The notes below the pieces were generated by a model. It searched no databases and was not told the origin of the DNA. It worked only from the letters and a program-made list of their open reading frames with translations. Below are positions 1 to 35,516 of a stretch of 35,516 nt of DNA, in pieces. Source of the DNA: Candidatus Magasanikbacteria bacterium CG_4_10_14_0_2_um_filter_37_12 (GTDB lineage: Bacteria; Patescibacteriota; Patescibacteriia; Magasanikbacterales; UBA922); contig PFPK01000025.1 of the NCBI GenBank assembly GCA_002793015.1, positions 1 to 35,516 on the forward strand. Reading direction: 5' to 3'. A program made the translations under genes and the position numbers. Positions within the stretch are counted from its first letter, which is position 1; each line of letters opens with the position of its first letter.

Positions 1-190
1 ATACTATATACAGCAAAATTTTTCAAGTATCATATCTAATATCAATCATTATATGACTGTTATTTTGCTAGATTAAGCCAAATATACTTGACTTGTACAG
101 AAAAATGTGATGAAGTGACTTATAGCCAGTTTGGCTTGATTTCGTTCCTTAAAAACCGCGAGGCCAGCGGTATAGAAAAAGGTCAGTGCC

Positions 191-700
191 ATGAGATTCG
201 AATGGAAATTGTTCTTGTTCGCCGCCTTGATCCTGAGCTGGTGCAGCAACTCGGCTCATGCTTCCACTAAACCAGTCTTCAAGATTGGGATCTCCGAGGG
301 GTGGGCATTCTCCCTCGAGGAGAAGCCTGTTTTCTTTCCCGGCTCAACCCGAGTCGCGTTTGCGATCATCTTCCCTGTCGCGGACGGCATCTCCGTCGCA
401 GTGAAGCCGAGGCTGAAGATCGGACACGCCGATTTCAAGCCACAGCCGGGCATCATCCTAGGTGCGGGATTCAAGATCACGGATCGACTCACATGGCTCG
501 TGGGAATCCTATACGAGCCGAACATCGATTACGATACGGGCGAGATGAAGCACCTGATCTCTCCCGGCACTGGACCATCGATGAAAATCACTAACGAGAT
601 ATCGATCGACTCATCACTAGCGATCGGCGTAAATGTCGCAGACGGTGTCTGGTCGCTCGCGATCGTACCGATCGAGATATCGTTCAAATTGCCGTGGTAA
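191..700 (+). CDS. Small exported beta-rich protein of unknown function, GC-rich and foreign-looking
   Basis: I do not recognise this 169-residue protein. Residues 1-24 form a typical signal peptide: basic start (MRFEWK), hydrophobic core (LFLFAALILSW) and an AHA cleavage site before STKP. The mature part alternates polar and hydrophobic residues in several stretches (VAFAIIFPVADGISVAV, PGIILGAGFKI, LTWLVGILY, WSLAIVPIEISFKLPW) and ends in Trp, which recalls small outer-membrane beta-barrels; that is an inference from pattern only. The start at 191 has a weak AAGG upstream. The gene is visibly richer in G+C than its surroundings and uses codons such as atc, ctc, gtc and cga/tcg that the neighbours avoid, so transfer is likely. 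A hairpin follows it at 805-834. It is transcribed toward convergent nrdJ. Confidence 0.6.
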   Translation: MRFEWKLFLFAALILSWCSNSAHASTKPVFKIGISEGWAFSLEEKPVFFPGSTRVAFAIIFPVADGISVAVKPRLKIGHADFKPQPGIILGAGFKITDRLTWLVGILYEPNIDYDTGEMKHLISPGTGPSMKITNEISIDSSLAIGVNVADGVWSLAIVPIEISFKLPW

Positions 701-728
701 TCACGGCACAACACAAACAAGGATGGAA

Positions 729-749
729 TGACCACACCAAGGCTGGTCA
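729..749 (+). other. Small hairpin after the GC-rich gene
   Basis: TGACCA at 729-734 pairs with TGGTCA at 744-749 around a 9-base loop. It lies just behind the stop codon of the exported-protein gene and before the terminator. No U-run follows, so by itself it is not a terminator; it may be part of the 3' end of the foreign cassette. Confidence 0.3.
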
Positions 750-804
750 CCTGTGCATGGGACACAGTAAAAAACCCGCACCTTGACTTGGATCCAAACA
801 AGGC

Positions 805-838
805 AAAAAACTTTCGCCATAAGCGAAGTTTTTTGTTT
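805..838 (+). terminator. Rho-independent terminator of the GC-rich gene
   Basis: AAAAAACTTTCGC pairs with GCGAAGTTTTTT around a short CATAA loop, with one bulged T, followed by more T. It can terminate the GC-rich gene ending at 700. Confidence 0.7.
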
Positions 839-912
839 GAAAAATTTTCTATCAAAAAACAAGAACACCATAATGCGAGTCAGACATGAAAGTCTTAAGT
901 GACACGCTTTAT

Positions 913-945
913 AACAAAAAAACCGGCTCTCACCGGTTTTTTGTT
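913..945. terminator. Bidirectional terminator, end of nrdJ
   Basis: An A-tract, CCGG, a 6-base loop CTCTCA, CCGG and a T-tract form a symmetric hairpin that works on both strands. It lies about 20 bp past the nrdJ stop codon on the minus strand and backs up the terminator at 805-838 for the plus strand. Confidence 0.85.
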
Positions 946-965
946 AATTGATATGTGTTACGCGC

Positions 966-3900
966 TTATGAACATCCAAGCGAATCACCACAATTTAGAC
1001 ATTTATAACAACTACCATTTCTTACCGTGACATGCCCACAAGTTGGACAAGCAGGAGCATCGCCCATCATATCGCCAAGCATTTTATCAGCCTCTGTCTT
1101 AAATGTTGCTGGTACATCAAGAGTGGGTAGGTGATCTTGGAGATCCTCTTCCATCTCAAAATCTGCAGGCGTTGAAACTGTTGGCGTCGTAGTCTGAGTG
1201 TGTAAGTGCATGACTTCTTGTCCGGTACTACTCTCTGCCAATCTAGCAACTTGTTCAAATCTATTTTTTTGTATGCCAGTTGGTTTTACCTGGACAAAGT
1301 CTGTTCGTCCAAGGTACTCCATGCCTAAGACACGGAAGACCCAGTCAATAACAGAAGTACAGATTTTTACATTCGGGTGATCAGTCATTCCTGATGGTTC
1401 AAATCTGGTAAATGTAAATTTATCAACAAGCTTTTCTAAAGGCGCTCCATACTGCAGAGCCATAGAAATAGAAATGGCAAAAGCATTCAACAAACTTCTA
1501 AATCCAGCACCTTCTTTGTACATGTCAATAAATATTTCTGCCAATCGTCCATCTGGGTACTCTCCAGTACGTAGCCATATTTTCTGAGTACCGATGCGAG
1601 CTGAAATAGTAATTCCGCTACGTTTGGCTGGAAGTTTACACTTCTCACCATGCAAGTGGATTCTGTGCTCTGTCACTGATCCATCTTTGTCATAGGTTGG
1701 CAGAGCATGAGAATCTGGAATATGCTGGTGGAGAAGCTCGCTCGCTTGTTTGATGGCCTGAGCTACGGCAGATGCTTCTCTATGTTTTACAGGAGAAGTA
1801 GTTTGGATGGTCGCTGGGGCAGTCTTGTTGACAATAGAAGCATCATTTTCTGCAGTGTCGCCTTCTTCTACCTCCTCATCGGAGCTAGTGGACAGAGGTT
1901 GACTTAATTTACATCCATCTCTGTAGAGAGCAACAGCCTTGAGGGCCAGTTGCCATGATTCTTCATAAGCTTGTTTGACATCATCTAGCGTTGCTTCGTT
2001 AGGCATGTTGATGGTCTTCGAAATTGCTCCAGACAAAAACGGTTGGGCAGCAGCCATCTGGCGGATATGTCCGCGCCAGTGAATGAAGCGTTGTCCTTTT
2101 TTACCACATCTGTTTGCACAGTCAAAAACTGGGTAGTCTTTTTCTTTCAGATGTGGTGCACCTTCGATAGTCATCGTACCACAAACATGTTCGTTGGCTT
2201 TGTTGATTTCTTCCTGAGAAAATCCCAAACCTTTTAACATGTTGAAATTTGGGCTGTTGTATTCTTCTGGTTTGAAACCAGCTCTCTCCATACAATCTTC
2301 TCCAAGAGTCCAAGGATTGAAGGCGAACTTGATTTCAAAAGCACTAGTCAAAGCTTTATTTACACTGATGATATCTTCGTCTGTAAATCCTTTTTCTTTT
2401 AATGTTTTTGTATTGATATGTGGAGCGTTGGTGATATCAGCGGTTCCTTTCATGTAGGCAATGATATCGCTCATCTCTTTTTCATTATAACCAAGAGCTT
2501 TAAGAGCCATTGGCACAGCCTCGTTGGCAATTTTGAAATATCCACCGCCAGCTAACTTTTTGAATTTTACTAGAGCAAAGTCTGGTTCTACTCCGGTAGT
2601 CGCACAGTCCATGAGTAACCCGATAGTTCCAGTCGGAGCAAGGAGAGTGGTTTGAGCATTGTGATAACCATATTTTTCGCCCATGTCAACTACTTCATTC
2701 CAGTTTTCTCGAGCAACCGAAAGAAGATAGGCCGGCGCATATTCTGGATTAATGCCTTTTGGTATGACACTAAGTTTTTCGTATTCATTGCTATTAGCAT
2801 TGAAGGCGATGCGCCTGTGATTACGCATCACTCGAAGCATATCATGTTTGTTGTATTCATATTTTGTGAATGTTCCCAAGAATCTGGCCATCTCAGCACT
2901 AGTTTTGTAAGATTCTGCAGTCATAAGAGCTGTGATACAGCCCGTAAAAGCATAAGCCTCTTCTGATTCATAAGGTATGCCAGCTGTCATGAGTACTGAT
3001 CCGATGTTGGCGTACCCAAGACCTAAAGTGCGAAAATCATAACTCATCTGAGCAATTTCTTTGCTTGGAAATTGTGCCATTAGTACACTGATTTCTAATA
3101 CTACAGTCCAAAGCCTGGAAGCATGTTTGAAAGCCTCAACATCAAAGCTGACCTCTTCTGCGTTGAAAAAGTGAGCCAGGTTGATAGAAGCCAGATTACA
3201 AGCAGTGTTGTCGATAAACATGTATTCACTACATGGATTTGATCCATTGATTCGACCAGATTGTGGGCAAGTGTGCCAGTCATTAATATTGTCATCAAAC
3301 TGGAGGCCTGGGTCAGCACAACTCCAAGCAGCATAGGCGATTTGATCACGGAGTTTTCTGGCTTTGAGAGTTTTGCAGACCGTGCCATCTGTTCTCCAGG
3401 TTAAGTTCCAGCTACCATCATTCTTTACAGATTCCATGAATTTGTTGGGAATACGAACGGAGTTGTTGGAATTTTGTCCAGACACAGTTTCGTAAGCTTC
3501 GTCTTCGTAATGAGAAGAATAGCCAGCGGCAATCATCGCAGCTACCTTTTTTTCTTCTTCTACTTTCCAATTGATAAATATTTCTACATCTGGGTGGTCA
3601 AGATCAATAATAACCATTTTGGCAGCTCTGCGAGTAGTTCCACCGGATTTGATTGCACCAGCAGCCCTGTCTCCAATCTTAAGCCAACTCATGAGACCGC
3701 TTGATTTGCCACCACCAGAAAGTGGCTCACCTTTACCACGCAAGCCAGAAAAATTGGTGCCTGTACCAGATCCATATTTGAATAGACGAGCCTCTCGTAC
3801 CCAGAGATCCATGATTCCACCTTCGTTGACCAAGTCATCTCTGACAGATTGGATAAAACAAGCGTGTGGTTGAGGATGAGTATAAGAATCTGAGGAAGTG

Positions 3901-4490
3901 GTCAGAACTCCAGTATCTGGGTCGACATAATGATGCCCTTGGGAAGGGCCGGTGATACCATAAGCCCAGTTGAGACCAGTGTTGAACCATTGTGGTGAAT
4001 TTGGGGCAGCCATTTGACAGAGGAGCATCACGACTAATTCATCATAAAAAATTTGGGCGTCTTTTTCAGTGGCAAAATACCCGTACTTTTCTCCCCAGTA
4101 TCTCCATGTTCCTGCTAGCCGGTGCACTGGTTGTTTGACACTAGTTTCAGCTCCAAGCATGGGTGAGCCGCTAGCGTCTAGTTTTGGAGTACCATCTTGG
4201 TTGAACAATGGAATACCGGCTTTACGAAAATATTTTTGAGCAATAATGTCTGTGGCGACTTGGGACCAAGATTTTGGAATTTCTAGGTCATTCATCTCAA
4301 AGACGACTGTACCATCTGGTTCGCGGATAACAGAGCTTCTTTTTTCATACTCGACCATGTCAAATGGGCTTTTGCCTTCCACAGTAAATTTGCGTTGGAA
4401 ACGAAGACCGTTTTCATTATATTTGAATTCAGTGTTGTCTTTTTGTCCAAGGTGAAGACCTTGGATGAAGATAGAGTCTACTGGAGACAT
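966..4490 (-). CDS. nrdJ: Adenosylcobalamin-dependent (class II) ribonucleoside-diphosphate reductase
   Basis: Reduces ribonucleotides to deoxyribonucleotides using a cobalamin-generated thiyl radical. The 1174-residue protein has the usual large class II layout. Expected catalytic residues are visible: the first cysteine in HACFIQS (C211), the N-x-C-x-E motif in NPCSEY (N418, C420, E422) and the second redox cysteine in ACNLASINL (C431). PTGTIGLLMDCATTG follows near residue 620. A TSCPD-type domain (KCKLPAKRSGITISARIGTQ) lies around residues 910-1010. The C-terminal tail has CPTCGH and CYKCLNCG, a zinc-ribbon or dithiol-shuttle tail. The start at 4490 (MSPVDSIF) follows an AT-rich leader with no Shine-Dalgarno. 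It is monocistronic, transcribed away from ruvB, from a promoter near 4817-4845 overlain by NrdR-like boxes. No canonical B12 box was found in the leader. Confidence 0.95.
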   Translation of the reverse strand: MSPVDSIFIQGLHLGQKDNTEFKYNENGLRFQRKFTVEGKSPFDMVEYEKRSSVIREPDGTVVFEMNDLEIPKSWSQVATDIIAQKYFRKAGIPLFNQDGTPKLDASGSPMLGAETSVKQPVHRLAGTWRYWGEKYGYFATEKDAQIFYDELVVMLLCQMAAPNSPQWFNTGLNWAYGITGPSQGHHYVDPDTGVLTTSSDSYTHPQPHACFIQSVRDDLVNEGGIMDLWVREARLFKYGSGTGTNFSGLRGKGEPLSGGGKSSGLMSWLKIGDRAAGAIKSGGTTRRAAKMVIIDLDHPDVEIFINWKVEEEKKVAAMIAAGYSSHYEDEAYETVSGQNSNNSVRIPNKFMESVKNDGSWNLTWRTDGTVCKTLKARKLRDQIAYAAWSCADPGLQFDDNINDWHTCPQSGRINGSNPCSEYMFIDNTACNLASINLAHFFNAEEVSFDVEAFKHASRLWTVVLEISVLMAQFPSKEIAQMSYDFRTLGLGYANIGSVLMTAGIPYESEEAYAFTGCITALMTAESYKTSAEMARFLGTFTKYEYNKHDMLRVMRNHRRIAFNANSNEYEKLSVIPKGINPEYAPAYLLSVARENWNEVVDMGEKYGYHNAQTTLLAPTGTIGLLMDCATTGVEPDFALVKFKKLAGGGYFKIANEAVPMALKALGYNEKEMSDIIAYMKGTADITNAPHINTKTLKEKGFTDEDIISVNKALTSAFEIKFAFNPWTLGEDCMERAGFKPEEYNSPNFNMLKGLGFSQEEINKANEHVCGTMTIEGAPHLKEKDYPVFDCANRCGKKGQRFIHWRGHIRQMAAAQPFLSGAISKTINMPNEATLDDVKQAYEESWQLALKAVALYRDGCKLSQPLSTSSDEEVEEGDTAENDASIVNKTAPATIQTTSPVKHREASAVAQAIKQASELLHQHIPDSHALPTYDKDGSVTEHRIHLHGEKCKLPAKRSGITISARIGTQKIWLRTGEYPDGRLAEIFIDMYKEGAGFRSLLNAFAISISMALQYGAPLEKLVDKFTFTRFEPSGMTDHPNVKICTSVIDWVFRVLGMEYLGRTDFVQVKPTGIQKNRFEQVARLAESSTGQEVMHLHTQTTTPTVSTPADFEMEEDLQDHLPTLDVPATFKTEADKMLGDMMGDAPACPTCGHVTVRNGSCYKCLNCGDSLGCS

Positions 4491-4548
4491 AATTCTAGGT
4501 ATTAGGTAGATTAGGATATTAGGTTGTTAGAGCACATGTTGTATATTA

Positions 4549-4672
4549 AGACTGTAGAAAAACGTTTTTTCAAAGGCTATGTTTGAAAAATTAACGAATA
4601 GAAGGCTTTATGTAGGCTATAAAAAATAACGAGTGATAAGAGAGCCATGTAATTTTCATTCTTCTACAGTCT
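4549..4672 (-). promoter_or_regulatory. Structured nrdJ leader with long inverted repeat
   Basis: On the minus strand the nrdJ leader contains an 11-bp perfect inverted repeat, AGACTGTAGAA (4549-4559) against TTCTACAGTCT (4662-4672). A second outer pair flanks it: TTGTTAGAGCA near 4524 against TGTTCTAACAA near 4676, with one mismatch. Between the arms lies a possible 22-codon ORF (4591-4659, minus; begins MKITWLSYH). ATTAGG-like direct repeats occupy 4496-4525 just before nrdJ. The arrangement suggests a folded leader RNA, but I do not recognise it as a known riboswitch class. Confidence 0.4.
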
Positions 4673-4712
4673 CATTGTTCTAACAATTTAATATTCAAAC
4701 CTATTTTGGTAT

Positions 4713-4742
4713 AAAAACCGGCTGCTGTGAGGGTTGCCGGTT
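4713..4742 (-). terminator. Terminator-like hairpin (possible attenuator) in the nrdJ leader
   Basis: On the minus strand AACCGGC and GCCGGTT form a 7-bp stem with a 13-base loop followed by TTTTTAT. It sits between the predicted nrdJ start site (near 4810) and the gene, so it could act as an attenuator. Its stem core resembles the terminator at 913-945. Confidence 0.5.
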
Positions 4743-4750
4743 ATTGTACA

Positions 4751-4766
4751 CTACTACATGTAGTGG
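4751..4766. promoter_or_regulatory. NrdR-like box 2 (promoter-distal)
   Basis: CTACTACATGTAGTGG fits the NrdR box ACACWATATATWGTGT at 11 of 16 positions, including the CWA...TWGTG core, and contains the perfect palindrome ACTACATGTAGT. Its centre is 32 bp from that of box 1, about three helical turns, as is usual for NrdR box pairs. Confidence 0.5.
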
Positions 4767-4782
4767 TTAATTTTTATTTTGG

Positions 4783-4798
4783 ACACAAGATATTGTTA
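4783..4798. promoter_or_regulatory. NrdR-like box 1 (promoter-proximal)
   Basis: ACACAAGATATTGTTA fits the NrdR consensus at 13 of 16 positions. It lies just downstream of the predicted nrdJ transcription start, where a bound repressor would block elongation or initiation. Confidence 0.55.
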
Positions 4799-4816
4799 TT
4801 TTGACAGAGCTTAACT

Positions 4817-4845
4817 ATTATAGCACAGTGGTCAAAAGTCACCAA
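4817..4845 (-). promoter_or_regulatory. nrdJ promoter, extended -10
   Basis: On the minus strand TGCTATAAT is a perfect extended -10 (TATAAT at 4817-4822), with TTGGTG as a -35 (4840-4845) and 17 bp between them. The expected start is near 4810, giving a leader of about 320 nt. Confidence 0.65.
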
Positions 4846-4915
4846 ATATCACTACTAATTATCTTTTTTGCATAGTTGAGCGGTAAAATTGTTATGATAA
4901 AAAAAATTGAAATAC

Positions 4916-4924
4916 TTATCCACA
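4916..4924 (+). promoter_or_regulatory. Perfect DnaA box upstream of nrdJ
   Basis: TTATCCACA matches the DnaA box exactly. It lies between the divergent nrdJ and ruvB promoters. In E. coli, nrdAB transcription is influenced by DnaA, so a regulatory role at nrdJ is plausible but unproven. Confidence 0.45.
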
Positions 4925-4971
4925 AGATAGCCAGTTGTTGTTAAATTTGTTTGGTTTTGAGGATGAAGAAT

Positions 4972-5000
4972 TTGATTTTTGGCGACTAAAAATGTACAAT
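4972..5000 (+). promoter_or_regulatory. ruvB promoter
   Basis: TTGATT (4972-4977), a 17-bp spacer and TACAAT (4995-5000). The transcript would begin near 5007. The hairpin ACAGATAA/TTATCTGT (5001-5028) lies at the start of the roughly 150-nt leader, and a second small hairpin CCACC-ACTTC-GGTGG follows near 5061-5075. The first 11 bases, TTGATTTTTGG, recur in the yebC-ruvC promoter. Confidence 0.6.
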
Positions 5001-5156
5001 ACAGATAATGAAGAATTACTTTTTATCTGTTATCCTTTAATATACTTTCTTTAGTTATTCCACCACTTCGGTGGGCAGGTAAAACTAGTTTTGGTTTGTG
5101 CAGTTGTTGGCAAAAATAAGTATAACTTGCTACCGACACGAAATTTCTAAAATCAT

Positions 5157-6167
5157 ATGTTTACAAATTCAGAAGATTTTGAACGCATTCTCTCTCCAGA
5201 ACAACAGGAGGAGATAGAGGAAAAAATTGAAATTACTCTCCGCCCGCAATGTCTGGATCATTTTGTTGGCCAAGACAATATCAAAGAACAGCTTGCTATC
5301 TCTATGAAAGCGGCCCAAGGACGTGACGAACCTATTGAACATGTCCTCCTATATGGTAATCCGGGACTTGGTAAGACTACACTGGCGGGAATTATTGCCA
5401 AAGAGATGGGGGTAAACATTAGGGTCACTGCTGGACCTGCTTTGGAGCGAGTGGGCGACTTGGCTGCCATCCTCTCCAACCTCAATCGTGGCGATGTCCT
5501 CTTCATTGATGAAATTCATCGCATGAATAAGACTATTGAAGAAGTGCTGTATAGTGCGATGGAAGACTATGCTCTCGACATCATCGTGGGCAAAGGACCA
5601 ACAGCCAGGACACTCCGAATGCCATTGGAAAAATTTACTTTGATTGGTGCGACTACCAAGTTGAATCTGCTTTCTGGACCATTACGAGATCGATTTGGTC
5701 ATGTCTTTCATTTGGAATTTTATCAACCTCATCATATCGAAAAAATTATCAATCGTAATGCTGTTACTTTGAAAGTAAATTTGCATGAGTCTGCAGGTAA
5801 GTTGATCGCAAGCAGATCTAGACACACCCCACGGGTGGCAAACAGATTATTAAAAAGAATTCGTGATTATGCCGAGGTTAAACACGATGGCATAATAAGT
5901 GAGAGCGTTGCTAACGATGCTTTGACAATGCTCAATGTGGACCAACATGGTCTTGACGATGTTGACCGTAAGATATTAAACACCATTATCAACATGTTTG
6001 CTGGTGGACCTGTGGGATTGAATACTCTATCAGCGGCTATTGCCGAGGAGATGGATACAGTTGAGACTATCTACGAACCGTATCTGATCCAGATGGGGAT
6101 GTTGGAAAGAACTCCACGAGGTAGGATGACGACGAAGTTGGCACATGACCATTTGGCTGGTGATTAG
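5157..6167 (+). CDS. ruvB: Holliday junction branch-migration helicase RuvB
   Basis: ATP-driven motor that, with RuvA, moves Holliday junctions during recombination and repair. The 336-residue protein is of normal family length. The N-terminal LRPQCLDHFVGQ motif leads into Walker A GNPGLGKTT (near residue 67), RuvB-typical TAGPALERVGDLAAILS, Walker B DVLFIDEIHRM, sensor region LIGATTKLNLLSGPLRDRFG with the arginine-finger area, and a C-terminal winged helix (GGPVGLNTLSAAIAEE ... EPYLIQMGMLERTPRGR). The ATG at 5157 has no Shine-Dalgarno, as for most genes here. RuvC is encoded about 23 kb away at 28778; ruvA is not in the window. Confidence 0.97.
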   Translation: MFTNSEDFERILSPEQQEEIEEKIEITLRPQCLDHFVGQDNIKEQLAISMKAAQGRDEPIEHVLLYGNPGLGKTTLAGIIAKEMGVNIRVTAGPALERVGDLAAILSNLNRGDVLFIDEIHRMNKTIEEVLYSAMEDYALDIIVGKGPTARTLRMPLEKFTLIGATTKLNLLSGPLRDRFGHVFHLEFYQPHHIEKIINRNAVTLKVNLHESAGKLIASRSRHTPRVANRLLKRIRDYAEVKHDGIISESVANDALTMLNVDQHGLDDVDRKILNTIINMFAGGPVGLNTLSAAIAEEMDTVETIYEPYLIQMGMLERTPRGRMTTKLAHDHLAGD

Positions 6168-6259
6168 TATAAAAAATAAAAAATAATGTTCCTGCCTTCG
6201 GCTGTCGCTAGATAAGAAGTAATCATAAAATATTATCTCAGCTAACTTTTGATTTCTCT

Positions 6260-6961
6260 ATGTTATCTTCCAACATCTCCTCAATCTTACCCACTTCCAT
6301 GCCTAGAACCACAAGTTTTAGAGCTTCTTCTCATGCCCAAGATTTGTCGACTATGAAGCTCAATCAATACAAAGACCGTGAAGCTGCCACTACTTCTATT
6401 GGTCGGGCAATTAGTCGGGATAGATCAAGTGGGCCCATGACTTCAGTATCAAGGGCAGGACAGAATTCTTCAGAAGCTCGTACTTCAATTAATGACGATC
6501 AAACAGCTAAAAGGTCAATCTATGACGATAACTATGTAGATGAAAATAGAGAGAGGCTACGTTATCAGCATATCCGCGAATTAATCAAACAACGCAAGGC
6601 CGAGGAGGAAGCTGGACAGACAAGTAATCCTAAGTCTGTCTATGATACTAGCATTAATACTACGCCTGGTTTCAAGAGATATGGTGTAACTGGGTATGCC
6701 CGTCAAATGAGTAAGATGAGAAGATTGAATCCTGCATCCTATAAAAATATTGATAAAAAAGATCAGGATTACTTTCTTGATGTGGTCGAATCACATGCCA
6801 AAGCGACCAGTACTGGAAAAGGTTATGGACGTCTGGCTAGAAGGAACATGAAAATGAAGATTGAACAAGACCGCCAAGCTGGTAAGATCAGTTATGCGGA
6901 CTCTAAGGATATGAAACGGATGGTCAATCAGTTGCCGAAGAGTGGGAAGATTTTTGGGTAG
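6260..6961 (+). CDS. Hypothetical basic, low-complexity protein
   Basis: I do not recognise this 233-residue protein. The first 110 residues are rich in Ser, Thr, Arg and Asn and look disordered. A charged, probably helical segment follows (ENRERLRYQHIRELIKQRKAEEEA). The C-terminal part is basic with Tyr and Met (GYARQMSKMRRLNPASYKNIDKK, GRLARRNMKMKIEQD). There is no signal peptide or membrane segment. A second ATG at 6299 is a possible start that would remove a Ser-rich stretch. It lies 92 bp behind ruvB on the same strand and may be cotranscribed. Composition suggests a nucleic-acid-associated or structural role, but that is only inference. Confidence 0.65.
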   Translation: MLSSNISSILPTSMPRTTSFRASSHAQDLSTMKLNQYKDREAATTSIGRAISRDRSSGPMTSVSRAGQNSSEARTSINDDQTAKRSIYDDNYVDENRERLRYQHIRELIKQRKAEEEAGQTSNPKSVYDTSINTTPGFKRYGVTGYARQMSKMRRLNPASYKNIDKKDQDYFLDVVESHAKATSTGKGYGRLARRNMKMKIEQDRQAGKISYADSKDMKRMVNQLPKSGKIFG

Positions 6962-7085
6962 TTTTATTAGCTTTGATTATGTCCAAGGCGGATAAACCAG
7001 ATAGGTTTACATTAATTTTTTTCAAAATGTTTTAAAGGCGGAATGGAATATCTTGTGTGTGATATAAAAGCACTTTTTTGATTTT

Positions 7086-8321
7086 TTATGTAGCAGACAA
7101 ACGCTCACGCCTTGGAACGGGAATTTTTTTAAGGGCATCATAACTTTTTAGAGCCAGAATCAATGCGTCTCTTGACGAGATATCGCCTTGATTTTTTATC
7201 TCACCTTGCATCGTGTCCATTGAATCTTCACAATAAGTATGAAAAAGGCGTCTTGTGATTTCTGGTGAAGTCTGTGCAGGCTTTGTCAGATCCAATCCAA
7301 TCGCTTTTTTTATCTGTTTCATCCATACAAAGGCTCGTCTTGTCGCATCTCGTTCCATCACACGTCGTGGCGTTTTTAGAAGTTCATTTAATGGTTCTAC
7401 CAATTGTTTATATTGATCTTTCAAAAGTTTGAATTTTTGCTGTTTTTCTTTCAAATCTCTCTTTAAATTTTTTAATTGCATTTGCAATGCTTCTTTATGG
7501 GTGGCCATTTGTTTTGCTTCTGTATTTTTTAGTTGTTCATACTGTTCTTGACTACCAAAGTCATGTAAAAGCCGTGACGACCAGTTTGTCACCGCCTTTT
7601 GTTGGAGAGCAAACTGTTTAATATTTTCCTCTGATTCGCTTGTTTTTTCAGCAAGCATTTCCAAACTTTTATGTAATTGACTTGAGGCAAGCACCAATTG
7701 TAAACGTGTCTCGGTCAACGTCTCCAAAACTGTTTTTTCCGGTAGATGCACCAAAAGTTCCGGAAATGCCCTTTCAATTTTTTGAAGGGTATCGTCTATA
7801 TCATCAAACCACTCGAGTGTTTCATTTTCAATGGCCATTTCTCCAATAACTCTTAACTTTGGATTTTTAAATTGTTTTACGTGTCCAAACTCATGTAAAG
7901 CAACCGCCAAACCAAAGGCTGTGTCAAGCGGTGGTATACAAACCTCATTAGTAGTTGGGTTGAAATCAAAATTAGCAGATACGCCATCTTTTGCTTGATA
8001 TTCATTTGTCACAAAAATGCGAGTAACTGTTGGGTCGATACGTAACAATGCCAGCAAATCCAAACGTTGTCCATTGTATGTTAACTCAACTGATTGTAAT
8101 TGCCGTTTTCTATCTGTAGGTTGATTTTCTTTGAACTCATCTTCTACAAATACAAATTTAGCTTCTACCCCCCCCATAGCATTTCCTTGGCTATCTCGCA
8201 ATTCGTATTGTTCGTTAACCATCGCTCGTTCTCTTGTTTTTTCGGGGACGACTTGTTTGGTTTTTGGTGCTTGTTTTTTAGGCTCGTGTGGCCATAATGG
8301 TTCAAAAGATGATTCATCCAT
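7086..8321 (-). CDS. Putative HEFGH metallopeptidase-like protein with coiled coil
   Basis: The 411-residue protein has a zinc-metallopeptidase signature, ALHEFGHVKQF (HEFGH at 143-147), with glutamates at residues 165-170 (IENETLE) that could supply the third ligand as in gluzincins. A polar N-terminal 35 residues (KKQAPKTKQVVPEKTRER) precede a predicted beta-rich region. Residues 205-320 are a long Lys/Gln/Leu/Glu-rich coiled coil. No signal peptide or membrane segment is evident, so a cytoplasmic location is likely. The start at 8321 is 37 bp from the pyrF stop on the same strand, so it is probably the last gene of the pyrimidine transcript. I do not recognise the family and do not assign a substrate. 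Confidence 0.65.
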   Translation of the reverse strand: MDESSFEPLWPHEPKKQAPKTKQVVPEKTRERAMVNEQYELRDSQGNAMGGVEAKFVFVEDEFKENQPTDRKRQLQSVELTYNGQRLDLLALLRIDPTVTRIFVTNEYQAKDGVSANFDFNPTTNEVCIPPLDTAFGLAVALHEFGHVKQFKNPKLRVIGEMAIENETLEWFDDIDDTLQKIERAFPELLVHLPEKTVLETLTETRLQLVLASSQLHKSLEMLAEKTSESEENIKQFALQQKAVTNWSSRLLHDFGSQEQYEQLKNTEAKQMATHKEALQMQLKNLKRDLKEKQQKFKLLKDQYKQLVEPLNELLKTPRRVMERDATRRAFVWMKQIKKAIGLDLTKPAQTSPEITRRLFHTYCEDSMDTMQGEIKNQGDISSRDALILALKSYDALKKIPVPRRERLSAT

Positions 8322-8358
8322 AGGAATTTAGCATAACATCAGTATGATGGTTTAATTT

Positions 8359-9123
8359 TTATAATAATCGTCTCTGGTACGCCTGCCATCCGGCTGTACG
8401 ATATTTCTGGGCTTCTGTAATCGGATCATCTGCCTCGTAGATGCCACGCCCGACAATAATAATATCACTCTCGTTTTCTCTAATCACCAAATCCGGAGTT
8501 TTGAATTGTTGCCCGAGATTGTCTGTCCCAGTTTGTAAGTTTACCCCCGGTGTCATGTTAATAAATCCAGGGTCATCGAGAAGTTTTCTCATAGTAATGA
8601 ATCCAATCACAAAATCTTTGTGTTCCTCTGCCATTTTTAGACTTTCCTGTGTATAGTCACCTGTAGCAAGATTTCCTTTTGAGCTCATTTCAGCAAGGAG
8701 CAGAAGGCCTCGTCCTTTTGGCATGCCCACTTCTCTGAGCCCTGCGATGATACCCGAACCCGGCACAGTGTGTGCATTGGTGATATGTGCCCAATCAGCG
8801 ATGTGGTAAACACCATCTTGGTATTGATGTTTGACTGTGTTGCCAATGTCTGCAAATTTGCGATCTTCAAAAATTAAAAAATTATGTTTTTCTGACAGGT
8901 GCTGTAATTTTATTATCAAGTCATTATCATAATCTTCGACAATATCAATGTGTGTTTTTAGGATACAAATTTCTGGACCAACTAGATCAGCAAGAAGAAT
9001 AAGCTCTGATTTTGTTGTTACATCTACAGCCAGAGAAAGATTGGTCTTTTTTTCATCCATTAGTCTGAAGAGATTTTGAGCGGTGGGATTGGTGGTGTGT
9101 TTTATGCGTTCAGAATATTTCAT
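8359..9123 (-). CDS. pyrF: Orotidine-5'-phosphate decarboxylase, eukaryote-like
   Basis: Last step of de novo UMP synthesis: decarboxylates OMP to UMP. The 254-residue protein carries the active-site signature [17 protein letters not shown] with the Asp-Lys-x-x-Asp set, the upstream [10 protein letters not shown] motif, and the phosphate-binding end [14 protein letters not shown]. Several stretches ([57 protein letters not shown]) resemble the decarboxylase domain of animal UMP synthase and fungal URA3 much more than short bacterial PyrF proteins. The start is 6 bp past the pyrE stop; no Shine-Dalgarno is present, so coupling to pyrE translation is likely. Confidence 0.96.
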
Positions 9124-9129
9124 AGTCTA

Positions 9130-9723
9130 TTAAGTTTGATTGTCAGCAATGAATGTTTTTACTTTTGTGACCATGCCACTGTCCAGCTTATTTTCTTTTT
9201 TCAAAGTATCTAGCATTTGTGAAAGGGTAAATACTGTATGCAAATGGTAACCTTTTTCTTCAACATGTTTTTTGCCACCTTGCTCTCTATCCACTAAGAC
9301 AACAATATCTGCCACCCTGAGATCTTCTTTTTCTAATGGCTCAATTGTTTCAAATACACTAGATCCACTGGTGATCAAGTCCTCGACAATCAGACAGGTT
9401 TGTCCTGGTTTAAAGTATCCTTCAATCGCTTTTTTGGTGCCGTATTCTTTGACTTCTTTTCTTCTCATTACCATTGGCTTATTATTTTTTACAGACATGA
9501 TCGTGGCAAAAGGCAGGGCAGTATATGGTACTCCGCACATCAGGTCAAAATTAACGTCCTGGATTTTTTTCCACATTGCGTCGGCGACCATTTGTAAAAC
9601 TTCTGGGTAAGATACTGTGAGACGCAAGTCAATGTAGATAGGTGTCAATATTCCACTCTTCATTTTATATTCTCCAAATTTAATCGCATTTATCTCATGG
9701 AGTTTTAAAATTAATTCTTTCAT
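9130..9723 (-). CDS. pyrE: Orotate phosphoribosyltransferase, eukaryote-like
   Basis: Transfers phosphoribosyl from PRPP to orotate to give OMP. The 197-residue protein has the family's entry motif FGEYKMKSGILTPIYIDLR, then CGVPYTALPFATI, RRKEVKEYGTKK (substrate loop), the PRPP-binding CLIVEDLITSGSSV, and VLVDREQGGKK. These segments match the N-terminal domain of animal UMP synthase closely from memory. It precedes pyrF in the same order as the two domains of the fused eukaryotic enzyme, with only 6 bp between them. The start at 9723 lies 15 bp after pyrD. Confidence 0.96.
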   Translation of the reverse strand: MKELILKLHEINAIKFGEYKMKSGILTPIYIDLRLTVSYPEVLQMVADAMWKKIQDVNFDLMCGVPYTALPFATIMSVKNNKPMVMRRKEVKEYGTKKAIEGYFKPGQTCLIVEDLITSGSSVFETIEPLEKEDLRVADIVVLVDREQGGKKHVEEKGYHLHTVFTLSQMLDTLKKENKLDSGMVTKVKTFIADNQT

Positions 9724-9738
9724 ATTTTAAATTATACA

Positions 9739-10824
9739 TTATTTTTTATGCCACCTTATAGCCAAATAAGGATCCCACATCATCCCAGTAGCACTCATGG
9801 TCACATTGGCTCCAGCATCTAAAAATTGATCAAAATGCTCCGGTTCAATTGCGCCACCAACACCAATGAGAGTAAGACCTAGTTTTTCTTCATCAATAAT
9901 TTTCCTCGCTTTTTTAATAAAGTCTAAAGCATATGAACGGATTGGTCCACCGCAGACTCCACTAGTCTCACGTGTTGGTCCGAGAGCAGGGGAGCCATCA
10001 GCTTTCACGACTTTCCTCCCGACAGTATTGATCCCTGAGATTGCTTGTACTCCGGCTCTTGTGGCAGCTTGAAAGACTTCTTTCATTTTATTTTCATCTT
10101 TGTACCAGCCAACTTTGATAATTAACGGCAAGTCACCAATCTCCCCTACAATTCGACTAGCTATCTCTCCCACTGACTCGGGATCACTATAGATACTACC
10201 TTCAGTGCTCTTGCCAACATTGGGACAAGAAAAATTGGCCTCTATTATTTCTGCTCCAGCCTCTTTGGCGATCATCGCCGTTCTAGCAAAGTCATCCACA
10301 AAGCTTTCACCCTCTCGTGGTGTACCGACAACAGAAACGACCAAGATTTGTCCGTCAGCTAGCTCACTCTTGGCTTTGGCAATGTCTTCTAGCAAATACT
10401 CAGGATTGGGACAGCCCATGCCAAAAGAATTGGTAATAGCAATGTCTTCTTTTATTTGTGGCAGTTCAGTCTTTTGGATAATTTTTTCATTTGGATCATC
10501 CAATTTTTCATGAGCATTGAGATAGATGATGTTTGGGATGGGATGAGCTTGTTTTTCTCTACTGCGGATTGTTTTGTAAGTGACAATATCAAAACCAAGA
10601 CGGGCGGCAAGGGTAGTCCACTTGCTGTTGAGTAATGGTCCTGCTGGCACACCGAGTGGTGAAGCGACTTTGTGACCGAGGAAGTCAATCCACTGATTGC
10701 ACGGTAGGAATTTTCTTTCTGGAATTTTTCCAACAAAAAATGGTCCGTGAACAGAGTTGTATTCATAGGATTTGGAGATGTCGTAGAGAGGGAGTTGGGT
10801 TGGTGTCCAGGGTTGCGTGGACAT
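9739..10824 (-). CDS. pyrD: Dihydroorotate dehydrogenase
   Basis: Oxidises dihydroorotate to orotate with FMN. The 361-residue protein has the flavin barrel start ASPLGVPAGPLLNSKW, the catalytic loop EANFSCPNVGK with cysteine as the base (class 1 type; class 2 uses serine), LIIKVGWYKDE with the FMN-binding lysine, GINTVGRK, and phosphate-binding GVGGAIEPEHFDQFLDAGA. The N-terminal 45 residues (MSTQPWTPTQLPLYDISKSY) extend beyond classic soluble class 1A enzymes and I cannot place them. No amphipathic membrane helix as in class 2 is obvious. It is followed 15 bp later by pyrE; a 131-bp AT-rich gap separates it from the upstream fusion gene. The natural electron acceptor cannot be read from the sequence. 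Confidence 0.93.
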   Translation of the reverse strand: MSTQPWTPTQLPLYDISKSYEYNSVHGPFFVGKIPERKFLPCNQWIDFLGHKVASPLGVPAGPLLNSKWTTLAARLGFDIVTYKTIRSREKQAHPIPNIIYLNAHEKLDDPNEKIIQKTELPQIKEDIAITNSFGMGCPNPEYLLEDIAKAKSELADGQILVVSVVGTPREGESFVDDFARTAMIAKEAGAEIIEANFSCPNVGKSTEGSIYSDPESVGEIASRIVGEIGDLPLIIKVGWYKDENKMKEVFQAATRAGVQAISGINTVGRKVVKADGSPALGPTRETSGVCGGPIRSYALDFIKKARKIIDEEKLGLTLIGVGGAIEPEHFDQFLDAGANVTMSATGMMWDPYLAIRWHKK

Positions 10825-10840
10825 AAAAATATTGTTGTTT

Positions 10841-10869
10841 GAAAATTGTAAATTTCAAATTGAAAATTA
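10841..10869. repeat. Dispersed AT-rich repeat, copy 1
   Basis: Contains TTTCAAATTGAAAATT and GAAAATTGTAAATT, both also present near 27576-27600. It lies in the gap before pyrD. A simple intergenic repeat family is likely. Confidence 0.45.
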
Positions 10870-10955
10870 CCAAATGTTTATGAATAAGATATAGTACTAT
10901 CCAAAATTACAATCATATCAGACTAGTCTACACTAGACCACTTCATACTACCAAT

Positions 10956-12944
10956 TTATCTAATTATTGTAAAAATACTAGAATAATCATCGGTCCACAA
11001 TCTTCTCGAAGTCCTAATTTTTTCTCCGAAGCCTACTGGATCTTTGGAAACAAACACCCATGTACTTTTGGACACGTACCAGGGAATATTTTCATTTGTC
11101 TCATACAATCTAGATGCCAGACCAGCATCTTTTGCCAGAGTTCCTATTATTGGAGACAGATCTAAGTGTCTATTGGAGATATGATAAGCGATAACTCCGC
11201 CAGGGATCAAATGTCTTTGGTAAATTTCCAGAGCTTCCTTTGTCAACAGGTGTGTAGGAATAGAATCTGACGAAAAAGCATCAATCACCAGCACATCAAA
11301 ATTTTGTGGCTCTTGTTGTGCCAATTGTAACCTGGCGTCCCCATCATGAATGGTAAGCTTTCCAGGGAAAGACTTTAAATAATCAAATTCATTCTTGGCA
11401 ATATTCACGACATCTGGATTGATTTCGTAAAACTGAATTTCTGCCACCTTATCACGGTATCCAGCTAATGTGCCCACGCCAAGACCGACTACACCCATCT
11501 TGATTTTTTTCTCATTATCCAGACTATCAATTAGCCACTCTATTCCAGAGCCTTGCCCGAAGTATGTTGTAGGTACTAGATTGTATTCTTGATTCATGAT
11601 CTGGGTGCCATGTAGTGTGTTCCCGTGCACCAGATTTTTTACTGTGATGCCATCTTTGGAAGAAATCTTTACCAGAAGGACGCCGAAAAAATTTCTAGAA
11701 AAAGATTCGCCTGTTTTGGCAAAAAGATGGTTGTTGTAAAATAAAATTCCAGTGAAGGCTATGGTAGTAAAAACAAGTAGTGAAGTTGTAATAAGATGAG
11801 TATGTAAAGTTTGTCGTGATTTTGGATCAACAGACATGGAGATAAACAGAATAACTAATACACCAAATATAGCAATTGGTGTTTCCAAAAGTGTTGAAAA
11901 AATGATTGGTACAATAACACCAGCAAAAATACCACCTAATGCCCCACCAAGCGAAAGACAAAAATAAAAGAGAGTTAGATTTTGTGATCTTGGTTTGATC
12001 AGATAAACCTCGCCATGACAAATCATGGCGCTGGCAAAAATCATTAGACCATAGGTAGAAATAGCAGAGCTCATACCTAATGCCAGATCATATAAAATTA
12101 CAAATTTTAGCAATGCTAGAAAAAACACTATAGAAAAAACCATCCGATTGTAAACAGATTTTTCTGAAAAAACTAGAATGAAAGTAAGTAGGTATAAAAA
12201 TAATGGGGCCATCCAGACAAAAGGCGTTGGGGTTATGTCTGTGGTCAATTGGTTAGTTATAGAGACCAAGAGCGAGGATGCTACGGCTGGAAAGGCAATC
12301 CAACGTAGTATCATAGAAGTTTTTTCTGTTATGTACCAGTGGAATTTATTTGGTTCTTGTTCAACAATTTGGTAGGAGAAGACAATCAGCAATATTACGT
12401 ACACTAAATAAGTAAATGCAAATAAGATAGACTGCATAGCAATCCCAAATAAAGGTTCAACGATGAAAGGATATAGAATCAATGAAAATACAGAAGCAAG
12501 ATTGGAGATAGCGTAGAGTTTGTAGGTTTTTTGTTTTTCTTTAGGCTCAACCCAGTACTGAATGAGTGGGGAAGTGCTAGCTAGTAGGAAAAATGGCAGA
12601 CCAATTAGTCTTGTGAGAGTTAGCATGAGGTCAATAAAATAATTTTCGGATGATGGGCTGATAGTCAGATTGAAAGAAAAAATAAACCAAAGCGATACCG
12701 CTAATAGACTGTAATGAATCATTTTTTGTATGTTTTGTGGCAGATAAGTAAGTAGATGGACGTAAGCATAACCAAGTAGTAAGACCACTTGAAAAAATAC
12801 TAGGGCTGTCACCCAAACCATCTGTCCACCTCCATAATAAGGTAGGAGGATTTTGGTGATTAGGGGCTGAAGGAAAAAAAGTAAAAAAGAACTACAAAAA
12901 ATAGTAGCTTTTGCTAATGTCTTTGGTTGGATTTTGTGGGGCAT
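10956..12944 (-). CDS. Polytopic membrane protein fused to a spermidine-synthase-like domain
   Basis: The 662-residue protein has roughly a dozen hydrophobic membrane segments in residues 10-420, for example FCSSFLLFFLQPLITKILL, VFFQVVLLLGYAYVHLL and GGALGGIFAGVIVPIIF, followed by a soluble Rossmann methyltransferase/spermidine-synthase-like domain. That domain shows GVVGLGVGTLAGY (nucleotide-binding loop), FYEINPDVVNIA, IHDGDARLQL, VLVIDAFSSDSIPTHLLT and GGVIAYHISNRHLDL. Membrane-fused spermidine synthase relatives are known in many bacteria, but their substrates are mostly unproven, and the DAFSSD motif differs from classical SpeE. It starts 17 bp after the carbamoyltransferase stop and precedes pyrD, so it appears to be part of the pyrimidine operon. 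Confidence 0.85.
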   Translation of the reverse strand: MPHKIQPKTLAKATIFCSSFLLFFLQPLITKILLPYYGGGQMVWVTALVFFQVVLLLGYAYVHLLTYLPQNIQKMIHYSLLAVSLWFIFSFNLTISPSSENYFIDLMLTLTRLIGLPFFLLASTSPLIQYWVEPKEKQKTYKLYAISNLASVFSLILYPFIVEPLFGIAMQSILFAFTYLVYVILLIVFSYQIVEQEPNKFHWYITEKTSMILRWIAFPAVASSLLVSITNQLTTDITPTPFVWMAPLFLYLLTFILVFSEKSVYNRMVFSIVFFLALLKFVILYDLALGMSSAISTYGLMIFASAMICHGEVYLIKPRSQNLTLFYFCLSLGGALGGIFAGVIVPIIFSTLLETPIAIFGVLVILFISMSVDPKSRQTLHTHLITTSLLVFTTIAFTGILFYNNHLFAKTGESFSRNFFGVLLVKISSKDGITVKNLVHGNTLHGTQIMNQEYNLVPTTYFGQGSGIEWLIDSLDNEKKIKMGVVGLGVGTLAGYRDKVAEIQFYEINPDVVNIAKNEFDYLKSFPGKLTIHDGDARLQLAQQEPQNFDVLVIDAFSSDSIPTHLLTKEALEIYQRHLIPGGVIAYHISNRHLDLSPIIGTLAKDAGLASRLYETNENIPWYVSKSTWVFVSKDPVGFGEKIRTSRRLWTDDYSSIFTIIR

Positions 12945-12961
12945 AACTTTTATCCCTTACA

Positions 12962-13918
12962 CTATATTACCATTCCTTCTTTCTCCAGCATCCACATCAT
13001 CATGGCTTTTTGCATATGCATACGATTTTCTGCTTGATCATAAATCACTGAATTTTGGTGATCAATAGCATCGCGGGTTATCTCGTAGCCTACGTGACAC
13101 GGCATACAATGCATGATTTTGCACATCGGAGCATATGTATCAATCAGATGAGCATTGAGTTGGTATGGCTTGAATTTCTCTTTCCGTTCATCATAAGCAG
13201 ATTGGAATTCTGGCTTCACCTTTCCTCCATCAAAAAATTCCATATCCATCCAGGTATCAGTGTGGACGTACTGGGCGTCTGTCATGGCTTCGGCTATATC
13301 CATTGTCCTTATCACATTGCCAGATGCTGTAGCCATAGCGTTCAGCTCTGGATCGACACTTGGACCATTTACTTCTGGAGCAACAATGTATACTTTGATT
13401 CCCAATTTTGCACATGCAAGCATGAGAGTATTTGAAACATTATTTTCAATTCCTAGCCAGACAATTTTTTTGACATTTTCAATACCCCCTGAATGTTCGG
13501 CCATAGTCAGCAGATCACTGAGTGCTTGGGCGGGATGATATTTTTCACTACAAGCATCAATTACTGGAATATGATTGTAGCTTGAGGCAAGCATCACATC
13601 TTCTGCTTTAAGTGCACGGAACATGAGGATGTGCCCAAAGCGCATGATTGCCTGGATTTCATCTCGGAAATCAGCCAGAGACATTTGGCTTGTGCGAGCG
13701 TCTAGAAAAATGGCATGGCCACCAAGTTCAGTCATTCCAGCTTCAAAAGATAATCTGGTTCTTGTGGATGTCTTTTGAAATAGCATGACGAGCGTTTGAT
13801 TTTGTAAATAATTTGTTAGCTCACCGGCATTACGTTTTGCTTTTATTTTTTTAGCTAGATCAAGCATGGTTAATATATCTTCTTTGCTCTGTTCTTTGAG
13901 GGAGATGATGTGACGCAT
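12962..13918 (-). CDS. Ornithine-carbamoyltransferase-like protein, substrate uncertain
   Basis: A 318-residue member of the aspartate/ornithine carbamoyltransferase family. The carbamoyl-phosphate loop STRTR (51-55), HPAQ (128-131) and cysteine-containing HCMP (270-273) are all present; HCxP is typical of ornithine-type enzymes, whereas aspartate-type enzymes have HPLP. The ornithine-binding loop is unusual: where classical enzymes read D-x-W-x-SMG, this has DTWMDMEFF (221-229). Function as ornithine carbamoyltransferase (argF/argI) is the best guess, but another amine acceptor cannot be excluded. No other arginine gene is in the window. It stands between pyrC and the membrane fusion gene, 17 bp before the latter, so it probably shares the pyrimidine transcript. 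No Shine-Dalgarno precedes the start at 13918. Confidence 0.85.
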   Translation of the reverse strand: MRHIISLKEQSKEDILTMLDLAKKIKAKRNAGELTNYLQNQTLVMLFQKTSTRTRLSFEAGMTELGGHAIFLDARTSQMSLADFRDEIQAIMRFGHILMFRALKAEDVMLASSYNHIPVIDACSEKYHPAQALSDLLTMAEHSGGIENVKKIVWLGIENNVSNTLMLACAKLGIKVYIVAPEVNGPSVDPELNAMATASGNVIRTMDIAEAMTDAQYVHTDTWMDMEFFDGGKVKPEFQSAYDERKEKFKPYQLNAHLIDTYAPMCKIMHCMPCHVGYEITRDAIDHQNSVIYDQAENRMHMQKAMMMWMLEKEGMVI

Positions 13919-13966
13919 AGTGCTAATGGTTAATTAATTGTTTATATTTTTTATCTCTTATCCATA

Positions 13967-13982
13967 CCTTGAAATTTCAAGG
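13967..13982. repeat. Perfect 16-bp palindrome
   Basis: CCTTGAAATTTCAAGG reads the same on both strands. It lies in the 151-bp gap between pyrC and the carbamoyltransferase gene. It could be an operator or a small RNA hairpin; no T-run follows on either strand. Confidence 0.4.
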
Positions 13983-14069
13983 CAAAGTGGTGTACGGTTT
14001 TATTCCAAAGTTAGCTCTTATTTCTTATTTTGATTTTCATAAATAGGAAATACGAGATAGAAAATAAAA

Positions 14070-15254
14070 TTAACATTTGTATATTGTACCATTCAAAATA
14101 GTGGCAACAGGCCACCCCTTCAATTTTTTACCGTCAAAAGGGGACCAGCCACATTTTGTTTTTAGATTTTCATTTTTCACTTCACGTATCAGATCTAGAT
14201 CTACAATTGTCCAGTCGTTATTGCTTGGAATATTAAAAATGTTTTCAATATTAGTACGGGTTAGTTTTACAATTTTTTCTAAATTAATTCTACCCTTGTT
14301 GTGAGCGTCAAGTAGCAGGGGCAGACAAGTTTCAATACCTGGAACACCAGACGGAGCATGCCCATAGCTTTGAGATTTTTGTTCTAAAGTATGAGGGGCG
14401 TGGTCAGTCCCAATAGTATCGACAATATCATCGAGAATACCATTCCAAAGAGCATCTTGGTGTTCCAGAGTACGCAGGGGGGGGTTCATCTGCCCTTTAG
14501 TTCCCAAGCTAGCATAATCATTTTCATTAAGAAACAAATGATGGGGGGTCACTTCTGCATAAACTTGGACACCCTTCCGTTTTGCTTCGTCAATCAATAT
14601 TAGTTCATCTTTTGTGCTGACATGGAGGATGTATAATTTGGTATTATATTTTGTCGCCAACTCAATCGCTTGGGTCACAGCTCGTTTGGCAACTTCAGGT
14701 GTTCTAATTTTGGAATGATCAGTCACATCTGTAGTTTTGCCGATTTTCTTTTTTTGTTTTTGCATTTCTTTCTCATCTTCGGCGTGTACTCCTACTACAA
14801 GCCCAAGCTTACCAGCCAGCTCGAATATTTTGGCTTGGTTGGCTTTCTTGTCGACCAGCAGACTGCCAGTGCTTGACCCCATAAAAAGTTTTATCCCTAA
14901 AATTTCATTTTTTAGATCTTCTATATCTTTTAAGTTTTCTGTGGTTGCCCCAAGCCAAAGTTTGTAATTGATATGGACTTGAGAATCATCAAATAAATCT
15001 TGGATAACACTTTTTTTGTGTTCTAGGGTTTCTCTGTTTGTCGTTGATGGAATGTTGTTTGGCATATCAAAAACAGTGGTATACCCACCAGCAATAGCCG
15101 CTTGTTCGGCAGTATGCCAATCTTCTTTTTCTTGATCGCCAGGAATCCTAAAATGGACATGCGGATCAACCAGAGCAGGAAGGGCGACTAGATTTCCACC
15201 AGAATATTCTAGATCAATGGTAATGGTTTGGTTGTTATACGTCTTAATTTGCAT
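14070..15254 (-). CDS. pyrC: Dihydroorotase
   Basis: Cyclises carbamoyl aspartate to dihydroorotate. The 394-residue amidohydrolase has the metal ligands in order: DPHVHFR (H32, H34), the bridging lysine in GIKLFMGSSTG (K122), GVHAED (H157), ILHVSTKDE (H211), EVTPHH (H238/H239) and the catalytic Asp in GTDHAPHT (D284). MPNN near residue 64 is the usual substrate-binding segment. The start at 15254 follows ttggaataaataaa, a very weak Shine-Dalgarno at best. It is downstream of pyrI by 111 bp in the pyrimidine cluster. Confidence 0.96.
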   Translation of the reverse strand: MQIKTYNNQTITIDLEYSGGNLVALPALVDPHVHFRIPGDQEKEDWHTAEQAAIAGGYTTVFDMPNNIPSTTNRETLEHKKSVIQDLFDDSQVHINYKLWLGATTENLKDIEDLKNEILGIKLFMGSSTGSLLVDKKANQAKIFELAGKLGLVVGVHAEDEKEMQKQKKKIGKTTDVTDHSKIRTPEVAKRAVTQAIELATKYNTKLYILHVSTKDELILIDEAKRKGVQVYAEVTPHHLFLNENDYASLGTKGQMNPPLRTLEHQDALWNGILDDIVDTIGTDHAPHTLEQKSQSYGHAPSGVPGIETCLPLLLDAHNKGRINLEKIVKLTRTNIENIFNIPSNNDWTIVDLDLIREVKNENLKTKCGWSPFDGKKLKGWPVATILNGTIYKC

Positions 15255-15365
15255 TTTATTTATTCCAATTATTTTTTTGATTAGAAAAAGTGTCGTGGCT
15301 TGATTAGTGTTGTGAGAAAAATACTTTATCTGTCTAGTTTTTTTTTAATCTGCTTACCATGCTAC

Positions 15366-15860
15366 CTAGCTCTTATACTCCCTGATATCATCATGTATAA
15401 ATATTTTTTCACAATATTTGCATCGAAGTTTGATGATATTGATATCACCATTGTGGCTCACATGAAAACAACTGCTCATCGTTTCGTTGTTGGTGATACA
15501 AGTAGGGTTTGGGCAAACAATTATTTTGTTGATTATTTCTGGTATTTTTACTTTGAATTTATCAGCTACTTTGAAATTACGAATAATATTAATGGTAGAG
15601 TTTGGGGCGAATATGGCCACGCGATTGGCTTCTTCTGGTGATAATTCTCTATTCTCTACTTTAATAATATCTTTGCGCCCCAGATTGCTACTAGGAAAAT
15701 TTAGCCCGACCGTCACAGTACTTTTGTGGCTAGCCAGCTTGAGAATATCAATAATTTTCATTGCTCGACCTACTTGGATGTGGTCGATTACTGTGCCAGC
15801 TTTTATGGCATATACTTTGAAAGCTCGTAAATCTTCCGGTGTTTTTTGTTCACTGGTCAT
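15366..15860 (-). CDS. pyrI: Aspartate carbamoyltransferase regulatory chain
   Basis: Binds CTP/ATP and zinc and regulates the PyrB catalytic chain. The 164-residue protein has the N-terminal allosteric domain (AIKAGTVIDHIQVGRAMKIIDIL, GLNFPSSNLGRKDIIKVEN) and a C-terminal zinc domain with C116-x4-C121 and C147-x2-C150 (CPNPTC, CKYC), as in E. coli PyrI. It starts 64 bp after pyrB on the same strand, so the pair forms a pyrBI unit. Its presence implies feedback inhibition of the pathway by nucleotides, in addition to the attenuator ahead of pyrB. Confidence 0.96.
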   Translation of the reverse strand: MTSEQKTPEDLRAFKVYAIKAGTVIDHIQVGRAMKIIDILKLASHKSTVTVGLNFPSSNLGRKDIIKVENRELSPEEANRVAIFAPNSTINIIRNFKVADKFKVKIPEIINKIIVCPNPTCITNNETMSSCFHVSHNGDINIIKLRCKYCEKIFIHDDIREYKS

Positions 15861-15924
15861 ATTAGATTAATTTAGGCAGATTTAAATTGATTTGGTATTG
15901 TTTTATATTGGCATTATAAAATAT

Positions 15925-16947
15925 TTATGTGAGTTTTCCTAATACTAGTCCGAGTAAAGCTTGACGAACGTAGAGACCGTTGTGAGCTTGTTCAAAATAG
16001 TAGGCATGAGGGGTGTGGTCAACATCAGTGGCGATTTCATTCACTCTTGGGAGAGGATGCATGATACGCATGTTTGGTTTGGCACTTATTAGCATCTTAC
16101 TATCTAAGACATAGGTATTCTTTATTTTTTCATATTCCATTTTGTCTGGAAAGCGCTCCTCTTGGATGCGGGTCATATATAAGATGTCGGCACTGCTTAC
16201 TACATCCGCTATTTTTTCGTATAAAGTATATTTTACACCATGTTTATCCAAGTCATCACAAATGTAGTTGGGCATCTGCAAACTTTCTGGGGCTACGAAT
16301 GATAGCGTGGCATTGAAATTAGTAAGAGCCTGAGCTAGGGAGTGGACTGTGCGCCCATATTTTAGGTCTCCAATCATGGCAATATTTAGATTGTCCAATT
16401 TTCCTTGGCATTCTTGGATAGTAAATAAATCTAGTAGTGTTTGAGTAGGGTGTTGATTTGATCCATCTCCACCATTAAGAATTGGTTTATCGGTAGCTTC
16501 GGCTGCACGTTGGGCGGCTCCTTCCATCGGATGGCGCATGGCTATCACGTCGACATACTGACCAATGATTTTCATACTGTCATAGAGAGTTTCTTTTTTC
16601 TTTGCCGACGTCACTCCTGCTTCAGCAAATCCAATTATCTTACCACCAAGTCTACTCATTGCTGTCTCAAATGAGAGCCTGGTTCTGGTTGATGGTTCGA
16701 AAAAGCAACTGCCCATCACATAGCCTTGCAATAGATCTGGTTGGGGAGTCTCTTTCATTCCTTTAGAGTGTTTCAAAATATGTAAAATTCCTTCTCTAGA
16801 AAGTTCGTGGATTGAAATGATATCTCTACCGAAAAAGGTTTTTCTGCTTTTGTGTTGTTCTTCGGCTTCACTTTTTAATTTCGCTAGTATCTCCTCTTTG
16901 GACAGACCTTCCAAGATTTTTATTTCCTCCGTACTTAGGTCACTCAT
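15925..16947 (-). CDS. pyrB: Aspartate carbamoyltransferase catalytic chain
   Basis: Commits carbamoyl phosphate and aspartate to pyrimidine synthesis. The 340-residue protein has FEPSTRTRLSFE (STRTR 86-90), the lysine loop SAKKKET (115-120), HPTQTLLDL (166-174), HPLPRVNEI and a C-terminal LLGLVLGKL. A charged N-terminal extension of about 35 residues (EEIKILEGLSKEEILAKLKSE) precedes the usual start of the fold (FGRDIISIHELS). The start at 16947 lies 13 bp beyond the U-run of a leader terminator and has no Shine-Dalgarno, whereas the leader ORF has a strong one. It is first in the pyrimidine cluster and paired with pyrI. Confidence 0.96.
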   Translation of the reverse strand: MSDLSTEEIKILEGLSKEEILAKLKSEAEEQHKSRKTFFGRDIISIHELSREGILHILKHSKGMKETPQPDLLQGYVMGSCFFEPSTRTRLSFETAMSRLGGKIIGFAEAGVTSAKKKETLYDSMKIIGQYVDVIAMRHPMEGAAQRAAEATDKPILNGGDGSNQHPTQTLLDLFTIQECQGKLDNLNIAMIGDLKYGRTVHSLAQALTNFNATLSFVAPESLQMPNYICDDLDKHGVKYTLYEKIADVVSSADILYMTRIQEERFPDKMEYEKIKNTYVLDSKMLISAKPNMRIMHPLPRVNEIATDVDHTPHAYYFEQAHNGLYVRQALLGLVLGKLT

Positions 16948-16960
16948 ATTTTTTGATTTT

Positions 16961-16989
16961 TAAAAAACTGCTACTTGGTAGTAACAGTT
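16961..16989 (-). terminator. pyrB attenuator (terminator hairpin)
   Basis: On the minus strand AACTGTTAC pairs with GTAGCAGTT (nine pairs, one G-U), with loop TACCAA, followed at once by a run of six T. The leader peptide stop codon TAG is inside the 3' arm. A ribosome close behind RNA polymerase would prevent folding, allowing read-through into pyrB. Confidence 0.75.
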
Positions 16990-17036
16990 TGAAAATTATA
17001 AATATTTATTTTTGACGATGTGGTCATGTCTTTCAT
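16971..17036 (-). CDS. pyr operon leader peptide
   Basis: A 21-residue ORF starts MKDMTTSSK and ends TVTTK. It begins 9 nt after AGAGGAG (minus strand, complement of 17037-17049), the clearest Shine-Dalgarno sequence I noticed. Its codons 9-15 are almost purely A/U (aaa ata aat att tat aat ttt), giving a U-containing stretch just before the terminator hairpin. Its stop lies within the 3' arm of that hairpin. This is the design of the enterobacterial pyrL leader, where low UTP makes RNA polymerase pause so that the ribosome catches up and blocks termination. The peptide sequence itself does not resemble PyrL. Confidence 0.65.
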   Translation of the reverse strand: MKDMTTSSKINIYNFQTVTTK

Positions 17037-17070
17037 TTGTTCTCCTCTGATTTTGCATGAGTGACTAAGT

Positions 17071-17114
17071 ATCATATCACTATATATCGTAGCAGATAAT
17101 ATTTTTTAGTACAA
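17071..17114 (-). promoter_or_regulatory. pyrimidine operon promoter (two overlapping candidates)
   Basis: On the minus strand, TTGTAC (17109-17114), a 17-bp spacer and TACGAT (17086-17091) form one candidate. An extended -10, TGATATGAT (TATGAT at 17071-17076), forms another 15 bp downstream. Both would give a short leader ending in the attenuator. A DnaA-like sequence TTGTCCACA is at 17147-17155. Confidence 0.45.
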
Positions 17115-17162
17115 GATGTTGATTCTACTAAATAATTATTTTTTTTTGTGGACAACTTTTAT

Positions 17163-18663
<1,501 letters not shown>

Positions 18664-18716
18664 CGATTTTGGTTGTTTGCACTCTGGTACTGGTCATTTA
18701 TATCTTTATTATGATT

Positions 18717-18896
18717 TTAGTCTATCATGAGGATGGATGGATGGCAAGTGGATTTTTTATATTCTATAAAATCAAAATGTTCATTTAGATAACGGAATGG
18801 ATGGCCAATAGCTATCAACTTTTCAAATACTTCTTCTTCTGTCGTCAATAATATTTTACTTGTTTTGTTGGCTCCGATATTAGTTATATTTTTTGC
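18717..18896 (-). pseudogene. Small open frame, possible gene remnant or non-AUG small protein
   Basis: A 59-codon minus-strand frame runs from the stop codon at 18897-18899 to TAA at 18717-18719 without any early ATG. The residues look protein-like: NIGANKTSKILL, TTEEEVFEKLIAIGHPFRYL, NEHFDFIEYKK. A TTG at residue 17 could start a 43-residue product; otherwise this is a fragment of a decayed gene. A good extended -10 lies 25 bp upstream (18921-18929). I do not recognise the family. It lies between purA and rpoB. Confidence 0.35.
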
Positions 18897-18920
18897 TTAA
18901 ATTAGCTAAATTATGACTAT

Positions 18921-18929
18921 ATTATATCA
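18921..18929 (-). promoter_or_regulatory. Extended -10 promoter toward purA
   Basis: On the minus strand TGATATAAT is a perfect extended -10 (TATAAT at 18921-18926). No good -35 is seen 17 bp upstream (TACATT). It would transcribe the small open frame and purA. Confidence 0.5.
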
Positions 18930-18976
18930 TTTTTTGGCTTAGTAATGTACTTAGACGTGTCCAGAGTACTATTGGC

Positions 18977-19081
18977 TGTGGACAAGTCTCTGGATAAGTT
19001 TGAACATTTTTAGAAGCAAATTCATCTTTTTTGGCTAATTTAAGCTTAGAATGACAGTTATTTGACAGTTATTTATCCACC
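18977..19081. promoter_or_regulatory. Cluster of three DnaA-like boxes
   Basis: TTGTCCACA (complement of 18977-18985), TTATCCAGA (complement of 18989-18997) and TTATCCACC (19073-19081) each differ from the DnaA box TTATCCACA by one base. A tandem repeat of TGACAGTTATT lies at 19052-19073. The cluster sits between divergent promoters for purA and rpoB. It may be regulatory; an origin is not supported by gene context. Confidence 0.35.
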
Positions 19082-19090
19082 TGTTCTAAC

Positions 19091-19119
19091 TTGACGTTTC
19101 TTTATATCTATAGTATAGT
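19091..19119 (+). promoter_or_regulatory. rpoBC promoter
   Basis: TTGACG (19091-19096), a 17-bp spacer and TATAGT (19114-19119). The start would be near 19126, leaving an untranslated leader of about 460 nt before rpoB. Confidence 0.7.
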
Positions 19120-19143
19120 AATTCCGCTCTATACAGCTAAAAG

Positions 19144-19187
19144 GGATGAGACGACTTGAGATTATCGATTCATAAGTCTCCTTATCC
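19144..19187 (+). promoter_or_regulatory. Hairpin near the 5' end of the rpoB leader
   Basis: GGATGAGACGACTT pairs with AAGTCTCCTTATCC at 11 of 14 positions, with a 16-base loop. It would be close to the 5' end of the rpoBC transcript, where it could stabilise the RNA or bind a regulator. The leader also holds a tandem AATGGTTTAA repeat near 19252-19271. Confidence 0.4.
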
Positions 19188-19412
19188 TGTTTACTATTCA
19201 CGTTTATTCTACTGCTTTAAGCTTTTTTCTAAATTGATTAGCAATTTGAAAAATGGTTTAAAATGGTTTAAATCGTGCACGTAGCGAGACCTTTCTTTCT
19301 TCAATATGTCTGAAGTTGATCCCGTCTAGGCGGGTGTATTCTCAAATTTCGTAGCGTGTGTTTTGGTATTTTTCCATGCACATCCAGACAGATATTGTCA
19401 TGTAGTTTTTTC

Positions 19413-19442
19413 AAAAAGACGGCCAACCCCGCCATTTTTTTT
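19413..19442 (+). terminator. Weak terminator-like hairpin in the rpoB leader
   Basis: AAAAAGACGGC and GCCATTTTTTTT flank CAACCCC; the GC stem is only three pairs, extended by A-U pairs after a mismatch. It lies 145 bp before rpoB and may be an attenuator or a chance structure. Confidence 0.3.
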
Positions 19443-19586
19443 GTTATCTATCATGACAAGCAACTAGCGACTGGTAATCAGTAAATAATAATTAAAATTT
19501 ATAAATTTTATCAATCAACATAACTAATTTCCAGTTTGCCTGTTGGTATACGGGTCACTAGTTATCAGTTATTAAAATATAATTCT

Positions 19587-22500
19587 ATGTTGAAGTTCAA
19601 ACGTCAGAAAAATGTTGAAAAGGAACGTAAGTTTTTTACCTCTCTTAAGAACGCTATTTCAGCACCTGATTTGATAGAGACCCAAAAATCTTCTTATGAT
19701 TGGTTTTTTCGTGAGGGAGTAAAGGAATTGTTTGATGAGATTTCGCCGATTACTGATTTTACTGGTCGTGATTTGGAATTGTATTTTGAAGATTATACGA
19801 TCGATGAACCAAAATTTGATGAAAAGATTTGTCGTGAAAAAAATATTACTTTTGAGGCTGCTCTTCGTGTCCATGCACGACTGATCAACAAGCGTACTGG
19901 AAAAGAAGATAGACAAGAAATTTATCTTGGTGATGTGCCTGTAATGACTGATAGAGGCACATTCATGGTCAATGGAATTGAACGTGTAGTGGTCTCGCAG
20001 TTGATTAGAAGTGCCGGCGCCTTTTTTACGGCTGAAACTGTGCGTGGGCGTCGTTATTATGGAGCAAAAATTATTCCAAACCGTGGTGCTTGGATTGAAA
20101 TTGAAACTGACCAAAATAACGTTATCTGGGTGAAGGTGGATAGAAAGAGAAAGGTGGCCGCCACTTCGTTATTACGGGCTTTTGGCATGGGATCTGAAGC
20201 AGACATTATCAAAGAATTTGAAGTAGTCAACAATCATCCTAATATTGACTATATTGAGGCCACTTTGAAAAAAGATGCGGCCAGTAGTGAAGAAGAAGGT
20301 TTGATCGAAGTATACAAGCGTATTCGACCGGGTGACTTGGCTACTGCTGACAATGCCAAAAGTCTTATTCACGCTATGTTTTTCAATTTTGACCGCTATG
20401 ATTTTGGTCGAGTTGGAGTGTATAAGCTTAATACCAAATTTGATCTTGGATTAAAAAATGAAGATTATGATACCAAAGAAGCTCGCGTTTTGTCTCTTGA
20501 AAAAATCTCTTATGTTTTGAAAGAGATCATCCGGCTCAATGTGACTCAGGATGACCCAGATGATATTGATCACTTGGGCAATCGTCGTATTCGTGCTGTG
20601 GGTGAGCTTGTTCAAAACAGATTCCGTGTTGGTCTCGCTCGGATGGAGCGGATCATTCGTGATCGGATGAGTACTTATGAGTTAGAGAGTCTCATGCCAA
20701 ATAAATTGATTAATGCTCGGCCTGTGGTAGGCGCTGTTCGCGAGTTTTTTATGAGTTCACAGCTTTCTCAGTTCATGGATCAAATCAATCCTTTGGCTGA
20801 GCTAGAACACAAACGTCGCGTCAGTGCTCTTGGACCTGGTGGTTTATCTCGTGATAGGGCGGGGTTTGAAGTGCGTGATGTTCATACTACTCACTATGGT
20901 AGAATTTGTCCGATTGCCACACCAGAAGGACCAAACATTGGTTTGGTTGGTCACTTAGCCACTTACGCCAAAATTAACAGCTTTGGTTTTGTGGAAACGC
21001 CTTATCGCAAAGTGATCCATGATGTGCCAAACGAAGCTAGATTCACAGAAGGTGAGGTGACTAGAGAAGAAGTCAAAGGTATTGTAAAATCTGGTGAAAA
21101 AATTACTAAAGAGATTGCCAAAAAATTGGAAGATAAAAAAGATTTAAAAACAGTCGCAGTTAGGCCAAGAATGACTGATGAAATTGTTTACATCAATTCT
21201 TTTCAAGAAGAACGTGTCATTACTGCTAGTGCTACTACACCGATGGACAAAGAAGGGTTTTTGAATGAAGGACGGGTTCCAGCTCGTGTCCATGGAGAAC
21301 CAAGTACTATCCCGACTGAAGAGATTGATTACATTGACGTTGCGTCCAGCCAAATTCTCAGTGTTGCTACCAGCTTGATTCCTTTCTTGGAGCATGATGA
21401 TGCTACGCGTGCTCTTATGGGTACAAACATGCAACGTCAAGCTGTCCCTTGTATCAAACCAGACGCTCCTCTTGTTGGAACCGGCATAGAAAGTTTGGCT
21501 GCTATCAACAGTGGTCATGTGGTTATTGCTCCAGAAGATGGGGAGATAACTGCAGTAAATGGCAATGTCATTGAATTGACTGGTAAGAAAGGAAAAAAAT
21601 ATACATTTGAAATGAATAAGTTTGTGCGTTCCAATGCTTCTAGCTGTATCAACCAACGTCCAACTGTTGTGCCAGGACAAAAAGTGAAAAAAGGTGACCC
21701 ATTGTGCGATGGGCCTAGTATTGATAAAGGAGAATTGGCTCTCGGACAAAATGTTTTGGTAGCATACATGGTTTGGGATGGGTACAACTATGAAGATGCG
21801 ATCATTATTTCAGAACGCCTTGTCCAAAAAGACCGTTACACTTCTGTCCACATTGAAGATTATGCTACTGATGTGCGTGAGACTAAGCTTGGTGAAGAGG
21901 TGGTGACTGGTGATATCCCAAATGTTAGTGAAGAAAAATTGAAAAATCTTGATATTGAAGGTGTTGTTCGTGTCGGTGCAGAAGTCCAGTCCGGTGATAT
22001 TTTGGTTGGTAAAATTACTCCAAAAGGCGAAACAGAGTTGACTCCTGAAGAACGATTACTTCGAGCCATCTTTGGTGAAAAAGCTAGGGATGTACGTGAC
22101 TCTTCACTTTATTTGGAACATGGTGAACATGGTAAGGTGATTGATGTCAAAGTATTTTCTTCAGAAGATGGAGACAGACTTCGACCAGGAGTGATCAAAC
22201 AAGTCCAAGTCACTGTCGCTGATATGCGTAAAATCCAAGTTGGAGATAAGATGGCCGGACGTCATGGAAACAAAGGTGTCATTTCTCGAGTAGTACCAGT
22301 TAGTGATATGCCTTTCTTAGAAGATGGCACTCCTGTTGATATTATTTTATCTCCTCTGGGAGTTGTTTCTCGTATGAACTTGGGTCAATTGCTCGAGACT
22401 CATCTTGGTCTAGCCGCAAACTCTCTTGGTTATAGAGCGGCTACTCCAGTGTTGGATGGGATTACGGAAGTCCAGATTAAGGAAGAGTTGGAAAAAGCAG

Positions 22501-23003
22501 GTTTTCCTACAGATGGACAGATGCAATTGTACGACGGAAGAACAGGCGAATCATTCCACCACAAGACTACTGTCGGGTACAACTACATGTTGAAGTTAAA
22601 CCACATGATTGAAGATAAGCTTCATCAACGTTCGATTGGTCCTTACAGTCTGATCACCCAGCAACCACTTGGTGGTAAAGCTCAGTTTGGTGGTCAGCGT
22701 TTTGGAGAAATGGAAGTTTGGGCTTTGGAAGCTTACGGAGCTGCTCATACTTTGCAAGAAATATTGACAATCAAATCGGACGATGTGCCAGGAAGATCAA
22801 AAGCCTACGAAGCGATCATAAAAGGAAATAAAATCACAAGAGTCAATTTGCCAGAATCATTCAATGTTTTGGTAAGAGAATTAAAAGGCCTTGCCCTAGA
22901 TGTAAAACTTCTAAAAAATATTGATGGAACATATGTTCCTGTAGATCAAGTGACATTTTTGGAAACTACGCCTAGAGAAGGTGTTGTAGAGGCGGTTGAA
23001 TAA
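19587..23003 (+). CDS. rpoB: RNA polymerase beta subunit
   Basis: Forms the catalytic core of RNA polymerase together with RpoC. I start it at 19587 ([17 protein letters not shown]), giving 1138 residues; the 17 codons upstream ([11 protein letters not shown]...) look untranslated. Visible signatures include [12 protein letters not shown] in the protrusion, YRKVIHDVP, the rifampicin region [107 protein letters not shown] and the C-terminal [28 protein letters not shown]-type segment. The rifampicin cluster has the standard drug-binding residues Q, D, H and S at a glance. rpoC follows after 49 bp. There are no ribosomal-protein genes upstream, unlike the classical rplJL-rpoBC order. Confidence 0.97.
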
Positions 23004-23052
23004 CTCAAACAATTGGCACTTATAAATTAATTTTCAAATATATTAATCTTCT

Positions 23053-26000
23053 ATGCTTATGACTCGCGATAATCTTCACTCCATGGACTTCGACGCTTTA
23101 TCTCTCGGCGTCGCTTCACCAGAAACAATCAAACAATGGTCTTATGGTGAGGTAAGTAAGCCTGAGACCATCAATTACCGTACCCAGAAGCCAGAAAAAG
23201 GCGGTCTTTTTGCCGAAGAAATTTTTGGACCGACCAAAGATTGGGAATGTTATTGTGGCAAATACAAAAAGATTCGTTACAAAGGAATTTCTTGTGACAA
23301 GTGTGGTGTGGAAGTGACTCATTCGTTAGTCCGACGTGAACGAATGGGACATATTGAATTGGCAAGTCCGGTATCACATATCTGGTTTCTTCGCTCTATC
23401 CCTTCTAAAGTAGGTCTGGTGCTTAATCTGTCTATTCAGAATTTAGAAAAAGTTATTTATTTTGCTTCTTTCATTATTACTAAAGTAGATGAAGAACAAA
23501 AAAAATTGACTACTGATCTTTTGAAACAAGAATATAAACAAAAATATAAGCAAATTGAAAAGCAATTTGCCAATGATCAAAAACAAAAAGAAGAAAAATT
23601 GACTGCACTAGACGAGGATTTCACCGAAGCTCAAGATGAACTGAAACAAATTGGAATGCTTTCCATTATTTCAGAACACAAATATCAAGAATTGTCTCTT
23701 CGTTATGGACATTTGTTCGAAGCAGAAATTGGAGCTAAGGCTGTCAGAAATCTTTTAGAAAGACTGGATATTGTGGAGACTATTCAGAATATGGAAGAGG
23801 AGATTAAAAAGAGTAAAGGAGCAAAAATCGAGAGACTGGTAAGACGTATCAAATTGCTCAAGAGTCTTCATAAAAATAATATAAAACCAGAATGGATGAT
23901 TTTGACAAGTATTCCTGTTGTGCCACCAGATTTGCGTCCGATGGTTGCTCTTGATGGCGGCAGATTTGCGACTAGCGACTTAAATGATTTGTATCGTCGA
24001 GTGATCAATAGAAACAATCGTTTGAAGAGATTATTAAAATTAAATGCCCCTGAAGTAATTTGTCGGAATGAAAGACGTATGTTGCAAGAGGCTGTTGATG
24101 CTCTCATTGACAACAATGCTAGATCGTCAAAGACAGTGACTGCTTCGACTGGACAAAAGAGAAAACTTCGCTCGCTAGCCGATATTCTCAAAGGTAAACA
24201 AGGCCGTTTTCGTCAGAATTTACTTGGTAAACGTGTCGACTACTCTGGTCGTTCAGTGATCGTGGTTGGGCCTCATTTGGAGATGCACGAATGTGGTATT
24301 CCTAAGCGCATGGCTCTTGAATTACTCAAACCGTTTGTCATGTCAGAAATTATCAAACAAGAGTTGGCCCACAATGTCCGTAGTGCATCTCGTTTTATTG
24401 AGTCCAACGCACCTGAAGTGTGGGATATTTTGGAAGAGTTGACCAAAAACACTCGGGTGCTTTTGAATCGTGCTCCAACTTTGCATCGTCTTGGTATTCA
24501 GGCTTTCCGTCCACGTTTGGTAGAAGGCAAGGCCATTCAGCTCCACCCATTGGTTTGTCCAGCTTTCAATGCTGACTTTGACGGTGACCAAATGGCTGTG
24601 CATTTGCCTTTGACAGAAGAGGCCAAATGGGAAGCAGAAAATATTATGGCGGCTGAAAAGAATCTTTTGAAACCAGCCACAGGACAACCAATCGTTACCC
24701 CACAACAAGATATCGCCCTAGGAGCATATTACTTGACAAGATACAGAAGTGACGATAACGGCGAGATTACTAAATATTTCTCAAGTTCGACAGAAGCAAT
24801 TTATGCTTACAAAACTAGAATAGTAGGTTTGCAAGATAGAGTGAAGATTAGATTTACAGATTTGTCCAAATTTGAAGAAGGGCAGAGTTCATTAGTAGAG
24901 ACTTCTGTTGGTCGAATGATTTTCAATGAGATTTTGCCAAACAAATTGCCTTACTACAATGAACCTGTTACAAAAAAGCATTTGAGTAATATTATTTCTT
25001 TGATTTTGGAATTGTACGGGCAAGAATATACTGCCAAAAAAGTAGATGATATCAAAAACCTTGGTTTCAAGTATGTTACTAAGTCTGGCTATTCTCTTGG
25101 TATGGATGATTTTGGTAATATTGAAGAAAAGGCTAAGATGCTTAAAGAAGGAGACGCTAAGGTTCTTACTGTGCAGGATCAATATAATGAAGGTTTGTTG
25201 ACTGATTCAGAACGCCACTCTAAGGTATTGGAAATCTGGACTGGTGTAAAAGAACAGGTGCTCTCACACAATAAAGAAGCCCTTGATAAAGACGGCCCGG
25301 TATTTGCGATGATTGATTCTGGTGCTCGTGGTAGTTGGGGTCAGCTTGGTCAGGTGATCGGAATGAAGGGGCTGGTGGCTTCTCCAAGTGGAGGTATTAT
25401 TGAATTGCCGGTAAAAGGAAACTTTAAAGAAGGGTTTGATGTGTTGGAGTTCTTTATTTCTAGCCACGGTACTCGTAAAGGGCTGTCTGATACTGCTCTT
25501 CGTACAGCTAATGCCGGCTATCTTACTCGTCGTTTGGTTGACGTGGCTCAGGATGTAGTAGTAACAGTAGAAGATTGTGGTGATACGAATGGCAAGGTAT
25601 TCAATACCGAGAATTCGGAAGCTCTAGGACAAAAATTGTCCGAACGAGTTAGTGGCAGATTTGTAATAGAGGATGTTAAAGTTGGTCGCAAAACAGTTAT
25701 CAAAGCTGGGGAGTTTATTGATCGTGAAGCTACTCGTCAAGTCGAAATCCTGGGAGTGACAGAAGTACATGTTCGTAGTGTTTTACAATGTAAATTGTCT
25801 AAAGGCGTGTGCCAGAAATGTTATGGAGTAGATCTTGGTAATGGAGAAGTAGTCAAGAAGGGTGTGGCGGTAGGAATTATTGCTGCTCAATCTATTGGTG
25901 AGCCTGGTACCCAGTTGACCATGAGAACATTCCATCTCGGTGGTGTGGCTGGCGGTGGAGATATTACTCAAGGTTTGCCTCGAGTTGAAGAATTGTTTGA

Positions 26001-26883
26001 AGCTCGTATGCCAAAACGTAATGCTATATTGTCAGAAGTTGGTGGTGCTGTAGAGATTGAAGATGCTGATGGTAAAGTAATTACTAGTCCGACAGGACGT
26101 AAGATTTTTGAAGGACGCAAAGGTCAGAAGATTATCAAAGTTCACTTTGAAGGTATTGAAGAAGTAGAGACAAAGATCAGGAAGACAGATGATGTCAGCG
26201 TAGTAGATGGCCAGGCTGTTAAGAAGGGTGATCTTATCTTAGTTCGTGGTACTTCTGGAGAAGAGATCAAAGCTACTTTCCCAGGCACAATCAGTATGGA
26301 TGGCAAGAGCTTGACTTTGAGATACCAAGGACGTCATACCAAAGAATATATTATCCCAATGGGCTACAAATTGTGGGTCAAGGATGGAGATGAGGTAGAA
26401 AAAGGTGACCAACTGACAGAAGGCAGTGTCAATCTAAAAGAATTGCACGAATTGAAAGGCAGAGACGCTGTACAACGTTATGTTCTTTCTGAAATTCAGA
26501 GTATTTATGCTTCTCAAGGACAACGTTTGAATGATAAGCATGTGGAGTTGATTATTCGTCAGATGTTTTCTCGTGTGTATATTGAAGATCCAGGAGATAC
26601 TGATCTACTTCCAGGAGAAGTAGTGGAGAAAGATCAGTTTGTCACTGCCAATTTGGAAGTGAAGAAAGAGAAGAAAAAAGAGGCTGTTGCTAGAGAACTA
26701 TTCCTCGGGGTCAGTAAGATTTCTCTTTCTACCCAGAGCTTCTTGTCGGCTGCTTCATTCCAAGAGACTTCCAAAGTATTGATTAACGCTGCTATCACTG
26801 GTAAGGTTGATCATTTGGAAGGTTTGAAGGAAAATGTGATTATCGGTCGGCTTATTCCATCTGGTACTGGATTTAGAGAATAA
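23053..26883 (+). CDS. rpoC: RNA polymerase beta' subunit
   Basis: Catalytic subunit of RNA polymerase, 1276 residues. The N-terminal zinc finger is CYCGKYK...CDKCG (around residues 66-84). A charged coiled insertion (EYKQKYKQIEKQFANDQKQK) occupies about residues 150-210. The rudder/lid region VDYSGRSVIVVGPHLEMHECG and RAPTLHRLGIQAF lead to the absolutely conserved NADFDGDQMAVH metal-binding motif near residue 506. The second zinc site uses EDCGD and CKLSKGVCQKCYG, and the trigger-loop region shows IGEPGTQLTMRTFHLGGVAG. The end (KENVIIGRLIPSGTGF) is typical. The ATG at 23053 has no Shine-Dalgarno. A strong terminator follows at 26941. Confidence 0.97.
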   Translation: MLMTRDNLHSMDFDALSLGVASPETIKQWSYGEVSKPETINYRTQKPEKGGLFAEEIFGPTKDWECYCGKYKKIRYKGISCDKCGVEVTHSLVRRERMGHIELASPVSHIWFLRSIPSKVGLVLNLSIQNLEKVIYFASFIITKVDEEQKKLTTDLLKQEYKQKYKQIEKQFANDQKQKEEKLTALDEDFTEAQDELKQIGMLSIISEHKYQELSLRYGHLFEAEIGAKAVRNLLERLDIVETIQNMEEEIKKSKGAKIERLVRRIKLLKSLHKNNIKPEWMILTSIPVVPPDLRPMVALDGGRFATSDLNDLYRRVINRNNRLKRLLKLNAPEVICRNERRMLQEAVDALIDNNARSSKTVTASTGQKRKLRSLADILKGKQGRFRQNLLGKRVDYSGRSVIVVGPHLEMHECGIPKRMALELLKPFVMSEIIKQELAHNVRSASRFIESNAPEVWDILEELTKNTRVLLNRAPTLHRLGIQAFRPRLVEGKAIQLHPLVCPAFNADFDGDQMAVHLPLTEEAKWEAENIMAAEKNLLKPATGQPIVTPQQDIALGAYYLTRYRSDDNGEITKYFSSSTEAIYAYKTRIVGLQDRVKIRFTDLSKFEEGQSSLVETSVGRMIFNEILPNKLPYYNEPVTKKHLSNIISLILELYGQEYTAKKVDDIKNLGFKYVTKSGYSLGMDDFGNIEEKAKMLKEGDAKVLTVQDQYNEGLLTDSERHSKVLEIWTGVKEQVLSHNKEALDKDGPVFAMIDSGARGSWGQLGQVIGMKGLVASPSGGIIELPVKGNFKEGFDVLEFFISSHGTRKGLSDTALRTANAGYLTRRLVDVAQDVVVTVEDCGDTNGKVFNTENSEALGQKLSERVSGRFVIEDVKVGRKTVIKAGEFIDREATRQVEILGVTEVHVRSVLQCKLSKGVCQKCYGVDLGNGEVVKKGVAVGIIAAQSIGEPGTQLTMRTFHLGGVAGGGDITQGLPRVEELFEARMPKRNAILSEVGGAVEIEDADGKVITSPTGRKIFEGRKGQKIIKVHFEGIEEVETKIRKTDDVSVVDGQAVKKGDLILVRGTSGEEIKATFPGTISMDGKSLTLRYQGRHTKEYIIPMGYKLWVKDGDEVEKGDQLTEGSVNLKELHELKGRDAVQRYVLSEIQSIYASQGQRLNDKHVELIIRQMFSRVYIEDPGDTDLLPGEVVEKDQFVTANLEVKKEKKKEAVARELFLGVSKISLSTQSFLSAASFQETSKVLINAAITGKVDHLEGLKENVIIGRLIPSGTGFRE

Positions 26884-26940
26884 TTGCTTTTGACAATCAG
26901 ACTAAGGCTATCGGGTCACAGACTTCGGACTATTTAATTA

Positions 26941-26973
26941 AAAAACTCTCCACATTTTGGAGAGTTTTTTGTT
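26941..26973 (+). terminator. rpoBC terminator
   Basis: AAAAACTCTCC and GGAGAGTTTTTT form an 11-bp stem with loop ACATTTT and a T-run. It is nearly symmetric and can also end the convergent membrane-protein gene at 26987. Confidence 0.9.
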
Positions 26974-26986
26974 TGGCGAAGTAACC

Positions 26987-27406
26987 TTAGTTGAAGAATT
27001 TTAATTTTGGATATGTGAGCAGAGCGAGGATGGCTGGACTGAGGAGGCTGGAGACCAAGGTTTTGAAGGCAAAACCACTAAAGACAAACACCACTAGACC
27101 AAAGGCAACACCGATGCCAAGCACTGTATATAGAGCCCATTTCTTCCACATGAAGATGAAAATGGTGAATATAAATCCTATGACATTGACTAAACCCATA
27201 ATGACAAAGAAGAGCCAGCCAGCGAAGGCAACAGCTGGCATGAAGGCTTCTAATAGAGCCGTGAGTACTCCGCCACCGAGTATTAAGCCTAGACTAGCCA
27301 ACCCATACCAAAAGAGCATGAACACGAGCCACGCAGTGAGCAAAAAGCCACGTTTTTTATTTTTTGTTGAAGTTGGTTGAATGTCAGCTGTTGGTTGTTG
27401 TTCCAT
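26987..27406 (-). CDS. Small four-helix membrane protein, unknown
   Basis: I do not recognise this 139-residue protein. After a polar N-terminal stretch (MEQQPTADIQPTSTKNKKRG) come four strongly hydrophobic segments: LLTAWLVFMLFWYGLASLGLI, AFAGWLFFVIMGLVNVIGFI, ALYTVLGIGVAFGLVVFVF and LVSSLLSPAILALLTYP. The pattern resembles small multispanning integral membrane proteins annotated only as hypothetical. The strand is chosen because this frame gives a coherent membrane profile, while the opposite frame of similar length is rich in Lys, Pro and Thr with no structure. It ends convergent with rpoC. Confidence 0.65.
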   Translation of the reverse strand: MEQQPTADIQPTSTKNKKRGFLLTAWLVFMLFWYGLASLGLILGGGVLTALLEAFMPAVAFAGWLFFVIMGLVNVIGFIFTIFIFMWKKWALYTVLGIGVAFGLVVFVFSGFAFKTLVSSLLSPAILALLTYPKLKFFN

Positions 27407-27540
27407 ATTTTTTTTGTTTAAGAATTAAGTGTTTAATACGTGATTGTATTTTATATAATTATGTGTAAGAATTACGAGCGTTATTTACATTTTAATTCTT
27501 AAATTCTTTCTCTTGAAACTTTCAACATATCTTTAGCAAG

Positions 27541-27613
27541 AATTTACAATTGTAAATTTAGTCATTGTAAATTGTTTTCAAATTGAAAATTGTAAATTAC
27601 AAATTGTAAATTA
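27541..27613. repeat. AT-rich intergenic repeat array, copy 2
   Basis: Four degenerate units of the form (A/T)CAATTGTAAATT occur here, starting with the palindrome AATTTACAATTGTAAATT. TTTCAAATTGAAAATT is shared exactly with the copy before pyrD at 10841-10869. Confidence 0.5.
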
Positions 27614-27733
27614 TCACTGTTTATTATTGTTTAAAAGTATAAACAACGCTTGTATATCTTACAAATTATACATAGATGGATGAAAAGTGTATATACAGTT
27701 ATCCACTTTACCATAAATAGGAATTCAAGATTG

Positions 27734-27844
27734 TTACTCTGATTTTTTATCAATAGCTTCTTGATAAACTATTTCCATTTTCTGTAAAGCATTTTTGGTG
27801 TCACGACCTTGGACAATTTTTAGGATATTTTCTGATAGTCTATT
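27734..27844 (-). pseudogene. Remnant of a protein C-terminus, possibly a solute-binding protein
   Basis: A 34-residue frame without start codon reads LSENILKIVQGRDTKNAL then QKMEIVYQEAIDKKSE and a stop. The pattern 'ILKIVQGRDTKNALQKME' resembles the last helix of extracellular solute-binding proteins, which often end with a G-K/R-D-x-K-x-A-L motif. A stop codon at 27845-27847 cuts the frame upstream, so this is most likely the tail of a decayed gene. Confidence 0.4.
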
Positions 27845-27983
27845 TTATAAAATTTTATCATACTAAAACCACTCAAATGTTTCCCTAAAATATGATACAA
27901 TCTCCTCATAAGAAGATAAAAGTCGTGTGAATTATATCAATGAACACCTACAAATTGCAAGATACTTGTAGACACACAGCCAC

Positions 27984-28013
27984 TTGATTTTTGGTCTCAA
28001 AATAATGTAGCAT
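27984..28013 (+). promoter_or_regulatory. yebC-ruvC promoter
   Basis: TTGATT (27984-27989), an 18-bp spacer and TAGCAT (28008-28013). The segment TTGATTTTTGG is identical to the start of the ruvB promoter, and both then have an A-rich stretch ending in ATGTA. Confidence 0.5.
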
Positions 28014-28047
28014 AGAACTTGTAATTTTATTTTGTCACTCAAATTAT

Positions 28048-28788
28048 ATGTCCGGACACTCAAAATGGAGTAATATCCAACATAAAAAAGGTAAAACAGA
28101 CCTGACCAGGGCTAGCGTCTTTACCAAACTAGGCAAAGCTATTACAATCGCTGCTCAACACGGCGGAGGAGATCCAGATATAAATTTTTCTCTCCGTCTC
28201 GCTATTGAAAAAGCTAAATCAGCCAACATGCCCAAAGATAATATTGAGCGTGCTATAAGTAAGGGTACTGGAGATGGCAAGGACGGTGAAGCCTTGCAGG
28301 AAGTTTTATATGAAGGGTTTGGGTCAGGCGGTGTGGCCATGCTTGTCCAGGCTGTCACCGACAACCTCAATCGGACTGTTTCAGAAGTCAAATATGTTTT
28401 TGGGAAGAACAATGGTACAATGGGAAACTCAGGGTCAGTAAAATGGCAGTTTGATCAAAAAGGAGTTTTTTTGGTCAGCACAGAAGAATTGGCCAACAAA
28501 AATATAGATAAAGACGATTTCAGTCTACATTTGATGGATGCTGGAGTCGACGATATCAGAGAAAGTATTGAAGGGCTAGAAATTTTGGGACCACGAGAAA
28601 GTTTTCAAAAAATATCAGAAGTGGTTGCGGAATCTGATATTATCCTAGAAGACTCTGGATTGCAGTGGGTTGCTAAGGAAACTGCTGAGGTAGACAATGA
28701 GGCGTGTGCACAGGTGGAAAAACTAATTGAAGCGTTAGAAGAGTTGGATGATGTCGATGTGGTGTACACAAATTTGTATGATCAGTAG
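28048..28788 (+). CDS. yebC: YebC/PmpR/TACO1 family protein
   Basis: A 246-residue protein beginning MSGHSKWSNIQHKKGKTD, the family signature. Other conserved parts are RAISKGTGDGKDGEALQEVLYEGFG, VAMLVQAVTDNLNRTVSEVKYVF and NGTMGNSGSVKWQFDQKG. Family members act as DNA-binding regulators (PmpR) or as translation factors that help ribosomes through difficult sequences (TACO1/YebC); the sequence does not tell which. It overlaps ruvC by 11 bp, and a yebC-ruvC pairing is common in bacteria. The ATG at 28048 has no Shine-Dalgarno. Confidence 0.95.
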   Translation: MSGHSKWSNIQHKKGKTDLTRASVFTKLGKAITIAAQHGGGDPDINFSLRLAIEKAKSANMPKDNIERAISKGTGDGKDGEALQEVLYEGFGSGGVAMLVQAVTDNLNRTVSEVKYVFGKNNGTMGNSGSVKWQFDQKGVFLVSTEELANKNIDKDDFSLHLMDAGVDDIRESIEGLEILGPRESFQKISEVVAESDIILEDSGLQWVAKETAEVDNEACAQVEKLIEALEELDDVDVVYTNLYDQ

Positions 28789-29287
28789 CTTTGTAAAAAC
28801 AATTCGTATACTTGGTATAGACCCTGGTTTTGGCCGGACTGGTTTTGGAGTAATTGAAAAAAAGACTGGTGATTGGGAGTTGGTTGATTATGGATGTGTA
28901 GAAACTTCTCCAAAAAAAGATTTTGTTAATCGGCTAGAAGAATTGAGTCTGGAGTTGAAAAAAATCATCAAAAAATATCAACCGACCTGTGTTGCAGTCG
29001 AGGATTTATTTTTTTATAAAAATGCTAAGACCGTGATCAAAGTAGCCCAAGCCAGGGGAGTAATCTTACTGACAGCCATGCAACACAATTTGCCAGTCTA
29101 CGAATTTACCCCTCTTCAAGTCAAACAAGGCGTGACTGGCTACGGCAGGGCTGAGAAGGGTCAACTAGAAAGGATGGTCAAGATGATTTTCAATCTGAAA
29201 AAACCTATTACACCCGACGACGCTGCTGATGCTCTTGCTGTAGCCTTGACTTGTGGCGCATCTTTAAAATTGAAACAATTTTCGTAA
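28778..29287 (+). CDS. ruvC: Crossover junction endodeoxyribonuclease RuvC
   Basis: Cuts Holliday junctions after RuvAB branch migration. From the ATG at 28778 the protein has 169 residues, beginning MISSFVKTIRILGIDPGFGRTGFGVI. The acidic catalytic residues are in GIDPG, AVEDLFFYKNAKT and TPDDAADALAVAL; VKQGVTGYGRAEKGQ is the conserved RuvC segment. An ATG at 28748 would add ten residues (MMSMWCTQIC) not seen in the family, so I prefer 28778. The overlap with yebC suggests translational coupling. RuvB lies separately at 5157. Confidence 0.95.
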   Translation: MISSFVKTIRILGIDPGFGRTGFGVIEKKTGDWELVDYGCVETSPKKDFVNRLEELSLELKKIIKKYQPTCVAVEDLFFYKNAKTVIKVAQARGVILLTAMQHNLPVYEFTPLQVKQGVTGYGRAEKGQLERMVKMIFNLKKPITPDDAADALAVALTCGASLKLKQFS

Positions 29288-29323
29288 ATTTATCTAATTT
29301 TAGCCATTTTTTTTGCTAGAGCA

Positions 29324-29352
29324 TTGACAGCCTTTAATCTTGGTGATATAAT
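29324..29352 (+). promoter_or_regulatory. rpsO promoter, perfect consensus
   Basis: TTGACA (29324-29329), a 17-bp spacer and TATAAT (29347-29352) match the housekeeping sigma consensus at every position. Transcription should begin near 29359. Confidence 0.9.
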
Positions 29353-29366
29353 GTGCTCATTAATTT

Positions 29367-29414
29367 ACCCATCTTTTTAAGGGTCCGACCACAGTAGACA
29401 TGCACATTGTGTGC
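29367..29414 (+). promoter_or_regulatory. rpsO leader with two hairpins
   Basis: ACCC near 29367-29370 can pair with GGGT at 29381-29384, and GCACA-TTG-TGTGC forms a perfect 5-bp hairpin at 29402-29414. Ribosomal protein S15 represses its own mRNA by binding leader structures in several bacteria, so autoregulation is plausible. No close match to a known S15 leader is claimed. Confidence 0.4.
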
Positions 29415-29434
29415 CGGATAAATCTAAAGCATGT

Positions 29435-29779
29435 ATGTTATCAAAAAAGAAAAAACAAAACATCATTAAGAAGTTCCAAACTCACCAGGGAGATACAGGA
29501 TCTAGTCAAGTCCAGATTGCTATTCTCTCAAAGGAAATCAACGATCTAGCTGAGCATCTCAAGATGCACCACAAGGATCATTCTTCTCGCAGAGGTCTCT
29601 TGAAAAAGATTGGTGAGCGTCGTAGATTGCTTCGTTATTTGAAAAAAGAAAACCCAACAGAGTACGAAAAACTAGTGAAAGGCCTAAAACTAAAACAAGC
29701 CAAGGCATTTCAAAGCAAAGAAGAAGAGGTAATGGAAGAAGATTTTAAAGCAGAAGAAGATGGAGACAAAACAGAATAA
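29435..29779 (+). CDS. rpsO: 30S ribosomal protein S15, with acidic C-terminal tail
   Basis: Binds 16S rRNA in the platform of the small subunit. I start at the ATG at 29435 (MLSKKKKQNIIKKF), giving 114 residues; a GTG at 29411 would add eight residues but falls in a leader hairpin. The S15 core is clear: GDTGSSQVQIAILSKEINDLAEHLK, HHKDHSSRRGLLKKIGERRRLLRYLKK. Typical S15 ends about residue 89, at LVKGLKL here; an acidic tail follows (EEEVMEEDFKAEEDGDKTE). The 3' end overlaps the NYN gene by 20 bp. rpsO precedes pnp as in many bacteria. Confidence 0.95.
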   Translation: MLSKKKKQNIIKKFQTHQGDTGSSQVQIAILSKEINDLAEHLKMHHKDHSSRRGLLKKIGERRRLLRYLKKENPTEYEKLVKGLKLKQAKAFQSKEEEVMEEDFKAEEDGDKTE

Positions 29780-30338
29780 AAAAAACCCACTCAAACACCC
29801 CGACCAACGTGTAGGGGTGTTTATTGATGTACAGAATATGTATTATTCTGCCAAAAACCTTCATAATAAAAAGGTCAATTTTGGGAATATCGTCAAAGAG
29901 GCTGTGGCTGAACGTAAGTTGATTCGTGCCATAGCCTATGTAGTTCGGACAGAATCAAAAGACGAACAACCATTTTTTGAAGCACTTTATAATCTTGGGA
30001 TTGAAACTAGAGAAAAAGATTTGCAAATATTTAGTACTGGCATGAAAAAAGCTGATTGGGATGTCGGGCTGGCGGTTGACGCTATTCGTCTTGCTCCAAG
30101 TCTGGATGCAATTGTGATCGTCTCTGGAGATGGAGATTATCTTCCTTTGGTAGAATACTTGCAGAGTAGAGGCAAACAAGTTGAAGTAGCCGCTTTCGGT
30201 GGAACAACTTCCAGTAAACTTATCGAAGAAGTGGATGATTTTATTGATTTGTCTCTCGACAAAAAGAAGTTTTTGATTCTTCCACAAAGAAATGTCAGGG
30301 TTGTTAGAGAGGATATTAAAAGAGTGGGTAGAAATTAA
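29760..30338 (+). CDS. NYN domain protein (LabA/DUF88-type, PIN-like)
   Basis: The 192-residue protein is a NYN domain of the PIN-like nuclease fold. Key acidic residues are visible in GVFIDVQNMYYSAKN (first Asp), KKADWDVGLAVDAIRL (central Asp pair) and IVIVSGDGDYLPLVEYLQSRGK (SGDGDY). A Lys-rich N-terminal dozen residues precedes the domain, and a basic tail (RNVRVVREDIKRVGRN) follows. Metal-dependent RNase activity is known for some family members; here it is inferred. The start at 29760 overlaps rpsO by 20 bp, suggesting translational coupling, and pnp follows, so a role in RNA turnover fits the context. Confidence 0.88.
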   Translation: METKQNKKNPLKHPDQRVGVFIDVQNMYYSAKNLHNKKVNFGNIVKEAVAERKLIRAIAYVVRTESKDEQPFFEALYNLGIETREKDLQIFSTGMKKADWDVGLAVDAIRLAPSLDAIVIVSGDGDYLPLVEYLQSRGKQVEVAAFGGTTSSKLIEEVDDFIDLSLDKKKFLILPQRNVRVVREDIKRVGRN

Positions 30339-30372
30339 AGTAAAAATATTTATTAATTTGTTGGTCTGGATA

Positions 30373-30424
30373 CACCTAGGTTCCATTTTACAGGGATCTA
30401 TCGCATCTAGATCAACTTTCGGTG
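30373..30424 (+). promoter_or_regulatory. Folded leader before pnp
   Basis: CACC (30373-30376) can pair with GGTG (30421-30424) around an inner stem GATCT/AGATC (30395-30399 with 30409-30413). In E. coli the pnp leader hairpin is the site of RNase III-dependent autoregulation; a similar role is possible here but rests only on position. Confidence 0.3.
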
Positions 30425-30466
30425 CATCAGAAAACATTCTTTTTGCACTTCAAACTAACAACAAAT

Positions 30467-32713
30467 ATGTTAGATGTAAAAAGTTGGTCTATCACATGGG
30501 GAGGCCGTGAATTAACTATCGAGACAGGCAGATTGGCTTTACAGGCCAATGCCTCATGTACTGTCCGCTATGGGGATACCATGATCCTCGCTACAGCTAT
30601 CATGTCTAGTCGCAAAAGTGACCTAGACTATTTTCCATTGTCAGTAGAGTTTCAAGAAAAACTTTCGGCTGCAGGAAAAATAAAAGGCTCACGTTTCATG
30701 AAGCGTGAAGGACGACCAAGCGATTGGGTTGTTCTTACTGGTCGTATTATTGACAGGTCTATCCGACCATTATTCGACGATAGCATGCGCAATGAGATCC
30801 AAGTGATTCTCACACCACTTTCAATTGACGGAACTGGAGAAACACAGGCTGTAGGCTTGATTGCTGCTTCAGCTGCGCTTGCTATGTCAAACATTCCTTG
30901 GAATGGTCCGATTGGTGGAGCAGTGATTGGTCGTAAGGATGGAGAGCTTATCCTAAACCCAACTGATGAAATGATTTTAGATGGGGATCTTGACATGGTT
31001 GTTGCTGGTTCACCAGAAAAGCTGGTGATGGTGGAAGCTGGATCAAAAGAAATAGCTGACACAGAATTTGTAGAAGCTATGAAATGGGGATGTAAAGAGC
31101 TTGCCCCAGTAATTGATCTTATTAAAAAAGTACAAGCAGAAATTGGACAAGAAAAAGTAAATCCACTTGCCGATGTTGGAGAAGCAGTAAACGTGGCTGA
31201 GGCAAAAAAGAAGGCTCAAGCTTTCTTAGCTTCTGTTGTTGACACGATGATTTTTGACTCTGTCAAAGTTGGACGAAAAGAGCGTGTCAAAATGGTCAAT
31301 GCCATTGAAGAAGCCACCAGTGCACATCTCCTTGAACAAGGAGTGGAGGAAGATATTGTCAAATTGGTCATGAAAAAAGTCAGCTATCTAGTTGGGGATG
31401 AAATTTCCAATAGAATTTTGGAGAAAGACCAGAGACTGGATGGACGATTACTTACTGAAGTACGTCCACTTAATATTGAAGTAGACCTTATCCCTCGTGT
31501 CCACGGTTCAGCAATGTTTATGCGTGGCGACACACAGGTACTTTCTACTGTCACTCTCGGCGCTCCCGGAGATATTCAGCTCATGGATGACATGATGGAA
31601 GATGGACTCAAGCGCTATATGCATCATTACTCAGATGCACCATTTACATATGGTGAAACAGGGTGGATGCGTGGACCAAGTCGTCGTGCTATTGGACATG
31701 GTGCGTTAGCCGAGCGAGCAGTGGAGCCAATGCTTCCACCAGAAGTTGATTTCCCATATGCTATTCGTGTGACCTCAGAAGTGTTGGGATCAAATGGATC
31801 AAGCTCTATGGCTTCCACTTGTGCTTCCACATTGTCACTAATGGCCGCAGGAGTACCAATCACAAAGCCAGTTGCTGGAATTGCGATGGGTCTTGCATCA
31901 GATCTAAGTGGAAGTGGCAAATGGAAAGTAATTACAGACTTGCAAGATGTCGAAGATGGCAAAGGCGGTATGGACTTCAAGATTGCTGGTAATGCTGATG
32001 GTATTACTGCGGTGCAGATGGATACCAAGACCCAAGGTCTTACATGGGATATTGTTGATCAGACTTTTACCCAATCAAAACAAGCCCGCTTAGAAATAAT
32101 TGAAAAAATGAAAGCAGTGATAGCTGAGCCTAGAGCAGAACTTTCAGAATATGCTCCAAGAATTGTGACAATTCAAATTGATCCAGAGAAAATAGGAGAT
32201 ATCATCGGACCTGGTGGAAAGACTATCAAGAAATTGACTGCTGATACTGGTGTAAATATTGACATTGAACAAGATGGTCGTGTTCTTCTTACATCAAATG
32301 ATGCCGAGAAAATGGCCGAAGCTGTCAAAGCTATTGAGCTAATTACCAAAGAAATTGAGGCTGGTGAAGAGTATGAAGGTGAAGTCGTTCGTTTAGAAGA
32401 TTTTGGTGCCTTTATAAATTTGATTCCTGGTAAAGATGGATTGGTTCATGTTTCTGAGATTTCTTGGGAAAGAACTGACAAACCGTCTGATGCTTTGAAA
32501 ATTGGTCAAAAGGTAAAAGTGAAAGTAAAAGAAATTGATAATCTCGGTCGGGTCAATCTGTCAATGAGAGCTTTGTTGCCAAAGCCTGAAGGATTTGTAG
32601 AACAGCCACCTAGAGAGCGAAATAATCGTGGTCCAAGACCTGGTGGCGGATTTAGTTCTCATCGTTCCGGAGATGACCGACCAAAGAGAAAGTTCTTTGG
32701 AAAAAAGGACTAG
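30467..32713 (+). CDS. pnp: Polyribonucleotide nucleotidyltransferase (PNPase)
   Basis: Phosphorolytic 3'-5' exoribonuclease that degrades mRNA. The start at 30467 (MLDVKSWSITWGGRELTIETGRLA) gives 748 residues; the in-frame ATG at 30422 would add 15 atypical residues. Two RNase PH domains are separated by a helical linker: the first has VRYGDTMILATA, FPLSVEFQEK and SRFMKREGRPSD; the second has VHGSAMFMRGDTQVLSTVTLG, PPEVDFPYAIRVTSEVLGSNGSSSMA and the active-site DLQDVEDGKGGMDFKIAG. A KH domain (IGDIIGPGGKTIKKL) and an S1 domain (EVVRLEDFGAFINL, GLVHVSEIS) follow, then a basic Gly/Arg tail. It is third in the rpsO cluster and ends before a strong terminator. Confidence 0.97.
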   Translation: MLDVKSWSITWGGRELTIETGRLALQANASCTVRYGDTMILATAIMSSRKSDLDYFPLSVEFQEKLSAAGKIKGSRFMKREGRPSDWVVLTGRIIDRSIRPLFDDSMRNEIQVILTPLSIDGTGETQAVGLIAASAALAMSNIPWNGPIGGAVIGRKDGELILNPTDEMILDGDLDMVVAGSPEKLVMVEAGSKEIADTEFVEAMKWGCKELAPVIDLIKKVQAEIGQEKVNPLADVGEAVNVAEAKKKAQAFLASVVDTMIFDSVKVGRKERVKMVNAIEEATSAHLLEQGVEEDIVKLVMKKVSYLVGDEISNRILEKDQRLDGRLLTEVRPLNIEVDLIPRVHGSAMFMRGDTQVLSTVTLGAPGDIQLMDDMMEDGLKRYMHHYSDAPFTYGETGWMRGPSRRAIGHGALAERAVEPMLPPEVDFPYAIRVTSEVLGSNGSSSMASTCASTLSLMAAGVPITKPVAGIAMGLASDLSGSGKWKVITDLQDVEDGKGGMDFKIAGNADGITAVQMDTKTQGLTWDIVDQTFTQSKQARLEIIEKMKAVIAEPRAELSEYAPRIVTIQIDPEKIGDIIGPGGKTIKKLTADTGVNIDIEQDGRVLLTSNDAEKMAEAVKAIELITKEIEAGEEYEGEVVRLEDFGAFINLIPGKDGLVHVSEISWERTDKPSDALKIGQKVKVKVKEIDNLGRVNLSMRALLPKPEGFVEQPPRERNNRGPRPGGGFSSHRSGDDRPKRKFFGKKD

Positions 32714-32738
32714 TAGCTTGAGATTTAATTGAGTTTGG

Positions 32739-32770
32739 AAAACCGACTCGTCTTTGGGTCGGTTTTTTCT
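32739..32770 (+). terminator. pnp terminator
   Basis: AAAACCGAC pairs with GTCGGTTTT around a ten-base loop, followed by further T. It closes the rpsO-NYN-pnp unit. Confidence 0.9.
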
Positions 32771-32824
32771 TGATTTGAATGTGATCAAGTGTTAAAGTGT
32801 TTATGTGTTTAAGTAATATTAAGT

Positions 32825-33436
32825 ATGTTCACTGGAATTGTTCAGGGAAAATTTAGGGTAATTGATATTGAAGAGAAGCCGGATTTGAAGACTGTGGTTG
32901 TTGGGTTATCCGAAAAATTGACAACCGGTTTGCGAATTGGAGCCAGCGTGTCTGTGGCCGGAGTATGTCTGTCAGTGACAGGTATTGAAGAAAACAATGT
33001 ATTGTTTGATGCTATGTCAGAGACTTTGAAAAAAACAACATTAGGAAATTTACCAGTGGGCAGTATCGTCAATGTTGAGCGTTCGGCCCGAGTTGGTGAT
33101 GAGATTGGGGGTCATAGAGTGTCGGGTCATGTGATTGGCACAGCAGAAATTATCAAAATAGCTGAATCAGAAAATAATAAGGCTGTTACATTTGAGTGTG
33201 ATAGAGATTGGATGAAATATATTATGGATAAAGGCTTCGTGGCTTTGGATGGTTGTAGTTTGACAGTCACTGCTCCAGATCAGAAATCAGGACAGTTCAC
33301 TGTTTGGTTTATTCCTGAGACTATGAAAACTACTACTTTTGGGGACAAGCAAGTTGGCGATAAGGTGAATTTGGAAATTGATCCGGAGACTCAGGTGATT
33401 GTGGAGACAGTGGAGCGTGTGCTGAAACAAAAGTAA
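32825..33436 (+). CDS. ribE: Riboflavin synthase alpha chain
   Basis: Converts two 6,7-dimethyl-8-ribityllumazine molecules to riboflavin. The 203-residue protein has the two tandem lumazine-binding barrels: MFTGIVQG, GASVSVAGVCLSVT, GDEIGGHRVSGHVIGTAEI in the first, and MKYIMDKGFVALDGCSLTV, IPETMKTTTFGDKQVGDKVNLEIDPETQ in the second. The segments SENN, MKYI-KGF and IDPxTQxxVxTVERVL resemble the enterobacterial enzyme. A candidate promoter (TTGATT at 32770, 17 bp, TAAAGT at 32793) overlaps the end of the pnp terminator. No other riboflavin gene is in the window. The gene appears monocistronic. Confidence 0.94.
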   Translation: MFTGIVQGKFRVIDIEEKPDLKTVVVGLSEKLTTGLRIGASVSVAGVCLSVTGIEENNVLFDAMSETLKKTTLGNLPVGSIVNVERSARVGDEIGGHRVSGHVIGTAEIIKIAESENNKAVTFECDRDWMKYIMDKGFVALDGCSLTVTAPDQKSGQFTVWFIPETMKTTTFGDKQVGDKVNLEIDPETQVIVETVERVLKQK

Positions 33437-33492
33437 AGGAATTGTTATTGTGAGGAGGATGCACGACGCCAAAGCAATGACGACATATAGTA

Positions 33493-33521
33493 TTGATTTA
33501 TTTTTCAGATCATGGTTTAAT
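33493..33521 (+). promoter_or_regulatory. tRNA-Leu promoter
   Basis: TTGATT (33493-33498), a 17-bp spacer and TTTAAT (33516-33521), about 20 bp before the tRNA. Confidence 0.5.
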
Positions 33522-33541
33522 ATTTACGTTCTTTTTAACAA

Positions 33542-33623
33542 GCCGACGTGGTGAAACTGGTATACACGCCTGCCTTAGGAGCAGGTACCGCAAGGTGTGA
33601 GAGTTCGAGTCTCTCCGTCGGCA
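33542..33623 (+). tRNA. tRNA-Leu (anticodon UAG)
   Basis: The acceptor stem GCCGACG (33542-33548) pairs with CGTCGGC (33616-33622), with discriminator A at 33623. The anticodon stem CCTGC/GCAGG encloses the loop CTTAGGA with anticodon TAG at 33576-33578. The T arm is GAGAG-TTCGAGT-CTCTC, and there is a class II long variable arm (ACC-GCAA-GGT). CCA is not encoded and must be added after transcription. It is read alone and ends at a terminator. Confidence 0.95.
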
Positions 33624-33641
33624 CAATATTGACCACAAGAC

Positions 33642-33688
33642 AAAAAACACGTAATAATATACAATGAATTTATTACGTGTTTTTTTAT
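33642..33688 (+). terminator. tRNA-Leu terminator
   Basis: AAAAAACACGTAATAA (33642-33657) pairs perfectly over 16 bp with its complement at 33670-33685, with a 12-base loop and a T-run. Confidence 0.9.
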
Positions 33689-33697
33689 TTAGAATTT

Positions 33698-34177
33698 ATG
33701 ATGAATATTTATCAAGTCCTTGATGATTTGAAAATTAAGTACACCAAATATATTCACCAACCTGTCTATACTATTGCTGAGGCAGAAAGATACTGTAGCC
33801 ATATCCCTGGTGGAAAAAGTAAAAACTTACTTTTGCGAAATAGAAAAGGTAATAAACATTATTTGGTAGTAGTACGAAGTGACAAGAAACTTGATCTGGA
33901 AAAGTTGCAAGATTTTTTGCAGGAGTCAAATCTTTCTTTTGCTTCCGAAGAAAGATTGATGAAATGTCTTGGGCTTACTCCAGGATCTGTCTCTCCCTTT
34001 GGCCTCGTCAATGATTTGGAAAAAGAAGTACAAGTAGTTATTGATTCTGATTTATTAGAATATGATGAATTACAATATCACCCGAATATCAATACTGAGA
34101 CGCTTGTTTTGTCTGTTGAGGATTTTAAGAAGTTTTTGGATTGGACTGGGAATGAGGTTAATTTTCTAGAGTTGTGA
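33698..34177 (+). CDS. ProX/YbaK-type aminoacyl-tRNA editing deacylase
   Basis: A free-standing trans-editing protein of the YbaK/ProX superfamily, which hydrolyses mischarged aminoacyl-tRNA, typically Ala-tRNA-Pro in the ProX (PrdX) group. The start is one of two adjacent ATGs at 33698 or 33701 (MNIYQVLDDLKIKYTKYIH), giving about 159 residues; the open frame begins earlier at a GTG within the terminator. Visible motifs are HQPVYTIAEAE, GGKSKNLLLRNRKGNKHYLVVVRSDKKLDL with the catalytic lysine region, LSFASEERLMKCLGLTPGSVSPFGLVND and HPNINTETLVLSVEDFKKFL. The stop is TGA, ending one base before the convergent HAD gene stop. Confidence 0.9.
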   Translation: MMNIYQVLDDLKIKYTKYIHQPVYTIAEAERYCSHIPGGKSKNLLLRNRKGNKHYLVVVRSDKKLDLEKLQDFLQESNLSFASEERLMKCLGLTPGSVSPFGLVNDLEKEVQVVIDSDLLEYDELQYHPNINTETLVLSVEDFKKFLDWTGNEVNFLEL

Positions 34178-34717
34178 TTATATTTTCAAAAAAGGAATCT
34201 TAGCAATTTTTGCTCCTACACAGTCTGATTCACTATCGGTTATCAGGATACAATTTGGATATTTATTTTTTAAGATTTGCAACGGAATCCCAGTTTGTTT
34301 GGAATATGGGCAAACACTTTTGTCAATAGAATTTTCTAAATCAAAAGTACTTAGCAAATTTAATTTGTCCAATACAAAAAGAGTTTCTTCTCTTTGCCCA
34401 CCAGTGGCATAAACAAAATCGTATTTATTTTTATTTCTAATTATCCAATTGACGATGGGGTATTTTTTTATTTTTGGTAAGTTTTTGTCCATTTTTAATT
34501 TAAGGAAAGCTTGATTATATTTGGTAAAATATTTTTCTGTGTCTATTTTTTGCTTAGATAAATTGCTAAATATTGCATAAGTATCGGAAATTCCAGATGA
34601 TTTTATCTTTTCAATTTCATCGGTTTTATTTTCTCCAAGTAATTTTAATAATATGGCTTTTTCAATCGGCCACATATCAGTCAGTGTTCCGTCAATGTCA
34701 CAGATGATTGTCAACAT
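34178..34717 (-). CDS. HAD-family phosphatase
   Basis: A 179-residue hydrolase of the haloacid dehalogenase superfamily. Motif I is IICDIDGTLTDMWP (D7, D9), motif II is in FVYATGGQREE, and the acidic motif IV is ILITDSESDCVGAKIA. There is a small helical cap between motifs I and II (KAILLKLLGENKTDEIEKI). The substrate cannot be read; small phosphoesters are usual. I start at 34717 because the open frame upstream (to 35095) only reads through the GC-rich hairpin and neighbouring gene in another frame. The start is 11 bp from the hairpin at 34729-34766 and has no Shine-Dalgarno. It ends tail to tail with the ProX gene. Confidence 0.85.
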   Translation of the reverse strand: MLTIICDIDGTLTDMWPIEKAILLKLLGENKTDEIEKIKSSGISDTYAIFSNLSKQKIDTEKYFTKYNQAFLKLKMDKNLPKIKKYPIVNWIIRNKNKYDFVYATGGQREETLFVLDKLNLLSTFDLENSIDKSVCPYSKQTGIPLQILKNKYPNCILITDSESDCVGAKIAKIPFLKI

Positions 34718-34728
34718 ATTTTTGAGTG

Positions 34729-34766
34729 GGGGCAAGGGAGGTACTGAATTGTACCTCCCTTGCCCC
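34729..34766. repeat. Perfect 16-bp GC-rich hairpin between foreign gene and HAD gene
   Basis: GGGGCAAGGGAGGTAC (34729-34744) and GTACCTCCCTTGCCCC (34751-34766) are perfect inverted arms around TGAATT. There is no T-run on the minus strand, so it is not a standard terminator, although such a strong stem may still stop transcription. It marks the edge of the GC-rich segment. Confidence 0.6.
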
Positions 34767-34791
34767 GGTGAGTGAGAACTGGGCCTTTTCC

Positions 34792-35516
34792 CTACTCCAG
34801 CAGGAGAGGCCCGTGAGTGGAGTTGTCGTTGATCATCCGGGATGTGCTGAATTGCACATACCCGGTGGCTACTTCCTCGCCGATCGCTAGAATGACGAGC
34901 TGGCAGTTCTGCCCGTCGTCTCGATTTGGCTCCACCATCTCCTGAGCAATCAGCTTTTCCTCTCTGAAAGCCCTCTTGAGAAAGCTCGCTTTCCCGTTGG
35001 GCCTCCCGAAGATTACCGAGTGCCTCGCCTTCTGACACTCCAAAGAGCTTTTGTCGCAAAACTTGAGAATCACATCCTCCGGCATCATCTCCCACGGGTC
35101 GGGGTGGAAGTAGTGCCTGGGGGTCAACACACGTTTACCATCCCACTGACGGCTGAGCTGGGAGAGATGAAACTTGTTGTCGAGTCGGAGACCGTCGTAG
35201 GGGAGAAGGTTCTTGGCTACCTTACGGCTGTTTCGGCCGTAGAGGTAGACGAGTTCGCCTCCGTTGATCGCCGTCTCCCAGTCGATGATCTTTCCGCCGC
35301 CCTTGAGTCCGAGATGTCCAAGCTCTGTGATGAACAGTTCAAGCTCGTGGTAGTAGTCTTCATTCGCTAGGGAGAACATCTTTGGAAAGTTGCGGAAGGG
35401 CTGGGGGTCGATCCGAATCCCGGCTGCCCGAGCCAAGTTCAGAGCGGTTCCCCATCCGTCGACGAACGATGCGTTGATCTCGAGGATGTGCAAGACATCC
35501 TCTGTGAAGTAGGCGT
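34792..35516 (-). CDS. GC-rich hypothetical protein, 5' end beyond the window
   Basis: I do not recognise this protein. The minus-strand frame stays open to the right edge; reading starts with AYFTEDVLHILEINASFVDG, so an upstream start outside the window is likely. A TTG at 35493 could start a 233-residue form. No signal peptide or membrane segment is seen in the visible part. It contains SLANEDYYHELELFITELGH, a Gly-rich loop LKGGGK, HYFHPDPWEMMPED and KARHSVIFGRPNGKASFLKR, and ends HGPLLLE. G+C is clearly above the surroundings and codons such as ctc, atc, gag and ctg dominate, as in the gene at 191-700, so recent transfer is likely. It lies upstream of the HAD gene on the same strand. Confidence 0.6.
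   Translation of the reverse strand, partial: AYFTEDVLHILEINASFVDGWGTALNLARAAGIRIDPQPFRNFPKMFSLANEDYYHELELFITELGHLGLKGGGKIIDWETAINGGELVYLYGRNSRKVAKNLLPYDGLRLDNKFHLSQLSRQWDGKRVLTPRHYFHPDPWEMMPEDVILKFCDKSSLECQKARHSVIFGRPNGKASFLKRAFREEKLIAQEMVEPNRDDGQNCQLVILAIGEEVATGYVQFSTSRMINDNSTHGPLLLE

Follow-up and report, generated by a model that had tools for sequence, protein, structure and literature searches.

A probable pyrBI-type leader-peptide attenuator ahead of pyrB in Candidatus Magasanikbacteria and related Patescibacteria

The closest described counterpart of the element reported here is the pyrL-pyrBI leader of Escherichia coli, in which the terminator lies inside the leader gene, whereas the terminators of amino-acid attenuators are >20 bp from the leader stop (PMC4824070). 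In E. coli, termination fell from ~90% to under 10% when the distance between a stop codon and the terminator after it was reduced from 28 to 5 bp (PMC4824070). As read from the E. coli K-12 sequence, pyrL is 44 codons long, has a leadered start of the Shine-Dalgarno type with gggagg ahead of it, and runs wholly through the hairpin and T-run to a stop 44 nt after the hairpin start. In E. coli a U-tract confers UTP sensitivity. Amino-acid leader-peptide attenuators of the trp and his type share with the present locus a short leader ORF followed by a terminator, but here there is no regulatory codon run and the leader stop is ≤15 nt from the terminator. The PyrR-dependent pyr attenuators of the Bacillus type also place a terminator ahead of pyrimidine genes; unlike them, the present locus has an ORF overlapping its terminator, and no Rfam element was matched at the locus or elsewhere in the window. 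PyrR control was rejected, with 0 of 59 genomes encoding a PyrR protein above the NF003549 cut-off.

The window, meaning the whole stretch of 35,516 nucleotides that was analyzed, belongs to an 870-kb genome in 48 contigs (G000), whose nearest named relatives by PyrB are Candidatus Magasanikbacteria (PyrB 73% identical), which places the host among the Patescibacteria. On its minus strand, the gap between the purA stop (near 17163) and the pyrB ATG at 16947 holds a short ORF and an intrinsic terminator. The genes around this gap are as follows.

14070 to 15254, minus strand: pyrC, dihydroorotase (TIGR00857, 318 bits)
15366 to 15860, minus strand: pyrI, aspartate carbamoyltransferase regulatory chain (TIGR00240, 178 bits)
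15925 to 16947, minus strand: pyrB, aspartate carbamoyltransferase catalytic chain, the putatively controlled gene (TIGR00670, 373 bits)
17163 to 18455, minus strand (as pyrB): purA, upstream of the leader

Alignment from residue 1 with relatives G021 and G041 backs the pyrB start at ATG 16947. The host PyrB carries an N-terminal extension common only to these two relatives, and GGAGG followed by TTG within the pyrB coding start (16932-16912, minus strand) is a possible second start that would only partly remove it. An ornithine-type carbamoyltransferase is encoded separately, two genes beyond pyrI (12962-13918, minus strand); despite this gene, neither carA nor carB was found above cut-off in the whole G000 genome. 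A membrane protein of 662 residues, whose C-terminal part appears by eye to be spermidine-synthase-like, is encoded at 10956-12944 (minus strand). No similarity to phage DNA was found.

The predicted leader region comprises the following features.

16962 to 16990, minus strand: intrinsic terminator (putative attenuator), stem AAACTGTTACT/AGTAGCAGTTT, loop ACCA, T-run 16967-16962
16991 to 17013, minus strand: A/U-rich stretch before the hairpin, lacking in some relatives, with U at as many as 8 of 12 nt
16971 to 17036, minus strand: 21-codon ORF of the preliminary description, MKDMTTSSKINIYNFQTVTTK then stop, beginning at an internal in-frame ATG of the longer leader
16971 to 17075, minus strand: probable leader ORF of 34 codons, MILSHSCKIRGEQMKDMTTSSKINIYNFQTVTTK then stop, with its stop in the hairpin 3' arm
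17077 to 17079, minus strand: predicted site of transcription initiation, 2-4 nt ahead of the leader ATG, placed from the usual -10-to-start distance and the 10-nt gap
17086 to 17094, minus strand: predicted extended -10, TGC-TACGAT, of the TGn-TAnnnT form seen in relatives
17109 to 17114, minus strand: predicted -35, TTGTAC, 17 nt before the -10, with the TTGnnn-17 spacing seen in relatives

The hairpin AAACTGTTACT-ACCA-AGTAGCAGTTT spans 16990-16965 (minus strand) and gives a stable fold, with z -2.5 for the leader alone and z -3.6 for the leader plus the pyrB start. The preliminary description had reported nine pairs followed by six T; the six T are there, after the core stem, while the pairs number 11, one of them G-U. 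Its stop codon in the 3' arm is confirmed (TAG, 16973-16971), as is the A/T-rich stretch ahead of the hairpin at about 16991-17013. The distance of 13 bp to pyrB that it gave is right for the end of the T-run (~13 bp) and wrong for the stop codon, which lies 23 nt before ATG 16947. A candidate antiterminator, CTGCTAC (17095-17089), that could pair with GTAGCAG in the hairpin 3' arm was rejected because it overlaps the predicted -10 and would therefore lie outside the transcript.

Both the 21-codon ORF and the AGAGGAG motif (17048-17042, minus strand; 5 nt separate it from ATG 17036) are present as first described, and probably neither this ATG nor this Shine-Dalgarno motif is the one used to start the leader. 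Candidate starts were scored with a model of promoter plus distance to ATG, trained on other loci with the window and L004 left out. ATG 17075 scored 11.3 (TTGTAC-17-TGCTACGAT, 10 nt), ATG 17058 scored 4.9, and ATG 17036 scored -7.9 and was rejected as the main start; among random host ATGs, 0.28% reach 11.3, in a model whose spacing term is somewhat circular because the training loci were partly picked with limits on promoter-ATG spacing. In relatives, 20 promoters were picked, and 18 of them show the TGn-TAnnnT form. The leader thus probably starts at ATG 17075, 13 codons before the start first proposed, and would have 34 codons; since the two ATGs share a frame, the shorter ORF is probably its 3' part. 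AGAGGAG would then probably be internal, encoding Arg-Gly-Glu, and ATG 17036 with this motif may act as an internal start. As ATG 17075 is only 10 nt after the extended -10, the mRNA is predicted to be nearly leaderless. The strict detector picks instead ATG 17058 (MQNQRRTNERHDHIVKNKYL then stop, 20 codons in another frame, ending 11 nt before the hairpin), and this frame is a possible leader; ATG 17075, which only the trained model prefers, was chosen because its score is higher and because the stop position of its frame matches that of a relative's locus with a similar hairpin (L015). Leaderless-type promoters showed no excess at genes in general relative to a shifted control.

We gathered pyrB upstream regions from genomes related to the host at the level of family, order, class and phylum; these are metagenome assemblies, and one class dominates the set. 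A fixed detector was run on 68 class-level pyrB loci, with shuffled DNA upstream of each hairpin as the null. A terminator was present in 26 of the 68 upstream regions, and in 18 of these 26 it is combined with a short ORF close to the promoter whose stop falls at or within the hairpin, against 0.24 expected from shuffles. Of these 18, L109 may represent the 3' end of an upstream gene, and G000 is counted through its alternative frame; neither changes the result. At the 18 strict loci the stop codon falls from -11 to +15 nt from the hairpin start. This comparison could have overturned the leader-peptide attenuator claimed in the preliminary description, which instead emerges strongly supported. 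Read by hand, the recurrent plan is an extended -10 of the form TGnTAnnnT with a TTG-type -35 at 17 nt, then an ATG ~10 nt on (9-12 nt past the -10 in most loci, a model that the G000 start fits), opening an ORF of 10-36 codons whose stop lies within or closely before a terminator hairpin just 5' of pyrB. Hand reading added L015, L023, L080, L081 and L091, and the arrangement was found in >20 Patescibacteria genomes, covering Magasanikbacteria and relatives. Few cases were seen outside the main class (L191, L192, L202). In L191 and L192, from another class of the phylum, a short leader ORF before pyrB ends ~8 nt ahead of a strong terminator, which suggests that the device extends beyond the main class.

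A background scan of 778 kb (378 kb from G000 and 400 kb from the relative G027), containing 273 terminators, matched the plan at pyrB in each genome, once falsely where an upstream gene ends, and once spuriously; a relaxed version found little else preceding a gene. The near-absence of the plan elsewhere in these 778 kb marks it as uncommon and linked to pyrimidine genes. Where pyrB sits behind carB in one operon (e.g., L010, L020, L021, L022, L083 and L084), no leader precedes it. In three genomes where carA heads the operon, the leader precedes carA instead (L118, MKYFFETIDLGVN; L120, MKTSSFFETHSSR; L125, MQYPIPDTIHHTHH; each then stop), and the pyrB genes of the latter two, genomes G008 and G079, have no leader. 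The leader was absent at four operon-head pyrB loci close to that of the host (L005, L008, L018 and L024). At one of these, L018 (G052), pyrB itself appears leaderless, with its ATG ~11 nt after a TACACT -10 and no attenuator. In L012 (G027), two leader-ORF/terminator units stand in tandem ahead of pyrB.

The leader peptides themselves have drifted. Among >20 of them we found no shared residues, amino-acid run or codon run. In one close pair the changed codons comprise 5 nonsynonymous and 2 synonymous changes, in another 5 and 0, and across the two pairs there is one in-frame 3-nt indel. Mostly nonsynonymous change together with an in-frame indel indicates that the frame matters and the peptide sequence does not; only frame, stop position and hairpin appear to be conserved. 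No conserved U-tract was found: G000 and roughly half of the relatives have a U-rich tract, and L003, L004 and L081 do not.

We consider it likely that a pyrBI-type leader-peptide attenuator, working through coupling of RNA polymerase and ribosome, controls transcription of the pyrB-pyrI-pyrC operon. The leader ORF, the promoter position, the terminator, the stop position, the conserved arrangement, the peptide drift and the move to the operon head all support this on sequence grounds; that termination occurs, that ribosomes relieve it, and what the signal is are inferred. The transcript would begin a few nucleotides before ATG 17075, and a ribosome would load at its 5' end immediately, needing no Shine-Dalgarno sequence, while RNA polymerase would meet the intrinsic terminator about 90-115 nt after the start. 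With ample nucleotides, polymerase would stay ahead of the ribosome, the hairpin would form, and transcription would end before pyrB. When a pyrimidine triphosphate (probably UTP and/or CTP) is low, polymerase would slow and the leading ribosome catch up; by reading into or stopping in the hairpin it would block the hairpin, and pyrB would be transcribed. Ahead of pyrB stands a short, presumably translated ORF that abuts or overlaps an intrinsic terminator, as in pyrBI-type attenuators, and stops at -11 to +15 nt from the hairpin start fit the direct-blocking class rather than amino-acid attenuation; a ribosome at such a stop is predicted to be close enough to block the hairpin directly. Counted against this explanation, polymerase could outrun the ribosome: because the leaders are short, it could reach the terminator first unless slowed. 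The lack of a conserved U-tract and the four nearby operon-head loci that have no leader also count against it. UTP, the signal named in the preliminary description, is a plausible candidate.

One further feature, absent from the preliminary description, is an inverted repeat linking the leader to the start of pyrB.

17057 to 17071, minus strand: left arm of the long-range repeat, within the 5' part of the leader ORF
16932 to 16947, minus strand: right arm of the repeat, covering the pyrB start codon

The arms (17071-17057 and 16947-16932) are complementary over 15 bases with one bulge, equalled in 0 of 2000 shuffles, and the minimum-free-energy fold of the read-through RNA includes the pairing. 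Specific to the host genome, this pairing might mask the pyrB start in read-through mRNA as long as no ribosome sits on the leader. That control in the host is mainly translational and of this kind nevertheless seems improbable to us: the pairing was not found in relatives, a duplex-energy test was unremarkable (34 of 300 shuffles as good), and the pairing could add to attenuation rather than replace it. Still harder to credit is that the hairpin is merely the terminator of purA and the short ORF a product of chance. purA does precede the locus in the same orientation, and terminators do sometimes have short ORFs nearby, but the leader persists while its upstream neighbors vary (a gatB tail, oppositely directed ORFs and others), the 18 cases observed stand against 0.24 expected, and a good predicted promoter separates purA from the hairpin.

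A leader peptide followed by a terminator would also suit amino-acid attenuation or a stalling peptide, with the ribosome pausing at particular codons or through the peptide sequence. The peptide drift described above, the stop so near the hairpin and the fact that the controlled genes make pyrimidines speak against such pausing, which we regard as very improbable. More room is left for a device of the same build that senses translation capacity (ribosome supply, leaderless initiation or general aminoacyl-tRNA supply) instead of UTP, strong translation allowing pyrimidine synthesis. The leaderless start, the lack of conserved U-tract or codons, and the arrival of a ribosome as the sole element common to all loci speak for it; it is nonetheless rather unlikely, for in the sampled genomes the device stands only ahead of pyrimidine genes, which favors a pyrimidine-linked signal.

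Returning to pyrimidine-responsive attenuation, the likeness to enterobacterial pyrL asserted in the preliminary description is a loose one. As in E. coli pyrL-pyrBI, a leader ORF overlaps an intrinsic terminator directly ahead of pyrB-pyrI, there is no obvious antiterminator, the peptide sequence is apparently unimportant, and a ribosome could block the hairpin directly. The two part in start type, leadered in E. coli and predicted nearly leaderless in the host, and in stop position: in Patescibacteria the ORF usually ends within the hairpin or shortly before it. The U-tract varies among the Patescibacteria leaders. An ORF through the whole terminator, not the case in G000, is confined to L017, L025 and a small number of others; in L017, L025 and L202 it extends across the terminator into the pyrB start, a layout closer to that of E. 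coli. Leader frames running over the terminator and overlapping or fused with the start of pyrB or carA were also noted in L030 and L124. The leader peptide matched no Pfam or NCBIfam model up to E 1, and no sequence relation to the enterobacterial pyrL peptide was detectable. Given the different start, stop position and sequence and the lack of a linking family model, we regard the element as a variant of the pyrBI kind and probably convergent with enterobacterial pyrL. More tentatively, the elements of Magasanikbacteria and related Patescibacteria might form a distinct attenuator class, evolved independently of enterobacterial pyrL, with leaderless leader mRNAs, a stop inside the terminator, a 70S ribosome that loads at the 5' end and races polymerase, and no dedicated UTP-pausing tract.

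Since few Patescibacteria can be grown, their gene regulation has hardly been explored, and no prior report of such an attenuator in this group was found in the literature searched, the coverage of which was incomplete. The arrangement described here would represent a recurrent, pyrimidine-specific control element in Patescibacteria that requires tight coupling of transcription and translation, and it points to more than one origin of pyrBI-type attenuation. The element may also serve as a compact reporter with which to follow coupling on leaderless mRNA.
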